Positions 1 through 64,000 of a DNA stretch of 64,000 nt are shown piece by piece. Position numbers and translations under genes: made by a program. The notes under the pieces were generated by a model. That model did no database searches and was not told the DNA's origin. It saw only the letters and a list, made by a program, of their open reading frames with translations. The stretch is from Agrobacterium tumefaciens (GTDB lineage: Bacteria > Pseudomonadota > Alphaproteobacteria > Rhizobiales > Rhizobiaceae): contig NZ_WJOK01000010.1 of assembly GCF_009649785.1 (NCBI RefSeq), positions 1-64,000 on the forward strand, written 5' to 3'. Position 1 is the stretch's first letter. Every line of letters starts with the position of its first letter.

Positions 1-59
1 ATTTTATATTAAGGCGATTGTAGAAATATATCCCGATATTTTTGTATTGCGGGGAAGAT

Positions 60-704
60 ATGAATCAGATTGCGCTGGTTTACGTCGCCATGATATTTTT
101 GTTCGCGTCTGCTGTGGATGCCGATGCCAAGCGTTTTCGGTTTTTTGCGGTGCCTGGCTTCAGTCGCGGTGAGACGATCGACAGGGTCTACGACTTGCCA
201 AATCAAACGACTTTCGTGGTGGAAGGGAAGTTCTTTGACCTCGGTTATCTGAACAGCAGTAGTGGCGACGCTTATGTTCTTTATAATGGCGACCAATACG
301 TGAAGTTGGACGAGGTGGGCCTTAAGGGCATTTCCAGTATGCTTGGATTTGACCCTACCGTCGAGGACCGCAAAAAACGTGCGGCGGCTTCGGAGGCGGC
401 TGAGCCTGTAGGGAGACTGATAGGTGGGTTTGTGCTGCTCGTGGGCCTGTTCGTGCTCCTGCGCAGGGGTATTCGCTGGTACTATCGGTCGGGTAGCAGA
501 AACGCTCGTCTCGAGCGGGAAGATATCGGGGAGGTCGTCGAATTACCGGAACCCCGTCCGCCGACCATACGTCAGCAACGTGCGCCAGTTACCCAGGATT
601 ATACGCCCGCTCTCAATGAGGTTGCATCGCCGACCAGAAGACCGGAGGCCGCGCCAAATCGCGCGGGGATGGCAGTCCTGCCGTTCGGACGCAGGAATGC
701 CTGA
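60..704 (+). CDS. Putative envelope protein with signal peptide and one membrane segment
   Basis: I do not recognise this 214-residue protein. The chosen ATG follows a GGGGAAGAT ribosome site; an in-frame ATG 18 bases upstream is less well placed. The first ~22 residues form a hydrophobic signal sequence (VYVAMIFLFASAVDADA). A polar region of about 90 residues follows, then a Leu/Val-rich membrane segment near residues 120-136 with Arg residues on its C-terminal side (LLRRGIRWYYR), and a proline- and arginine-rich tail that looks disordered. The likely topology is an exported N-terminal domain with a cytoplasmic tail. It stands alone, convergent with the alcohol dehydrogenase gene. Function unknown; coding status rests on signal peptide, ribosome site and length. 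Confidence 0.55.
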   Translation: MNQIALVYVAMIFLFASAVDADAKRFRFFAVPGFSRGETIDRVYDLPNQTTFVVEGKFFDLGYLNSSSGDAYVLYNGDQYVKLDEVGLKGISSMLGFDPTVEDRKKRAAASEAAEPVGRLIGGFVLLVGLFVLLRRGIRWYYRSGSRNARLEREDIGEVVELPEPRPPTIRQQRAPVTQDYTPALNEVASPTRRPEAAPNRAGMAVLPFGRRNA

Positions 705-728
705 TGCCGTCTAGACAAACGGCATTTT
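704..728. terminator. Weak bidirectional terminator hairpin
   Basis: ATGCCGT and ACGGCAT form a 7-bp stem around an 8-base loop, followed by TTTCC on the plus strand. It lies in the short gap between two convergent genes. Confidence 0.45.
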
Positions 729-751
729 CCAGGACGTTCCGGCTGTGACTG

Positions 752-1795
<1,044 letters not shown>

Positions 1796-1870
1796 CCTGG
1801 CCTCACATTGTCGGTAAGCAGATTTGAATTATACCTGCTCTATCTGCTTCCGACGCTGGAGAAAAGCCAT

Positions 1871-2929
1871 TTAATCTTTGATCACCATAAGATCACCAGC
1901 CGCGAATTTAAGCGTTACTTGTTCGCCCAGGGCGGGCGGTGCGGTGCCGGGATCGTTGAACATGTCGAAAGACAAGGTCGAACCGCCGAGATCAAGACGG
2001 GTTCGGATGACCGAACCCAGGAACTGGCTTGAGGTGACGATACCGGAAATAGCGACGTCTCCCTTTGCGTCAGCCCCGAGAGCTCCTGCTTCCGGGCGCA
2101 AGGCGAGGGTGATTTTTTCACCGTTTGCAACATCGACCGGCTTGTGGAGCGTCACGTTCTGCTCTCCGACACGGATTGTGCTGGTAGAGGAATCGACGAC
2201 GGTTGCGTCGATCAGGTTCAGCGTGCCGACGAAGGAGGCGACAAACCGGGTCGCGGGCTTGTTGTAGATATCGAAGGGCGAACCGATCTGGTCGGCGCGG
2301 CCGGAATTCATGACAACGATACGGTCGGAGATCGACAGGGCCTCTTCCTGATCGTGGGTCACGAAAATCGTGGTGATGCCGAGCTTTCGCTGGATCTGGC
2401 GGATTTCTTCGCGCAGCGATACGCGGATCTTGGCATCGAGCGCGGAAAGCGGCTCGTCCAGCAGAAGCACTTCCGGCTTCGGGGCCAATGCGCGGGCAAG
2501 CGCCACGCGCTGCTGCTGGCCGCCTGACATCTGGTAGGGGTAACGATCCGCCAGATGCTCCAGATGGATGAGCTGAAGCATTTCCTTCACGCGTGCATCG
2601 ATCTCGGCTTTCGGCTTGCCGGCGACTTTGAGCCCGAAGGCGACATTTTCGTAGACGTTCATGTTGGGGAACAGCGCATAGGCCTGAAACACCATGCCGA
2701 TATTGCGCTGGTTGGGCCTGAGCGTCGTCTGGTCCTTGCCGTTGATGACGATCGATCCGCCGGTAGGGATTTCGAAACCGGCGATCATGCGCAGCACGGT
2801 GGTCTTGCCGCAGCCCGACGGGCCTAGAAAGGAGACGAACTCGCCCTTTTCGATGGCCATGTTGAAATCATGGACGACCTGTACGGAGCCGAAGGATTTC
2901 TTGATATTGCTAAGTGTCAAAAAGCTCAT
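1871..2929 (-). CDS. ABC transporter ATP-binding protein (polyamine/iron/phosphonate importer type)
   Basis: The 352-residue ATPase subunit of an importer. Visible motifs in order: Walker A GPSGCGKTT near residue 37, Q-loop VFQAYALFP, signature MSGGQQQRVALARAL, Walker B EVLLLDEPLSALD and H-loop FVTHDQEEA. About 110 C-terminal residues after the nucleotide-binding domain fit a TOBE/MOP-like regulatory domain, as in PotA, FbpC and CysA-type ATPases. It begins 13 bases after the second permease gene and is clearly co-transcribed with both permeases. Family membership is firm; substrate is open. Confidence 0.9.
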   Translation of the reverse strand: MSFLTLSNIKKSFGSVQVVHDFNMAIEKGEFVSFLGPSGCGKTTVLRMIAGFEIPTGGSIVINGKDQTTLRPNQRNIGMVFQAYALFPNMNVYENVAFGLKVAGKPKAEIDARVKEMLQLIHLEHLADRYPYQMSGGQQQRVALARALAPKPEVLLLDEPLSALDAKIRVSLREEIRQIQRKLGITTIFVTHDQEEALSISDRIVVMNSGRADQIGSPFDIYNKPATRFVASFVGTLNLIDATVVDSSTSTIRVGEQNVTLHKPVDVANGEKITLALRPEAGALGADAKGDVAISGIVTSSQFLGSVIRTRLDLGGSTLSFDMFNDPGTAPPALGEQVTLKFAAGDLMVIKD

Positions 2930-2942
2930 GAAAATCTTGTCC

Positions 2943-3734
2943 TCAGGCCTTGGGAGGCGCGCCCTTCTGGTAGCGTGAAACGAGTTGGATCAACCCAAGG
3001 CAACCCCAGGTGATGCCGAAGGAGATCACGGCAAGTGCAGCCGGTTCATAGGCGCGGTTGGCGCCAAGCAGCTGCATATAGGGGCCAAAGGCCGGGCGGT
3101 TCAAAAGGGCGGCCATGGTGAATTCACCGATGACGATGGCGAAGGTCAAAAACGCACCTGACAGCACGGCGACCAGAACATTGGGCAGGATGATGCGCGA
3201 CAGAATGGTCGTCCACCCCGCGCCAAGGCTCTGCGCCGCTTCCGTCAGCGTCGAGACGTCGATGGTCCTCAGACCAGTATCGACGGCGCGGTACATGTAG
3301 GGCAAGGCTAGCGTGGCATAACCGAACATCAAAAGCAGGTTGGTGCCGAAGGTCGTGCCGGTCAGCGGAAGCCAGCTGGAGGTGTTGTAAAGCCTGATAT
3401 AACCGAACACGATGACGATGGCCGGGATGACCAGCGGCAGGAGCGTGATGAATTCGATATAGGGGCGCAGGCCCGGCAGTTTGAGGCGGACCCAATAGGC
3501 CGTGGGCACCACCAGCAGCACACCGAAAACGATGGTGAAGAGAGCCATCACCACAGAATAGCTGAAGGTTTCCTGAAAACGCGGGTCGGTGAGCACCTTG
3601 CCATAGGCGTCGAAGGAATATTCACCGCGGCGCATTTTCAGCGAGAAGTTGGTCATGCCGATCAGCGGCAGGGCGAAATAGAGCAGGCCGAAGATCAGCG
3701 CGCCCCAGGCGAAAAATTTCTTCATTTGAGCCAC
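2943..3734 (-). CDS. ABC transporter permease, second subunit
   Basis: A 263-residue inner-membrane permease with about six predicted helices. The cytoplasmic coupling motif is visible as EAAQSLGAGWTTILSRIILP, the EAA loop that contacts the ATPase. It overlaps the first permease gene by 13 bases, a sign of translational coupling. The arrangement of two different permeases, one ATPase and one binding protein is usual for polyamine, Fe(III) and aminoethylphosphonate importers. Confidence 0.88.
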   Translation of the reverse strand: MAQMKKFFAWGALIFGLLYFALPLIGMTNFSLKMRRGEYSFDAYGKVLTDPRFQETFSYSVVMALFTIVFGVLLVVPTAYWVRLKLPGLRPYIEFITLLPLVIPAIVIVFGYIRLYNTSSWLPLTGTTFGTNLLLMFGYATLALPYMYRAVDTGLRTIDVSTLTEAAQSLGAGWTTILSRIILPNVLVAVLSGAFLTFAIVIGEFTMAALLNRPAFGPYMQLLGANRAYEPAALAVISFGITWGCLGLIQLVSRYQKGAPPKA

Positions 3735-4606
3735 CTTTCGCTACGGGCGCGCAGCCAGATGTAAAGCGCATTGGCAATGCCGGTGACGACGATCATGCCG
3801 AAGGCGAGAGCGTAACCGAGATGCGGATTGCCGAGAACGTCGCCGCGGATCTGCGCGAAAAGCAGGATGGGCACGATGTTGAGCGACGAGCCGGTAAGCG
3901 CGATCGCGGTGGCCACCGCACCGAAGGCATTGGCAAACAGCAGCGACATGGTGCCAAGCAACGATGGCAGGAGGATGGGGAAGGCCACCATGCGCCAATA
4001 TTGCACGCCGGTCGCGCCAAGGATTTCCGCAGCTTCGCGCCACTCGCGCTTCAATCCGTCAAGCGCCGGCGTGATGATGAGGATCATCAGCGGAATCTGG
4101 AAGAACAGATAGGTGACGGTCAGGCCCCAGAAGGACAGGATGTTGAAGCCGAGGAGTCTCAGATCAATGCCGATCTGCGTCTTTAAAAACACGGTGAGTA
4201 GGCCGACCGGGCCGAGTGTGGCGATGAAGGCGAAGGCGAGCGGCACGCCGGCAAATTGCGATGCGACGCCCGAAAATGTCAGGAGTGGTCCGCGAATGCG
4301 CTGCGGCAGACCGCCCAGAACCACGGCGGCGGCGACGGCAAAACCAATCAGGCAGCCAAGAGCCGCCGAGGCGAGGCTGATCTTGATCGAAATCCAGTAG
4401 GCCGCGAGGATGGACGAGGTGAAAAGCCCGGCGACGTTTTCCAGCGTCAGGCTGCCATCGGGACGCTGGAATGCACCGACCACGATTTTCATCGTCGGAA
4501 AAATCAGAAACAGCAGAACAAAAACAGCAAAAGGTACGACGCCTAACCAATGAAGCGGCAACTTTCTGCCCGCATCGGATGGTCCGCCGGTGTTGGTTGA
4601 TGGCAT
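3722..4606 (-). CDS. ABC transporter permease, first subunit
   Basis: A 294-residue permease with about six hydrophobic segments and an EAA coupling loop (WREAAEILGATGVQYWRM). The reading frame stays open about 150 bases further upstream, but the ATG of MPSTNTGG is preceded by GGGGACCAGG and the upstream codons give an atypical charged peptide, so the shorter start is preferred. It lies about 200 bases after the binding-protein gene, with a strong hairpin between them, and overlaps the following permease gene. Substrate unknown. Confidence 0.85.
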   Translation of the reverse strand: MPSTNTGGPSDAGRKLPLHWLGVVPFAVFVLLFLIFPTMKIVVGAFQRPDGSLTLENVAGLFTSSILAAYWISIKISLASAALGCLIGFAVAAAVVLGGLPQRIRGPLLTFSGVASQFAGVPLAFAFIATLGPVGLLTVFLKTQIGIDLRLLGFNILSFWGLTVTYLFFQIPLMILIITPALDGLKREWREAAEILGATGVQYWRMVAFPILLPSLLGTMSLLFANAFGAVATAIALTGSSLNIVPILLFAQIRGDVLGNPHLGYALAFGMIVVTGIANALYIWLRARSERWLK

Positions 4607-4767
4607 GCCTGGTCCCCAAACGCCGTCTTCAAACGGTCTGTCTATAAAGTTCTTTATTATCGCACGTCCGGTTAAAACGGAATCGTCAGACGCACTTTCG
4701 ATCTTTGTTTTGTGCAATTTCCGGGGGTAAAACCTAGGGAGTTTTACCTGAAATGCTCTCAAAGAAG

Positions 4768-4797
4768 CACCCCGGCTTTTTGAAAAGCCGGGGTGTA
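4768..4797 (-). terminator. Intra-operon hairpin/terminator after binding-protein gene
   Basis: CACCCCGGCTTT pairs with AAAGCCGGGGTG in a long GC-rich stem just after the binding-protein stop codon, followed in the minus direction by GCTTCTTT. Partial termination or 3'-end protection here would give more binding protein than permease, a common arrangement in ABC operons. Confidence 0.75.
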
Positions 4798-4808
4798 TTT
4801 TTCAAAGG

Positions 4809-5915
4809 TTACTTCACGTTCGCGCCGACGACGCTGTCCCAGCCGCCGGTAACGGCGGCCTTGTTGGCGTCGACATCTTCGAGCGTCGGGAAGATTGCCT
4901 TTTCATAGGCTGCTGCCGGCGGCAGGCTGTCGATCAGTTCCTGCGGAACCTTGCCGGCCTTGACCATCGCGTTGAAGCGGATCGGGTGGCAATAACCCTT
5001 CAGCCAACCGAGCTGACCGTCGTCGGAATAGAGGTGTTCCATCCAGAGCTTGGCAGCGTTCGGATGCGGGGCGTAAGCGGAAATGCCCTGAACGTAAACG
5101 CCAGCCAGAACGCCTTTTTCCGGAACCACGACTTCCGTGGGCGGGTTGTCGTTCAGTGTCTTCTTCCAGGAGAGCGCGTTATAGTCCCAGGCGACGATGA
5201 TCGGGGTAGCACCCTGTGCCAGCGTGCCAGCCTTGCCGATGACTGGCAGGAAGTTGCCAGCCTTGTTGAGCTCGGCGAAATATTTCAGGCCAGCCTCACC
5301 GGCTTCCTTGCCGGACTTCGCACCGCTGGCAAGACCGGCGGCGAGAACGCCGAGGATAGCCTGGTTGGAAGCGCGCGGATCGCCGGCAAGCGCTACCTGA
5401 CCGGAATATTCCGGCTTCTGCAGGTCGGCCCAATCCTTCGGCACGTTCTTGACGAGGTCCTTGTTCACGAAGAAGGACATCACGCCGTAATAGTCGCCGT
5501 ACCAGTAACCTTCCGGATCCTTGACGTTGTCAGGGATTTCGTCCCAGGTGGAGACCTTGTAAGGCTGCAGCAGGCCTTCGGCCTTCATCTGCGGGCCGAA
5601 AGCGAGACCGACGTCGACAACGTCAGGAGCCTGCGGGCCCTTGTTGTCCTTGTTCGCCTTTACCGCTTCGACTTCATCGGCAGAGCCGGCGTCGGGGTTG
5701 AGTTCGTTGACGGTGATTTCCGGATATTTCGCCTTGAAAGCGGCGATGACGTCGCCGTAACCACACCAGTCGTGCGGCAGCGCGACGGTGGTCAGCATGC
5801 CTTCCTTCTTGGCGGCAGCGATCAGTTCGGCGCTTGGCGCAGCGGCAGCGATCGCGGTGGAGGCCATTACCAGAGCGGTGGTGGCAGCAAGCAGTCGACG
5901 GCAATGAGAGATCAC
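4809..5915 (-). CDS. ABC transporter periplasmic substrate-binding protein
   Basis: A 368-residue periplasmic binding protein. A GTG start follows a GAGGAG ribosome site. The first ~27 residues are a signal peptide (RRLLAATTALVMASTAIAAAAP). The mature protein has the two-lobe pattern of extracellular solute-binding proteins for iron, polyamines or phosphonates: an early LIAAAKKEG helix, DVVDVGLAFG, YGVMSFFVNKDLV and NAAKLWMEHLYSDDGQ. It is the first gene of the operon and presumably dictates its specificity. Family similarity does not settle the ligand; a polyamine or small amine is only one option. Confidence 0.85.
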   Translation of the reverse strand: MISHCRRLLAATTALVMASTAIAAAAPSAELIAAAKKEGMLTTVALPHDWCGYGDVIAAFKAKYPEITVNELNPDAGSADEVEAVKANKDNKGPQAPDVVDVGLAFGPQMKAEGLLQPYKVSTWDEIPDNVKDPEGYWYGDYYGVMSFFVNKDLVKNVPKDWADLQKPEYSGQVALAGDPRASNQAILGVLAAGLASGAKSGKEAGEAGLKYFAELNKAGNFLPVIGKAGTLAQGATPIIVAWDYNALSWKKTLNDNPPTEVVVPEKGVLAGVYVQGISAYAPHPNAAKLWMEHLYSDDGQLGWLKGYCHPIRFNAMVKAGKVPQELIDSLPPAAAYEKAIFPTLEDVDANKAAVTGGWDSVVGANVK

Positions 5916-6203
5916 TTTTTTCTCCTCTTCGTGTTCTCGTATTACGGACGCTGATACGGATTCTGGATGAAGCTAATGTGACGGCTGGATTGCAATTTAT
6001 TTATCCGGATTCCGTCACTTTACGCCCATTTTCCGCCATCACCCGGCTTTGTGCCTGCAATCGCGGGGTAATCCCATCATCATTCGTGTTGGACAGATAT
6101 GTTCCCCAGCTTGTTTTTATCCCGCTTTATCGCGCTGGTAGCGATTTCAGGTATCCAATCAGCCGGCGGTTTCCGCGTCAAGCACTGTGCCGGCTACTAA
6201 TGT
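5916..6203. other. Intergenic region upstream of ABC operon
   Basis: This 288-base gap between the end of the RpiR-type regulator gene and the ABC operon contains the promoter for the importer. No RNA gene, repeat or convincing small ORF was seen, and no -35/-10 pair stands out. Confidence 0.4.
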
Positions 6204-7082
6204 TCATGTCCGGTCCGGCCTGCGGAACAGACGCGTCTGCTCGAACAGGCCTTCCAGCGCGTTCATGCGCTCCTTGGTTTCATCCCAGGTGCTGCTCTGC
6301 ACCGCTTCGATCAGCGCTTCGACGACAAACAATGTAACGACCGATGAATCCCATGCCGAGGGGGCTTCGATCTTCACACGGAAGGTGTGCAGCGCGTGGC
6401 GCGCCACCGGCGATGTCCACTGATCCGTGAAAAGAATGATCTGTACGCCGTTTGCCTTCGCCACCTCGGCAAGCGTCGTCATGTCGTGCTCATAACGGCG
6501 GATGTCGAAGATCACCAGCACATCGCCGGCGCTCATATTCAACATATATTGAGGCCAGGCGCTGGAGTTGGACGACATCAGCGTCGTCTTTGGCCGGATC
6601 ACCTGCATATGCGTGAAAAAATATTCGGCAATCGCGCCGGTGATGCGCCCGCCGACGAAATAGATGCTGCGTTTGCGGTCCGAGAGCAGCCTTGCGGCAT
6701 TGTCGAAGACCGCGGTGTCGAGATCGCTCAAAGTGTCGCGCAGATTGCCCGTTATGGCGTCGGCGAAACGGTTGAGAATATGCAGACCCGGCGCATTGGT
6801 TGCCCAGCGGTCATGTTTGGCAACCGGGCCGGAGATCGTCGCTTCCAGTTCCTGGTGCAGATGGGCCTGAAACTCCGGGTAACCTTTGTATCCGAGCTTC
6901 TGCACCATGCGCGCCACCGTCGGCGTCGAAACACCCGCATTTTCGGCAATCGTGGTGATGCTGCCGAGACCCGAGACGGGGTAGTTGCCGAGAAGGCTCT
7001 CCGCCAGCCGTTTTTCCGAACGGGTCAGCGCGTCATAGTGGGCATGGATGACATCCGACACGGTGGCCGTCGTACTGCGCAA
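6204..7082 (-). CDS. MurR/RpiR-family transcriptional regulator
   Basis: A 292-residue repressor/activator. The N-terminal ~77 residues are an RpiR helix-turn-helix (SITTIAENAGVSTPTVARMV); residues ~125-260 form a SIS phosphosugar-binding-like domain (IYFVGGRITGAIAEYFF and ..VLVIFDIRRYEHD). It uses a TTG start, supported by GGGGAAAG five bases upstream; the next in-frame ATG would cut into the HTH. It is transcribed divergently from the amidohydrolase gene and lies directly upstream of the ABC operon on the same strand, so it could control either or both. Rhizobial RpiR proteins often control adjacent catabolic loci; the effector here is unknown. Confidence 0.85.
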   Translation of the reverse strand: MRSTTATVSDVIHAHYDALTRSEKRLAESLLGNYPVSGLGSITTIAENAGVSTPTVARMVQKLGYKGYPEFQAHLHQELEATISGPVAKHDRWATNAPGLHILNRFADAITGNLRDTLSDLDTAVFDNAARLLSDRKRSIYFVGGRITGAIAEYFFTHMQVIRPKTTLMSSNSSAWPQYMLNMSAGDVLVIFDIRRYEHDMTTLAEVAKANGVQIILFTDQWTSPVARHALHTFRVKIEAPSAWDSSVVTLFVVEALIEAVQSSTWDETKERMNALEGLFEQTRLFRRPDRT

Positions 7083-7259
7083 ATCTTTCCCCTTCCGGTC
7101 TTTTTGCCGGTGTATGGGCGAATATAAGCATCTGTGCCAGCTATCGAGTCAATGGGGAAAATGAAGAGAAAATTTCAAAATTCCATTTGACACTCGCGAT
7201 AATGTGAAGAATTCTTTTCGTCATCGGCGGGATGGCAGGTTTCGGGGCGGGATGCGTGC
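7083..7259. promoter_or_regulatory. Divergent control region between RpiR-type regulator and amidohydrolase
   Basis: The 177-base gap holds an AT-rich block with GAAAATTTC at 7168-7176 followed closely by AAAATTCC, and GAAGAATTC further on. A TTGACA hexamer lies at 7187-7192. The GAAA/TTTC half-sites are candidate RpiR operators. No strong -10 box is placed at ideal spacing, so the assignment is tentative. Confidence 0.35.
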
Positions 7260-8033
7260 ATGACGGTGCGTTCACGGTTTTTCACGGAAGCGGAAGGACA
7301 GGCTGTCGGCGTCGAGAACGCCGCAGCAAAGGGCGACGTCGTTCTGGTCTGCGAACATGCTTCAGCCACCATCCCGGAAAAACTCGGTACGCTCGGTCTT
7401 TCGCCGGACGTGCTTTCGAGCCATGCGGCCTGGGATCCGGGTGCCTTGGCGGTTGCAAGGCTGCTTTCGCAGAAGCTTGATGCCACGCTCATTCATCAGC
7501 GGTTTTCGCGCCTGGTCTATGATTGCAACCGGCCGCCGGAATCGCCTTCTGCCATGCCGGTCAAAAGCGAGATTTACAATATTCCCGGCAATCTCGATCT
7601 GAGCGATGCGGAACGGTTTGCCCGAACCTCGGCGCTTTACGTGCCGTTTCACGACCGTGTCAGTGAGATTATTGCCGAGCGGCAGGACCGCGGCCGCAAG
7701 GTGGTGGTGGTGACCATTCACAGTTTCACGCCGGTCTATCACGGTCAGTTCCGTGAAGTGCAGATCGGCATCCTGCACGATACTGACAGCCGGCTGGCCG
7801 ATGCGATGCTGGTGGGCGCCGAGGGTTCTGCGCTCACGGTAAAGCGCAACGATCCCTACGGTCCGGAAGACGGTGTAACGCATACATTGCGGCTGCATGC
7901 GCTGCCGGACGGACTTTTGAACGTCATGATCGAGATCCGCAACGATCTGATCGCCAATGACGGAGACCAATCGGTAATTGCCGATTTTCTCCACGAGCTT
8001 ATGGGGAAGGCGCTCTCATCAATCGATGAGTGA
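7260..8033 (+). CDS. N-formylglutamate amidohydrolase family protein
   Basis: A 257-residue hydrolase of the FGase (HutG-like) family, which cleaves an N-acyl or amide bond on glutamate-like substrates. Family features visible are VCEHASATIPEKLG near residue 30, YDCNRPPESP near 88 and TIHSFTPVYHG near 150. No other histidine-degradation (hut) gene is nearby; instead a permease, a glutamine-synthetase-like ligase and two dehydrogenases follow, so the true substrate may be a gamma-glutamyl amide rather than N-formylglutamate. That is inference from context. It starts at the ATG after GGCGGGATG, and is 212 bases from the permease gene. Confidence 0.85.
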   Translation: MTVRSRFFTEAEGQAVGVENAAAKGDVVLVCEHASATIPEKLGTLGLSPDVLSSHAAWDPGALAVARLLSQKLDATLIHQRFSRLVYDCNRPPESPSAMPVKSEIYNIPGNLDLSDAERFARTSALYVPFHDRVSEIIAERQDRGRKVVVVTIHSFTPVYHGQFREVQIGILHDTDSRLADAMLVGAEGSALTVKRNDPYGPEDGVTHTLRLHALPDGLLNVMIEIRNDLIANDGDQSVIADFLHELMGKALSSIDE

Positions 8034-8245
8034 GGGAGCAATGGGGCGGCTTATGGTGAAAACACCGCGGCCGACCGTCAATTAGACTGCCGCAATCGAC
8101 AAAAGCCGGAACGGCATGAAGCGGCAAGGGAACAGCAGATGCGTGCGGCGCAGTGCGGGAAACCTCCCGGGCGATGCCGGAAACTGGGGGCACAATCGGC
8201 CAATAACGGCTGGCTGGCTTTTTTTTCTATTAAGGAGAGAAGGGC

Positions 8246-9760
8246 ATGGACGGTTCATCATCAGGCGTCAGCTACAAGAAGGCTGATGCATCCTATTTCG
8301 AAAAACGCGGACTATCCCGATACGCGGGCGTGTGGTCGCTGTGGTCGCTTGGCGTCGGCGCGGTTATATCAGGGCATTTTTCCGGATGGAATTTCGGTTT
8401 TTCCACCGGCGGCTGGGGTGGCATGCTGGTGGCGGGCATCATCATCGCCATTATGTATCTCGGGCTGACATTCTCGATTGCGGAAATGAGCCCGGCGCTG
8501 CCGCACACGGGTGCTGCCTATTCCTTTGCCCGCACGGCCATGGGCCCGTGGGGCGGTTTCGTCACCGGACTTTGCGAGAATGTCGAATATGTGCTGACGC
8601 CGGCGGTCGTCGTTACCTTCATCACCGCCTATGTGAACTCCATTCTCGGCCTCGATCCGGCCTATTCACCCTTCGTGTGGATAGCCTTCTACGCGATCTT
8701 CCTTGCTCTCAACGTCTTCGGACTTGAGCTTTCCTTCAAGGTCACCCTGGTCATCACGCTGATTTCACTCGGCGTTCTGGTGTTCTTCTGGGTTAGCGCC
8801 ATTCCGAACATGGATTTTTCGCGTTACGCGCTTAATATCGGTGTCGGACCCGATGGCAAGGCTGTGGAGCTGCCGGAAGGCAACGGTTCCTTTTTCCCAT
8901 TTGGTTTTTCGGGCGTTCTTGCCACGCTGCCTTTTGCGGTCTGGCTGTTTCTCGCCATCGAGCAGCTGCCGCTGGCGGCTGAAGAATCCGTTGATCCGAA
9001 ACGCGATATGCCCAAGGGTATCATTCTCGGCGTCATCACGCTGATGGTTTCGGCCTTCATGATCGTGTTGCTGAACCCGTCACTACCGGGCGTCGGCGCC
9101 TTTCATCTCAGCTCGTCCCTTGAACCGCTGCTGGATGGCTTCAAGGCGATCTACGGCGATGGCGGCGTGGTGCTGCTTGGTCTCGTGGCATTGACCGGCC
9201 TGATTGCCAGCTTCCATACGATCCTCTATGCGCAGGGCCGCCAGATCTATTCGCTGTCGCGTGCGGGTTACTTCCCGACAGTGCTGTCAATCACTCATTC
9301 GAAATACCGGACGCCATACGTTGCCAATATTGCCGGCGCGCTCGTCGGCCTTGCGGTCATGCTCGTCATCTGGTTCTCGCTGGGTGCGGAACAGGGCGGC
9401 AGCATCATCGGCAGCGTGCTTTTGAACATGGCCGTGTTCGGTGCGATGTTCTCCTACATCCTGCAGGCGATTTCCTTCATTCTGCTCAGGAAAAATCTGC
9501 CGCATATCGAGCGGCCGTTTCGCTCGCCCTTCGGCATTCCGGGCGCGGTGTTGACAATCATCATCGCCATCGTGACGCTGCTCTATCAGATCCAGGATCC
9601 GAACTTCACCAAGGGTGTGCTGTGGGTAGCCGTATGGTTTGCGGTTGCCATTGCCTACTTCGCCTTTGTCGGACGCCATCGCCTCATCCTGTCGCCGGAA
9701 GAGGAGTTCGCGCTGGAGCACAAGCAGGCTGCCATGGCAGCGGCGGCTGCAAAGGCCTGA
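8246..9760 (+). CDS. APC-superfamily permease, ethanolamine type
   Basis: A 504-residue membrane transporter with about 12 predicted helices. It matches ethanolamine-permease-like APC proteins as I remember them: FSGWNFGFSTGGWGGML near the first helix, GLCENVEYVLTPAVVV, EQLPLAAEESVDPKRDMP and YAQGRQIYSLSRAGYFP. It is expected in the inner membrane, importing ethanolamine or a related amino alcohol. Start is the ATG after AAGGAGAGAAGGGC. The C-terminus ends in an Ala-rich tail. The following ligase and dehydrogenases support an amino-alcohol catabolic role. No ethanolamine ammonia-lyase (eutBC) is present in the window. Confidence 0.87.
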   Translation: MDGSSSGVSYKKADASYFEKRGLSRYAGVWSLWSLGVGAVISGHFSGWNFGFSTGGWGGMLVAGIIIAIMYLGLTFSIAEMSPALPHTGAAYSFARTAMGPWGGFVTGLCENVEYVLTPAVVVTFITAYVNSILGLDPAYSPFVWIAFYAIFLALNVFGLELSFKVTLVITLISLGVLVFFWVSAIPNMDFSRYALNIGVGPDGKAVELPEGNGSFFPFGFSGVLATLPFAVWLFLAIEQLPLAAEESVDPKRDMPKGIILGVITLMVSAFMIVLLNPSLPGVGAFHLSSSLEPLLDGFKAIYGDGGVVLLGLVALTGLIASFHTILYAQGRQIYSLSRAGYFPTVLSITHSKYRTPYVANIAGALVGLAVMLVIWFSLGAEQGGSIIGSVLLNMAVFGAMFSYILQAISFILLRKNLPHIERPFRSPFGIPGAVLTIIIAIVTLLYQIQDPNFTKGVLWVAVWFAVAIAYFAFVGRHRLILSPEEEFALEHKQAAMAAAAAKA

Positions 9761-9824
9761 TGCTCGAACTGACGGGCGGCCGCATACCGGCCGCCTGCTC
9801 GCCACATGAAAAGGGATGGACAAA

Positions 9825-11189
9825 ATGACGAGCTATACATTCGACGCGCTGAAGATGGATGTGGCCGAAGGGCGCATCGACACGGTTCTGGCCTGCCTTG
9901 TCGACATGCAGGGGCGTCTGATGGGCAAACGGTTCCAGGCGGAGTTTTTCGTTGAAAGCGCCTTTGAGGAAACCCATAGCTGCAACTATGTGCTTGCCAC
10001 CGACATGGAGATGGAAACCGTTCCCGGTTACAAATCCTCAAGCTGGGAAAAGGGCTATGGCGACTATACGCTGAAGCCCGACCTTTCGACGCTGCGGAAG
10101 GTGCCGTGGCTGGAAGGCACGGCGCTGGTTCTGTGCGATGTGCTCGATCACCACACCCATGAAGAAGTGCCGCATTCGCCGCGCGCGCTGCTGAAAAAGC
10201 AGGTGGCGCGGCTGGAGGCGATGGGGCTTAAGGCCTATATGGCCACCGAGCTCGAATTTTTCCTGTTCGACCAGACCTTCGATGCGGCACGCGCCAGCGG
10301 CTACAGGGACCTGAACCTCGCCAGCGGCTACAACGAAGACTATCATATCTTCCAGACGACCAAGGAAGAGGACGTCATGCGGGCGCTGCGCAAGGGCCTG
10401 CAGGGTGCGGGAATTCCGGTCGAGAATTCCAAGGGCGAGGCGTCTCCCGGTCAGGCGGAAATCAATGTGCGTTATGCCGAGGCGCTGACCATGGCCGACC
10501 GGCACGCCATCATCAAAAACGCCACCAAGGAGATCGCCTGGTCGAAGGGTAAGGCGGTGACGTTCCTTGCCAAGTGGAACTACAATGCCGCTGGCAGTTC
10601 CTCGCATATCCACCAGTCGCTGTGGAGCCTGGATGGCAAGCCGGCTTTCCTCGACAAGGATGGCGAACACGGCATGTCGGATGTGATGCGGCATTATGTT
10701 GCCGGGCTTCTGGCGCATGCCAGCGACATCACCTATTTCCTGGCGCCCTACATCAATTCCTACAAGCGGTTCATGGCTGGCACCTTCGCGCCGACCAAGG
10801 CGATATGGAGCCTCGACAACCGCACGGCAGGATACCGCCTTTGCGGCGCGGAAACCAAGGGCATCCGTATCGAGTGTCGTGTCGGCGGGTCGGATCTCAA
10901 TCCCTATCTCGCCATGGCCGCCCTTCTTGCGGCGGGCATTGACGGCATTGAAAATAAACTCGAACTTGAGCCCGCTTTTGTCGGTGACGCCTATGGCGGG
11001 AAGGACGTGCGCGAGATACCCAAGACATTGCGCGACGCGACCGCCTTCCTGGACGGATCGAAAATGCTGCGTGAGGCCTTTGGCGACGACGTGGTCGATC
11101 ACTATGTGCACGCCGCAAGGTGGGAGCAGGAAGAATACGACCGCCGCGTGACCGACTGGGAAGTGGCGCGCGGTTTCGAGAGAGCCTAA
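9825..11189 (+). CDS. Glutamine synthetase family protein, probable gamma-glutamylamide ligase
   Basis: A 454-residue ligase of the GS superfamily, in the branch that attaches glutamate to amines (PuuA, IpuC, GlnA4-like) rather than ammonia. Catalytic elements are present: TELEFFLF, GEASPGQAEIN, the ATP/glutamate-site AGSSSHIHQS, and the arginine-bearing WSLDNRTAGYR and IECRVGGSDLNPYLAM. I chose the second of two close ATGs because AAAAGGG sits nine bases before it and the first ATG has no ribosome site. Predicted reaction: glutamate + amine + ATP to gamma-glutamyl amide. The permease upstream suggests ethanolamine or an analogue as the amine. Confidence 0.85.
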   Translation: MTSYTFDALKMDVAEGRIDTVLACLVDMQGRLMGKRFQAEFFVESAFEETHSCNYVLATDMEMETVPGYKSSSWEKGYGDYTLKPDLSTLRKVPWLEGTALVLCDVLDHHTHEEVPHSPRALLKKQVARLEAMGLKAYMATELEFFLFDQTFDAARASGYRDLNLASGYNEDYHIFQTTKEEDVMRALRKGLQGAGIPVENSKGEASPGQAEINVRYAEALTMADRHAIIKNATKEIAWSKGKAVTFLAKWNYNAAGSSSHIHQSLWSLDGKPAFLDKDGEHGMSDVMRHYVAGLLAHASDITYFLAPYINSYKRFMAGTFAPTKAIWSLDNRTAGYRLCGAETKGIRIECRVGGSDLNPYLAMAALLAAGIDGIENKLELEPAFVGDAYGGKDVREIPKTLRDATAFLDGSKMLREAFGDDVVDHYVHAARWEQEEYDRRVTDWEVARGFERA

Positions 11190-11207
11190 TCATTACGGGA
11201 AAACATC

Positions 11208-12596
11208 ATGACCATGATCCAGAATATCTCGCCCATCGACGGCTCGGTTTATGCCGAGCGGGAGGCGATGTCGCTGGAAGCGGCGCGCGCCGCCGTTTCT
11301 AAAGCGCGCAAGGCGCAGAAGGACTGGGCGCGACGTCCGCTTGAGGACCGTGTTCAGCTGGTTCTCAAGGGTGTGGCGCGCCTTAATGAAATGGTGGCCG
11401 AGGTGGTGCCGGAACTGGCGCATATGATGGGCCGCCCGGTTCGTTATGGCGGCGAGTTCAAGGGCTTCAACGAGCGCTCCAATTATGTCGCCTCCATTGC
11501 GGCGGATGCGCTGGCGCCGCTCGTCATCGAGGAAAGCGGCAATTTCGAACGCCGCATCGAGCGCGAAGCACATGGCGTGGTCTTCGTCATCGCGCCGTGG
11601 AACTATCCCTACATGACGGCGATCAATACCGTTGCCCCGGCTCTGATGGCCGGCAACACAGTCGTCATCAAACATGCGGCGCAAACGCTTCTCGTCGGCG
11701 AGCGGATGGTGCGGGCTTTCGTCGAGGCGGGCGTGCCTGACGATGTCTTCATCAATGTCTTCCTCGATCACGGCACGACCTCGGCGCTGATTTCCGAAGG
11801 CCTGTTCAATTTCGTCAACTTCACCGGTTCGGTGGAAGGCGGCCGAGCCATTGAGCGTGCTGCTGCCGGCACCTTCACCGGTCTCGGGCTTGAACTCGGC
11901 GGCAAGGACCCCGGCTATGTGATGGAGGATGCTGATCTCGACGCTGCCGTCGATACGCTGATGGATGGCGCGACCTATAATTCCGGGCAATGCTGCTGCG
12001 GCATCGAGCGTATCTACGTCAACGAAAACCTCTATGACGCATTCGTCGAGAAGTCCGTGGCGTGGGTGTCCAACTACAAGCTCGGCAATCCGCTGGAACA
12101 GGAAACGACACTCGGGCCGATGGCCAACAAGCGTTTCGCCAAGGTGGTGCGCGCACAGATCGCTGATGCCGTCTCAAAGGGCGCCAAGGCTTTGGTCGAT
12201 CCCAAGCTTTTCCCTGCCGATGACGGCGAGAGCGCTTACGTCGCTCCGCAAGTGCTCGTCAATGTCGATCATTCCATGGAGTTCATGACCGAAGAAACCT
12301 TCGGCCCCGCTCTTGGCATCATGAAGGTGAAAAACGACGACGAGGCCATCGCCCTGATGAATGACAGCAAATATGGCCTCACTGCCTCGCTCTGGACGCA
12401 GGATGCAGCGCGTGCCGGGCGTATCGGCCGTGAGATCGAAACCGGCACCGTGTTCATGAACCGTGCGGATTATCTCGATCCCGCGCTCTGCTGGACAGGT
12501 GTGAAGGAAACGGGCCGTGGCGGCTCGCTTTCCGTTCTCGGTTTCCAGAACCTGACCCGACCGAAATCCTACCATCTGAAGAAAGTCACGAAATGA
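11208..12596 (+). CDS. NAD(P)-dependent aldehyde dehydrogenase
   Basis: A 462-residue aldehyde dehydrogenase, slightly shorter than the ~480-500 of PuuC or betaine aldehyde dehydrogenases. The active-site glutamate lies in GLELGGKDPGYV and the catalytic cysteine in NSGQCCCGIERIYV; the cofactor site shows FTGSVEGGRAIE and the anchor PWNYPYMT. Its position between the GS-like ligase and the iron alcohol dehydrogenase, with a 4-base overlap into the latter, suggests successive oxidation of an alcohol to an acid within one pathway. Substrate inferred from context only. Confidence 0.9.
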   Translation: MTMIQNISPIDGSVYAEREAMSLEAARAAVSKARKAQKDWARRPLEDRVQLVLKGVARLNEMVAEVVPELAHMMGRPVRYGGEFKGFNERSNYVASIAADALAPLVIEESGNFERRIEREAHGVVFVIAPWNYPYMTAINTVAPALMAGNTVVIKHAAQTLLVGERMVRAFVEAGVPDDVFINVFLDHGTTSALISEGLFNFVNFTGSVEGGRAIERAAAGTFTGLGLELGGKDPGYVMEDADLDAAVDTLMDGATYNSGQCCCGIERIYVNENLYDAFVEKSVAWVSNYKLGNPLEQETTLGPMANKRFAKVVRAQIADAVSKGAKALVDPKLFPADDGESAYVAPQVLVNVDHSMEFMTEETFGPALGIMKVKNDDEAIALMNDSKYGLTASLWTQDAARAGRIGREIETGTVFMNRADYLDPALCWTGVKETGRGGSLSVLGFQNLTRPKSYHLKKVTK

Positions 12597-13738
12597 ATAT
12601 CGTCGCCAACTGGAGCTATCCCACCGCCGTCAAGCTTGGCCGTGGCCGGATCAAGGAACTGGCGGAAGCCTGCAAGACGCTCGGCATCAAGAAGCCGCTT
12701 CTCGTCACGGATCGCGGCCTTGCCAATATGGCGATTACCGCGCATGCGCTCGATGTACTGGAAGAGGCTGGGCTCGGCCGGGCGATCTTCGCCGACGTCG
12801 ATCCGAACCCCAACGAAATCAACATGGAAGCCGGCGTAAAAGCCTATCGCGATGGCGGCCATGACGGCGTCGTCGCCTTCGGCGGTGGTTCCGGCCTCGA
12901 TCTTGGCAAGACCATCGCATTCATGGCCGGGCAGACGCGCCCGGTCTGGGATTTCGAGGATATCGGTGACTGGTGGACGCGGGCGGACGCCTCGAAGATT
13001 GCGCCCATCGTCGCGGTTCCGACGACGGCGGGCACCGGTTCGGAAGTTGGCCGCGCCAGCGTCATCACCAATTCGCAGACCCATGTGAAGAAGATCATCT
13101 TCCATCCGAAGCTTTTGCCCGGTGTCGTCATCTGCGATCCGGAGCTTACAGTCGGCATGCCGAAGGTCATCACGGCAGGCACGGGCATGGACGCCTTTGC
13201 CCATTGCCTCGAAGCCTATTCGTCGCCGTTCTTCCATCCGATGAGCGCCGGCGTTGCGCTTGAAGGCCTGCGTCTGGTCAAGGAATTCCTGCCACGCGCC
13301 TATAAGGACGGCACGGATATCGAAGCGCGCACCAATATGATGGCGGCGGCTGCGATGGGGGCGGTTGCCTTCCAGAAGGGTCTCGGCGCCATTCACTCGC
13401 TCTCGCATCCGATCGGCGCTGTCTATAACACCCATCACGGCATGACCAATGCCGTGGTCATGCCTGCCGTCCTGCGTTTCAACCGCCCGGCCATCGAAGA
13501 CAAGATTGCCCGCGCTGCCGCATATCTCGGCATTTCGGGCGGTTTCGATGGTTTCTATGATTATGTGCTGGAGCTTCGCAAGGAACTCGGCGTGCCTGAT
13601 AACCTGACCGCCATGGGCATTAAGCCTGACCGCATCGACGAACTGGCGGCAGAAGCGATCAAGGATCCGAGCTGCGGCGGCAATCCGGTGCCGATGACGC
13701 TGGAGAATACCAGGAAATTGTTTGAGGACTGCTTTTAA
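12593..13738 (+). CDS. Iron-containing alcohol dehydrogenase
   Basis: A 381-residue group III dehydrogenase. NAD-binding GGGSGLDLGK lies near residue 97. The metal-ligand region carries the Asp and His residues of TGMDAFAHCLEAY, the Ile-His-Ser-Leu-Ser-His stretch near residue 265 and NTHHGMTNA. Start overlaps the aldehyde dehydrogenase stop as ATGA, so the two are translationally coupled. In the proposed pathway it would oxidise the hydroxyl of a gamma-glutamylated amino alcohol, before the aldehyde dehydrogenase acts. Confidence 0.9.
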   Translation: MNIVANWSYPTAVKLGRGRIKELAEACKTLGIKKPLLVTDRGLANMAITAHALDVLEEAGLGRAIFADVDPNPNEINMEAGVKAYRDGGHDGVVAFGGGSGLDLGKTIAFMAGQTRPVWDFEDIGDWWTRADASKIAPIVAVPTTAGTGSEVGRASVITNSQTHVKKIIFHPKLLPGVVICDPELTVGMPKVITAGTGMDAFAHCLEAYSSPFFHPMSAGVALEGLRLVKEFLPRAYKDGTDIEARTNMMAAAAMGAVAFQKGLGAIHSLSHPIGAVYNTHHGMTNAVVMPAVLRFNRPAIEDKIARAAAYLGISGGFDGFYDYVLELRKELGVPDNLTAMGIKPDRIDELAAEAIKDPSCGGNPVPMTLENTRKLFEDCF

Positions 13739-13747
13739 AGGGTAGTT

Positions 13748-14131
13748 ATGGCAGCCATGAGATTTTCAGTTTTTTCGCCATTGCTCGCAGTGGCGTTTCT
13801 AAGCCTGCCCCTTGTGGCGCAGGCCGCTTCTTTCAGGGAACTTTCCGGTCAGGGTTACAAAGTCGGAGCTCTGTCGAGCACTAAGGCGGGGATCCGGGGA
13901 TGGAATTTGTCCAGGGGTTCAGACCGCTATTTCTGTGAAATGCGCGCGACTATGGCGTATTCTGGAAAGAAAGGCATGGTGTCCTTCACCAGCGCCGGAC
14001 GCATGATTACGCTTGATCGTGCAACCGTTGAGAAAAGGCTGGGCAGTTCCCTGAACTTGCCGAAGTACGAGGATCTAAAAGCCGGCCGCCTGCGCGCGGA
14101 CGATGTGGGTTCCTGCCGAAAGCTGGGGTGA
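13748..14131 (+). CDS. Small secreted protein of unknown function
   Basis: A 127-residue protein with a clear signal peptide (VFSPLLAVAFLSLPLVAQA, cleavage after AQA). The mature part of about 100 residues is basic and contains two cysteines (FCEMR and SCRKLG) that could form a periplasmic disulfide. AAAGGG precedes the ATG. It lies nine bases after the iron alcohol dehydrogenase stop, so it may be read through from that operon, but nothing links it to the pathway. A strong terminator follows. I do not recognise the family. Confidence 0.7.
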   Translation: MAAMRFSVFSPLLAVAFLSLPLVAQAASFRELSGQGYKVGALSSTKAGIRGWNLSRGSDRYFCEMRATMAYSGKKGMVSFTSAGRMITLDRATVEKRLGSSLNLPKYEDLKAGRLRADDVGSCRKLG

Positions 14132-14144
14132 TCAATCAGATGGC

Positions 14145-14174
14145 AAAAGCCCGCGATTTATCGCGGGCTTTTTG
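14145..14174 (+). terminator. Rho-independent terminator
   Basis: AAAAGCCCGCGA and TCGCGGGCTTTTT form a 12-bp stem with a TTTA loop and a U-run. It ends the amino-alcohol operon and the small secreted-protein gene. Confidence 0.93.
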
Positions 14175-14202
14175 TTGTCCACACAAACGATCTTAGTCTT
14201 TT

Positions 14203-14221
14203 CTTAACCATGTTCGTTAAG
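14203..14221. promoter_or_regulatory. CTTAAC-N7-GTTAAG inverted repeat containing TTAACCAT
   Basis: A perfect 6-bp inverted repeat with a 7-base spacer lies 72 bases before the ParA-like gene. It includes the 8-mer TTAACCAT, a form of CtrA half-site known from alphaproteobacteria. Regulator assignment is inference. Confidence 0.4.
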
Positions 14222-14292
14222 GTTATGGAAAGCACCATGATTGGTTCGGTGCATGAATGAGCATGAAACGGCTCTGATCATCAGGGGATATC

Positions 14293-15009
14293 ATGCCTGT
14301 CATTACTTTTGCTAACACCAAGGGCGGCGCGGGAAAAACAACTGCCGTATTGCTTCTGGCAACCGAACTTGCCCGCAGCGGCCACCGCGTAACGGTTCTG
14401 GATGCCGATCCGCAATTGTGGATTTCCCGCTGGCACGAATTATCAGGCGAGATCGAAAATCTCTCGGTAATTTCGCATGTCACGATGGCGTCCCTCGAGG
14501 GGCATATCCGCGAAAACAATGCCAATACCGACTGTTTCATCATCGATCTGCCGGGAGCGAAAAACCCGCTTCTGACCATGGCGCTTGGTATTTCCGACCA
14601 TGTGCTGATACCGGTGCAGGGCTGCGCCATGGATGCGCGTGGGGCTGCCGAGGTTCTTGACCATATCGAGTTCCTGAACCGCAAGATGGGCAAGGCGATC
14701 GCCCATTCCATCGTGCTGACGCGGGTCAACGCCATGGTGGCGACGCGCTCGCTGCTGCTCGTCAAAATGCTGCTGGCCGAGAAGAACGTTTCGGTCCTGA
14801 ATACGCCGATTGTCGAAAGAGCGGCCTATCGCGATATCTTCGATTATGGCGGAACGCTTCTCTGTCTCGACAAGGACAAGGTCAGCAATATCGACAAGGC
14901 GGTGGAGAATGCGAAAGCATTCGCGAGCGAGGTGCTAGGCCTTTTGCCGAAACCCCTGTCGCGGTTGGGCACCCAACCCGCGCGCTTTTTCACCCGCAAG
15001 GCGGCTTGA
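14293..15009 (+). CDS. ParA/MinD-type P-loop ATPase, VirC1-like orphan
   Basis: A 238-residue ParA-family ATPase. The deviant Walker A TKGGAGKTT is at residues 10-18 and the switch-II region reads CFIIDLPGAKNP. Overall length and pattern resemble VirC1 and small chromosomal ParA proteins that position cargo at the pole or on the nucleoid. No parB, parS, repB/repC or virD2 partner is adjacent, so it is an orphan: it could position chemoreceptors, a conjugation complex or another assembly. It is monocistronic, with a terminator on both sides. Family firm, role open. Confidence 0.85.
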   Translation: MPVITFANTKGGAGKTTAVLLLATELARSGHRVTVLDADPQLWISRWHELSGEIENLSVISHVTMASLEGHIRENNANTDCFIIDLPGAKNPLLTMALGISDHVLIPVQGCAMDARGAAEVLDHIEFLNRKMGKAIAHSIVLTRVNAMVATRSLLLVKMLLAEKNVSVLNTPIVERAAYRDIFDYGGTLLCLDKDKVSNIDKAVENAKAFASEVLGLLPKPLSRLGTQPARFFTRKAA

Positions 15010-15019
15010 AAACACTGCC

Positions 15020-15056
15020 AATGCCCGGACTGCTGGAGGTGCGGGCATTATTTTTT
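15020..15056 (+). terminator. Rho-independent terminator after ParA-like gene
   Basis: AATGCCCG and CGGGCATT pair around a 14-base loop, followed by ATTTTTTG. Confidence 0.85.
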
Positions 15057-15065
15057 GCTTGATTT

Positions 15066-15081
15066 GGAAATGATCGTTTCC
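15066..15081. promoter_or_regulatory. TetR-type operator, copy 1
   Basis: GGAAATGATCGTTTCC is a near-perfect palindrome 12 bases before the TetR start codon, followed by TATATTG. The same sequence with four changes recurs before the MFS gene, which marks it as the regulator's own operator. Confidence 0.75.
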
Positions 15082-15093
15082 TATATTGCGATC

Positions 15094-15717
15094 ATGACCG
15101 ATACCACCCACACCAATTCCCCGGAACAACGCCATCGCGGCAGGCCGCGCGAGTTCGATATTGACCGCGCGCTTGATGGAGCAATCCGTGTTTTTTCTAG
15201 GCGCGGGTATCACGCCACCTCTGTCGGTGATCTTACAGATGCGATGGAACTGGCGCAGGGCAGTCTCTACAAGGCTTTCAAGGACAAGAAATCCATCTTC
15301 ATCGCGACGATGGAGCGCTACAGGACCTTGCAGACGGAGCGGTTTGAAGCCGCCGTTGCCGGTTATGATACCGGTTACGAGCGTTTGCGAGCCGGCCTGA
15401 TGTTTTATGCGGAACGGTCGCACGGTGCCACCGGTTCGGATGGATGCCTCGTGGTTGGCGCTGCCGCCGATCTCGCCGCACTGGACGACGATATCGCTGT
15501 CGTGGTCGAGCGGGCGGTGAAGGCGAGGGAGCGGATCGTTGCCCGGCTGGTGGCTGAGGGGCAGAGGGATGGTTCCGTGCAGTCGAAGACTGATCCCGAT
15601 GATCTCGCCAGAGCGATGTTGTGCATGATGTACGGCATGCGGGTGGTGGGAAAGACCGGGCGCAGTCTGGAAGAGATGACGGCCGTGGTGGATATCGCCC
15701 TGAAACTTGCCGACTAA
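15094..15717 (+). CDS. TetR-family transcriptional regulator
   Basis: A 207-residue repressor. The N-terminal HTH is visible as ALDGAIRVFSRRGYHATSVG followed by LTDAMELAQGSLYKAFKDK; the C-terminal ligand domain is ordinary for AcrR-type proteins. The ATG of MTDTTH is preferred; the frame is open 39 bases further upstream, but that stretch contains the operator. Operators lie directly before this gene and before the adjacent MFS gene, so it very likely represses both and is released by a substrate of the pump. Confidence 0.88.
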   Translation: MTDTTHTNSPEQRHRGRPREFDIDRALDGAIRVFSRRGYHATSVGDLTDAMELAQGSLYKAFKDKKSIFIATMERYRTLQTERFEAAVAGYDTGYERLRAGLMFYAERSHGATGSDGCLVVGAAADLAALDDDIAVVVERAVKARERIVARLVAEGQRDGSVQSKTDPDDLARAMLCMMYGMRVVGKTGRSLEEMTAVVDIALKLAD

Positions 15718-15732
15718 TTTTGTGGCTATTTA

Positions 15733-15748
15733 GGAAACATTCGTTTCC
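15733..15748. promoter_or_regulatory. TetR-type operator, copy 2
   Basis: GGAAACATTCGTTTCC, palindromic with arms GGAAAC and GTTTCC, lies 16 bases before the MFS start and is followed by ATATTGG, paralleling copy 1. Its own promoter may overlap it, or it may act on readthrough from the tetR gene. Confidence 0.75.
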
Positions 15749-15763
15749 ATATTGGAGAAAATG

Positions 15764-16969
15764 ATGACGACGCGTGTAGTTGAAGGGGAGGATGTTTACG
15801 AAACATCCATTTCCCCGGCCCTGACTTTTCTACTGGCTACCGCCTGCGGACTGATTGCGGCTAATCTTTATTATGGCCAGCCCCTTGCCGGCATCATCGG
15901 GGCGGAGCTTGGCCTGTCTGCCGGCGCAACCGGTCTGATCGTGACCCTGACGCAGATCGGTTACGGCGTCGGGCTGCTGTTCGTCGTGCCGCTTGGCGAT
16001 CTGGTCGAGAATCGCAGGCTGGTCGTCAGCACCGTTTCGATGGCGGTGCTTGCGCTCCTCGCGGCGGCTTTTGCCCCGCATGCGGCACCTTTTCTGATTG
16101 CGGCCTTTCTGGTCGGTATTAGTTCGGTCGCGGTGCAGGTTATCGTTCCCTATGCGGCGCACATGGCGCCGCACGCTGTTCGAGGGCGGGTAGTCGGCAA
16201 TGTCATGAGCGGATTGATGGCGGGTATCATGCTGGCGCGCCCGGTCTCCAGCCTCCTGTCGGAAGTGGTCTCCTGGCGCGGTGTGTTCCTGACGTCGGCT
16301 GGCGTCATGGCAATTCTCGCCGTTGTGCTCTATCGCCTTTTGCCCGTTCGTGTGCCTGAGGCAAGGCTGGGTTATGGGGCGTTGATGGCCTCCATGGGCA
16401 GGCTTGCCGCCCATACGCCTATCCTGCGGCGGCGGGCGATCTATCACGCCTTCCTGTTTGCTGCCTTCAGCCTGTTCTGGACGACGACGCCGCTTTATCT
16501 GAGCGGGCCGCATTTCAATCTCAGCCAGGGCCAGATTGCGCTGTTTGCCCTTGCCGGTGCAGCAGGCACCGTCGCCGCGCCGATTGCGGGGCGCATGGCT
16601 GACCGGGGCTGGACCTATGCCGCTACTTTTGCCGCGATGGTGGCAGCGGCGCTGTCATTCGCCGTCACGCATCTTGCGCCCGAAGGATCGCATCTGGCAC
16701 TCGGCATTCTCGTGGTCGCCGCCATCGTTCTCGATTTCGGCGTCACCACCAATCTGGTGCTCGGTCAGCGCGCCATCTTCACGCTCGGGGCGGAATTCCG
16801 CAGCCGTCTGAACGGCGTCTACATGGCGACATTTTTCATGGGCGGTGCGATTGGCTCTGCCGTCGGCGGCTGGGCCTATTCCGTCGGGGAATGGGGTGCT
16901 GCGTCCTGGGTCGGCTTTGCTCTACCAGCGGCGGCGCTGCTTTACTTCCTGACTGAAAAGCGCGGATAA
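15764..16969 (+). CDS. MFS transporter, probable drug/metabolite exporter
   Basis: A 401-residue transporter with about 12 predicted helices. The motif-A-like loop appears as VVPLGDLVENRRLV between helices 2 and 3; a longer hydrophilic loop follows helix 6. Start is the second of two adjacent ATGs, six bases after GGAG. Length and the TetR partner suggest a proton-coupled exporter of the DHA1 type. Substrate unknown. It is probably induced when the TetR protein binds the exported compound. Confidence 0.85.
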   Translation: MTTRVVEGEDVYETSISPALTFLLATACGLIAANLYYGQPLAGIIGAELGLSAGATGLIVTLTQIGYGVGLLFVVPLGDLVENRRLVVSTVSMAVLALLAAAFAPHAAPFLIAAFLVGISSVAVQVIVPYAAHMAPHAVRGRVVGNVMSGLMAGIMLARPVSSLLSEVVSWRGVFLTSAGVMAILAVVLYRLLPVRVPEARLGYGALMASMGRLAAHTPILRRRAIYHAFLFAAFSLFWTTTPLYLSGPHFNLSQGQIALFALAGAAGTVAAPIAGRMADRGWTYAATFAAMVAAALSFAVTHLAPEGSHLALGILVVAAIVLDFGVTTNLVLGQRAIFTLGAEFRSRLNGVYMATFFMGGAIGSAVGGWAYSVGEWGAASWVGFALPAAALLYFLTEKRG

Positions 16970-16981
16970 CATTCATCAACG

Positions 16982-17017
16982 AAAAAGCCCGGCGGAATGG
17001 CATCCGCCGGGCTTTTG
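16982..17017. terminator. Bidirectional terminator
   Basis: AAAAGCCCGGCGGA pairs with TCCGCCGGGCTTTT around ATGGCA, with T-runs in both directions, between the convergent MFS and L,D-transpeptidase genes. Confidence 0.93.
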
Positions 17018-17039
17018 CAATTCGTCTTCGCGGTCAATC

Positions 17040-18431
17040 CTATTCCGCGAACTCAACCACGACGCCGGGTCGGACCATTTTTGCCAGCTCCGTCGCATCC
17101 CAGTTGGTGAGGCGGATACAGCCGTGGCTGTTGGTCTTGCCGATCTTCGAGGGTTCCGGCGTGCCGTGGATACCGTAGGTCGGTTTGGAAAGGGCAATCC
17201 AGACCGTGCCGACAGGGCCGTTTGGACCGGGCGGGATTTGCAGGATCTTGTCGTTCTGGCCCTGCCTGAAGTTGATCTTCGGATTGTAGGTGTAACCCGG
17301 ATTAAGCGCGACGCGCTCGACGGTGTGTGTGCCGCTTGGCGAGGGCGTGTCCGTAGAACCGATGGTGGCGGGATAAGCGGCGATCAGAGCGCCATCCTCT
17401 CCATAAGCGAAGACCTGCTTGATGCCCTTATGCGCGACGATGCGGGCCACCTGTCCCTTTTTGGGTTCCCCGGGATTGACCACCTTGATGATGGTGCCGG
17501 GCACGGAGAAATCGATGCCGGGGTTCAGTTCTTTCAGATAGGTCTCGTCCATGTGGAAGCGTTCGGCCAACGCCTCCGACGTGGAGGTGAAGGAGAGGGC
17601 GGGTAGCTGCGACTTCTCCGCATAGTCATCCGGAATGGAGGCGACATAGGGGCCGGCTGCATCGGCTGCGGTGATCGTATAATCGACGATCGGCATGCCG
17701 CCGGAGGCGCGCAGACGCTCGAGAATGTCCTCGGAATTGTTCGGGTCGAGTTTTTCGCCGGTCATGTCCTGCCAGGCGGCAATCGCCTTGTTGACGTTGT
17801 CGCCCATCTTGCCATCGATCACGCCGGGCGAGATGCCTTCGCGGTCGAGGAAGGTCTGAAGTGCCACGATCTCCTGGCGAGACCTGTTGACCGGTGTGGT
17901 GACGGGCGTGTGGCGCTCGATCAGGTGCTGCGGCTGCGGAACGGCAGCCGTGGTGCTTTCTTCGGGCATCGGCTGGTTGAGCGGCGCGCTTTCGACAGCG
18001 CCCGGGCCGGGAACCGAGCCGGTATAGACATCATCGCCGGAACCATTGCCGCGATATTCGCGGTAATCGCGCACGCTTCTATTATCCTGATAACCGTAAT
18101 CGCGCTGCGGCTCACGATATTCACCGCCGGGGGCGGGGGGGTAATAGGTTGTGTCGCGCTGCTGTACCTGTTGCCGCTGCTGATAGCCTGACGGCATTTC
18201 AGTGGCCAGCAGGTTGCCGTACCGGTCATAAAATACCGTGCGGCCCATATTGTCGCGACTGATGACGATGTCGCCACGTTGGGGCACGAAGTCGAGAACA
18301 CGGCCATCCGGCGTCACCAGAACCGGCTGTTCCTGATAGCCATAACGCTGCTGCGCGCCAGCCTGTAGAGGCGCGCAAACCGCCGCCAAGGCAATCGCCA
18401 GACCCAGAGCTGCGTTAACAAACTGTTTCAC
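17040..18431 (-). CDS. L,D-transpeptidase (YkuD domain) with peptidoglycan-binding and LysM-like regions
   Basis: A 463-residue secreted enzyme that forms 3-3 peptidoglycan cross-links or attaches proteins to the wall. A signal peptide (ALGLAIALAAVCAPLQAGA) is followed by a Gln/Arg/Tyr-rich low-complexity stretch, a PG_binding_1-like domain (LQTFLDREGISPGVIDGKMG), a LysM-like segment (LAERFHMDETYLKELNPG) and the catalytic domain ending in GIHGTPEPSKIGKTNSHGCIR, with the active-site cysteine in SHGCIR. The GTG before KQFVN is chosen because it starts directly on the signal peptide; the frame is open 39 bases further upstream. A CtrA-like box lies upstream. L,D-transpeptidases are important for polar growth in Agrobacterium. 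Confidence 0.9.
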   Translation of the reverse strand: MKQFVNAALGLAIALAAVCAPLQAGAQQRYGYQEQPVLVTPDGRVLDFVPQRGDIVISRDNMGRTVFYDRYGNLLATEMPSGYQQRQQVQQRDTTYYPPAPGGEYREPQRDYGYQDNRSVRDYREYRGNGSGDDVYTGSVPGPGAVESAPLNQPMPEESTTAAVPQPQHLIERHTPVTTPVNRSRQEIVALQTFLDREGISPGVIDGKMGDNVNKAIAAWQDMTGEKLDPNNSEDILERLRASGGMPIVDYTITAADAAGPYVASIPDDYAEKSQLPALSFTSTSEALAERFHMDETYLKELNPGIDFSVPGTIIKVVNPGEPKKGQVARIVAHKGIKQVFAYGEDGALIAAYPATIGSTDTPSPSGTHTVERVALNPGYTYNPKINFRQGQNDKILQIPPGPNGPVGTVWIALSKPTYGIHGTPEPSKIGKTNSHGCIRLTNWDATELAKMVRPGVVVEFAE

Positions 18432-18508
18432 GATTCTGCTATCCCTTACTTCGTTCACCGATAAACACACCGTAATCTTGACCCTATTGTGAAAAAGGTG
18501 AATTCACG

Positions 18509-18524
18509 GTTAAAGCAATCTTAA
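18509..18524 (-). promoter_or_regulatory. CtrA-like box TTAA-N7-TTAAC
   Basis: On the minus strand the sequence reads TTAAGATTGCTTTAAC, a full match to the alphaproteobacterial CtrA consensus TTAA-N7-TTAAC. It lies 78 bases before the chosen L,D-transpeptidase start. Binding is inferred. Confidence 0.5.
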
Positions 18525-18587
18525 TTTACGTCACGGTTAGTAGCGTTTCCGTGATTATTGCGCTTTTACTGCCACAGGGAGGTTGTC

Positions 18588-19421
18588 TTGCGTTCGTTTC
18601 AGGCCGGCAAATCGCCACGCATTTTCCTCGATGAAACCTCCGTTTTCGATATTGGCGCCTGTGTTGTCGATGGTATCGACATCGCGCCCGGCCGTGCCAT
18701 TCCAGATGATGGCGATCCGCGCATCGACCATTCGCTGGAAGGCTTTCTGTTCACCTGCGGTCCCGATCATATCCGCCATCCCGAACCGATCGGCGGTGAG
18801 GGCGAGGGGCGTCGATATCCTTTGCATGGGTCCTTCTCCGCGCATCCCGCCAAGATAGTTGCCTTCGACGTTCATGAGTCCAATGCATTGGCGCGTGCCG
18901 AGGTTCCCGTGAACCTTGCCGATGGCGGCACGGCCCTTCTCGAGCGGACATGGCGCATCGATGGCGAAAGCGGCGAAGTCAGCCTCGATGACCGGATCGT
19001 CAATACGAGTTCGCGGCCGATCCCGGTTTTTCTGATGTACCACATGAATGTCGGCGCGCGGCTGTTTGACGAGGCCGTTCGGCTGGAAGGTGCCATGTTC
19101 GATGGCGGTGGTCATGGCTGGCGCTTTGGCGAGGAGCCGGGCACGGTGTTCTGTGTTCCCGCCGGTCAGGATGAATGGGCGGAACTTGCGCTCGGTCCGA
19201 TTGCTACAATTGGCGGCAAGACGCTGAAAGTACGTTTCGGCACGGAGACGTTGCCCTATCTGCAGATGTGGCGGAACCAGAAGGATCCGGCCAATGTGCT
19301 TGGCATCGAACCGGTTTCGCACCGCTGGGTGGCGCGCGGCGAGCTTGAGGCCGCCGGCGAGTTCAATATGCTGCAGCCGGGCGAAAGCCGCTCCTATGGT
19401 CTTCGCTTTTCCATCCTCTGA
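18588..19421 (+). CDS. DUF4432 / aldose-epimerase-like protein
   Basis: A 277-residue protein with the beta-sandwich sequence pattern of galactose-mutarotase-like proteins, probably DUF4432. Recognisable stretches are LEGFLFTCGPDHIRHPE, YPLHGSFSAHPA and PVFLMYHMNVGARLFDE, with His residues at positions typical of mutarotases. The start is set by AGGGAGG five bases before a TTG codon; the frame is open 30 bases upstream, but without a ribosome site. It probably binds or epimerises a sugar. No sugar-catabolic gene lies beside it. Confidence 0.75.
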   Translation: MRSFQAGKSPRIFLDETSVFDIGACVVDGIDIAPGRAIPDDGDPRIDHSLEGFLFTCGPDHIRHPEPIGGEGEGRRYPLHGSFSAHPAKIVAFDVHESNALARAEVPVNLADGGTALLERTWRIDGESGEVSLDDRIVNTSSRPIPVFLMYHMNVGARLFDEAVRLEGAMFDGGGHGWRFGEEPGTVFCVPAGQDEWAELALGPIATIGGKTLKVRFGTETLPYLQMWRNQKDPANVLGIEPVSHRWVARGELEAAGEFNMLQPGESRSYGLRFSIL

Positions 19422-19563
19422 ATAGGGGACTGAATGGCGTACCGAATGAAGGCGCCGCATCATTGACGCAAGGGTTTTGAGCCCTTACATCGGATGCGGA
19501 TTTCAGACAGTGGCGACAGCGTGCCAGCGGCGCCAAGGCGCCGGTTTAAGCGGAGGCATTAAT

Positions 19564-19902
19564 ATGGATATCAGGCGCATAGACGACGAATATTCGGTCA
19601 CGGGACAGATCAGCGTTGCCGATCTCGACGAGGTCAAGGCACTCGGCTTCAAGTCGATCGTCTGCCACCGCCCGGATGGCGAAGAAGAAGGCCAGCCGCT
19701 TTTCGCCGATATTGCCGAGCGTGCCGAACAGCTTGGCCTGACCATCGTGCATGTACCGGTTGGCCGCTACGGCGTCGATGCGGATGCGGTTACCGGCATG
19801 GTGGATGCGCTTGACGAATTGCAGCGCCCGATGCTCGGCTATTGCCGTTCCGGCGCGCGCTCGACTGCGATCTACGAAAAGACCCACCACCTGCGCGGCT
19901 GA
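19564..19902 (+). CDS. DUF442 / TIGR01244-type phosphatase-like protein
   Basis: A 112-residue cytoplasmic protein with the DUF442 fold, related to tyrosine phosphatases and found fused to Blh sulfur dioxygenases. The active-site-like loop GYCRSGARS is near residue 97; KSIVCHRPDGEEEGQP is near residue 29. GGAGG precedes the ATG. It is followed after 49 bases by ridA. In related bacteria this family takes part in sulfide or polysulfide handling; here no Blh partner is visible. Confidence 0.82.
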   Translation: MDIRRIDDEYSVTGQISVADLDEVKALGFKSIVCHRPDGEEEGQPLFADIAERAEQLGLTIVHVPVGRYGVDADAVTGMVDALDELQRPMLGYCRSGARSTAIYEKTHHLRG

Positions 19903-19951
19903 TTTTCCGCGGATAATTCGATTTTCTAAAGCCAATCAACAGGAGTTTTCC

Positions 19952-20293
19952 ATGACCATCAAGCGTATCGAACCGGGCAAGCGCATGAGCGGCGCCGTCA
20001 TCCACGGCAACACCGTTTATCTGGCCGGCCAGGTCGGTGAGGGCGTGTCCGTGACCGATCAGAGCAAGTCGGCGCTGGCTGAAGTCGATCGTCTGCTGGC
20101 CGCTGCCGGTTCCGACAAGTCGAAGATCCTGCAGACCATCATCTACCTCTCCGACATGTCCACCTTCGGCGAAATGAACGCCGTCTGGGAAGGCTGGATC
20201 GACCCGGCAAACCCGCCGGCCCGCGCCACCAGCGAAGCGGCGCTTGCTACTCCGGACTACAAGGTCGAGTTCATCGTTACCGCTGCTCTCTGA
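19952..20293 (+). CDS. RidA family enamine/imine deaminase
   Basis: A 113-residue RidA/YjgF protein, expected to hydrolyse reactive 2-aminoacrylate-type enamines released by PLP enzymes and so protect the cell. The substrate arginine is in NPPARATSEAAL; the family pattern GAVIHGNTVYLAGQVG and ILQTIIYLSDMSTFGEMN is clear. The proteins are trimeric in the family. The ribosome site AGGAG lies six bases before the ATG. A strong terminator follows. Confidence 0.92.
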   Translation: MTIKRIEPGKRMSGAVIHGNTVYLAGQVGEGVSVTDQSKSALAEVDRLLAAAGSDKSKILQTIIYLSDMSTFGEMNAVWEGWIDPANPPARATSEAALATPDYKVEFIVTAAL

Positions 20294-20313
20294 GTAACGG
20301 TTTGATTTTGAGG

Positions 20314-20348
20314 AAGGCCGGGTTGCGGAATGCAGCCCGGCCTTTTTT
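20314..20348 (+). terminator. Rho-independent terminator after ridA-like gene
   Basis: AAGGCCGGGTTGC and GCAGCCCGGCCTT form a long stem (one mismatch) with a short loop and a run of six T. Confidence 0.93.
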
Positions 20349-20375
20349 GTTGGGAAAATTCGAAACGCTCGTTTT

Positions 20376-20460
20376 GTCATCCTCGGGCTTGTCCCGAGGA
20401 TCCAATCACGTATCGCAAATTGATAGGTAGCAGATGCTCGGAACAGGCCCGAGCATGACG
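20376..20460. repeat. Intergenic palindromic repeat element, intact copy
   Basis: An ~85-base element with inverted ends: GTCATCCTCGGGCTTGTCCC at the left and, read on the other strand, CGTCATGCTCGGGCCTGTTC at the right. Each arm also folds on itself (CCTCGGG/CCCGAGG). A decayed copy occurs near 34.1 kb. Similar short mosaic elements are widespread in rhizobial genomes. Confidence 0.8.
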
Positions 20461-20503
20461 GAGGAGAGGCGATCGTCCCAGGTTTGTGAATCGCTTGCGC
20501 CCA

Positions 20504-21268
20504 TCACTTCACTGGCTGGGCGAGCGCCTTCTCAAGCTGCTTCAACGTCTTCACCCGTTCAGCAAACCACAGCCGTGCCAGGTCGTTGGCTGAGGCGAGG
20601 TCGATACCATCAGGGTCTACGGAAGTGATTTTCCAGCGTGCGGTTTTCGCACCCGCAAGAGCGGCCAGCCGTGATGCCTCACCCTTGATGGCGTTGAGGC
20701 GCGCGGCCTCGTCCGCTGCCGCAGCCATCAGCTGTTCCGCGCCGGAAAGGTCACTGCGCAGATCGGCAGGTGTGATGTTGCTGGCATTGCGGGCAGGGCC
20801 ACCATTGATCTGCACGCCCTCTGTCCGCAGCCGGTAGAGCCTTGTATCGGGAAGAGAGAGGTAGAGTTTTGCCTTGGGATAGCGGTCGATGTAGCGCTGT
20901 CTGGCAAGTGGCACTTCTTCCGGATCGATCAGTTCCGCCTTGCCTACCAGTGTCAGCCGAGGCAGCGTCAGCGCGTCACCCTTGCCGAAGGGGGCAAGTG
21001 TCAACGAGATACGCTGGTCGGCCTCCATGTTTCGGGCATGCAGCGTCAGGCCAGCCGCGAAGAAGAACGGTGTACCATCCGGCTCTATGCCGATATTGGT
21101 GGCGGTCGTATAGGGATAACCGCTGACCGGATCGAGGGTCGCGAGCGCCGCTGTGCGGGATGTGTGCAGGACATCGCGTGCCACGCGCACGGCCTCGAAT
21201 GGCGCACCAGCCGAAGGTTCGATCTTTGCGCCGCGTGGGGTGATGACGGGAGGGGCTGCATCCGGCAT
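20504..21268 (-). CDS. HugZ / pyridoxamine-5'-phosphate-oxidase-like protein
   Basis: A 254-residue protein with an N-terminal split-barrel (RTAALATLDPVSGYPYTT, FFFAAGLTLHARNM) and a C-terminal DUF2470-like region (NAIKGEASRLAALAG, WKITSVDPDGIDL). This architecture is that of HugZ-type heme-degrading proteins; related members bind FMN or heme. There is no heme uptake gene nearby. It is on the same strand as the ThDP-enzyme gene, 66 bases downstream, so co-transcription is possible. Confidence 0.82.
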   Translation of the reverse strand: MPDAAPPVITPRGAKIEPSAGAPFEAVRVARDVLHTSRTAALATLDPVSGYPYTTATNIGIEPDGTPFFFAAGLTLHARNMEADQRISLTLAPFGKGDALTLPRLTLVGKAELIDPEEVPLARQRYIDRYPKAKLYLSLPDTRLYRLRTEGVQINGGPARNASNITPADLRSDLSGAEQLMAAAADEAARLNAIKGEASRLAALAGAKTARWKITSVDPDGIDLASANDLARLWFAERVKTLKQLEKALAQPVK

Positions 21269-21334
21269 GTCGTTTCCTAACCTGTATTTCTAGTCAGGAT
21301 TTACACCATGCCGGAGCCATGTCCATGCGCAATA

Positions 21335-23002
21335 TCAGGTCCGGCTTCTGATCTGGGTCAGCGTGCGGGTTGGCGTGATCGCTTCGGCATCCAGCTTCAC
21401 CTCGATGATGGCGGGCTTGCCGCTTGCCCGGGCGCGTTCGAAGGCGGCGGCGAAGTCTTGCGTCTTTTCGACCGTTTCGCCGTGGCCACCATAGGCCTTG
21501 GCGAAGGCCGCGAAATCCGGGTTGACGAGATCGGTGCCGCTGACGCGGCCGGGATATTCCCGCTCCTGATGCATGCGGATCGTGCCATAGGTGCCGTTAT
21601 TGACCAGCACGGTGATGATAGGCAGTCCGTACCGCACGGCGGTGATGAATTCCTGCCCATGCATCATGAAGCAGCCATCACCGGCAAAGCAGATCACCTC
21701 GCGCTCGGGAAACAGGTGCTTGGCGGCCACAGCCGCGGGCAGGCCGTAACCCATCGAGCCGGAGGTCGGCGCCGATTGAGTGTTGAAGCGGCGGAAGCGG
21801 TGGAAGCGGTGTACCCAGGTGGCATAGTTGCCCGCGCCATTGGTGAAGATGGCATCATCCGGCACGTTGGCCTCGATCCAGTCCATGATCGGACCCATCT
21901 GCACCGCGCCCGGACCGGTCTGCGGCGGTGTCGACCAGGTGAGGTAAGCCGAATGCATGGTGGCCGTGCGGTCCGCCCAGGCGGCGTTATCGGGGAGCGT
22001 TACGGAAGAAAGGGCGGCGACGAAACCATCCGGGGAGGCGCAGATTGCGAGATCGGGGCGATAGACGCGGCCAAGCTCTTCGGCTTCCGGGTAGATGTGG
22101 ACAAGTTTCTGCGACGGGTAGGGAATGTCGATCAGCGTGTAGCCGGAGGAAGGCATTTCCGAGAGGCGACCGCCGAGCAGCACCACGAGGTCGGCTTCCT
22201 TGATTTCCTTCGCCAAGGCCGGGTTGATGCCGATGCCGACATCGCCCGCGTAAGACGGGCTCAAGTGATCGAACAGCATCTGGCGACGGAAGGAACAGCC
22301 GACGGGCAGTTTGTTCTTTTCGGAAAAAGCCGTGAAGCTTGCGACGCTTTCTTCGGACCAGCGTGTGCCGCCGATGATCAAGATTGGTCGCTTGGCCTCG
22401 CCCAGCATTTTTGAGAAAGCGGCGATCTGCGACGGGCCGGGATGCGCTTCGACCGGGGTATAGGGCTTTGCCTCGGGGGCTTCAACCTCTTCAACCAGCA
22501 TGTCTTCGGGTAATGTCAGCACCACGGGGCCGGGGCGGCCGGAGGTGGCGACGGCAAAGGCGCGGGTGACGAATTCCGGAATGCGGCGCGCATCGTCGAT
22601 CTCGCCCACCCATTTGGCGAATTCGGTAAAGGCGCGGCGATATTCCACTTCCTGAAACGCCTCACGCTCGCGGGCTTCGCGCTGTACCTGGCCGATGAAC
22701 AGGATCATCGGAATGGAATCCTGCCTTGCGATATGCAGGCCGGCAGAGGCGTTGGTGGCGCCGGGACCGCGCGTTACCATGCAGATGCCGGGTTCGCCGG
22801 TCAACCTGCCCCAGGTGTCGGCCATCATGGCAGCGCCGCCTTCCTGGCGGCAGACCACGGTTTCAATGCCGCTTTCATAAAGCGCGTCCAGCACCGCCAG
22901 ATAGCTTTCACCGGGAACGCAGGAAACGCGGGAGACGCCATTGGCTTTCAGCGCTTCGACGATCAGTTGTCCGCCTGTTCTTTTCATTCCGGTTGCTTTC
23001 AT
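21335..23002 (-). CDS. Thiamine-diphosphate-dependent enzyme (acetolactate synthase/oxalyl-CoA decarboxylase-like)
   Basis: A 555-residue ThDP enzyme of the acetolactate synthase large-subunit superfamily. The catalytic glutamate is in CRQEGGAAMMAD near residue 53; the central domain reads RPILIIGGTRWSEES; the ThDP/Mg motif runs from GDGCFMMHG to LVNNGTYGTIRM near residues 440-475. No regulatory small subunit (ilvH) is next to it, so it is unlikely to be the biosynthetic acetolactate synthase. Its ATG overlaps the stop of a class III CoA-transferase gene by 4 bases, a pairing like frc-oxc of oxalate breakdown, though other acyl-CoA lyase reactions are possible. Confidence 0.82.
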   Translation of the reverse strand: MKATGMKRTGGQLIVEALKANGVSRVSCVPGESYLAVLDALYESGIETVVCRQEGGAAMMADTWGRLTGEPGICMVTRGPGATNASAGLHIARQDSIPMILFIGQVQREAREREAFQEVEYRRAFTEFAKWVGEIDDARRIPEFVTRAFAVATSGRPGPVVLTLPEDMLVEEVEAPEAKPYTPVEAHPGPSQIAAFSKMLGEAKRPILIIGGTRWSEESVASFTAFSEKNKLPVGCSFRRQMLFDHLSPSYAGDVGIGINPALAKEIKEADLVVLLGGRLSEMPSSGYTLIDIPYPSQKLVHIYPEAEELGRVYRPDLAICASPDGFVAALSSVTLPDNAAWADRTATMHSAYLTWSTPPQTGPGAVQMGPIMDWIEANVPDDAIFTNGAGNYATWVHRFHRFRRFNTQSAPTSGSMGYGLPAAVAAKHLFPEREVICFAGDGCFMMHGQEFITAVRYGLPIITVLVNNGTYGTIRMHQEREYPGRVSGTDLVNPDFAAFAKAYGGHGETVEKTQDFAAAFERARASGKPAIIEVKLDAEAITPTRTLTQIRSRT

Positions 23003-24201
23003 GGCGTCGTGGTCCTTTCGATGTTTTCCAGTTCGGCCAGCACTTGCGCCTGATGCTCGCCAAGCTTCGGGCTCGGGCGTTCGTAACGCAGCGGCGTCTG
23101 TGACATGATAATCGGTGTCCGCACACCGGGGATGACGGTGCCATCCTGCGCCTCGAGATCAACACGCAGGCCACGTGCCTGAACCTGTGGATCGGCGAAC
23201 ATTTCCTCGATGGAGTTGATTGGCCCGGCCGGTACGGCGTTCTGCTCGCAAGCGGTCAGAAGATCGCGCTTCTGCCATTTCAGCGTTTCGGTGGAAATGA
23301 TCTGCCGGACCTCGACCTTGTGCGCCACGCGGGCCTTGTTTGTCGCGTAACGCTCGTCATCGGCAATCGCGCCAATGCCGAGAATATTACAGAGGCGGCG
23401 GAACTGGCCGTCATTGCCGACCGCGAGGATCAGGAAACCATCAGCCGTCGGCACCACCTCATAGGGGGAAATATTCGGATGGGCGTTGCCGAGCCTGACG
23501 GGGGCATTGCCGGAAATCAGGTAATTCATATTCTGGTTGGCGAGCACGGCCGACTGCACGTCCAGAAGCGCCATGTCGATATGCTGGCCTTCACCTGACC
23601 GCATGGCGTGGATCAGCGCGGCCTGAATGGCTGACACGGAATAGATGCCGGTGAAGATATCGGCAACGGCAACGCCCGCCTTCATAGGCTGACCGTCGGG
23701 TTCGCCGGTGATCGACATGAAACCGGACATGCCCTGCACGATATAATCATAACCGGCGAAATCGGCATAGGGTCCGGTCTGGCCGAAGCCGGTGATGGAG
23801 CAATAGATCAGCTTCGGATTGAGAACCCTGAGACTCTCATAGTCGAGGCCATATTTGGCAAGCCCGCCGCGTTTGAAATTCTCGATGACAACATCGGCGG
23901 TTCGCACGAGCCGCCGCACCAGCGCACAGCCTTCCGCCGTCTTGAGATCGGCGACGATGGAGCGTTTGCCGCGATTGGTGGCATGGTAATAGGCGGCGGA
24001 GAGGTTTTCGCCATCGGCGCTTTCGACAAAGGGCGGACCCCATGCGCGGGTATCGTCTCCACCTTCAGGATTCTCGACCTTGATGACATCCGCACCCATA
24101 TCGGCCAGCATCTGCCCCGCCCAGGGACCGGCCAGAACACGCGCCAGTTCGATGACGCGAATGCCTGATAGTGGCGGTTTCCTGTTCGGCGTTTCGGTCA
24201 T
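22999..24201 (-). CDS. CaiB/BaiF family (class III) CoA-transferase
   Basis: A 400-residue class III CoA-transferase that moves CoA between carboxylic acids. Family features: RVIELARVLAGPWAGQ, DMGADVIKVENPEGGD, LKTAEGCALVRRL, the nucleotide-side GFGQTGPYADFAGYD and the segment HIDMALLDVQ with the predicted acyl-carrying aspartate. The ATG of MTETPN follows GGGGGACAA; the frame is open 57 bases upstream. It is coupled by ATGA overlap to the ThDP enzyme, so the transferase likely makes the CoA thioester that the ThDP enzyme then uses. Substrate unknown. Confidence 0.87.
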   Translation of the reverse strand: MTETPNRKPPLSGIRVIELARVLAGPWAGQMLADMGADVIKVENPEGGDDTRAWGPPFVESADGENLSAAYYHATNRGKRSIVADLKTAEGCALVRRLVRTADVVIENFKRGGLAKYGLDYESLRVLNPKLIYCSITGFGQTGPYADFAGYDYIVQGMSGFMSITGEPDGQPMKAGVAVADIFTGIYSVSAIQAALIHAMRSGEGQHIDMALLDVQSAVLANQNMNYLISGNAPVRLGNAHPNISPYEVVPTADGFLILAVGNDGQFRRLCNILGIGAIADDERYATNKARVAHKVEVRQIISTETLKWQKRDLLTACEQNAVPAGPINSIEEMFADPQVQARGLRVDLEAQDGTVIPGVRTPIIMSQTPLRYERPSPKLGEHQAQVLAELENIERTTTP

Positions 24202-24301
24202 TTGTCCCCCGGTGTTTTCTGCTTGCCGGTTTATAGACGTCTCCCCGCATTGCCGCATGTGATTTTATCTCATGGACTTATTCCGTTTCGGCAAAGGCTC
24301 G

Positions 24302-25273
24302 TCATTTGCCAACGACGCGGCCGCACCAGGCGGCGAAATCCGCAGCCACGGCATGCCAGCCGATCTCGTTCAGGGTTTCGTGGCGCATGCCCCGATAGAT
24401 CGTGTGTTCTACATGGCCGAAACCTGCTTCGCGGAAGCGTTCGGCAAGCCAGACGATCTCTTTGCCGTCATTGGTCGCGGCATCCTGATCGCCGCTGACA
24501 AGCAAAATCGGCAGCGTCTTCGGCAGGCGTTCGATGAGCCTCGGCGCACGATAGGACAATTCAAAGACATCCTGCCAAAGGGAGACGCTGGCCTCGAACT
24601 GGCAAAGCGGATCCTCCACATAAGCGTCCACCGCTACCCTGTCACGGCTCAGCCAGTCCGCATGAGTGCGTTTTTCCGGCATTCTGGCATTCCAGGCACG
24701 GAAGGTTGCTTTGGGCAGGATGGCGCTCGGCACATCAGAGCCTTTCAGCATCTTTTCAAGGCGCAGCACGATCTGTGCAAGACGGCCCATGACACCGGGA
24801 TTGAGGTTGGAATTCCAGATGGACAGAGCATCAAAGGCATCCGGATGGCTGACGGCGGTGTTGAGCGCCACAAGGCCGCCCATGGAATGGCCGAACAGGA
24901 TGACCGGCAGGCCGGGATGTCTTTCGCCGACCATCCGGCGCATCGCCATGACATCGGCAACGACCTTCTCGGCTCCGTCCTTCCAGGCGAAGCGGCCAAT
25001 CGGCGCATCGGCAGCCTTTGTGCGGCCATGGCCACGATGATCGTGGGCATAGACCTCGAAACCCTGCTTTGCCATGACATCGGCAAAACGGCGGTAACGG
25101 CCGGCGTGCTCCACCAAGCCGTGGCAGATCATCAGCACGCCGCGCGCCGGAGAAAGGGCAGAGGGCTGGTGGCGAAAGGCGATGGATGCGCCTGATGGAG
25201 CGTCGAGCCTCTCAATCCGGCTGAACGTCAAGTCATCCGTCGTCTCATTCATGCTTTCACCCGTGCCTGCCAT
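24302..25273 (-). CDS. Alpha/beta hydrolase, monoacylglycerol-lipase/lysophospholipase type
   Basis: A 323-residue serine hydrolase. The nucleophile elbow GHSMGGLVALN lies near residue 117; the early oxyanion region reads LMICHGLVEHAGRY and AHDHRGHGRT; the acid is likely in LVSGDQDAATN and the final His in YRGMRHETLNE. It resembles PldB/monoglyceride lipases. The ATG after AAGGATACC is chosen; another ATG lies 21 bases upstream in frame, and one 21 bases downstream. It is divergent from ettA. Natural substrate unknown. Confidence 0.83.
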   Translation of the reverse strand: MAGTGESMNETTDDLTFSRIERLDAPSGASIAFRHQPSALSPARGVLMICHGLVEHAGRYRRFADVMAKQGFEVYAHDHRGHGRTKAADAPIGRFAWKDGAEKVVADVMAMRRMVGERHPGLPVILFGHSMGGLVALNTAVSHPDAFDALSIWNSNLNPGVMGRLAQIVLRLEKMLKGSDVPSAILPKATFRAWNARMPEKRTHADWLSRDRVAVDAYVEDPLCQFEASVSLWQDVFELSYRAPRLIERLPKTLPILLVSGDQDAATNDGKEIVWLAERFREAGFGHVEHTIYRGMRHETLNEIGWHAVAADFAAWCGRVVGK

Positions 25274-25400
25274 GGTATCCCTTGTCATAATCATGGGGTC
25301 ATAATCGTGCCAGAGGTTGCCCCAAGGTCCTATTTACCCTACATAGCGGCAAATTTCCCGATACGTACTCTTTAAAATCCGATGTGGAGCATTCGCTACA

Positions 25401-27050
<1,650 letters not shown>

Positions 27051-27072
27051 TCCTGTTCTCGGATCACTTCAG

Positions 27073-27101
27073 AAAGGCCCGCCCAAAAGCGGGCCTTTTT
27101 T
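27073..27101 (+). terminator. Rho-independent terminator after ettA
   Basis: AAAGGCCCGC and GCGGGCCTTT pair around CCAAAA, with a run of T. Confidence 0.93.
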
Positions 27102-27167
27102 CATGCAATAAATGGGGCTTGAGGGGAGAGCGTGGCAAATTGCGCTTGCATCTCGCGTGACGCCGAC

Positions 27168-27183
27168 ATAAAGATATCTTTAT
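27168..27183. promoter_or_regulatory. Perfect palindromic operator ATAAAGATATCTTTAT
   Basis: A 16-bp perfect palindrome lies 30 bases before the chosen start of the ArsR-methyltransferase gene and abuts an upstream ATG. A possible promoter (CTTGCA, 16 bases, CATAAA) overlaps it, as expected for autorepression. The neighbour metF suggests a methionine-cycle operator of the SahR/ArsR kind. Confidence 0.7.
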
Positions 27184-27213
27184 ATGTTGATTAGATTGCA
27201 AGGTGCGGCAGAC

Positions 27214-28227
27214 GTGGCGTTCGGTTTGGATAAATTGGTGGATCTCTTGAAGGCGGCCGGTGAGCCGACGCGCTTTCGCTTGCTGGCGCTTCTGGCGGCC
27301 GGCGATCTGACCGTCACCGATCTCACCGAAATTCTCGGCCAGTCGCAGCCCCGTATTTCCCGTCATCTCAAGCTTTTGACTGAAGAAGGGTTGATCGAGC
27401 GGTATCAGGAGGGCGCCTGGGCCTATTTCCGCCTGCGGCAGGATGGCGAGCCCGCCGTTGTTATCAGGCAACTGCTGGGCGCCGCATCGCCCTCTGACGC
27501 CGTTCTCCAGCGCGACAGCGAACGCCTTGCCACCGTCAAGCGGGTAAGGGCGGAGCGGGCGCAGGATTATTTCAGCCGCAATGCCTCCGCCTGGGACGAG
27601 TTGCGCCGCCTGCATGTGAGCGACGAGGCCGTGGAAGGCGCATTGCTGAAGCTGGTCGGAACCACCCCGATCGACTCGCTGCTCGATCTCGGTACCGGCA
27701 CGGGCCGCATCCTGCAGCTTCTGAGCGGCATCTATCGCCGGGCAATCGGCGTCGATGCCAGCCGCGACATGTTGTCGGTGGCGCGCTCCAATCTGGACAA
27801 GGCGGGCGTGGTCAATGCATCCGTTCGCCATGGCGATATTCTCAACCTGCCGCTGGAAGGCCAGGATTTCGATCTGATCGTCATCCATCAGGTTCTGCAT
27901 TTTCTCGACCAGCCGGAGATCGCGCTTTCCGAAGCCGCCCGCATGTTGCGTCCCGGTGGCCGGCTGATCGTCATCGATCTTGCACCCCATTCCTTCGAGC
28001 ATCTTCGCGACGAGCATGCGCATGTGCGGCTCGGCTTTTCGCATCCGCTTATGGATGAATGGCTGAAAAAGGCCGGGCTCGTGCTCGACCGTGCCGTCGA
28101 TCTTCATTCTGAACGGGCGTCCGATGAATCCTTGGACGTCACGATATGGGTTGCCCGCGACCAGCGGCTGCTGATGGCAGACGATGTGGTGCAAGAGGCC
28201 GTTTTACTTGCTGCCGGGAGGGCATGA
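27214..28227 (+). CDS. ArsR-family regulator fused to a SAM-dependent methyltransferase domain
   Basis: A 337-residue two-domain protein. Residues ~1-85 are an ArsR winged helix (GEPTRFRLLALLAAGDLTVT, then GQSQPRISRHLKLLTEEGLI). Residues ~135-330 are a class I methyltransferase fold (SLLDLGTGTGRILQLL, AIGVDASRDMLSVA, LRPGGRLIVIDLAPH). I place the start at the GTG preceded by AAGGTG; an ATG 30 bases upstream touches the operator and lacks a ribosome site. The methyltransferase domain may sense SAM or SAH rather than methylate. One base separates it from metF, so it probably regulates metF and itself. Confidence 0.85.
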   Translation: MAFGLDKLVDLLKAAGEPTRFRLLALLAAGDLTVTDLTEILGQSQPRISRHLKLLTEEGLIERYQEGAWAYFRLRQDGEPAVVIRQLLGAASPSDAVLQRDSERLATVKRVRAERAQDYFSRNASAWDELRRLHVSDEAVEGALLKLVGTTPIDSLLDLGTGTGRILQLLSGIYRRAIGVDASRDMLSVARSNLDKAGVVNASVRHGDILNLPLEGQDFDLIVIHQVLHFLDQPEIALSEAARMLRPGGRLIVIDLAPHSFEHLRDEHAHVRLGFSHPLMDEWLKKAGLVLDRAVDLHSERASDESLDVTIWVARDQRLLMADDVVQEAVLLAAGRA

Positions 28228-28228
28228 T

Positions 28229-29134
28229 ATGTTGAGGTCGGAAACCGCGCGCCACAATGGCGAAATCCGGGGGGATATCCGGTTATCTTTCGAGTTTTTC
28301 CCGCCCAAGAACCCCGAGATGGAGAACCAGCTCTGGGAAACGGTTGCCGAGCTGAAGAAATGGGATCCGGATTTCGTCTCCGTCACCTATGGCGCGGGCG
28401 GTTCCACCAAGGCGCCGACGCTGGATGCGGTGCGCCGGATGATCGGTGACAGTCATCTGCCGACCGCCGCGCACCTGACCTGCGTGGATGCCAGCCGTGA
28501 CGACGTACATCAGGTCGTTGAAGAGTTTCGCAATGCTGGCGTTCGCCATTTCGTGGCGCTGCGCGGCGATCCGTCGACCGGTATCGGCACGGACTACAGG
28601 CCGCATCCGCAAGGTTACGAGAATGCCGCCGCTCTGGTGAAGGGGCTACGCGATATCAGCGATTTCGAGGTTTCCGTTTCTGCCTATCCCGAAAAGCACC
28701 CGGAGAGCGCCAGCGATGCGGTCGATATCGATATGCTGAAGCGCAAGGCGGACAACGGCGCAACGCGGGCGCTGACGCAGTTCTTCTTCGATAATGACGT
28801 GTTCGAGCGCTACATGGAGCGGGTTACGGCTGCCGGTATCACCATTCCGGTGGTTCCGGGTATCATGCCGATCCAGAACCTGACCCAGCTCAAGCGTTTC
28901 GCCGGCCGCTGCGGTACCAGTGTGCCCAGTTTTCTGGATGAGCGTTTTGCAGGTTATGATGACGATCTCGAGGGACGCGCCCGCGTTGCGGCGGAAGTTG
29001 CTGCCGAGCAAATCGCTGATCTTCAACGGCGCGGTGTCAACGAGTTCCATATCTACACGATGAACCGTGCGCCGCTGGTCGATGCGGTGCTTGAGAACCT
29101 CGGTCTTGAGCGTTTGCGCCGCAGCGCCGCCTGA
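28229..29134 (+). CDS. metF: Methylenetetrahydrofolate reductase
   Basis: A 301-residue FAD enzyme that reduces 5,10-methylene-THF to 5-methyl-THF, the methyl donor for methionine synthesis. Motifs: SFEFFPPKNPEME, DFVSVTYGAGGSTK, AHLTCVDASRDD, RHFVALRGDPSTGIG and TQFFFDNDVFERYM. Length is the usual ~300. The ATG follows GGGAGGGCATGAT, one base after the stop of the ArsR fusion gene. Control by that regulator at the palindrome upstream is likely. Confidence 0.95.
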   Translation: MLRSETARHNGEIRGDIRLSFEFFPPKNPEMENQLWETVAELKKWDPDFVSVTYGAGGSTKAPTLDAVRRMIGDSHLPTAAHLTCVDASRDDVHQVVEEFRNAGVRHFVALRGDPSTGIGTDYRPHPQGYENAAALVKGLRDISDFEVSVSAYPEKHPESASDAVDIDMLKRKADNGATRALTQFFFDNDVFERYMERVTAAGITIPVVPGIMPIQNLTQLKRFAGRCGTSVPSFLDERFAGYDDDLEGRARVAAEVAAEQIADLQRRGVNEFHIYTMNRAPLVDAVLENLGLERLRRSAA

Positions 29135-29161
29135 TTTCAGATATTCCATTTACGACTGGAA

Positions 29162-29193
29162 AAAAGCGCAGGCCCGACAGGACCTGCGCTTTT
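29162..29193. terminator. Terminator after metF, possibly bidirectional
   Basis: AAAAGCGCAGG pairs with CCTGCGCTTTT around a 9-base loop. It sits between metF and the convergent microprotein gene. Confidence 0.85.
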
Positions 29194-29243
29194 CAAACTC
29201 GTGTCATCTACGGTTCTTTTCTGCGTTTGGTCTTCACGTCTCG

Positions 29244-29321
29244 TCAGATGAAAAGCATCATCGCTACGAACAAAAACGCCAAACCGACTGCCAAGGCATT
29301 GAGAGATTTTGTAAGTCCCAT
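29244..29321 (-). CDS. 25-residue membrane microprotein
   Basis: The minus strand encodes MGLTKSLNAL followed by 15 mostly hydrophobic residues (AVGLAFLFVAMMLFI) and a stop. An optimal AGGAGG sits five bases before the ATG. The peptide would be one membrane span with a short Lys-bearing N-terminus, the pattern of small regulatory or accessory membrane proteins. It is convergent with metF, and a strong hairpin lies beyond its stop. Too short for routine gene callers. No family is claimed; evidence is ribosome site plus composition. Confidence 0.6.
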   Translation of the reverse strand: MGLTKSLNALAVGLAFLFVAMMLFI

Positions 29322-29599
29322 GGGTGCCTCCTGTTGTTGACAGGTTCGATAATATGACCGTTTTGTGGCACTTGAAAAGCGGTTTCTGTGATGCGGTGCA
29401 GCATGCTTTGTGGCCGCTTAAAAAAGTAACTTCTGTAATTAGTTGAAAATAAAAGATTATTTTCTCATCACGCAGTGCTTCATATCTTTAAAAAAAGTAA
29501 ATGACCGGGGTGTTATCCCCAGTCATCCGGTCGAGATTAACAGTTTGCGCCTTGATTCCGGCCGATAGATTAAAGGCCTGAAGGTGCGCTTAACACAGG

Positions 29600-30826
29600 T
29601 TAAAGCGCCTGGAGAAGTGCCTGGGTCGGCCATCCATCCGCGGGGATTCCGAGACGCTGCTGTTCCTTCTGGATGGCGACGCGGGTGCCGGAACCGAGAA
29701 TTCCGTCCACCTTGCCAACATCGTGGCCGCGCGCTTCAAGCTTGGTCTGCAACTCTTTCATCGTCGCGTCATCGAAGCCCGGATCAGGATTGCCCTTGTT
29801 ATAGACAGGGGCGCCCATCAGACGGTTGGCGAAATAGGCAGCCGAGGTCGTGTAGATGAACGACTGGTTCCATTCCAGATAGATGTTGAAGTTGGGATAG
29901 GTGAGGAAGGTCGGTCCCTTGCGGCCCTGCGGCATGATGAGGGCTGCGGGCAGGGAGGCGAAATTTTTGTTACCGTCGCGCGGGGTTACGCCGAGGGTAA
30001 ACCAGTCACCGGCGGTAAGCGAACCGCCGAGGCCGGATTTCTCCCACGGCAGGTTTTCCGGTACGGAAACTTCCTGCATCCAGGGTTCGCCCTTCTTGAA
30101 GCCGAGGTGCTGGATGAATTTCGCCGCCGTGAGGATCGCATCCGGTGCGCTGCTCTTGACGTTGACATGGCCATCGCCATCACCATCGATGCCGAAAGCG
30201 ATGATGTCCTTGGGCAGCATCTGTACCTGGCCGATTTCACCGGCCCACGCACCCGTGTTGGACGTGGGGTCGAGATCGCCATGCTGGACCATTTCGATGA
30301 GGGCCAGCAATTGCGGACGGAAGAGTTCCGGGCGGCGGCAATCATGCGAGAGGGTCACCAGCGCGTTACGGGTGTTGAAATCGCCCTGGACGGCACCGAA
30401 ATCGGTCTCCATGGCCCAGAAAGCGGCAATGACGCCAGCCGGTATACCGAATTCGTTCTCGGCACGGGCAAAGGTTGATGAGAGCTCCTGCAGCTTCTTG
30501 CGGCCGATATCGAGACGGGCCTGGCTGACGGTGCGCTGGGAAAATTCGAGGAAGGTCTGGCGGAAGACGCCCTGTGCGCGGTCACGTGAAAGCACTTTGG
30601 GGTCTATCTGCGCGCCGGCCAGCGCCTTTTCGATGGCAGCCGCCGGAACACCCTTGGCAGCGGCCTCAGCCTTCACGCCCTCAAGAAATGCGCCGAGATC
30701 ACCGCCGCAGGCAACCTGCTTTGGATCGTCAGGCGAGGCCACAGGCGGTGTGGCAAGGACGGAGCCGGTGGAGAGAAGCGACAGAGCGGCGGCAAAAATG
30801 ATGCTGCGCGACCGAAAAGTGGGCAT
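29600..30826 (-). CDS. Lytic murein transglycosylase, MltB family, with C-terminal peptidoglycan-binding domain
   Basis: A 408-residue periplasmic muralytic enzyme that cleaves glycan strands with 1,6-anhydro ends. A signal peptide (ALSLLSTGSVLA) is followed by the catalytic domain with the active-site glutamate in FWAMETDFGAVQGDF, then GEIGQVQMLPKDIIAFG and WEKSGLGGSLTAGDW. The last ~60 residues are a PG_binding_1 domain (LEARGHDVGKVDGILGSGTR). No lipobox is seen, so it should be soluble, unlike E. coli MltB. It stands upstream of nothing on its strand; the GH25 lysozyme gene precedes it by about 120 bases. Confidence 0.92.
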   Translation of the reverse strand: MPTFRSRSIIFAAALSLLSTGSVLATPPVASPDDPKQVACGGDLGAFLEGVKAEAAAKGVPAAAIEKALAGAQIDPKVLSRDRAQGVFRQTFLEFSQRTVSQARLDIGRKKLQELSSTFARAENEFGIPAGVIAAFWAMETDFGAVQGDFNTRNALVTLSHDCRRPELFRPQLLALIEMVQHGDLDPTSNTGAWAGEIGQVQMLPKDIIAFGIDGDGDGHVNVKSSAPDAILTAAKFIQHLGFKKGEPWMQEVSVPENLPWEKSGLGGSLTAGDWFTLGVTPRDGNKNFASLPAALIMPQGRKGPTFLTYPNFNIYLEWNQSFIYTTSAAYFANRLMGAPVYNKGNPDPGFDDATMKELQTKLEARGHDVGKVDGILGSGTRVAIQKEQQRLGIPADGWPTQALLQAL

Positions 30827-30948
30827 GGGAATTTCCTCGATAGGTTGTTAGCCCGCTTTACCCACATGTTTGCGACAAAAAAACGGGTCCAGCGATCTGC
30901 CGGTGCAGAAGAACGCCGATTTTTCGAATGTGTTGCTTCTTGGCCGTA

Positions 30949-31728
30949 TTATTTGGCCGAAGCGATCCATTTCCGCCAGTTTTTCTCACTTCCGGCGAAG
31001 ACATTGATGTCGGTCGGGCCGTTGACGCCGGGCACGACGCCGGTGGCCGTATATTGCCAGAAGGCCCACTGCCGGTCTTCGTAAATCTTGGCGGGATGCG
31101 CGGCGACGGAGCGCACCCAGAAATGGTAATTCTTGAACTGGCCAACGAGGTTGTCGCGGTGGAAGTCGACCGAGGTGTAGATGATCGGGCGCTTGCCGTA
31201 ATGGGCCTCGAGGCGGTCGAGGAAACGCTGCATCTCGGCACGGACGATGCCAGGAGCCGGGCGCGTCTTGCAGGTGGGGGAGGAGGGGTTCCATTCCACA
31301 TCGAGAACCGGTGGCAGGGTGACGGCTTCCTTTGGCACGTTGCTGATGAACCAGTCGGCCTGAGCGTCCGCCGTCGAGCAGAAATAATAGAAATGGTATG
31401 GCGCGTGCAGGATATCTGCCGCCGCCGCACTGCGCCAATGGTCGCCGAATTTCGGATCGATGCGGTCTGAGCCTTCGGTGGCCTTGATGAAGACGAAGGA
31501 AACGCCGGATTTGCGAACGGTCCGCCAGTCGACGTCGCCATTCCATTTGGACACGTCGATGCCATGCACCTCGTGGCGATGCGGGTTGTTCGTGCCAAAA
31601 TCCTGTGGGTCGGTATCGGAGAATTTCGGCTTGGAAACAGAAGCCGTTTCAAGCAGGTCATAGCTCGTGGACGTACAGCCGCCGATCAACAACATAGCCG
31701 ACAAAAGTGCCGATAGACGCAGCCGCAT
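30949..31728 (-). CDS. GH25 lysozyme, predicted lipoprotein
   Basis: A 259-residue glycoside hydrolase family 25 muramidase. The N-terminus is a lipoprotein signal with lipobox LIGGC, giving lipidation at Cys18. Catalytic features are VHGIDVSKWNGDVDW, VFIKATEGSDRIDP and the acidic pair in LDVEWN; YHFYYFCSTADAQADWF also fits. GH25 in a Gram-negative bacterium is usually chromosomally encoded for wall turnover or is phage-derived; nothing phage-like is nearby. A TTTACC-N8-GGTAAA palindrome lies upstream. Confidence 0.9.
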   Translation of the reverse strand: MRLRLSALLSAMLLIGGCTSTSYDLLETASVSKPKFSDTDPQDFGTNNPHRHEVHGIDVSKWNGDVDWRTVRKSGVSFVFIKATEGSDRIDPKFGDHWRSAAAADILHAPYHFYYFCSTADAQADWFISNVPKEAVTLPPVLDVEWNPSSPTCKTRPAPGIVRAEMQRFLDRLEAHYGKRPIIYTSVDFHRDNLVGQFKNYHFWVRSVAAHPAKIYEDRQWAFWQYTATGVVPGVNGPTDINVFAGSEKNWRKWIASAK

Positions 31729-31791
31729 TGGAACCCTGATGAATTATTGTTGCCCATCCACGGCCGCAAAGTGGCGCGCCGCATCTCCCGA

Positions 31792-31811
31792 TTTACCCAT
31801 AACATGGTAAA
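31792..31811. promoter_or_regulatory. Inverted repeat TTTACC-N8-GGTAAA upstream of GH25 gene
   Basis: Arms are perfect. Part of it (AACATGGTAAAC) resembles the reverse strand of the repeat before the ParA-like gene (AACATGGTTAAG). It lies 63 bases before the lysozyme start. Confidence 0.35.
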
Positions 31812-31926
31812 CAAGCCGTTATAGCAAGGGGCCGTGGCGTTTTTTCGGCTCGCAAGTCGCTGGATTCCAAGAGATTTGCGGTCTTTCAGTCCCAGTGGCG
31901 TATACTTGTAGGACCGCTGGCTGGCA

Positions 31927-31958
31927 GCGTCTCGCCCGCATTTGCAGAGGCGAGGCGC
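31927..31958. terminator. GC-rich hairpin downstream of btaB
   Basis: GCGTCTCGCC and GGCGAGGCGC pair with one mismatch around a 12-base loop, 15 bases beyond the btaB stop. There is no U-run, so it is either a Rho-assisted terminator or an mRNA end stabiliser. Confidence 0.4.
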
Positions 31959-31973
31959 CTTAACCCTTGAGGA

Positions 31974-32690
31974 TCAGGCGTCTGCCAGAATACGGCTGAC
32001 TTTTGGCTGCACTTCGGCGACCGGAAGCGTGATGATGGCCCGCCAGGCGTAACCCCGGGCAATCTCCTCGAATTCGAGATTACCGTCAAAACGGCCTGCC
32101 ATGTTGGCCAGAACGTAACGGAGATTGGCGCGGGGCGTGACGTGGAAGCGGGTGAGCCATGCCTGCAAAAGTGCGCGGAACCACTTGGGCAACTGTTCCT
32201 GCTGGCCGAAATCGACGATGTGCAGCGAGCCGCCGGGCTTGAGAGCTGTCAGCGCCTGTTCGATGGCCTTTTCCCAGTCCGGTATCATCGAAAGCGCATA
32301 GGGGATCATGACTCGGTCGAAACCGTCCGGCTGACCGAATTCTGCGGCGCGGAAAGCGGTGGCGTCGGCCACGCGCAGAACGGGGCGTTCCGTCTTTCCG
32401 GTAAAATTCTCGGATGCGGTCAGCAGCATTTCGGCGGAGATATCGAGACCGAACAGTCTTGCTTCCGGAAACTTGCGGCTGGCCAGCAGCAGGTTGCGGC
32501 CGGTACCGCAGCCGACTTCAAGCAGCGTGCCACCCTTGGGCACATCGAGGCCGGAAATGGTCCTGTCGCGGCCCAGAAGGTAATATTTGCGGGTAATATC
32601 GTAGATATGCCGCTGGTGGCGATACATGCGGTCCATCAGGCTCGCATGCGCCTCATCCGCAAGGCCGACGTTCTCGCCGATGGCTTTCAT
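31974..32690 (-). CDS. btaB: Betaine-lipid N-methyltransferase BtaB
   Basis: A 238-residue SAM-dependent methyltransferase predicted to add three methyl groups to diacylglyceryl-homoserine, giving the betaine lipid DGTS. SAM motif I is GTLLEVGCGTGRNLLLA; motif II region reads LFGLDISAEMLLTA; later DRVMIPYALSMIPDW and LKPGGSLHIVDFGQ. Its ATG overlaps the btaA stop by four bases, and this pairing is diagnostic. Acts at the inner membrane; DGTS replaces phospholipids under phosphate starvation. Confidence 0.92.
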   Translation of the reverse strand: MKAIGENVGLADEAHASLMDRMYRHQRHIYDITRKYYLLGRDRTISGLDVPKGGTLLEVGCGTGRNLLLASRKFPEARLFGLDISAEMLLTASENFTGKTERPVLRVADATAFRAAEFGQPDGFDRVMIPYALSMIPDWEKAIEQALTALKPGGSLHIVDFGQQEQLPKWFRALLQAWLTRFHVTPRANLRYVLANMAGRFDGNLEFEEIARGYAWRAIITLPVAEVQPKVSRILADA

Positions 32691-33937
32691 GCCAGAGCCC
32701 TCTGATAGATATGGAAGCCGCCATAGATGGCCGAACGGTCCATGGCGTTGAGCTCATTGGAGCGTTCCTCTAGATAGATCCACTGGTTGCGTATATCGGC
32801 CGAGAGACGGCCTTCAATCACGCTCTTTTCGGCGGCGGTGCGGAAGATGACGCGGGCGCCGGGAGCGGCGGTGCGGCTGATCTGCGACCACAATTCGTTG
32901 AGCTGCACATCCGTCATCCAGTCCTGCGCATCGAGCAGAATGTAGCGATCGACGCCGTTTGCCGGCTTTTTGGAAAGCAGCTCGGTATAGGTGGCGTGGT
33001 GCACGGCAACGCGGGCGGTGTTGTCGCGGATCGTCTCGTAATATTCCCGCTTGAGATAAGCGGGTAGGGCACCCTCATGCGGCTCGGGATAACGGCGCGC
33101 GAAGGCCTGCCAGGCGAAATAATTGTCGCTGAGCGGAAAGTTGCAGGCAAGCTTTTCCAGCCGCTCCTTGAGGACGGAGGCGACCGTGCCGTCGTTGGAA
33201 AGGCTTGCCAGCTCGTCATATTGGCGGGGTGGAATGCCAAGGCCGAACAGCGAACTTTTTCGCTTCGTCAGCCAGCGCACCACCGGCTTGTCGAACAGCG
33301 GTGCGACCTTGCTGTCGAAGAATCGACGCTGTTCATCCAGCGTGCGGCTATTGGCCATTTCGGTCAGCTTGACGCCGTGCAGGCGCGCCATAAGGTGGCC
33401 GGCGCCGATGAAACGGCCGAGCAGACCGGTGCGGTATATGTTCCTGTCGAATACCGAGATGCGGCGACGGCCGGACAGGGTGCGCTTCGACCAGTAGGCC
33501 TTGGTCGTGTCGTCGAGATGGTCGGCGATGAATCGGTCGTAGCCGTGACTATTGCTGCGCGTATTGGCGCGGCCGAACTGGCGAACCACATCCTGATGGG
33601 CCGGGAGATGGCGGAAGGCGGCAAGCTTCAGCTTGTTGAGAGCGATGTGATGCGGGTTGAGATCCACCACATCGATGCTGGCAGGGTTGCGGGAGAGGTA
33701 GGCCAGCATGTTGCAGCCACCCGAGCCGATGGTGACGATGCGGTGGCCTTCAGCAAGCTCCATCGCTTCCATATCGATTTCCGGGTCTTCCCAGATTTGC
33801 GGATAAACCAGACCGGAAAAGAGAACCCCGAAGAACCGTTCGGAAAAACCGCTTTTCGAGAGCGCCTTGTGCTGGAGCAATGCGGACTTCAGTTTCGTAT
33901 TCTTGCTGAAGCCGGTCTTGGGTGCCGCACTCGTCAT
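32687..33937 (-). CDS. btaA: Diacylglycerol 3-amino-3-carboxypropyltransferase BtaA
   Basis: A 416-residue DUF3419 enzyme that moves the 3-amino-3-carboxypropyl group of SAM to diacylglycerol, first step of DGTS synthesis. Family marks are FSGLVYPQIWEDPEID, the SAM-binding TIGSGGCNMLAYLSRNP, VVDLNPHHIALNKLK and ILLDAQDWMTD. Start ATG follows GAGAGGTG; an in-frame codon 15 bases upstream is less likely. A Pho box lies upstream, and the ribosome site is inside an inverted repeat, so both PhoB activation and translational control are plausible. Confidence 0.94.
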   Translation of the reverse strand: MTSAAPKTGFSKNTKLKSALLQHKALSKSGFSERFFGVLFSGLVYPQIWEDPEIDMEAMELAEGHRIVTIGSGGCNMLAYLSRNPASIDVVDLNPHHIALNKLKLAAFRHLPAHQDVVRQFGRANTRSNSHGYDRFIADHLDDTTKAYWSKRTLSGRRRISVFDRNIYRTGLLGRFIGAGHLMARLHGVKLTEMANSRTLDEQRRFFDSKVAPLFDKPVVRWLTKRKSSLFGLGIPPRQYDELASLSNDGTVASVLKERLEKLACNFPLSDNYFAWQAFARRYPEPHEGALPAYLKREYYETIRDNTARVAVHHATYTELLSKKPANGVDRYILLDAQDWMTDVQLNELWSQISRTAAPGARVIFRTAAEKSVIEGRLSADIRNQWIYLEERSNELNAMDRSAIYGGFHIYQRALA

Positions 33938-33944
33938 ATGTTCA

Positions 33945-33964
33945 CCTCTCAATAGATTGAGAGG
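33945..33964 (-). promoter_or_regulatory. Inverted repeat enclosing the btaA ribosome-binding site
   Basis: CCTCTCAAT and ATTGAGAGG are perfect 9-base arms with two central bases. On the mRNA the downstream arm carries GAGAGG, the btaA Shine-Dalgarno sequence, so a hairpin of at least 7 bp would mask it. Confidence 0.55.
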
Positions 33965-33980
33965 CGTCTACAGTCACGAC

Positions 33981-33998
33981 GCTACAGTTTGATGACAG
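33981..33998 (-). promoter_or_regulatory. Pho box upstream of btaAB
   Basis: On the minus strand the 18 bases read CTGTCATCAAACTGTAGC: two PhoB half-sites 11 bases apart, the first perfect (CTGTCAT), the second keeping CTGT. A third CTGTAG follows. Position is 44-61 bases before the start codon. PhoB control of bta genes is established in rhizobia. Confidence 0.78.
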
Positions 33999-34074
33999 GG
34001 GTTGTGGGCCGACGTAACGAATCGAAAAGGCGGTGTGAAACCAACTCAGGTCTCAAGCTTAGATTTGGATGCGA

Positions 34075-34169
34075 CGTCATCCTCGGGCTTGTACAGAGGA
34101 TCCAACCACATATCGTAAAATCAAAAGCTTGCAGATCCCAGGGACAAGCCAGAGGAGACGAAAGTGACG
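34075..34169. repeat. Intergenic palindromic repeat element, decayed copy
   Basis: The left end CGTCATCCTCGGGCTTGT matches the element near 20.4 kb, and AGGATCCAACCACATATCG continues the match; the right arm has drifted (GGGACAAGCCAGAGGAGACG) and the pairing is largely lost. Confidence 0.7.
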
Positions 34170-34230
34170 TGCTCGACGTTTTTAAGAAAAGCTGCTTTCC
34201 TGCATTGCAGTCCCGGTGCTGCTCAAAGGC

Positions 34231-35298
34231 TTACTTGCGCAGAACGTGCAGCATGCCCTTGCGCTTGGCGTCGTAATAATAACCGCGTGCATAAAGCCTG
34301 ACAGCATTGTCCCGGTTGTTGTCAGCAACAAGCCAGGCGCCGCTCAGATATTTGACGGCATATTTGAGGTTGGTTTCGGCATCGAACAGGCCAGAGGCGG
34401 GACCATCAAAGCCCATGGAGCGGGCCGTGGCGTGCTTGATCTGCATCAGGCCGAAGTGGCCGCCATTATAGGCGCCGGGATTGTATCTGCTTTCACGCTG
34501 CACCACGCGATGCACCAGATCTTCCGGCACATTATACATGACAGCGTATTTCGAAATAAGCCCGCTCAGCTTTTCACGTCCGGCCGGTGCGGATTTGTAC
34601 GGCGCCGTCATCGTTTCGTTCTGCCGGATAGCGGCAAGGGCGGCGTTGGTCGGACCGGCCGCATAGGCCAGAACCGTGCTGTCCGGCTTCGGCAGTGGAA
34701 TGACTTTGCGTTCCGCGGTCAGTTCGGTACCGATCGACGGCGTTCCGGGCGGCGGCGGTGCGGGCGGGAAGCTGCCCTTGACGGCAACCACCTGCGGCAG
34801 GTCGGCGGCAGCCGGTTTCCCGGCGGCACTTGCGGTTTCGATCGCTGCGGCTGCCGGCGTTGCGGCGTGCGGTGCAAGAGCCGCAGCCGTCGTCGGCGCG
34901 GCTGTCGTTACCGTTGCCTGCGCGACCTCTGTCTGTTGTTGCTGCGGCTGCATCTGGATTGGGCTCGCCACTGCCGCTGCAATTTCCGCTGCCGGCGGCA
35001 GCGCCACGCGGCCACCCTTGACGGCGGCGACGGTTGGAAGCGATTCGGGCTGGGAAGAGGCTGCCACGTCAGTGGCATGTGCTGCCGGTGCGGCGGTATC
35101 AGCCGGGGTACCAGCCGTTTCCGACTGTGCGGAGGCTTGTGCCGGTGCGGTTTGGTTGACGGCAGCTATTTTCGGGCCGTTCGGCCCTTCCTTTGCGGCA
35201 TATTCGACGCTGGTGCATCCGGCCAAAGCCAGGGCAAGGCCCACCGTGGAAGACAGAAGAAGTGCGCTTCTTCCGCGGAATTTTGCCGAATTTCGCAT
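34231..35298 (-). CDS. Lytic transglycosylase (SLT domain), predicted lipoprotein
   Basis: A 355-residue protein. The N-terminus carries lipobox LALAGC. About 190 residues of Ala/Pro/Gln/Thr-rich low-complexity linker follow (for example QPQQQQTEVAQATVTTAAP), then a C-terminal SLT domain of ~115 residues with the catalytic glutamate in VVQRESRYNPGAY and the fold motif GHFGLMQIKHATARSMGF. The long linker suggests that the enzyme is tethered to the outer membrane and reaches across the periplasm. Not part of an evident operon. Confidence 0.9.
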   Translation of the reverse strand: MRNSAKFRGRSALLLSSTVGLALALAGCTSVEYAAKEGPNGPKIAAVNQTAPAQASAQSETAGTPADTAAPAAHATDVAASSQPESLPTVAAVKGGRVALPPAAEIAAAVASPIQMQPQQQQTEVAQATVTTAAPTTAAALAPHAATPAAAAIETASAAGKPAAADLPQVVAVKGSFPPAPPPPGTPSIGTELTAERKVIPLPKPDSTVLAYAAGPTNAALAAIRQNETMTAPYKSAPAGREKLSGLISKYAVMYNVPEDLVHRVVQRESRYNPGAYNGGHFGLMQIKHATARSMGFDGPASGLFDAETNLKYAVKYLSGAWLVADNNRDNAVRLYARGYYYDAKRKGMLHVLRK

Positions 35299-35423
35299 GT
35301 TGCCGCCTTCGTTATGCCTGTCTGTCGATACCCCCGCGTCGAGCGAAGCAGGCAGTGTCCCATCGAGCCTTCATTAACCTATTGTAAGGATAGCGGCAAG
35401 CCGGGACGTGGCGTCGCGGTTTT

Positions 35424-36059
35424 TCAGGCGGCGATGCGGCGGTATCCGGCGCTGACGGCACGGCCAGAAATGAAGTGAGTGCGGTATTTCGGCCGGATTT
35501 TTTTGTTGCCGGACATGCGGCGCACCAGTGCCAGCGTGGAGCCGGCAAAGAGTGCCTGCGCTGCCAGAATGCCAAGTGCCAGCAACAGGATTGCGGCCTG
35601 CGCTACGGCCAGCGTTTCGACCGCATTGCCGGAGGTGGAAACGAATTGCGGCAACAGTGCCAGGAAGAACATGAAATAGCGCGGACGAAACGCTGCAATG
35701 GCGTAGCAATCACGGAAAATGCCGCTGGATGATTTGCCGGGCAGATTGTCATTGTCTGCATTGGCTGCCTGGGCGGCGGGGGTGGCAAAGTTCCATAACA
35801 GGAAAAGAATCAGCCAGCCGATACCAGTCCACTGAACGATTTCCACAAAGGCATGCGGCAGATAGGCAAGGCCAGCGGCTGGAAACGCGGATATCGTCAT
35901 GGCTGTGACGATGCCAAGCGCGCCGCCAGTGATGGAGGCAAACACCGTTTTTCTGCCGCGGATAGCAGCATAGGAGGCGACAGAGAATACAAGGGGAGAG
36001 GGAAGTGCGAACACAACGGCACATGCTGCACAAAAAACCAGCCACGCCTGTCCAGACAT
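35424..36059 (-). CDS. LysE/RhtB-family exporter
   Basis: A 211-residue inner-membrane protein with about five or six hydrophobic segments, the size of LysE/RhtB amino-acid exporters. The first helix reads VFCAACAVVFALPSPLVFSV, then AIRGRKTVFASITGGALGIV, the usual positively charged loop and glycine-spaced helix 2. The canonical Pro-Gly-Pro of helix 1 is Pro-Ser-Pro here. The C-terminus after helix 6 is unusually basic (MSGNKKIRPKYRTH). Substrate unknown. Confidence 0.8.
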   Translation of the reverse strand: MSGQAWLVFCAACAVVFALPSPLVFSVASYAAIRGRKTVFASITGGALGIVTAMTISAFPAAGLAYLPHAFVEIVQWTGIGWLILFLLWNFATPAAQAANADNDNLPGKSSSGIFRDCYAIAAFRPRYFMFFLALLPQFVSTSGNAVETLAVAQAAILLLALGILAAQALFAGSTLALVRRMSGNKKIRPKYRTHFISGRAVSAGYRRIAA

Positions 36060-36110
36060 TCTCTTCCTCCTTGCCCTCCCTGTCGCCGCTTTCTCCAGCC
36101 TATCGTAAAA

Positions 36111-37322
36111 TTAGGCCGCTGTGAACGGTTGACCGACGTGTTCCATCACTTCGGTAAACCATTTTGCAGACAGGTCGAAATGCTTTCCGCCCTTGATACG
36201 CGGAAACTCGATGGTCCGCAATTTACCCTTTTGGTCTTCGTCGTGGCCGGTGACGCCCGAAACCTTGTTCAGCGCGCTTTCGACGGCAAGATCGACCATG
36301 CCCTGGATGAGGCGCAGATCATCGCCATTGGCGGGAGCGGAGCGGGCGAAGTAACCGGATTTCTGGACCATGGAGCGTTCGGCGCCGATGAGGCCGGCGA
36401 ATTGCTTCTGGAACCAGCCGCCGACATTGATGGTGTCGATCTTCACATGGCCGAAGGCATCGCGCTTGACGGCTTCACCGGCGGCTTCGCGTTCGGCAAC
36501 GATGGAATCGAGCCCCGCTCCTTCGGAAACGAACAACGTGACGTAGCCGTGTTTGTCCATGATCGCCTTCAGCCGTTCGGCTTCCGCTTCGATGTCAAAC
36601 GCCATTTCCGGCAGGTAGATGCCGTCTATGTTCTTCATCTGCGTGTTCATCATCAGTCCTTCGACATATTCATTGCCGTTGGTCTTCTGGATGTAGGCGC
36701 GGGCGGTCGCAGCCGTCAGCCAGCCGCAATGGCGGCCCATGACTTCGTGGATGACAAAGGTCTTCGGCGCAGCACTCTGCTCGTTGCTGACATTGTCGAA
36801 GAAGGAAGCGCCCACTTCGGCCGCGGTCCATGCGCCGAGCGACTGCCTGATCGGAACCACGTCGTTATCCACGGTCTTCGGCAGCCCGACGACGGTCAGA
36901 TCGTAACCGTTGGCGCCGAGATAGGCGGCAAGGTCGGCGGCCGTCGTGTTGGTGTCGTCGCCGCCGATGGTGTGGAGAATGGTGATGCCGTCGGCAGCCA
37001 GCCGTTCGGCGGCAACGCGCAGCGGATTTTCACCCTCTTTCACCAGCCCGCGCTTGGCGCAATCGGCAGCGTTGGTGAGCTTTACGCGGCTGTTGCCGAT
37101 CGGCGATCCGCCATAACGGTGCAGCAGATGCGCCTTTTCGCGCATGTCCTTGTTGATCTCGATCCGGTCGCCCAGAAGCACGCCCTGATAGCCGGAACGA
37201 TAGGCCACAATGTCAATATCAGGCGCGACGTCGCTATAACGCTCGATCAGGCCGCCAACGGCTGAAGAGAGACAGGGAGCAAGGCCACCCGCGGTCAGCA
37301 TTGCGACTTTCTGTTTGGCCAT
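36111..37322 (-). CDS. pfp: Pyrophosphate--fructose 6-phosphate 1-phosphotransferase
   Basis: A 403-residue phosphofructokinase of the PPi-dependent clade, reversible between fructose-6-P and fructose-1,6-bisP. Motifs: MLTAGGLAPCLSSAVGG in place of the usual GG-D-P-G start, HTIGGDDTNTTAADLA with the GGDDT of PPi enzymes, and GLPKTVDNDVVPIRQSLG with the PKTxDND motif. ATP-type PFK has GGDGS at this place, so PPi use is likely. Start ATG follows AAGGAGAG; the frame stays open ~290 bases upstream without good signals. Monocistronic. Confidence 0.93.
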   Translation of the reverse strand: MAKQKVAMLTAGGLAPCLSSAVGGLIERYSDVAPDIDIVAYRSGYQGVLLGDRIEINKDMREKAHLLHRYGGSPIGNSRVKLTNAADCAKRGLVKEGENPLRVAAERLAADGITILHTIGGDDTNTTAADLAAYLGANGYDLTVVGLPKTVDNDVVPIRQSLGAWTAAEVGASFFDNVSNEQSAAPKTFVIHEVMGRHCGWLTAATARAYIQKTNGNEYVEGLMMNTQMKNIDGIYLPEMAFDIEAEAERLKAIMDKHGYVTLFVSEGAGLDSIVAEREAAGEAVKRDAFGHVKIDTINVGGWFQKQFAGLIGAERSMVQKSGYFARSAPANGDDLRLIQGMVDLAVESALNKVSGVTGHDEDQKGKLRTIEFPRIKGGKHFDLSAKWFTEVMEHVGQPFTAA

Positions 37323-37628
37323 CGTGGCTCTCCTTTGCTTGGATAGAAAGATATGTCTGGCAAATGGATGCGACAGCCACGTGTAGGTGTAAAGTGAATT
37401 TATCACGAAAAATGCCGATTTCTCGCGGTTTTTCAGCAGCTTGGGCAAAGAAGCCGAATATAATCGTTTCAATCGCCTCCAACCTTGCACCAGGCTTCGC
37501 CGTCTGTGGAAAACCGTTGCTCTCCCGTTTGCCGCCCCCTTGCTCCTGAAGAAAAACTGTCGCAAAAATGAATAAAAGTTAATGCCGCAGCGGCGCCGCG
37601 CATATTGCATTCACGGCGATATGCCGTC
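37323..37628. other. Divergent intergenic region pfp / TerB-DnaJ gene
   Basis: This ~300-base gap contains the two divergent promoters. It is locally AT-rich near 37.38-37.40 kb (TTTATCACGAAAAATG). No RNA gene or repeat was recognised. Confidence 0.4.
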
Positions 37629-38381
37629 ATGCTTGGCGTCATGATGTTCGATTTCGCCTGTTTGCATATTTCATCCCTGTGGGAACGGCTGCTCGGCGCG
37701 ATCGGTGACGCGGCAGGCAGCACGCTCGGTCGCGTGGTAGAGGCGATCCGCACCCTTTTCGAGGGAGATCCGGAGACCCGCCGCAAGGTTTCTTTTTCCG
37801 TCGCCATTATCGCGCTGTCGGCAAAGATGGCAAAGGCCGATGGTGTCGTGAACGATGCCGAAGTGCGCGCCTTCCGGCAGATTTTCGATTTTCCTGAAGA
37901 AGAGGCCAGAAACGTTGCCCGCCTTTATAATCTCGCACGCCAGGACGTTGCGGGATACGAGGCCTATGCCGAGCGTCTTGCCGGTCTTTGCGGCTCCGGC
38001 CATGACAATTGCGAGATGCTGGAAAGCGTCATCGATGGCCTGTTCCACATCGCCAAGGCAGACGGCTTGATCCACGAGCGGGAACTGGCGTTTCTCGGCC
38101 GTATCGCGGAAATCTTCCATATTACCGAAGATCATTTCGAAACGATCATGGCACGGCACGTCCATATGGATGGGCGCGATCCCTATCGCGTGCTTGGCGT
38201 TTCGCCCTCGGACGACTTTCTGGATATTCGCAAGCGTTACCGTTCGCTGGTTGCCGAGCACCATCCGGACAAGCTCATCGCGCGCGGTGTGCCGATGGAA
38301 TTGCACGCTGCCGCGAATGAGCGTATGGCGGCTCTCAATGCCGCCTATGAGGCCATCGAGAAAGAACGCCGCGTCGCATGA
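37629..38381 (+). CDS. DjlA-like protein with TerB and DnaJ domains
   Basis: A 250-residue co-chaperone-like protein. Residues ~60-165 form a TerB-like helical domain (VAIIALSAKMAKADGVVNDA and a second VIDGLFHIAKADGLIHERE). The C-terminal ~65 residues are a J domain with the essential HPD in VAEHHPDKL and DPYRVLGVSP at its start. Unlike E. coli DjlA there is no clear N-terminal membrane helix. Start codon uncertain: three ATGs lie within 16 bases and none has a good ribosome site; homologues may begin closer to LWERLLG. Its stop overlaps the amidase start by four bases. Confidence 0.82.
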   Translation: MLGVMMFDFACLHISSLWERLLGAIGDAAGSTLGRVVEAIRTLFEGDPETRRKVSFSVAIIALSAKMAKADGVVNDAEVRAFRQIFDFPEEEARNVARLYNLARQDVAGYEAYAERLAGLCGSGHDNCEMLESVIDGLFHIAKADGLIHERELAFLGRIAEIFHITEDHFETIMARHVHMDGRDPYRVLGVSPSDDFLDIRKRYRSLVAEHHPDKLIARGVPMELHAAANERMAALNAAYEAIEKERRVA

Positions 38382-39157
38382 GTGAATTTCTGCCGGATTT
38401 CAACCCGGATTTCGGGGGCGCAACCATTGCGCCTTCTCCCAACCATGGCGAAAGACAGGGCGTGGCAGGCCCGGATATCATCCTCCTGCACTATACCGGC
38501 ATGACGACCGCCGATGGCGCCCTTTCGTGGCTCTGCAATCCCGAAAGCCAGGTCTCCAGCCACTATTTCGTTTTTGAAGACGGGCGTGTCATGCAGCTTG
38601 TTGCGGAAACTCGCCGCGCCTGGCATGCGGGCAAAAGCAGCTGGGCGGGGGAGGCGGACATCAATTCCCGCTCCATCGGGATTGAAATCGCCAATCAGGG
38701 CCATCCGGGCGGCCTGCCGGAATTTCCGGAAAAACAGGTGGCTGCCGTCATCGAATTGTGTCGCGATTGCGGCCAGCGGTGGTCTATCTCCCCTGAAAGG
38801 GTGCTTGCGCATTCCGATGTGGCGCCGATCCGCAAGGTTGATCCGGGTGAAAAATTCCCATGGGACATCCTGTCGCGGCACGGTGTCGGTCATTGGGTAG
38901 AGCCAGCGCCGATCCGCGGCGGACGTTTTTTTCAGCGCGGCGATCACGGCCAGCCAGTGGAAGCGCTCCAGTCCATGCTATCCATTTACGGATATGGCGT
39001 TGAAATAACAGGCGCATATTGCGAAAAAACAGAAGGTGCCGTGGCCGCCTTTCAGCGGCATTTCCGCCCGGCGCTGGTGGATGGTATCGCGGATTTTTCC
39101 ACGATCGACACGCTGCATCGGCTGATTGCCAGCCTTCCGAAATTTTCGGCCGTTTGA
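38378..39157 (+). CDS. N-acetylmuramoyl-L-alanine amidase (AmpD/AmiD type) with peptidoglycan-binding domain
   Basis: A 259-residue zinc amidase that removes the peptide stem from muramic acid. Zinc ligands are in ILLHYTGMT, VLAHSDVAP and the aspartate of RKVDPGEKFPW; the substrate loop reads WHAGKSSW. A PG_binding_1 domain occupies the last ~75 residues (GDHGQPVEALQSMLSIYGYG). No signal peptide is seen, so like AmpD it may act on cytoplasmic anhydro-muropeptides. Coupled by ATGA overlap to the TerB-DnaJ gene. Confidence 0.9.
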   Translation: MSEFLPDFNPDFGGATIAPSPNHGERQGVAGPDIILLHYTGMTTADGALSWLCNPESQVSSHYFVFEDGRVMQLVAETRRAWHAGKSSWAGEADINSRSIGIEIANQGHPGGLPEFPEKQVAAVIELCRDCGQRWSISPERVLAHSDVAPIRKVDPGEKFPWDILSRHGVGHWVEPAPIRGGRFFQRGDHGQPVEALQSMLSIYGYGVEITGAYCEKTEGAVAAFQRHFRPALVDGIADFSTIDTLHRLIASLPKFSAV

Positions 39158-39404
39158 ACGCCGTTTCTGGAAAAGCCTTCCCCGTTTCCCGGTCGCGCAA
39201 GTCGATTTTTTTGTTGTGCCACAGTTAATCCGCATTGAGGAAGTCTAAGAGCCGCAGTGGACGCGGTGCTGTTCTTCAGGGGAGCTTGCCGTCAATATCA
39301 ATCAAGGAGACTGGACGGTAGAAGGTCGTAATCGACTTTCCGCGCGCTGGACGTTTTTATCGTTTCATTGTTCCGGTTATCCGATCTGGAGACTATTTCA
39401 ACAG

Positions 39405-39944
39405 ATGAACAGAGTTTTTGTTGCTGTCGCAGCGGGCGTTGCTATGCTCGTTTCGCAGGCGGGGATTGCTTTTGCCAAAGACGAGGACGTCAAGACCAAA
39501 ACCGTGACGCTGGGGACCTTCTTCCGTACGCCCGGTTATCCCGTTCCCGAAAAGAGCCTGCCTTCGTCGCTCAAGAACGACTATTCCGATCTGATCGTCA
39601 AATATGCCAAGCGTTACGGCGTCCCCACCAATCTGGCCCATGCCGTCGTTTCTGTCGAAAGCAAGTTCAACCCTAGGGCTCGCGGCAGCGCAGGCGAGGT
39701 CGGGCTGATGCAGATCAAGCCGGCAACGGCGCGCATGATGGGCTTTCGCGGCACGACCAAAGCCCTCTTCGACCCCGAGACCAATATTCGCTGGGGCATG
39801 CAATATCTGGCAACCGCACACCAGCTTGGCGGCGGTGAGGTTTGCAGCACGATCCTGCGTTACAATGCCGGCCACGGCGCCACCCGCATGAACCCGGTGT
39901 CCAAGCGTTATTGCGGCAAGGTCCAGGCGCTTCTGGCCAGCTGA
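39405..39944 (+). CDS. Small secreted lytic transglycosylase (SLT domain)
   Basis: A 179-residue protein with a signal peptide (VAVAAGVAMLVSQAGIAFA) and almost nothing besides a minimal SLT domain. The catalytic glutamate is in VVSVESKFNPRARG and the fold motif in GEVGLMQIKPATARMMGF; the C-terminal STILRYNAGHGATR is the usual AGxG element. Size resembles specialised transglycosylases that serve secretion or conjugation machines, but none is nearby. Start ATG retained although the nearest GGAG is 13 bases away. Confidence 0.88.
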   Translation: MNRVFVAVAAGVAMLVSQAGIAFAKDEDVKTKTVTLGTFFRTPGYPVPEKSLPSSLKNDYSDLIVKYAKRYGVPTNLAHAVVSVESKFNPRARGSAGEVGLMQIKPATARMMGFRGTTKALFDPETNIRWGMQYLATAHQLGGGEVCSTILRYNAGHGATRMNPVSKRYCGKVQALLAS

Positions 39945-40003
39945 GGTCTTTTGCTGAAGCGTGTCGTGATGTTTCAGATTGGCGATAAGCTTTAAGTCCT
40001 CGT

Positions 40004-40058
40004 TTTATCGCATCTCGTTATTGCAAAACCGCTGCACGCTCTTGCGCGGCATGTTTCG
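40004..40058. repeat. Candidate short rhizobial intergenic repeat
   Basis: The stretch ATCGCATCTCGTTATTGCAA followed by AACCGCTGCACGCTCTTGCG and GGCATG resembles a dispersed short element that I recall from Agrobacterium and Rhizobium intergenic regions. Only one copy is in the window, so repetition is not shown here. Confidence 0.35.
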
Positions 40059-40130
40059 GACGTCACGAAAATCGATTCCGGTTTATGCGTGCATGCTGTA
40101 GTCAGGAGCAAACCTGATGCGGAGCATGAC

Positions 40131-41318
40131 ATGCCGGATTTCAAATATATCGTGGTCGGTGCCGGAATGATGGGTGCGGCGGCAGCGAGGCACCTTTCGG
40201 CGCAAACGGATGGCGTGGCGCTGATCGGGCCGGATGAACCCGCCGATCGCAAGACCCATACCGGTGTGTTTTCAAGTCACTATGACGAGGCGCGCATCAC
40301 CCGTGGTTTCGATGGCGATCCCGTCTGGGCGGAGCTGGCGCAACGCTCCATCCGGCGCTATGCCGAGATCGAAGCAAAAAGCGGCATCCGTTTCTTCACC
40401 GAAGCGGGCTGTCTGTTTACCGGAAACGGCAAGGGGCTTGCTGGAGACTACGTTTCGCGAGCCTTGGTCTCGACCGACCGTCTCGGTCTTGGCGTGGAAA
40501 CGATCGGCGGCGATGCGCTGGCTCCCCGGTTCCCGATGTTTTCCCTGCCGTCGGATCACGACGGTTACTTCGAGGCGCAGAATGCCGGCCACGTCAATCC
40601 GCGTGCGCTTGTGAGGGCGCAATGCACGATTGCTGCTGCGCAGGGCGCGCGACTGATCCGCGAGACGGCGGCGCATGTTCGCGATACCTCCCATGGTGTG
40701 GAAGTTTCCACCAGGGAAGGGGCCGTACACACGGCCGAAAAGGTCATAGTGGCCGCTGGCGGTTTCACCAACATGGCTGATCTTCTGCCTTCCTCGGTCG
40801 ATATGGCGGCAACGGGCCGCACCATCGTGTTTTTCGAACTCGACGAAGCAAGGCAGGCCCTCTTCGGCTCCATGCCCTCGACCATCGTGCTGGCGGAGAC
40901 CGAGGACGATATCGTCTATATTCTGCCGCCTGTGCGTTACCCCGACGGCAAGGTCTATCTGAAGATCGGCGGTGAGAGCGAAAAGGGCAGGCTGGAAACG
41001 CTGGCCGAAGCAGTCGGCTGGTTTCATTCCGACGGCACGCCGGGCGAAGTGGAATTCCTGACGAAGCGGGCGCTATCGCTCATGCCGGAACTTGCGGGCT
41101 GCCCCGTGACCTCTGGTTCCTGCGTCGCATCCATTACCCGTAGCGGTTATCCATATATCGGCTATACGCAATCTTCCAATATCGCGGTTCTGACCGGTGG
41201 CAATTTCGTTTCCGCCAAGTCTTCCGACGAAATCGGGCGGCTAGGCGCGGTGCTGCTTCTGGATGGCCAACTGACCGAGAGTGATTTTGCTGCCGAAATG
41301 TCGCCCGTTTTTATCTGA
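40131..41318 (+). CDS. FAD-dependent amine/amino-acid oxidoreductase, copy 1
   Basis: A 395-residue flavoprotein of the DAO/sarcosine-oxidase family. The dinucleotide motif is VVGAGMMGAAAARHL at residues 8-22; VFSSHYDEARITR is the second conserved block; the C-terminal block reads SITRSGYPYIG, then SDEIGRLGAVLLLDG. The cysteine of SGSCVAS is placed like the covalent-flavin cysteine of monomeric sarcosine oxidase, which is a suggestion only. The start is set by GGAG before MPDFKY. The next gene is a diverged duplicate. Substrate likely an N-methyl or secondary amino acid. Confidence 0.83.
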   Translation: MPDFKYIVVGAGMMGAAAARHLSAQTDGVALIGPDEPADRKTHTGVFSSHYDEARITRGFDGDPVWAELAQRSIRRYAEIEAKSGIRFFTEAGCLFTGNGKGLAGDYVSRALVSTDRLGLGVETIGGDALAPRFPMFSLPSDHDGYFEAQNAGHVNPRALVRAQCTIAAAQGARLIRETAAHVRDTSHGVEVSTREGAVHTAEKVIVAAGGFTNMADLLPSSVDMAATGRTIVFFELDEARQALFGSMPSTIVLAETEDDIVYILPPVRYPDGKVYLKIGGESEKGRLETLAEAVGWFHSDGTPGEVEFLTKRALSLMPELAGCPVTSGSCVASITRSGYPYIGYTQSSNIAVLTGGNFVSAKSSDEIGRLGAVLLLDGQLTESDFAAEMSPVFI

Positions 41319-41384
41319 CATTCAGCAGCGAAGCGGCTACAAAATCGCGGCTGTATTAGAGCGGGTTGAGGCGAAGAGGGCGGC

Positions 41385-42575
41385 ATGTCGGGACATTTCA
41401 AATATATCGTTGTCGGTCGTGGCATGATGGGTGCTGCCGCCGCCCGCCATCTGGCGGAAAACACCGAAGGTGTGGCCCTGATCGGCCCCGGTGAACCTGC
41501 CGACATCAAGTCACATCCGGGTGTTTTCGCCAGCCATTACGATGAGGCGCGCATTACCCGCACCATTGATGGTGATGCGGACTGGGCACTGCTCGCCAAC
41601 CGCTCGATCGCGCGCTACACCGACATCGCGGCAAGGAGCGGCGTGGAATTTTACGCTCCCGTCGGCTGTCTGATGGTTGGGCCTGAACGCGGTGGCGACA
41701 ATCCTTTTATCGACAACGTCTGTGAGGCAGCGGCGCGTCTGCGGGTTTCCACGGAAATGCTTGACGACGCAGGTCTGAAAAGCGCCTTCCCCTATTTCTC
41801 CTTCGAGCCGGGCTGCGAAGGCGTGTTCGAAAAGGACAATGCCGGTTACGTCAATCCGCGCGCGCTGGTGAAGGCGCAGAACGTTCTGGCAGACAAAGCC
41901 GGCGTTACGCTCATCGACGATATAGTCGTCTCAACGCGGGAAGAGGCTGGCCATGCACGCGTCGAGACGGCCTCGGGTGCGGTTTATACAGCAGACCGGG
42001 TGCTGGTCGCTGCGGGTGGCTTCTCGATCACGAAGGATTTGTTGCCGCAGCCCGTCGCTCTCAATGTCTATGCGCGCACCGTCGCCTTCTTCGAGGTAGA
42101 CGAGGCGGAGCTGGGACAATATGCGGGCATGCCGTCGCTGATTTACGAGCCGCGCGACACGACGAAACATATCTATCTCCTGCCGCCCGTCCGTTATCCC
42201 GATGGCAGGTTCTATCTGAAAATCGGCGGCGATCCCGATGATAAGAAGCTAGATAGCGATCCCGAAATCCGTGCATGGTTCCGTTCCGGCGGGCGCGAAA
42301 GCGTTCGCGACCATCTCTCTGCCATCGTCGGGACCTTGGTGCCATCCATCGACCGGTCGCGCATTTCCATGGCCGCCTGCGTGGTGTCCAAAACGCCGGG
42401 CGGTTATCCGGCCATCGGCTTTACGACGTCACCGCGCATTGCGGTTCTGACTGGCGGCAATGGTACGGCGGCCAAGAGTTCCGACGAGATCGGGCGGTTA
42501 GGCGCCCTGTTGCTGCGGGATGGAAAAATTGGCAACGACGACTATGCAACGGATTTCAAGCCTGCATTTCTTTGA
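41385..42575 (+). CDS. FAD-dependent amine/amino-acid oxidoreductase, copy 2
   Basis: A 396-residue paralogue of the preceding protein; about half of the residues match by eye, with identical islands such as GMMGAAAARHL, SHYDEARITR, LPPVRYPDG and KSSDEIGRLGA. The first glycine motif is GRGMMG, still GxGxxG but with Arg instead of Ala. The middle domain (residues ~95-240) is the most divergent and likely sets a different substrate. A cysteine (MAACVVS) is conserved at the candidate flavin site. The 66-base gap to copy 1 allows co-transcription. rnpB follows. Confidence 0.82.
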   Translation: MSGHFKYIVVGRGMMGAAAARHLAENTEGVALIGPGEPADIKSHPGVFASHYDEARITRTIDGDADWALLANRSIARYTDIAARSGVEFYAPVGCLMVGPERGGDNPFIDNVCEAAARLRVSTEMLDDAGLKSAFPYFSFEPGCEGVFEKDNAGYVNPRALVKAQNVLADKAGVTLIDDIVVSTREEAGHARVETASGAVYTADRVLVAAGGFSITKDLLPQPVALNVYARTVAFFEVDEAELGQYAGMPSLIYEPRDTTKHIYLLPPVRYPDGRFYLKIGGDPDDKKLDSDPEIRAWFRSGGRESVRDHLSAIVGTLVPSIDRSRISMAACVVSKTPGGYPAIGFTTSPRIAVLTGGNGTAAKSSDEIGRLGALLLRDGKIGNDDYATDFKPAFL

Positions 42576-42630
42576 TCTTCCGTTACGCTTTTCGGTGGCT
42601 TTCGCCAAAGAACATGGGTATTGACGCCAT

Positions 42631-43034
42631 GCCAGTTGGCTGGGCAGCCGCGCTTTACCAATGTCGAAAGACGGTAAGGTGAGGAAAGTCCGGGCTCCAC
42701 GGAAATACGGTGCCGGATAACGTCCGGCGGGGGCGACCCCAGGGAAAGTGCCACAGAGAGCAAACCGCCATGCCTGGCATGGTAAGGGTGAAAGGGTGGG
42801 GTAAGAGCCCACCGCGCCGCTGGTGACAGTGGTGGCAAGGTAAACCCCACCGGGAGCAAGACCGAATAGGGATGACACGGGGCGCGGGCGAAAGCCTTCG
42901 TCTACAGCCGGTTTCCGGGCCCGTCATCCGGGTGGGTTGCGAGAGGCGGCATGCAAATGCCGTCCCAGATGAATGGCTGCCACGTTCCGGGTCAAACCGG
43001 GGCCATACAGAACCCGGCTTACAGGCCAACTGGC
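42631..43034 (+). ncRNA. rnpB: RNase P RNA (class A)
   Basis: The catalytic RNA that matures tRNA 5' ends. The conserved P4 strands are present: GAGGAAAGTCCGGGCTCC near the 5' end and CAGAACCCGGCTTACAGG near the 3' end. ACAGAGAGCAAACCGCC and GGTAAGGGTGAAAGG match the usual core. The termini GCCAGTTGGC and GCCAACTGGC pair exactly as helix P1, which sets the ends. Several open frames on both strands across it are spurious. Confidence 0.97.
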
Positions 43035-43063
43035 GAATTTCCTGCCGCTTTTTTCGGTGGCGA

Positions 43064-44221
43064 TCAGCCCTCGATGATATGGGGCACGTAGCGGGAGAGA
43101 TTTGCGGTGATAGGTGACGCGTCCTCGCGAATCCCGAGCCCGCAGGGCCGATCGGCGACGATCCAGCTTCCTAACACGGCGTATCCGAAATCGCTCTTGA
43201 ACAATGGTGCGTAGGCCTGAAAAACATACCCCTCTTGGCCATAATTGCCGGGGGCCGATAAAATTTCGCGTCGGTTTCGATAAAGGCTGACATTTTCGCC
43301 TTCACGCGAAAGAAGCGGCTTCACCACGTAATCCTGTAATTCATATATTTCAGGATCGTCCGGGAAGAAACTCGGGAGCAGATTCGGGTGATTGGGATGC
43401 CGCTGCCAGAGCAAAGGCAGCAGGCCTTTGTTCGACAGCACGGCTTTCCAGGCCGGCTCGATGAAAATATCGCCTTGCGCAGGCAGATGCGTGGCAAAGG
43501 ATTCTCGTAACATGTATTCCCAGGGATAAAGCTTGAAGCAGCGTTCGATGACGCGACTTTGAAGGTCAGCATAACGCCCGCACGCATCGATGCCGATGTC
43601 TCTGATATCGAGGAATTGGGCACGGTGGCCCGCCTGAATGGCGCAGTCCATGAGATAAATCGTCGTGCCGCAATCCTCGGCGTTGTCGCTCACCGCCGCG
43701 AAATGGAAAATCCTGTCGCGCGAGAATTGCCCGAAGGCCTCAATCAAGGCTTCCTGAACCGAGTTGAACTGGTCGGTTTGCGGCGGGAGCGTTCCAAGGG
43801 CGACCTGATCGGTCAGCCAGTTATATTGGAAATATCCCGTTTCGAATACGGAAGTTGGCGTGTCGGCGTTGTATTCCAGCAGCTTTGCAGGGCCATGCCC
43901 GTCATAGGCAAGATCGAAGCGGCCATACAGGTGGCGGTCGCACCGCCGCCAAGAATTTCGAATGACATCATGGTGATCGCGGGGGATGGCAAGACGGGTT
44001 AAAGCCTCCTCACTGTGTACGATGTCGGCGACGAGATCCATGCACATGTCGTGCAGGATCTGGCTCGGTTCTTCGATGTCGCGCTCGATTTCATCCAGTC
44101 CAAAGCAATAGGCTGCATCGTCCACCCAGTAAGGCTCGCCATGCATTTCATGGAAGGAGAAACCGACAGCATTGGCTTTCTCGCGCCAATCCGGGCGCGG
44201 CGGGACTGTGATGCGGCGCAT
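43064..44221 (-). CDS. Glutathionylspermidine-synthase-like ATP-grasp protein (YgiC/YjfC type)
   Basis: A 385-residue protein of the GSP_synth family, whose ATP-grasp domain forms peptide-like amide bonds. Recognisable are DLAYDGHGPAKLLEYNADTP (Mg/ATP region), ETGYFQYNW, IFIEPAWKAVLSNKGLLPLL and DYVVKPLLSREGENV. It lacks the N-terminal amidase domain of E. coli Gss, so it belongs with YgiC/YjfC, whose product is not established. ATG after AGGAAG is chosen. It is the last gene of a three-gene set with DUF1190 and DUF350 proteins, one base after the DUF1190 stop. Confidence 0.87.
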   Translation of the reverse strand: MRRITVPPRPDWREKANAVGFSFHEMHGEPYWVDDAAYCFGLDEIERDIEEPSQILHDMCMDLVADIVHSEEALTRLAIPRDHHDVIRNSWRRCDRHLYGRFDLAYDGHGPAKLLEYNADTPTSVFETGYFQYNWLTDQVALGTLPPQTDQFNSVQEALIEAFGQFSRDRIFHFAAVSDNAEDCGTTIYLMDCAIQAGHRAQFLDIRDIGIDACGRYADLQSRVIERCFKLYPWEYMLRESFATHLPAQGDIFIEPAWKAVLSNKGLLPLLWQRHPNHPNLLPSFFPDDPEIYELQDYVVKPLLSREGENVSLYRNRREILSAPGNYGQEGYVFQAYAPLFKSDFGYAVLGSWIVADRPCGLGIREDASPITANLSRYVPHIIEG

Positions 44222-44222
44222 A

Positions 44223-44819
44223 TCAGCTTCCTGAAAAGGAGTGGCCGCCGAATCCACCACGGCCCTTGACGTTCGTTTTGGCGTTGGACGTCTTCACGTC
44301 ATTCGCCAGCGCGCCTCCTCCTGACGTGATTCCGCCGCCGCCTTGGTCCTGTTCACTGGCCGTCACATCCGGTATGACGAGGTCGCCGTTGCGTTTTCGA
44401 TAGGCCGACATCGCACCGTTGGAACCCGACTCGCTGTTTTTCTGCCTGCGGCGATAGTTGCTGTAGTCGGCAAAGTTTTCGATGGACCGAGGCATAACAA
44501 AACCGGCGGGTGAGGGTGTGAAGACGCCTATGCCGGTGGGGTTAGTGGAATTGAGATTTTGTTTCAGCTCAAAGCAGTTTCCCGCGCCGTATTCCATTTC
44601 ACATGCGACCATATTGAGAAATTTAGGTGCAGTGGCGAGGTGATGTTGGCCGGCGTCTTCGGATGCCGCTTGGCAAGCCTTGGGATAGACACCGGAGGCA
44701 ACGCATTTTTCAACTGAGGTATAAAGAACCTCTTCCTCCGATGAAAAAGCCATAAAAAGGCCTATTGCGGCAATCGTACCGAGGGCGAGACGCGGGTGTT
44801 CTGTCACGTCCAAATACAT
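44223..44819 (-). CDS. DUF1190 family protein (YgiB/YjfM type)
   Basis: A 198-residue protein of the DUF1190 family. A hydrophobic N-terminal segment (LALGTIAAIGLFMAF) could be a membrane anchor or export signal. Two or three cysteines in the next 70 residues (VEKCVAS, PKACQAA, VACEMEYGAGNCFE) are spaced like the family. The C-terminal ~70 residues are Gly/Ser/Asn-rich and end in GGFGGHSFSGS. It lies between a DUF350 membrane protein and a GSP_synth protein, the same trio as yjfL-yjfM-yjfC of E. coli. Function unknown. Confidence 0.82.
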   Translation of the reverse strand: MYLDVTEHPRLALGTIAAIGLFMAFSSEEEVLYTSVEKCVASGVYPKACQAASEDAGQHHLATAPKFLNMVACEMEYGAGNCFELKQNLNSTNPTGIGVFTPSPAGFVMPRSIENFADYSNYRRRQKNSESGSNGAMSAYRKRNGDLVIPDVTASEQDQGGGGITSGGGALANDVKTSNAKTNVKGRGGFGGHSFSGS

Positions 44820-44828
44820 GTCTGTTCC

Positions 44829-45230
44829 TCAATAGGCCATGCAGGCGGCGTTTAAAATCCCGATGACCACAGCGATGCCGCCGCTCCAGAGCCCGGCCGC
44901 AACGTTATCCTCGGTGATTTTCAGGTGCAGGTCGGTCATGGAGAGTTTGGCGATGTAGAATGCGAGAACCTGTACCAGCAGGCCGATCACTGCCCAGACG
45001 ATATAGTCGGGGAGGCTGACGGAATTAGCCGCCGCCGAGGCGAGCGGCAGGCTGAAGCCGATCAGTGCCCCCAAAAAAGCGACGACGGCGGCAAAGTTGC
45101 CGGCCTTGATCAACTCCCCCTCGCGGTGGGGAGTAAGGCGGGTGTAAATAGCGGAAAAGGTTGCCAGGCAGAGCAGGCCGATCAGAAAATAACTTAAGAA
45201 GGCAGGTAAGCCTGCCACGTAATTCGGCAT
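44829..45230 (-). CDS. DUF350 membrane protein (YjfL type)
   Basis: A 133-residue inner-membrane protein with four predicted helices, the DUF350 pattern: LPAFLSYFLIGLLCLATFSA, a loop with RLTPHREGELIKAGN, then AAVVAFLGALIGFSLPLASA and SVSLPDYIVWAVIGLLVQVL. The His-Arg-Glu-Gly-Glu loop is characteristic. First gene of the three-gene set, nine bases before DUF1190. Its promoter lies in the region shared divergently with mraZ. Confidence 0.85.
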   Translation of the reverse strand: MPNYVAGLPAFLSYFLIGLLCLATFSAIYTRLTPHREGELIKAGNFAAVVAFLGALIGFSLPLASAAANSVSLPDYIVWAVIGLLVQVLAFYIAKLSMTDLHLKITEDNVAAGLWSGGIAVVIGILNAACMAY

Positions 45231-45640
45231 TATTGTCTCACAATGAAAAACACAACTTCAGAAATCAAAATCAATTGAAAGTTTAAAAAGTCAAGCGTCG
45301 CGGCGTTGTTGTTTGTAGAGAATGACGGTTCTGGCTGAGCGCAACATGCGCATTGCTTCTGCGTCAAATCGAACCTCTGCAACTGGTCTATCGCTAAATC
45401 ACACAGATAGCCGTAACGCCAACCAAGTTGGCATTCCCACGGCACCATCAGAGCGTCTTTTGCGATTTAAGTGGCGCGTGTTCGGCGAGGGCCGCCAAGT
45501 GTCTGTTTCGCAAACAAAAAATTGGCATATCGACCCAAGTTTTATTTGTTTCCGCTGGCACATGAGTTCGCGAAGTAAACCATTCGTTAAACTTAACGGC
45601 TTATGAATTTCCGATGCGGAGTCGGTATCGTGCCGGCTTC
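45231..45640. other. Intergenic region between DUF350 operon and mraZ
   Basis: About 400 bases carrying the promoters of both divergent units. It contains a GCCAAC-CAA-GTTGGC hairpin at 45419-45433 without U-run, and the 28-base element shared with the ddlB upstream region. No RNA gene recognised; open frames here lack ribosome sites. Confidence 0.5.
45573..45600. promoter_or_regulatory. Shared dcw upstream element, copy 1
   Basis: AAGTAAAC, then ATTC, TTAA, CTTAA and GGC, each separated by one variable base. 24 of 28 positions match copy 2 before ddlB. The core CGTTAA-AC-TTAACG is palindromic. The factor is unknown. Confidence 0.55.
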
Positions 45641-45680
45641 TCCCATTGACGCCCATAGTGTCCCATGGTATCCCAAATGC
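45641..45680. promoter_or_regulatory. Four MraZ-type boxes at 10-bp spacing
   Basis: TCCCATTGAC, GCCCATAGTG, TCCCATGGTA and TCCCAAATGC follow one another without gap, so CCCA (TGGG on the other strand) recurs exactly every ten bases four times. E. coli MraZ binds TGGG repeats with this period at its own promoter. Location is ~170-210 bases before the mraZ start. Confidence 0.75.
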
Positions 45681-45851
45681 ACACCGCACTGGGTCGTGTT
45701 TTTGACCCGCAATCGCTGAAACGAGTGAGGAGCCTGCAACGGGCTGCTGCAGGGCATGTCGCCCTGACGCTTGGCGATGTGTCGTGCGTACCGGTGTTGT
45801 CTGTGGGGCGGATGATTCGCTTTGCGGAATGCGGTTTTGGCGAGTTGAGTA

Positions 45852-46292
45852 ATGGACCGCTTTTTATCGAACGTAACGAACAGGATCGACGCCAAGGGGC
45901 GCGTTTCGGTTCCGTCTCCGTTTCGTTCGGTGCTGGCACAGCGTGGGATTCAGGAGCTTTATTGTCTTCAGGATTTCGCGTTTCCGGCAATCAGTGTCGG
46001 CGGTCCGGATTTGCTGGAGCGCTACGAGCGGCAGATCGCGTCCATGGATGCCTTCTCGCCGGAGGCGAACGCAATGTCGCTGCTGGTACACGGCGGCGGC
46101 GTTTTCATGAAGCTCGATCAGGAAGGTCGGTTGATGGTGACGGATTTCGTCCGGGAATTTACCGGCATATCCACGGATGTCACCTTCGTTGGACGAGCGG
46201 ATCATTTTCAGCTTTGGCAACCGCAGGCGTTTTTGGCGGCGCAGGCGGCAGCAAGAGCGGGGCGCGGTTTTTCGGCTGCACGCCCCGCATAG
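45852..46292 (+). CDS. mraZ: Transcriptional regulator MraZ
   Basis: A 146-residue AbrB-like double-domain DNA-binding protein, first gene of the division-and-cell-wall cluster, which represses the cluster in E. coli. The first SpoVT/AbrB half has [16 protein letters not shown], the second [17 protein letters not shown]; both carry the conserved Asp/Lys-Gly-Arg turn. The ribosome site is weak (GAG before the ATG), which could keep levels low. It binds as a ring to spaced TGGG boxes in E. coli; four such boxes lie upstream here. Confidence 0.95.
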
Positions 46293-46306
46293 GACGGGGA
46301 CACAGA

Positions 46307-47332
46307 ATGGCGGCGAATTCTGGCGGGCGATCTTCTGATGCCGGTGAGGGACCTCAGCGTCACATCCCGGTCCTGCTTCGCGAAGTGATCGCTGCGCTCG
46401 AACCCGCATCCGGCAAGGTCATCCTCGACGGCACTTTCGGCGCCGGTGGCTACACCCAGGCAATTCTCGATCAAGGTGCCAATGTCATCGCGCTTGACCG
46501 CGATCCTAACGCGATCGCCGGCGGCCAGGCCATGGTTGCTGCAAATGGCGGCAGGCTTACCCTCATTCAATCGCAATTTTCCGATCTGGCAAGGCACGCG
46601 CCGGAAGGCGGTCTTGACGGCGTGGTTCTCGATATCGGCGTTTCCTCCATGCAGATAGACGAGGCCGAGCGCGGTTTTTCCTTCCAGAAGAACGGTCCTC
46701 TCGACATGCGCATGTCCAGCTCCGGCGTTTCGGCGGCGGATGTCGTCAATCGCGCCAAGGTCGGCGATCTCATCCGCATCTTCGGTTTTCTCGGCGAGGA
46801 AAAGCAGCCGGGCCGCATCGCCCGCGCGATTGAAAAGAGGAGGGCGGAAGAGCCCTTCCGCACCACGCGTGATCTGGCGGGCCTCATTGAAATCGTTACG
46901 CCGCGCAAGGCTAAAGACAAGATCCATCCCGCAACACGGGTGTTTCAGGCGCTGCGTGTTTTCGTCAATGACGAACTCGGCGAATTGGCGCAGGCCCTGT
47001 TTGCTGCCGAGCGGGCCTTGAAGCCCGGCGGCCGGCTGGTTGTCGTCACGTTCCATTCGCTCGAAGACCGCATCGTCAAGAAATTTTTCTCCGAACGTTC
47101 CGGAAAGGCGGCGGGTTCCCGCCATCTGCCGATGGTGGAGGACAAGCCCGCCATTTTCGAAAATATCGGCAAGCCGATGGTCGCTGCAAGCGACGAGGAG
47201 GCGGAGATCAATCCGCGGGCCCGTTCGGCCAAGCTGCGCGCCGGCCTGCGCACGGCGGCACCTGCCCGGGCGGCAGATTTTTCGATTTTCGAACTTCCCG
47301 ATCTCGCCAGCCTTGAAAAGATGGGAGGCTGA
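46307..47332 (+). CDS. rsmH: 16S rRNA (cytosine1402-N4)-methyltransferase RsmH
   Basis: A 341-residue SAM-dependent enzyme (formerly MraW) that methylates C1402 in the ribosomal P site. Motifs: [60 protein letters not shown] and [20 protein letters not shown]. The start is the ATG after ACGGGGACACAGA; the frame is open far upstream over mraZ but only as overlap. It lies 14 bases after mraZ and one base before ftsL. Confidence 0.96.
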
Positions 47333-47333
47333 T

Positions 47334-47894
47334 ATGCTGCGCACATTCGATGTCGTGTTGATGGGGGTCATGGTCGCTGCGGCGGTGGTGACCTATTCGA
47401 TCAAGCACAAAACCGATCTCAAGCTGGAACAGGTCCGCAAGCTCGAGACCGAAATCAAGCTCGAAAAAGACACGATCGATCTTTTGCGGGCCGACTGGGC
47501 ATTGCTGACGCAGCCGAACCGCCTTCATCGTCTCGTGAATGCCTATCAGGACGAGCTTGGCCTTTCGCCGACGCTGCCGACACAATTGGCGCAGCCGCGC
47601 GAATTGCCGATGCTGCGCTCGCAATTGCCGCAGCCGCCCGAGCCGGAAGGCATGAGCGTTGCGGATGTCATCGCCGCTGCCGTCAACGGCTCCAAGCCGG
47701 GCGCTACGCTTGGCGGAACTGCCAAGAAGAAATCACCGCCCGCCGGCCAGATTGCCGCCAATGGCGCTCCTGTTCCAACACCGCGGGCGCGTGTTTCCCG
47801 TCCCACGGCGGCGCCGGCTCCTGCCGTCGCCGCTGTCGCAGGCGATGAAGATGGCGAAATGGATGAAACCATAACTGGATCGGTGGACCGCTGA
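47334..47894 (+). CDS. ftsL: Cell division protein FtsL
   Basis: A 186-residue bitopic division protein that works with FtsB/FtsQ to activate septal synthesis. One membrane helix (VVLMGVMVAAAVVTYSI, residues ~6-22) is followed by a leucine-zipper-like coiled coil (LKLEQVRKLETEIKLEKD) and RADWALLTQPNRLHRL, the typical FtsL ending. The C-terminal ~90 residues, rich in Pro, Ala, Gly, Lys, are an extension that E. coli FtsL lacks and some alphaproteobacteria have. Identity rests also on position between rsmH and ftsI. GGGAGG precedes the ATG. Confidence 0.92.
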   Translation: MLRTFDVVLMGVMVAAAVVTYSIKHKTDLKLEQVRKLETEIKLEKDTIDLLRADWALLTQPNRLHRLVNAYQDELGLSPTLPTQLAQPRELPMLRSQLPQPPEPEGMSVADVIAAAVNGSKPGATLGGTAKKKSPPAGQIAANGAPVPTPRARVSRPTAAPAPAVAAVAGDEDGEMDETITGSVDR

Positions 47895-49636
47895 TGTCTT
47901 TTCTCTCCCGCGTCATGGTTCTGAAGAGCAAGGCTCACTTTTCCGCCAGCACCACCGGCATTCACACTGACCATGCAGCTTTCGAGGGCGCTCGCAAGAA
48001 GAGGGCGGCCCAGGCGAAAAGCCGCGTCGGTCTCATCATTTTCGGCTTCATCGCCTTTTACGGCGTCGTGGGCGGCCGTCTGGTGCAATATGGCCTTGCC
48101 GAGCAGGAGACGGTTTCGAGCATTGCCCCTGCCGACCGGCTGATGGCGTCGCGTCCCGATCTTCTTGATCGTAACGGCGAGGTTCTGGCGACTGATATCC
48201 GCACCGTGTCGCTGTTTGCGGAGCCGCATCGCATCGTCGATATCGACGAAGCCATCGAGAAGCTGCGCACTGTATTGCCAGATCTCGACCAGCGCGGCAC
48301 CTATCAGAAGCTTTCCTCCAATTCGCGCTTTCAGTGGCTGCGCCGTCAGTTGACGCCGAAGCAGCAGAGCCAGATCCTGGCGCTCGGCATTCCCGGTGTC
48401 GGTTTCCGCCCGGAAAAGCGCCGCTTCTACCCTGGCGGGCCAACAGCTGCGCATGTTGTCGGTCACGTCAATATCGACAATCGCGGTGTTGCCGGAATGG
48501 AACGTTACGTCGACAGCCAGGGACTGGCCGATCTGACGGCGCTCGGCATGACCAGCGATCAGCCGCTGGAGCCGGTGAAGCTTTCCATCGATCTACGCGT
48601 CCAGTCCATCGTGCGTGAAGTCGTGACCTCGGCTATCACCAAGTTCCAGGCGATCGGCGCGGGGGCTGTGGTTCTGGATGTGCATACCGGCGAAGTGCTC
48701 GCTATGGCCTCCGTGCCGGATTATGATCCGAACAACCCGGCAGAAGGTGCCAAGGAAGGATGGCTCAACCGCATGTCGAACGGCACGTTCGAAATGGGCT
48801 CCACCTTTAAATCCTTTACCATTGCCATGGGTCTCGATTCGGGTCGCGTCCGCCTTGGCGATATGTTCGACGCGCGTTATCCGATCCGCATCGGTGGCTT
48901 CACTATCAAGGACTTCCACGGCAAGGGCCGCATGCTCTCGGTGCCGGAAATTTTCCAGTATTCGTCGAACATCGGTACGGCAAAAATCGCCGACACCGTG
49001 GGGACCGAAGGACACAAGGAATTCCTGACGCGGCTTGGCCTTCTGACGCGCATGCAGACCGAACTGCCTGAAGTGGCGCTGCCTTCGCAGCCCCGCGAAT
49101 GGAAGAAGATCAACTCGATCACCATTTCATTCGGCCACGGCGTTTCAACAACGCCGTTGCAGACAGCAGTTGCCGGTGCCGCGCTCGTCAATGGTGGGAA
49201 GTTGATCGAGCCGACATTCCTGCCGCGCACGCGCGAACAGGCGGATCAGGTCGCAAAACAGGTGCTGAAGCCCGGCGCCAGCAAGGATATGCGCTTCCTG
49301 TTCGAATGGAACGGTGTCAACGGTTCTGGCCGTAATGCGCGCGTCGACGGTTTCAATGTCGGCGGCAAGACCGGTACGGCTGACAAGGTCGTCAATGGCC
49401 GTTATGTGCATGACAAGAACTTCAATGCCTTCCTTTCGGCATTCCCGATGGACGACCCGCAATATGTGGTGCTCTCTTTCATCGACGAACCGAAGACGGA
49501 CAAGGGCAATGGCGCGGCACTTGCAGGCACCTCGGCTGCGCCGATGGTGCACGATATCATCAGCCGCACGGCGGCAGTGCTGGGCGTGAAGCCGAAGTTC
49601 GGCAAGGATGGCTCGGCCTTGCTCGTGTCTTATTGA
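47894..49636 (+). CDS. ftsI: Septal peptidoglycan D,D-transpeptidase FtsI (PBP3)
   Basis: A 580-residue class B penicillin-binding protein that cross-links septal peptidoglycan. N-terminal helix [20 protein letters not shown] at residues ~43-62, a pedestal domain ([17 protein letters not shown]), then the transpeptidase domain with catalytic serine in MGSTFKSFT, the SxN motif in [10 protein letters not shown] and KTG in GGKTGTADK. All three are intact. Its ATG shares one base with the ftsL stop. Beta-lactam target. Confidence 0.96.
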
Positions 49637-49695
49637 TTGTTAGAGCTTATGGTGTTCCGGCGAATCGCGCCGGGGGGACAAGACGGACACAGTCG

Positions 49696-51156
49696 ATGAA
49701 TTTGCGAGATATATCCGGGACGGCGTTTCCGGAATTGAATGAATTGCTCCTGTCTGAGATAGGGGCAATCGAAATCGGGGGAATTACCGCAGACAGCCGC
49801 AAGGCTGCGCCCGGCAGCCTGTTCGTGGCGGTTGCGGGAACCAAGGCGGATGGCGCGGCCTATGTGAAGGACGCGGTCGCCAAGGGTGCGGTCGCCGTCG
49901 TTTCCGGGCATGCGGTGGATGCCGATGTGCCGGTCCTTGCTGTCACCGACCCGCGCCTCTACCTTTCGCTCGCCGCTTCCCGTTTTTACGGAAAACAGCC
50001 CGAAACCATGGTCGCCGTTACCGGCACAGCGGGAAAGACCTCCGTTGCCTCCTTCGTGCGGCAAATCTGGGCTTTCGCTGGCCATGCCGCCGCCCAGATC
50101 GGCACGACGGGTGTCATCGCTCCCGGCCGCGAAGATTATGGCGCGCTTACCACACCGGATCCGGTGACGCTGCATGCGCTTCTCGCCGAGCTTGCTGCCG
50201 AAGGTGTGACCCATGCAGCCATGGAAGCTTCGAGCCACGGCCTCGACCAGCGTCGCCTTGACGGCGTGAAGCTCGCTGCGGCCGGTTTCACCAATCTCGG
50301 CCGTGATCACATGGATTATCACCCGACCAACAAGGACTACATGGCCGCGAAGATGCGGCTGTTCGACACGCTGATGGAAAAGGGCGCGCCAGCCGTCATT
50401 TTTGCCGACGACCCTTGGTCGGATAAGGCCATTCGCGCCGCCGCGGATGCAGGCCTCAATGTGCGCACCGTTGGCCGGAAGGGCGATTATCTAACGCTGA
50501 AGCGTGTAGAGCATTTCCGTCACAAGCAGCTGATCGAAGTGCACCATGACGGCGTGATCCACGAAGTCGACATTCCGCTGGCCGGCGATTTTCAGGTAGC
50601 CAATGCTCTCGTCGCCGCCGGTCTTGCCATGTCCACCGGCGTTTCCGCCCCAACGGCCATGAAGGCGCTTGAAAAGCTGATCGGTGCTGCCGGTCGCCTG
50701 GAACTTGTGGGCCAGACGAAGAACGGCGCGCTTGCCTATGTGGATTATGCCCACAAGCCGGATGCGCTTGAAAATGTTCTGACCTCGGTCAGGCCCTTCA
50801 CCTCCGGCCGCATCATCACCGTCTTCGGCTGCGGCGGCGACCGTGACAAGGGCAAGCGCCCGATCATGGGCGAAGTGGCGACACGTCTTTCCGACATCGT
50901 TATCGTTACCGACGACAATCCGCGCTCGGAAGACGCTGCAACGATCCGTTCCGAAGTCATGGCGGCTGCGCCGGGTGCGTTGGAAATTGGCGATAGGGCA
51001 GAGGCGATCCGTCATGCGGTGTCGCTGCTTTCGAACGGCGATACGCTGATCGTCGCGGGCAAGGGGCATGAAGAGGGGCAGATCGTCGGTTCCGTGACGC
51101 TGCCGTTTTCCGATCATGAACAGGTGCGTACCGCGCTGGAAGGATTGAAGATTTGA
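49696..51156 (+). CDS. murE: UDP-MurNAc-L-Ala-D-Glu:meso-DAP ligase MurE
   Basis: A 486-residue Mur ligase that adds the third stem residue. ATP loop [14 protein letters not shown]; Mg-binding [11 protein letters not shown]; the [15 protein letters not shown] segment holds the DNPR motif that marks meso-diaminopimelate specificity, as expected in a Gram-negative wall. The ATG of MNLRDI is chosen; the frame extends 63 bases upstream with little support. The stop overlaps the murF TTG start by four bases. Confidence 0.96.
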
Positions 51157-52586
51157 ATTGGTTATGGACAGTCGCCGACATGATCGCCATCACGGCAGGG
51201 CGTCCCGTCGGGAACCTGCCGACCGGTATCACCGGCATTTCCATCGACAGCCGGACTGTGAAGGCTGGTGAAGCATTTTTCGCCATCAAGGGCGATAGGG
51301 TCGACGGCCATGACTATACGAGTTTTGCTGTCGCCAATGGTGCGGGCCTGCTGGTCGTCGCCGAAGGTAAGCTGCCGGCCCTCGGCCGCCTGACCGTGCC
51401 CATGATCGTCGTGGAGGATGTCCTCGCGGCGCTTGGCAAGCTCGCCATTGCGGCGCGTGAAAGGACCACGGCGCGGATCATCGCGGTGACCGGTTCTGTC
51501 GGCAAGACGACGACGAAGGAAATGTTGCGGCAGGCACTGGCGCCTTCGGGCCGGGTTCATGCGGCGGTGGCGTCCTTCAACAATCACTGGGGTGTGCCGC
51601 TGACGCTGGCGCGCATGCCCGCCGATACCGAATTCGGCGTTTTCGAAATCGGTATGAACCACTCCGGCGAGATCCGTCCGCTGGTCAAGATGGTACGTCC
51701 GCATGTCGCGATCATTACCACCATTGCGCCAGCTCATTTGGGCAATTTCAAGAACATAGAAGAGATCGCAAGCGCCAAGGCGGAGATATTCGAAGGGTTG
51801 GAGGAGGGCGGCTTCGTCATCCTCAACCGTGACAACGCCCAGTTCGAGCAACTTGAAGAAGCGGCGCAGGACCAGGGTATCGAGCATATCCTGACCTTCG
51901 GGCAGCATGCCAAGGCCGATTTCCGGCTGGCCGATTTCGAAAGCACGTCCACGGGCTCGACCATCTGGGCGATCCTGAACGGCGAAACGAGCGAATTGCA
52001 CCTGAACATTCCCGGCAGGCATATTGCCGACAACGCCATGGCGGTGCTTGGCGCTGTTGCCGTCACCGGCGCCAATCTCGACCGCGCTTTCGAGGTGCTC
52101 GGAACGCTCGAGGCAGTCAAGGGGCGCGGACAGCGCCATCGACTGACGATTGAAAGCGGTTCCTTCCTGCTGATCGATGAGAGCTACAACGCCAACCCCG
52201 CCTCCATGCGGGCGGCGATTGCCGTGCTTGCGGAAACAGAAACGCAGGGTTATGGCCGTCGCGTTGCCGTTCTCGGCGACATGCTGGAGATGGGTGAATT
52301 CTCAGCCCAGCTACACGAGGAACTGGCGGGGCCGCTGCTAGCCGGTGGTATCGAACATGTCTGGCTGGCTGGGGAGGCGATGGCCGCCCTTCGCGATGCG
52401 CTTCCGGACAGTGTAACTGTCATCTGGTTCCCGACGACAGCTGAACTTGCCGATTTTGCCCTGCAATGGGTGCAACCGGGCGATGCGCTGATGGTAAAAT
52501 CGTCACTTGGGCTGGGTTTCGGCAAGATTGTCGCGGCACTGCTTGACAAGTATCCGGCATTCCCCGAGACGGAACGCCAAGTCTGA
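51153..52586 (+). CDS. murF: UDP-MurNAc-tripeptide:D-Ala-D-Ala ligase MurF
   Basis: A 477-residue Mur ligase that adds the D-Ala-D-Ala dipeptide, the final cytoplasmic stem step. ATP loop [26 protein letters not shown] and [14 protein letters not shown] are MurF signatures; [17 protein letters not shown] is the C-terminal ligase motif. It uses a TTG start inside the murE stop (TTGA), with AAGGA eight bases upstream, so it is strictly coupled to murE translation. Next in-frame starts would remove the first strand of the domain. Confidence 0.95.
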
Positions 52587-52609
52587 AATAGCCTTTTGAA
52601 AGGGCAATT

Positions 52610-53710
52610 ATGCTGATCTGGCTCGTCGAACTGTCGGATAAAATTCAAGTCTTCAACCTCTTCCGGTACATCACCTTCCGGGCGGGTGCGGCGATGTTCA
52701 CCTCTGCGTTGATCGTCTTCCTTTTTGGACCGGCGATCATCAATTCGCTGCGCGTGCGCCAGGGCAAGGGCCAGCCAATCCGCGCCGACGGGCCGCAGAC
52801 GCATTTCAAGAAGGCTGGCACGCCGACCATGGGCGGGCTGATGATCCTTGCCGGTATTCTCGGCGGTTCGCTGCTCTGGGGTGACCTGTCGAACGTCTAC
52901 GTCGTCGCCGTTCTGATGGTGACGCTCGGCTTCGGGGCTATCGGCTTTTACGACGACTATCTCAAGGTGACGAAGCAGAGCGACAAGGGCTTTTCCGGCA
53001 AAGCCCGTCTCGGCATCGAATTCCTGATTGCCGCGATTGCCGTGTTCTTCATGATGAAGGTGGCGCTTGCTTCCGCACCGCATGGCGGCACGCTCGGAAG
53101 CTCCATCGCCTTTCCGTTCTTCAAGGAACTCGTGATCAATCTCGGCTATTTCTTCGTGCTGTTCGGTGCTTTCGTGATTGTCGGCGCCGGCAATGCGGTT
53201 AACCTGACCGACGGTCTCGATGGTCTCGCCATCGTGCCTGTTATGATTGCAGCCGCCACCTTCGGCGTGATTGCTTATCTCGCCGGTAACGCGGTTTTCG
53301 CCAATTACCTGCAGATCAACTTCGTGCCCGGAACGGGTGAGCTCGCTGTCATCGTCGGCGCGGTGGTCGGGGCTGGTCTCGGCTTCCTGTGGTTCAACGC
53401 GCCGCCCGCCGCCATCTTCATGGGTGATACGGGTTCGCTGGCGCTCGGCGGCCTCATCGGCTCCATCGCTGTCGCCACCAAGCACGAGATCGTCATGGTC
53501 ATCGTCGGCGGCCTGTTCGTGATGGAAACGCTCTCGGTCATCATCCAGGTTTTCTGGTTCAAGCGCACCGGCAGGCGCGTTTTTCTGATGGCGCCCATCC
53601 ACCATCATTTCGAGAAAAAAGGCTGGACGGAAAGCCAGGTGGTCATCCGTTTCTGGATCATTTCCGTCGGTCTGGCGCTGCTCGGCCTCGCTACGCTGAA
53701 GCTGAGGTGA
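52610..53710 (+). CDS. mraY: Phospho-N-acetylmuramoyl-pentapeptide transferase MraY
   Basis: A 366-residue, ten-helix inner-membrane enzyme that transfers phospho-MurNAc-pentapeptide to undecaprenyl phosphate, giving lipid I. Signatures: [27 protein letters not shown] (Asp pair), [33 protein letters not shown] and [13 protein letters not shown]. All catalytic Asp/His residues are in place. GAAAGGG precedes the ATG. Confidence 0.97.
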
Positions 53711-53713
53711 GCG

Positions 53714-55123
53714 ATGATCCCGGTCTCGTCGTTCAGAGATAAGAAGGTCGCGCTTTTCGGGCTTGGCGGTTCGGGCCTTGTCACGGCCCGGGCGCTGGTT
53801 GCCGGCGGGGCGGATGTCGTTGCTTTCGACGATAATCCCGACAGCGTCGCCAAGGCTGAGGCCGAAGGGATAACGACGGCTGATCTTCGAACGATAGACT
53901 GGCATTCCTTTTCGTCTTTCGTGCTCGCACCCGGCGTGCCGCTAACGCATCCGAAGCCGCACTGGTCGGTCGATCTTGCCCGGGCGGCGGGTGTCGAGAT
54001 TATCGGCGATATCGAGCTTTTCATTCGCGAGCGCCGAGCGCATGCGCCGGATTGCCCCTTCATCGCCATCACCGGCACGAACGGCAAATCCACGACGACC
54101 GCACTGATTGCCCATATCCTCAAGGCTTCGGGCCGCGATACACAACTCGGCGGCAATATCGGCACTGCGGTGCTGAGCCTCGATCCGCCGAAAGCGCAAC
54201 GTTTCTATGTCGTTGAATGCTCGTCCTACCAGATCGATCTGGCGCCGACGATCAATCCGACGGCCGGCATTCTGCTCAATCTGACGCCCGACCATCTCGA
54301 CCGGCACGGCACCATGCAGCATTATGCCGATGTTAAGGAACGGCTTGTGGCGGGCAGTGGCACGGCAATTGTCGGCGTTGATGACAGCTATTCCACGCTG
54401 ATCGCCGACCGCATCGAGCGTGCCGGCGTGAAGGTGGAGCGCATTTCCAAGCGCAATGTCGTTTCCGAAGGTCTTTATGCCGAAGGCAGCCGCATCCTGC
54501 GGGCGCATGGGGGCAAGTCCTCGCTGCTGGTCGATCTCGACGGCATCCAGACGCTTCGCGGCAGCCACAATGCCCAGAATGCAGCGGCTGCAATTGCCGC
54601 ATGCCTTGCCGTCGGCGTTTCCGAAGAGGACGTTCGCGCAGGTCTCAAGTCCTTCCCCGGCCTAAAACATCGCATGCAGCCGGTCGGTCGGCGCGGCAAT
54701 GTCACTTTCGTCAATGACAGCAAGGCAACCAATGCCGATGCCGCGGCACCGGCCTTGTCGAGCTATGAGCGCATCTATTGGATCGCGGGCGGTCTGCCAA
54801 AGGCCGGCGGCATTGCCAGCCTTGCGCCCCTTTTTCCGCGCATCGCCAAGGCCTATCTGATCGGCGAGGCGGCGGCGGAATTTGCAGCGACGCTCGGCGA
54901 AGCCGTGCCTTATGAAATATCCGGCACGCTGGACAAGGCGGTGCAGCATGCGGCGGCGGATGCGGAAAAAGATGCGACGGCCGGCAATATCGTGATGTTA
55001 TCCCCGGCTTGCGCAAGCTTCGACCAATATAAGAACTTTGAAATCAGAGGTGATTCGTTCGTCGCGCAGGTTGCGGCGCTCGATGGCATGACGATGCTCG
55101 TTCACTCTGGAAAAGGGGGCTGA
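53714..55123 (+). CDS. murD: UDP-MurNAc-L-alanine:D-glutamate ligase MurD
   Basis: A 469-residue Mur ligase adding the second stem residue. N-terminal Rossmann-like [19 protein letters not shown] loop [33 protein letters not shown]-terminal [16 protein letters not shown] and [16 protein letters not shown]. Begins three bases after mraY. No anomalies seen. Confidence 0.96.
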
Positions 55124-55127
55124 GGCC

Positions 55128-56282
55128 ATGGTAAGCCGAGTTGATCGCGGTCCGGTCGCGGAATGGTTCTGGACCATCGACCGTTTCTTTCTGGCGGCGT
55201 TCATCGCGCTGATGGGCATCGGCCTGATGCTGTCATTTGCGGCGTCGCCGGCGGTTGCCGAACGCATCGGTCTCAACAGCTTCTTCTTCGTGGAACGTCA
55301 GGCGATGTTCATGGTGCCTTCGCTGGCGATCATGATCGGTCTTTCCTTCCTGTCGCCGCGTCAGGTCCGGCGCGTGGCGGTGATGATGCTGATCGCGTCG
55401 CTGCTGATGATGATTTTCGCGCTGTTCTTCGGTATCGAGGTTAAGGGCGCACGGCGCTGGATTTCCATCGGCAGCTTCTCGATCCAGCCATCGGAATTCA
55501 TGAAACCCGCCTTCGTCATTGTCTGCGCCTGGCTGTTTGCCGAACGCGCGCGTCACCCCGAAATTCCCGGCAACCTCTTCGCTATCATCACCTTCGGTAT
55601 CGTGGCGGCACTTCTGATCGCCCAGCCCGACTTTGGCCAGACCATCCTGACATCGGTGGTGTGGGGCGGCATGTTCTTCATGGCCGGTGTTCCGTGGTTC
55701 TGGATCATCGTGCTCGGCGGCCTCGGCGTTCTCGGCATCGTCTCCGCCTATCTGCTCCTGCCGCACGTCGCCGGCCGTATCGACCGTTTCTGGACCGGTG
55801 AGGGTGATACCTTCCAGGTGGATACGGCGCGCGAGGCGATCATTCGTGGCGACTGGTTCGGTCGCGGCCCGGGCGAGGGCATCGTCAAGCGTATCATTCC
55901 CGACAGCCATACCGACTTCATCTTCTCGGTGGCGGCGGAAGAATTCGGCATTGTTTTCTGCATGTTCCTTGTGGCGATCTTCGCCTTCATCGTGTTGCGC
56001 GGCCTCTCGCACGCCTTTAGGGAAAAAGACGATTTCTGCCGCTTTGCCGTGGCCGGTCTGGTCCTGCAGATCGGCATGCAGTCGATGATCAATATCGGCG
56101 TTAATCTGGAGCTGATGCCCGCCAAGGGCATGACGCTGCCGCTGATTTCCTATGGCGGTTCGTCGATGATGGCGATCTGCGTGACGGCAGGCTTCCTTCT
56201 GGCGCTGACACGCCACAGGCCGGAAAAGAGGGCGCAGGAGCGCAGCTTCTTCCGCGTCGGTTCCGGCGTTCCTGCGGAGTAA
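55128..56282 (+). CDS. ftsW: Septal peptidoglycan glycosyltransferase FtsW
   Basis: A 384-residue SEDS protein with about ten membrane helices that polymerises lipid II at the septum together with FtsI. Signatures: ERQAMFMVPSLAIM, GARRWISIGSFSIQPSEFMK, QPDFGQTILTSVVWGG with the likely catalytic aspartate, PGEGIVKRIIPDSHTDFIF with SVAAEEFGI, and GMTLPLISYGGSSM. Starts four bases after the murD stop; the last sense codon adjoins the murG start region. Confidence 0.95.
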   Translation: MVSRVDRGPVAEWFWTIDRFFLAAFIALMGIGLMLSFAASPAVAERIGLNSFFFVERQAMFMVPSLAIMIGLSFLSPRQVRRVAVMMLIASLLMMIFALFFGIEVKGARRWISIGSFSIQPSEFMKPAFVIVCAWLFAERARHPEIPGNLFAIITFGIVAALLIAQPDFGQTILTSVVWGGMFFMAGVPWFWIIVLGGLGVLGIVSAYLLLPHVAGRIDRFWTGEGDTFQVDTAREAIIRGDWFGRGPGEGIVKRIIPDSHTDFIFSVAAEEFGIVFCMFLVAIFAFIVLRGLSHAFREKDDFCRFAVAGLVLQIGMQSMINIGVNLELMPAKGMTLPLISYGGSSMMAICVTAGFLLALTRHRPEKRAQERSFFRVGSGVPAE

Positions 56283-56288
56283 ATGATC

Positions 56289-57425
56289 ATGAGCAAGGGT
56301 ATTGTTCTGCTCGCCGCCGGGGGTACCGGCGGCCATGTCTTTCCAGCCGAGGCCTTGGCGCACACGCTGAAGGCGCGCGGGTATCAGGTGCATCTGGTCA
56401 CCGACAGCCGCGCCGAGCGTTATGCGGGGAAGTTTCCGGCGGAAGAAATTCACGTCGTTCCATCCGCCACCATCGGTTCGAAAAACCCGATTTCCTTGGC
56501 GCGTTCGCTGTGGAAGCTGTGGACAGGGCTGCGTTCAGCGCGCCGGCTGATCACGAAGCTGAAACCGGTTGCGGTCGTCGGCTTTGGCGGTTATCCCACC
56601 GTGCCGCCGCTGCTTGCCTCGACCGGGCTTGGCGTGCCATCGATCATTCACGAGCAGAATGCGGTGATGGGTCGTGCCAACAAGGCGCTGGCGGCCCGTG
56701 TGAAGGCGATTGCCGGCGGTTTTCTGCCGCCCGCCAACGGCCAATATTCCGACAAGACGGTTGCGACCGGCAATCCCGTGCGCCCGGCGGTGCTGGCGGC
56801 GTCAGAGATACCCTATACGCCTTCGCAGACCGGCGAGACGTTCCAGCTCGTGGTTTTCGGCGGCAGCCAGGGAGCGCAGTTCTTTTCCAGCGCGGTTCCG
56901 GCGGCGATATGCCTGTTGAAGGACGAGCAGCGCAAGCGCATCGTCGTGACCCAGCAGGCGCGCCCCGAAGACAAGGACAGTGTGATCTCCTCGTATCAGA
57001 AGCTGGGCGTGAAGGCGGATGTCTCGCCTTTCTTCGGCGACATGGCCTCGCGCATCGGTGAGGCCGATCTGGTCATCAGCCGTTCGGGTGCATCGACGGT
57101 ATCGGAGCTTTCGGTGATCGGCCGACCCTCGATCCTCGTGCCTTATCCGCATGCGCTGGATCACGATCAGGCGGCCAATGCGGCAGCGCTTTCGGCAGCC
57201 GGCGGTGCAAGCGTTATCAAGCAGTCGGAACTGTCGCCGCAGAAGCTCTCCGGCCTTCTGTCCTCGGCGCTGTCCGAGCCGGATCGGTTGTCCGCAACGG
57301 CGGCCGCGGCCAAGGCGACAGGAAAACCGCATGCGGCGGATGTACTGGCCGATCTGGTCGAGGCGATTGCGAGCGGAAAGTCCGTACAGGAATTCAAGAA
57401 GAACATTGAAGGAGTTGAGGCATGA
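56289..57425 (+). CDS. murG: UDP-GlcNAc:lipid I N-acetylglucosaminyltransferase MurG
   Basis: A 378-residue peripheral membrane GT-B glycosyltransferase making lipid II. N-terminal [60 protein letters not shown]-terminal [20 protein letters not shown] and [14 protein letters not shown]. Two ATGs lie six bases apart; the second has better spacing to GGAG. The stop overlaps murC as ATGA. Confidence 0.96.
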
Positions 57426-58837
57426 AGATGCCGAAAGCCATAGGCCTTGTCCATTTCATCGGCATAGGCGGGATCGGCATGAGCGGCATTGCCGAAGTGC
57501 TTCACAATCTCGGTCATCGCGTTCAGGGCTCCGACCAGGCCGACAGCGCCAATGTGCAGCGCCTGCGCGACAAGGGCATCGAGGTCTTCGTCGGCCACAC
57601 GGCGGATAATCTAGGTGATGCCGAGGTCGTGGTCGTTTCCACCGCGATCAAGAAGAACAATCCGGAGCTGATCGCCGCGCGGGAAAAACACCTGCCGATC
57701 GTTCGCCGTGCCGAAATGCTGGCTGAACTCATGCGTTTCCGCAACGCCATTGCCATCGGTGGCACGCACGGCAAGACCACGACGACCTCGATGGTCGCGA
57801 CCCTGCTGGAAGCCGGCAATCTCGACCCGACCGTGATCAACGGCGGTATCATCAACGCCTATGGCACCAACGCCCGCATGGGCGAGGGCGAGTGGATGGT
57901 GGTGGAGGCCGATGAATCCGATGGCACATTCCTGAAGCTTCCGGCCGATGTGGCCGTGATCACCAATATCGACCCGGAACATCTTGACCACTACGGCAAT
58001 TTCGATGCCGTGCGCGCTGCTTTCCGGCAATTCGTGGAGAATGTTCCGTTCTACGGCTTTGGCGTCATGTGTCTCGACCATCCCGAGGTGCAGGCTCTGG
58101 TTGGGCGTATCGAAGACCGCAAGGTCATCACCTATGGAGAGAACCCACAGGCCGACGTGCGGTTTTCGAATGTGCGCATCGACGGCACGCGGTCTATCTT
58201 CGATGTGGAAATTCGCCGTCGCCGCACCGGCAAGATATTCTCCTTCACCGATCTCGTCCTGCCGATGCCCGGTCGCCACAATGTTTCGAACGCAACGGCT
58301 GCGATTGCCGTCGCCAATCGTCTCGGTATTTCGGAAGCGGACATCAAGAAGGGCCTCGCCTCCTTTGCCGGCGTCAAGCGTCGTTTCACGCTAACGGGCG
58401 AAGCCAATGGCGTGCAGGTCTTCGACGATTACGGCCACCATCCGGTTGAGATCAAGGCTGTGCTCGCGGCTGCGCGCGAAGCCTGCAAGGGCCGCATCAT
58501 CGCCGTGCACCAGCCGCACCGCTACAGCCGCCTTTCCAGCCTGTTCGATGATTTCGCGCATTGTTTTAACGATGCCGATACGATTATTCTTGCTCCGGTC
58601 TATGCAGCGGGCGAAGATCCGATCGAGGGCGCAAGCTCGGAAGCGCTGGTCTCCGCAATCAAGGCTGCCGGCCATCGCGATGCCCGTTTTCTCGAAAAAC
58701 GGGAAGATCTCGCGTCAGTGGTTGCAGGCATTGCGAATCCGGGCGATTTCGTGGTTCTCTTGGGGGCCGGAAATATCACGCAATGGGCGGCAGTGCTGCC
58801 TTCGGAATTGAAGAGCATATCAGGAAAGTCTGAATGA
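57422..58837 (+). CDS. murC: UDP-N-acetylmuramate:L-alanine ligase MurC
   Basis: A 471-residue Mur ligase adding L-alanine, first stem residue. [19 protein letters not shown] at the N-terminus; ATP loop [43 protein letters not shown]-terminal [16 protein letters not shown] and [14 protein letters not shown]. Coupled on both sides by ATGA overlaps (murG, murB). Confidence 0.97.
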
Positions 58838-59799
58838 GACAGGTCGATGGGGTTAAATTGCTGGGGAGGCTCGGCGACGGGGTAAAGGAATTGCGGGGAC
58901 GTCTGACACCGGATGCGCCCATGGACCGCGTGACGTGGTTCAGAGCCGGCGGTCTTGCGGAAGTCATGTTCCAGCCGCACGATACCGACGATCTGGTTAC
59001 ATTCCTGAAAATCCTTCCGGAGGACGTGCCGTTGACCGTGGTCGGTGTCGGCTCGAACCTTCTGGTGCGCGATGGCGGCATTCCAGGTGTCGTCGTCCGT
59101 CTTTCCGCCAAAGGTTTCGGCTCGGTGGAGCTTTCGGGTGAAAACCGCATCAAGGCAGGCGCGATCTGCCCGGACAAGCATATTGCCGCGATGGCCATGG
59201 ATAATGGCATTGGCGGTTTCCATTTCTATTACGGTATTCCCGGCTCCATCGGCGGCGCTCTGCGCATGAATGCGGGCGCCAACGGCGGTGAAACGCGTGA
59301 GCGTGTCGTGGAGGTTTATGCGGTGGACCGTCAGGGCAACCAGCATGTGCTCTCCAATGCGGATATGGATTACAGCTATCGCCACTCCGGCGCCGATGCT
59401 GGTCTGATCTTCACCGGCGCCCTGTTTGAGGGTTATCCGGAAGACCGCGCGAAGATCCGCGCCGATATGGACGCCGTGCGTCACCACCGCGAAACCGTGC
59501 AGCCGATCCGTGAACAGACCGGTGGATCAACCTTCAAGAACCCCGAAGGTCATTCCGCCTGGGAGCTGATCGACGAAGCGGGCGGTCGCGGTCTGGTCAT
59601 CGGCGGTGCGCAGATGTCATCGCTGCATTGCAATTTCATGATCAATACCGGCCATGCGACCGGTTACGATCTGGAATATCTGGGCGAGACCATTCGCAAG
59701 CGCGTGTTCGAGAAGTCGGGCATTCGGCTGGAGTGGGAAATCAAACGGCTTGGCCTATTCATGCCGGGTCGTGAAGTGGAGCCCTTCCTCGGCGCCTGA
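58834..59799 (+). CDS. murB: UDP-N-acetylenolpyruvoylglucosamine reductase MurB
   Basis: A 321-residue FAD enzyme reducing enolpyruvyl-UDP-GlcNAc to UDP-MurNAc. FAD-binding [59 protein letters not shown] with the proton-donor serine; a C-terminal glutamate in [10 protein letters not shown]. Ends the first block of the dcw cluster; a strong terminator follows. Confidence 0.96.
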
Positions 59800-59853
59800 A
59801 AATTGCGATGCCTCGCGATTGCCATGAGCAACTGCGTTAGCCGTTTCATATCT

Positions 59854-59885
59854 CTCCTGGCAGCACCAAGCGGCCAGGAGTTTTT
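59854..59885 (+). terminator. Rho-independent terminator after murB
   Basis: CTCCTGGC and GCCAGGAG pair around an 11-base loop, followed by TTTTTG. It separates the mraZ-murB transcript from the genes downstream, so ddlB and ftsQ need their own promoter. Confidence 0.88.
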
Positions 59886-59969
59886 GTTTCATATCATCCT
59901 TGGCGAAGGGTAACGGTCGATCAATAGTTTTTATCTATAAGCAGTATTTAGATTACGGGAGAGGCAGCG

Positions 59970-60842
59970 TTGCGCCGCTCTACTGCTTGGGTGATATTTA
60001 TGAGCATTTTCATTGCCGATCGCGTAAGCGGACAGCTGTCACGTTTTTTAAGCGAACTCGTCGCGATAACGACATTCACCGTGGCGACACCGGATGGATG
60101 GCGTCGGCTTGACCCGGTACAGTCATCATTTCGATTGGCTTGCCTGATCGCTTCCATAGCCGCCGTTATCTGTGTCGTTGCGATCCTGACGATGGCGCAG
60201 TTGGACCTAGTCTCGGACTTGAGCAATGGGCTCACAATCGGCCTGGTCCTTAGTACGACAATCTCTTTCACCGTCGGTTTTTTAATTTGCTGGCTCAATG
60301 CGAGGCAGATGCAGTTACTGATCCAGTCACACGAGCGTTTTGCGCAGCTCAGCCAGACTGATGCTCTGACAGGTCTTCACAACCGGCTAGGTCTTTATTC
60401 GAATTGCGTTCATCTGAGCACGCCGTATTGCGTCGCATTTATCGACATTGATCATTTTAAGTCCGTGAATGACAGGTACGGCCATTTGGCTGGTGACATG
60501 GTTATCTCCAGTGTTGCCAAGACAATTCGGGAAGGTTTCGATGAAGCCGCTCATGTGGCGCGGATGGGCGGTGAAGAGTTTGTCGTCGTCCACACCCTTG
60601 CCCCGGACCGGTTCCTGGAACAGTGCGAAGGCGTCCGTGAGAAGATCGCGACGACAACGGTTCATTTTCAGGATTTGCAGATCAGTACCACCATCTCGAT
60701 AGGTGTGGCCTTGCGCGGGAACAGGGAGATTTTCGAGAAGGTCATGCACAGTGCGGATATGGCGCTCTACGAGGCGAAACGTGGCGGGCGTAATCGCATC
60801 TGTTCGTCGGGCGCGAAAGGTGGCCGTCAAATTATCGCTTGA
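59970..60842 (+). CDS. Membrane GGDEF-domain diguanylate cyclase
   Basis: A 290-residue protein predicted to make cyclic di-GMP. Two hydrophobic segments (LACLIASIAAVICVVAILT and GLVLSTTISFTVGFLICWL, residues ~52-110) precede a GGDEF domain. The active-site motif is GGEEF in ARMGGEEFVVVH; upstream IDIDHFKSVNDRYGH is intact. The position five residues before GGEEF reads DEAA instead of RxxD, so the product-inhibition site is missing. TTG start chosen because GGGAGAGG lies just before it; an ATG 30 bases on is possible. It sits between murB and ddlB, splitting the dcw cluster. Confidence 0.87.
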   Translation: MRRSTAWVIFMSIFIADRVSGQLSRFLSELVAITTFTVATPDGWRRLDPVQSSFRLACLIASIAAVICVVAILTMAQLDLVSDLSNGLTIGLVLSTTISFTVGFLICWLNARQMQLLIQSHERFAQLSQTDALTGLHNRLGLYSNCVHLSTPYCVAFIDIDHFKSVNDRYGHLAGDMVISSVAKTIREGFDEAAHVARMGGEEFVVVHTLAPDRFLEQCEGVREKIATTTVHFQDLQISTTISIGVALRGNREIFEKVMHSADMALYEAKRGGRNRICSSGAKGGRQIIA

Positions 60843-60862
60843 GGATCATCACAGACGAAAAA

Positions 60863-60890
60863 AGGCCGCGAAAGGTGATTTCGCGGCCTC
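60863..60890 (-). terminator. Terminator between convergent GGDEF and MFS genes
   Basis: AGGCCGCGAAA pairs with TTTCGCGGCCT. On the minus strand the stem is followed by TTTTTTCG, so it mainly serves the MFS gene; it may also stop GGDEF transcription. Confidence 0.88.
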
Positions 60891-60911
60891 GATCTTTTAG
60901 TGGCCTGACGC

Positions 60912-62246
60912 TCAGACTTCATCCTTGCGGGACAGAAGAATGCAGGCGAGCGTGATGAGGGCGGATACGCAGAGGTAATATCCGACATATCCCATGCCGT
61001 AATTCACCTGCAGCCATGTGGCGATGTAGGGTGCCAGCGATGCGCCGAAGATGCCGGCCATGTTGAAGGTGATGGACGAGCCGGTGTAGCGCACCCTTGT
61101 CGGGAAGGGGGCGGCAAGCGCCGTTCCAATCAGGCCGTAGGTCATGCCCATCAGCGTCATCGCAAGGGCCGCGAAGATGAAGATCGAGCCTTCGCCGCCT
61201 GTCATCAGGGTAGGAAGCAGGAACGAGAACAGGCCGATCAGCACCGTCGTCAGGATCAGTATTTCGCGACGGCCGAAGCGCTCAGCGAGCTTGCCGGCAA
61301 TCGGGATGAAGATGCCGAAAACGATGGAGCCCATGATTTGCACTTCGAGTGCGTCCAGGAACGGGATTTTCAGAACCTTGACGTTGTAGGACAGCAGATA
61401 GGCGGTACCGATATAGAACAGCACGAAGGTAGCCAGCGCCACGAAAGTGCCGAGCGCGAGGCTGCGCTTGTGGTTGCGGAACAGTTCCACGACCGGCACG
61501 GCAACACGTTCTTCCTTTTCGATTGCCTTCTGGAAGGCAGGCGTTTCGGTGATCGACAGACGAACCCACATGCCAACCGCGATCAGGATGATCGAAGCGA
61601 CGAAGGGAATGCGCCAGCCCCAGCTCAGAAGCGCTTCCTGCGACATGAAGTGCAGCAAGATCCAGAAGACGCCGGAGGAGAGGAACAGACCGACGGGCGC
61701 GCCGAGCTGCGGAAACATCCCGTACCAGCTGCGCTTGCCGGGAGGAGCGTTTTCCGTGGCCAGCAGGACCGCGCCACCCCATTCTCCGCCAAGACCGAAG
61801 CCCTGACCGAAGCGGCAAAGCGCCAGCAACAGAGGTGCCAGAACACCGGCTGTCTCATAGGACGGCAGAAGGCCGATCACGACCGTCGATACGCCCATGG
61901 TCAGCAGAGCGGCGACAAGCGTAGCTTTACGGCCGACGCGGTCACCATAATGGCCGAAAACGACGGCGCCGAGCGGGCGGGCGAAAAAGGCGATGGAGAA
62001 GGTGGCGAAGGATGCCAGAAGTGCCGTCATCGGATCATTGTTCGGGAAGAACAATGTCGGAAACACGAGCACTGCGGCCGTGGCGTAAACGTAAAAATCG
62101 AAAAACTCGATGGTCGTGCCGACCAGGCTGGCAGTGAGAACTCGTGCAGGCGAATTTGTCTTTACAACGTTCGAATTGCCAGCTGTCGGCGATACCGGAG
62201 ATATCGCGTCAGTCATGGTTTTGGTCCCATTTTTGGATGATTGCAT
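60912..62246 (-). CDS. MFS transporter, metabolite:H+ symporter (MHS) family
   Basis: A 444-residue transporter with 12 predicted helices of the KgtP/ProP/ShiA type. Signatures: ASLVGTTIEFFDFYVYATAA in helix 1, loop 2-3 GHYGDRVGRKATLV, and GLGGEWGGAVLLATENAP in helix 4-5, which are diagnostic for MHS. Imports a carboxylate, betaine or similar metabolite with protons. Two starts are possible, 30 bases apart; the first follows AAGGCATGAC, the second GGGACC. On the opposite strand within the dcw split, with no functional link to wall synthesis evident. Confidence 0.88.
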   Translation of the reverse strand: MQSSKNGTKTMTDAISPVSPTAGNSNVVKTNSPARVLTASLVGTTIEFFDFYVYATAAVLVFPTLFFPNNDPMTALLASFATFSIAFFARPLGAVVFGHYGDRVGRKATLVAALLTMGVSTVVIGLLPSYETAGVLAPLLLALCRFGQGFGLGGEWGGAVLLATENAPPGKRSWYGMFPQLGAPVGLFLSSGVFWILLHFMSQEALLSWGWRIPFVASIILIAVGMWVRLSITETPAFQKAIEKEERVAVPVVELFRNHKRSLALGTFVALATFVLFYIGTAYLLSYNVKVLKIPFLDALEVQIMGSIVFGIFIPIAGKLAERFGRREILILTTVLIGLFSFLLPTLMTGGEGSIFIFAALAMTLMGMTYGLIGTALAAPFPTRVRYTGSSITFNMAGIFGASLAPYIATWLQVNYGMGYVGYYLCVSALITLACILLSRKDEV

Positions 62247-62758
62247 GTCATGCCTTGGGAGGCATTGACTGCGTTAACGCAATTTTTGTTCTTTTGGAAT
62301 GCTAAAAAAGAAATAATGCGGACAATGTGATCGGCTGGTGCGACAGGGACCGCAGCGTGTGCGAGGACGTAGTCTCAAGATTGAGAGACTGATTCAGGCG
62401 ACGGATTTAAAACGCTGAAACGTCAGATAATTTTCGCTGGGGAAAAGCGTCATCTGTTAACGTTTTCGCCTTGTCTTTATCAGGGATAGAAGTGTGCGGC
62501 ACCCTCGTTCTATTTCCGATCATTGAAAACCTGCATGTTGCAATCCGTCCAACTCTCTGATTCCAAGGAGGTAATTCGGATCGATGCTGATTCTTTAATG
62601 GAACTGGCATGTTGGGCGCGGCGGTTAACGAAAGTAAACGATTCATTAACCTTAATGGCGTTTAACTGATCTCAAGGATCATGTGCCAGAATCACCGTTC
62701 GTCAAATTCGGTTGGTTCCGGTGCGGATCGTAGCGGAGATTTGGTGTCAGAGGTATCG
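62247..62758. other. Intergenic region before ddlB
   Basis: About 500 bases between the MHS transporter start and ddlB. It holds the promoters for both. It is AT-rich and carries several TTAAC motifs near 62620-62670, among them the shared dcw upstream element. No RNA gene recognised; an 80-codon minus-strand frame lacks a ribosome site. Confidence 0.5.
62632..62659. promoter_or_regulatory. Shared dcw upstream element, copy 2
   Basis: AAGTAAAC, ATTC, TTAA, CTTAA and GGC with one variable base between each, matching copy 1 before mraZ at 24 of 28 positions. The palindromic core is CATTAA-CC-TTAATG: both arms changed in a compensated way relative to CGTTAA/TTAACG. It lies ~100 bases before the ddlB start. 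Confidence 0.55.
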
Positions 62759-63685
62759 ATGGGCGGCAAGCACGTAGCTGTTCTTTTGGGTGGGTTTTCG
62801 TCGGAGCGGCCGGTCAGCCTCTCGTCCGGGAACGCTTGCGCGCTCGCCCTTGAGGGCGAGGGGTACAAGGTCACCCGGGTCGATGTGGGGCGCGATATCG
62901 CCGCCGTACTCGGCGAGCTGCGCCCGGATGTCGCCTTCAATGCGCTGCATGGCCCCTTCGGTGAAGACGGCACCATTCAAGGCATTCTCGAATATCTCGC
63001 CATTCCCTATACCCATTCCGGCGTGCTCGCTTCTGCACTTGCCATGGACAAGGCGCAGGCCAAGAAAGTGGCTGCGGCTGCTGGCATTCCGGTGGCTGAC
63101 GAACGCGTCATGAACCGGTTTGAATTCACCAGCGAACATCCGCTTGCGCCGCCCTACGTCGTGAAGCCGGTGCGCGAAGGCTCGAGCTTCGGTGTGGTGA
63201 TCGTCAAGGAAGACCAGTCGCATCCGCCGCAAATCCTTACCTCGTCCGAATGGCGTTACGGCGATCACGTCATGGTCGAGCGTTACATCCATGGTCGCGA
63301 ACTGACCTGCGGCGTGCTCGACGGCGAGGCGCTAGGAGTGACGGAAGTGGTGCCGCTGGGTCACAATTTCTATGATTATGACGCTAAATACGCAGCCGGT
63401 GGCTCAAAGCATGTCATTCCGGCAGAAATTTCACCAAAAATTTACCAAAAAATTCAAACACTGGCGGTTATGGCGCATCGGGCGATCGGGTGCCGTGGCG
63501 TAAGCCGTTCAGACTTTCGTTACGACGACCGCTTCTCAGAAGATGGCGAAGTTATCTGGCTTGAAGTGAATACGCAGCCGGGCATGACGCCGACCTCCCT
63601 GGTGCCGGAAATGGCGGCCCATGCTGGCCGCTCCTTTGGTAACCTTGTCAGCTGGATGGTGGAGGACGCTTCGTGTTTGCGGTGA
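62759..63685 (+). CDS. ddlB: D-alanine--D-alanine ligase B
   Basis: A 308-residue ATP-grasp ligase making the D-Ala-D-Ala dipeptide for MurF. Motifs: [66 protein letters not shown] and [18 protein letters not shown] with the Mg-binding Glu/Asn. The ATG of MGGKHV is set by AGAGG six bases before it. A 13-base overlap with ftsQ couples the two genes. Confidence 0.96.
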
Positions 63686-64000
63686 CCGGCAAAAAGTCGA
63701 CGGCAAAAAAGCGCGAGCAATTCGTGGCGACGGCAAATGCCGACGATCGCAGGGTGCTGCCGCGTCCGCTGCGTCGTTTCGTGCGTTTCGGTGTCAGCCT
63801 TGCGACCGGACGCATCCACATTCCCGCCCATACCGGCACGATTTCGGCTGTTGCCTTTTACGCGGTGATCGGGCTTTACGGCATGTCGCTTGGCGGACAT
63901 ACGAATATCGTCACCCAGACCACGACCTCGGCCGCCGGTTTTGCGGTTGAGGACGTCAAGGTATCCGGCAATTTGCAGACATCGGAAATCGAAGTCTTCC
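63673..64000 (+). CDS. ftsQ: Cell division protein FtsQ, 5' part (truncated by window end)
   Basis: The GTG start (VFAVTGKK) lies inside the end of ddlB, seven bases after GGAGG. About 109 codons are present without a stop. A basic cytoplasmic segment ([17 protein letters not shown]) precedes one membrane helix ([20 protein letters not shown]), then the beginning of the POTRA domain: [19 protein letters not shown]. FtsQ is the bitopic division protein that binds FtsB/FtsL and recruits FtsW/FtsI. Position after ddlB and the POTRA sequence make the identity firm. Confidence 0.93.

Follow-up and report, generated by a model that had tools for sequence, protein, structure and literature searches.

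The window analysed here, a stretch of 64,000 nucleotides from Agrobacterium tumefaciens, carries at 7260-13738 five consecutive plus-strand open reading frames for a hydrolase, a permease, a ligase, an aldehyde dehydrogenase and an alcohol dehydrogenase, and the question is which substrate such a set of proteins would consume. The original prediction was that they degrade ethanolamine or a similar amino alcohol through gamma-glutamylated intermediates. We consider it highly probable (about 0.9) that the operon is the Agrobacterium form of a known ethanolamine pathway that operates independently of ammonia-lyase. The APC permease would import ethanolamine, and the GS-like ligase would spend ATP on coupling the amine of ethanolamine to glutamate at the gamma-carboxyl. 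The iron alcohol dehydrogenase would oxidise the hydroxyl to an aldehyde, the aldehyde dehydrogenase would convert this to the acid, gamma-glutamylglycine, and the FGase-family enzyme would release glutamate and glycine, while the RpiR protein would bind two boxes that flank and overlap the promoter and so repress the operon. The predicted series of uptake, gamma-glutamylation, oxidation of alcohol to aldehyde and acid, and amide hydrolysis to glutamate and glycine coincides with the pathway published for this gene set, as described by Westermann et al. (2023; PMC10132767) and in a 2022 review (PMC9397018). For the host strain we infer each reaction, and ethanolamine as the substrate, from the genes that are present.

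Gene content and order

The genes of the locus are as follows.

6204-7082, minus strand: RpiR-family regulator (HTH_6, 60.1 bits; SIS, 101.7 bits), likely repressor of the operon
7260-8033, plus strand: FGase-family (PF05013) amidohydrolase, 257 aa, presumed gamma-glutamylglycine amidohydrolase (Pfam, the 2odf match and the review)
8246-9760, plus strand: APC permease, ethanolamine type, 504 aa (TIGR00908, 360.6 bits; cut-off 381.75)
9816-11189, plus strand: GS-like gamma-glutamyl-amine ligase, 457 aa, presumed ethanolamine gamma-glutamylase (Pfam, structures and motifs)
11208-12596, plus strand: aldehyde dehydrogenase, 462 aa, presumed to oxidise the aldehyde to gamma-glutamylglycine (Pfam and invariant residues)
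12593-13738, plus strand: iron-containing alcohol dehydrogenase, 381 aa, presumed gamma-glutamylethanolamide dehydrogenase (Pfam and invariant residues)

The open reading frames and their Pfam assignments bear out the predicted positions and families of the five operon genes, but the divergent RpiR gene had been omitted. Enzymes of PF00120, PF00465, PF00171 and PF05013 are encoded together, and the RpiR regulator adjoins them. This arrangement was followed through the best 80 of at least 591 confirmed relatives, a sample that consists of close relatives only. RpiR, FGase, ligase, aldehyde dehydrogenase and alcohol dehydrogenase succeed one another in the same order in 78 of these 80 loci, and in the two exceptions (L057, on a 4.9-kb contig, and L097, with 3.1 kb before the ligase) the record stops before the missing genes. 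Such constancy argues that the five-gene set is not a product of chance. The family co-occurrence that had been proposed as a check was found for the four enzyme families together with RpiR, the permease being variable. The nearest named ligase, among the matches listed, is that of Agrobacterium arsenijevicii, at 98 percent over the best segment. A Streptomyces plasmid, whose record is without annotation, is also among the matches.

A possible sixth gene, the 127-aa open reading frame at 13748-14131, was rejected: no family is assigned to it, and 7 of the same 80 loci contain a match, which in five lies closely 3' of the alcohol dehydrogenase.

The enzymes and the last step

Conservation was assessed in alignments that joined the window to the named loci (79 sequences for FGase, 81 for the ligase, 81 for the aldehyde dehydrogenase and 80 for the alcohol dehydrogenase), and for all four enzymes we take it from their families which of the invariant residues would be catalytic or metal ligands. 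The ligase (Gln-synt_C, 346.4 bits) aligns along its length with two solved structures, 11zs (678 bits) and 5dm3 (661 bits), the latter presumably a C. salexigens protein, the next structure scoring 188 bits. Its catalytic motifs are intact, as had been claimed, with E145, E147, E208, H264, R336, R341 and E353 invariant. The aldehyde dehydrogenase (Aldedh, 386.4 bits) retains N132, E229 and C262-C264 in 81 of 81 sequences, and the alcohol dehydrogenase (Fe-ADH, 163.7 bits; ADH_Fe_C, 146.5 bits) retains D200, H204, H268 and H282 in 80 of 80.

The ligase differs from glutamine synthetase in a short motif. The Glu of GYEAP belongs to the ammonium site of glutamine synthetase; the genome's own GlnA (L119) has this motif, whereas the ligase has GTFAP, with F324 invariant in 81 of 81 sequences. 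Given the role of that Glu, GTFAP argues for an amine ligase rather than a glutamine synthetase. However, a second GS paralogue (L122) has SEHAP at the same position, so that loss of the Glu is not peculiar to the ligase and is no mark of ethanolamine ligases in particular; L119 and L122 are two of the five other GS-family matches of the genome. Assignment of the ligase to glutamine synthetase type I was rejected (TIGR00653, 270.1 bits against a cut-off of 429.15; GYEAP Glu absent), as was its assignment to PuuA.

It would be very improbable that the operon serves a polyamine or a generic amine in the manner of the Puu pathway, with the ethanolamine link incidental. The ligase does bear some resemblance to gamma-glutamylputrescine synthetase (NF045547), but at 212.1 bits it falls far under the PuuA cut-off of 650. 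Moreover, where the Puu pathway uses an amine oxidase, this operon has an iron alcohol dehydrogenase, which acts on a hydroxyl, and its final hydrolase belongs to PF05013.

That hydrolase (FGase, 147.9 bits; cut-off 28.9) matches PDB entry 2odf, the hypothetical protein Atu2144, end to end (508.5 bits across all 257 residues), and H33 and H154 are invariant in the 79 aligned sequences. Since it shares PF05013 with HutG, the enzyme could in principle belong to histidine degradation and merely adjoin the operon, and a Paracoccus alcaliphilus plasmid cluster with RpiR, TRAP, ligase and both dehydrogenases has no hydrolase alongside. Its score as HutG, on the other hand, is 20.6 bits against a cut-off of 278.75 (TIGR02017), for which reason that assignment was rejected; a distinct HutG, over the cut-off at 391 bits, lies elsewhere in the genome on contig C1, the FGase gene stands beside the operon in 78 of the 80 best loci of at least 591, and the Phaeobacter counterpart is described as rising with its operon (PMC10132767). 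A histidine-degrading role is accordingly the least credible of the alternatives considered. The preferred assignment, hydrolysis of gamma-glutamylglycine, had been put forward as new for an FGase-family enzyme; this part of the original prediction does not stand, because the 2022 review already tabulates PF05013 for the last step (PMC9397018), and an FGase-type hydrolase had therefore been proposed earlier.

Uptake and the candidate operator

The window permease (AA_permease, 118.4 bits; AA_permease_2, 115.6 bits) falls just under the cut-off of the ethanolamine permease profile, which counts against the ethanolamine reading, although the one other protein of the genome that matches TIGR00908 does so far more weakly, at 70 bits, and is likewise below the cut-off. 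The position between FGase and ligase is occupied by different transporters across the 78 loci compared (from the best 80 of at least 591): a permease of the window type in 22, an APC permease of a different kind in 43 and, in the remaining 13, a TRAP system. The count of 22 includes L079, which was flagged for both APC types but assigned to the ethanolamine type because its slot holds one permease. That 43 of the 78 carry a different APC permease is likewise to be counted against ethanolamine. The one example of this second permease that was compared (L104) has 24 percent identity to the window permease over 279 residues (E 3e-7), and its best profile is TIGR00907 (201 bits, below the cut-off of 598). 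Of the TRAP binding proteins, that of L068 alone was searched, and it matches 4uab and 4xf5, which have identical sequence, at 538 bits; we take 4uab to be a C. salexigens protein and 4xf5 to be a TRAP binding protein with bound aminopropanol. Ethanolamine has been called a surprising substrate for a TRAP system (PMC5812351).

Comparison of 79 RpiR-FGase intergenic regions, from the window and 78 loci, brought out three elements.

7162-7176, plus strand: candidate RpiR operator box 1 (TGAARAG-N5-TTC); 64 of the 79 regions match the strict pattern
7187-7192, plus strand: candidate -35 element, TTGACA; 58 of the 60 two-box regions have TTGAC- in the interval between boxes
7205-7219, plus strand: candidate RpiR operator box 2 (TGAARAATTCTYTTC), which would overlap the -10; 74 of the 79 regions match the strict pattern

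Sixty of the 79 regions have both boxes, invariably 41-43 bp apart, and 57 of them place TTGAC- 18 bp ahead of box 2. Twelve of the 19 remaining regions carry a box 1 variant, TGAAGAAATAATTTC. These counts describe the patterns and do not test them, as the patterns were drawn from the same sequences, and they are inflated by the close kinship of the loci. A looser pattern found the window site alone in the whole genome, with no second two-box site, and the reversed control gave 0; a single genomic site shows specificity, not function. Because box 2 overlaps the expected -10, we infer repression, and the divergent RpiR protein is probably the repressor of the operon. The proposed promoter would have AATTCT as its -10, 17 bases after TTGACA, which is a poor match. 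It also has counted against it that a generic promoter scan lists TTCAAA/GATAAT at 7174-7203 in its place; the scan performs little above chance (6 promoters against 3.5 +/- 1.8 expected, and 15 terminators against 9.4 +/- 3.3).

Ammonia-lyase and the known pathways

Ethanolamine ammonia-lyase (EutBC) cleaves ethanolamine to acetaldehyde and ammonia in a B12-dependent reaction, and the gene set had been said to lack it. This is true of the operon, no EutB or EutC being found among the 10 proteins of the locus scanned by profiles, but not of the genome, where there are two EutB genes, each adjoining EutC. Use of ethanolamine by the host therefore need not rely on the operon alone. When the 18 kb around each EutBC pair were searched by tblastn for relatives of the proteins of the operon, of the second permease and of the TRAP binding protein, there was no match.

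The relation between the two routes was surveyed in 101 genomes from 100 genera of the host's family, taken as Rhizobiaceae. The ligase, called at E < 1e-80 (weakest listed match 4.3e-186), occurs in 70, and EutB in 5 of these 70 against 15 of the 31 without the ligase (Fisher p = 5.9e-6, kinship between genera uncorrected). Both are thus found in five genomes (G000, G057, G092, G094 and, with a weaker EutB match of 475.8 bits, G071), while 65 have the ligase without EutB, 15 have EutB without the ligase and 16 have neither. The cells were tallied by hand from two listings, and four of the 15 EutB-only genomes (G079, G081, G088 and G097), absent from the 70 positives, were counted among 11 unlisted negatives. 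We regard it as an evenly balanced proposition that, across the family, the operon stands in for ethanolamine ammonia-lyase as a non-orthologous substitute that needs no B12. Its catabolic core and RpiR operator would be fixed, its uptake system would be interchangeable among TRAP and two APC permeases of distant kinship, and both routes would seldom be kept. Genomes with both, like that of the host, may split the ends that they serve, obtaining nitrogen without acetaldehyde by one and carbon by the other.

The same chemistry could also act mainly on another short amino alcohol, 2-amino-1-propanol or 1-amino-2-propanol, so that the product would be alanine, or an amino acid akin to it, rather than glycine. 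Two EutBC pairs would already serve ethanolamine in this genome, and the aminopropanol presumed to be bound in 4xf5 would point the same way. We nevertheless judge this unlikely, as the near-exclusion of EutB fits a shared substrate, ethanolamine, and as Phaeobacter EtoX is reported to bind ethanolamine at about 8 uM and the Phaeobacter operon proteins, including the hydrolase counterpart, to rise on phosphorylethanolamine (PMC10132767).

With ethanolamine as the preferred substrate, the operon would provide a B12-independent route from the ethanolamine of membrane lipids to glycine and glutamate, a route already recognised in marine and halophilic bacteria. The pathway and its FGase-type last step are in print, and the window adds a further strain to a pathway already known. 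The additions made here are modest: the frequency of the operon in one family and its rarity alongside EutB, the exchange of transporters, and an operator candidate that can be tested. No report of the near-exclusion, the exchange or the operator was recognised from titles and the starts of abstracts, in a search that covered subscription journals thinly.

Several known systems can be set beside the operon. The Eut pathway shares ethanolamine as substrate but differs in its chemistry, and is present twice elsewhere in the host genome. The cluster of GlnA4 (SCO1613) in Streptomyces coelicolor is alike in gamma-glutamylating ethanolamine and in the proposed sequence of steps (PMC6529630). It differs in the enzymes named in a figure legend of that paper, a short-chain dehydrogenase and a glutamine amidotransferase, whereas the discussion of the same paper proposes a member of the formylglutamate amidohydrolase family for the last step, as does PMC9397018, which also gives an iron-dependent dehydrogenase. 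The C. salexigens pathway has the same four enzyme families as the window (PF00120, PF00465, PF00171 and PF05013, tabulated in PMC9397018), with a TRAP-type ethanolamine-binding protein where the window has a permease; Csal0679 is listed among putative glutamine synthetases (PMC5299690). For A. tumefaciens C58, to which we take Atu locus tags to refer, the likeness lies in the match of the window FGase to Atu2144.

The source for the pathway in both C58 and C. salexigens is Vetting et al. (2015), as cited in PMC10132767. The citing papers disagree on the degree of proof: the pathways of these two species are called demonstrated in PMC10132767, of which a figure legend says predicted, while for C. 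salexigens the steps are called proposed in PMC9397018 and the pathway predicted in silico in PMC6529630. A close counterpart by published description is the ethanolamine glutamylation operon of Phaeobacter sp. MED193, given as RpiR, GGAH, EtoVWX, ETAGA, GAADDH and GETADH (Westermann et al., 2023; PMC10132767). Regulator family, hydrolase, ligase and both dehydrogenases follow there in the same locus-tag order, with the transporter likewise between hydrolase and ligase, and the difference is that uptake is by TRAP in Phaeobacter and would be by an APC permease in the window.

Genes downstream of the operon

Two genes follow the presumed ethanolamine-glutamylation operon:

13748-14131, a 127-aa ORF starting 9 bases past the operon end
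14293-15009, a ParA/VirC1-like ATPase, located after this ORF

The 127-aa ORF was assigned to no family in the scan of the window's proteins and is matched in 7 of the 80 compared loci (the best 80 of 591 relatives). A match to the ATPase is present in 64 of the same best 80, mostly within ~2 kb downstream of the operon.

Related genes elsewhere in the genome

The window's own genome carries two EutBC ammonia-lyase pairs, on contigs C3 (locus L125) and C24 (L126); one lies near a choline/ethanolamine-kinase-like gene and the other near FGGY kinase and FAD oxidoreductase genes. It also encodes six PF05013 (FGase-family) proteins, on contigs C1, C23, C62 and C63, just one of which exceeds the HutG cut-off.

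An insert within the operon of some relatives

In nine of the best 80 of 591 relatives (loci L070, L074, L085, L090, L091, L093, L094, L097 and L108), the ligase and aldehyde dehydrogenase genes are separated at their junction by an insert of ~0.9-1.0 kb with genes for one HTH and one PIN-domain protein. Domain scanning of the L070 copies gave 22.6 bits for HTH_3 (cut-off 23) and 44.2 bits for PIN (cut-off 23.6). The remaining copies share 42-80 percent identity with those of L070, yet their position in the operon is unchanged. This HTH and PIN insert within a catabolic operon looks like a toxin-antitoxin pair.
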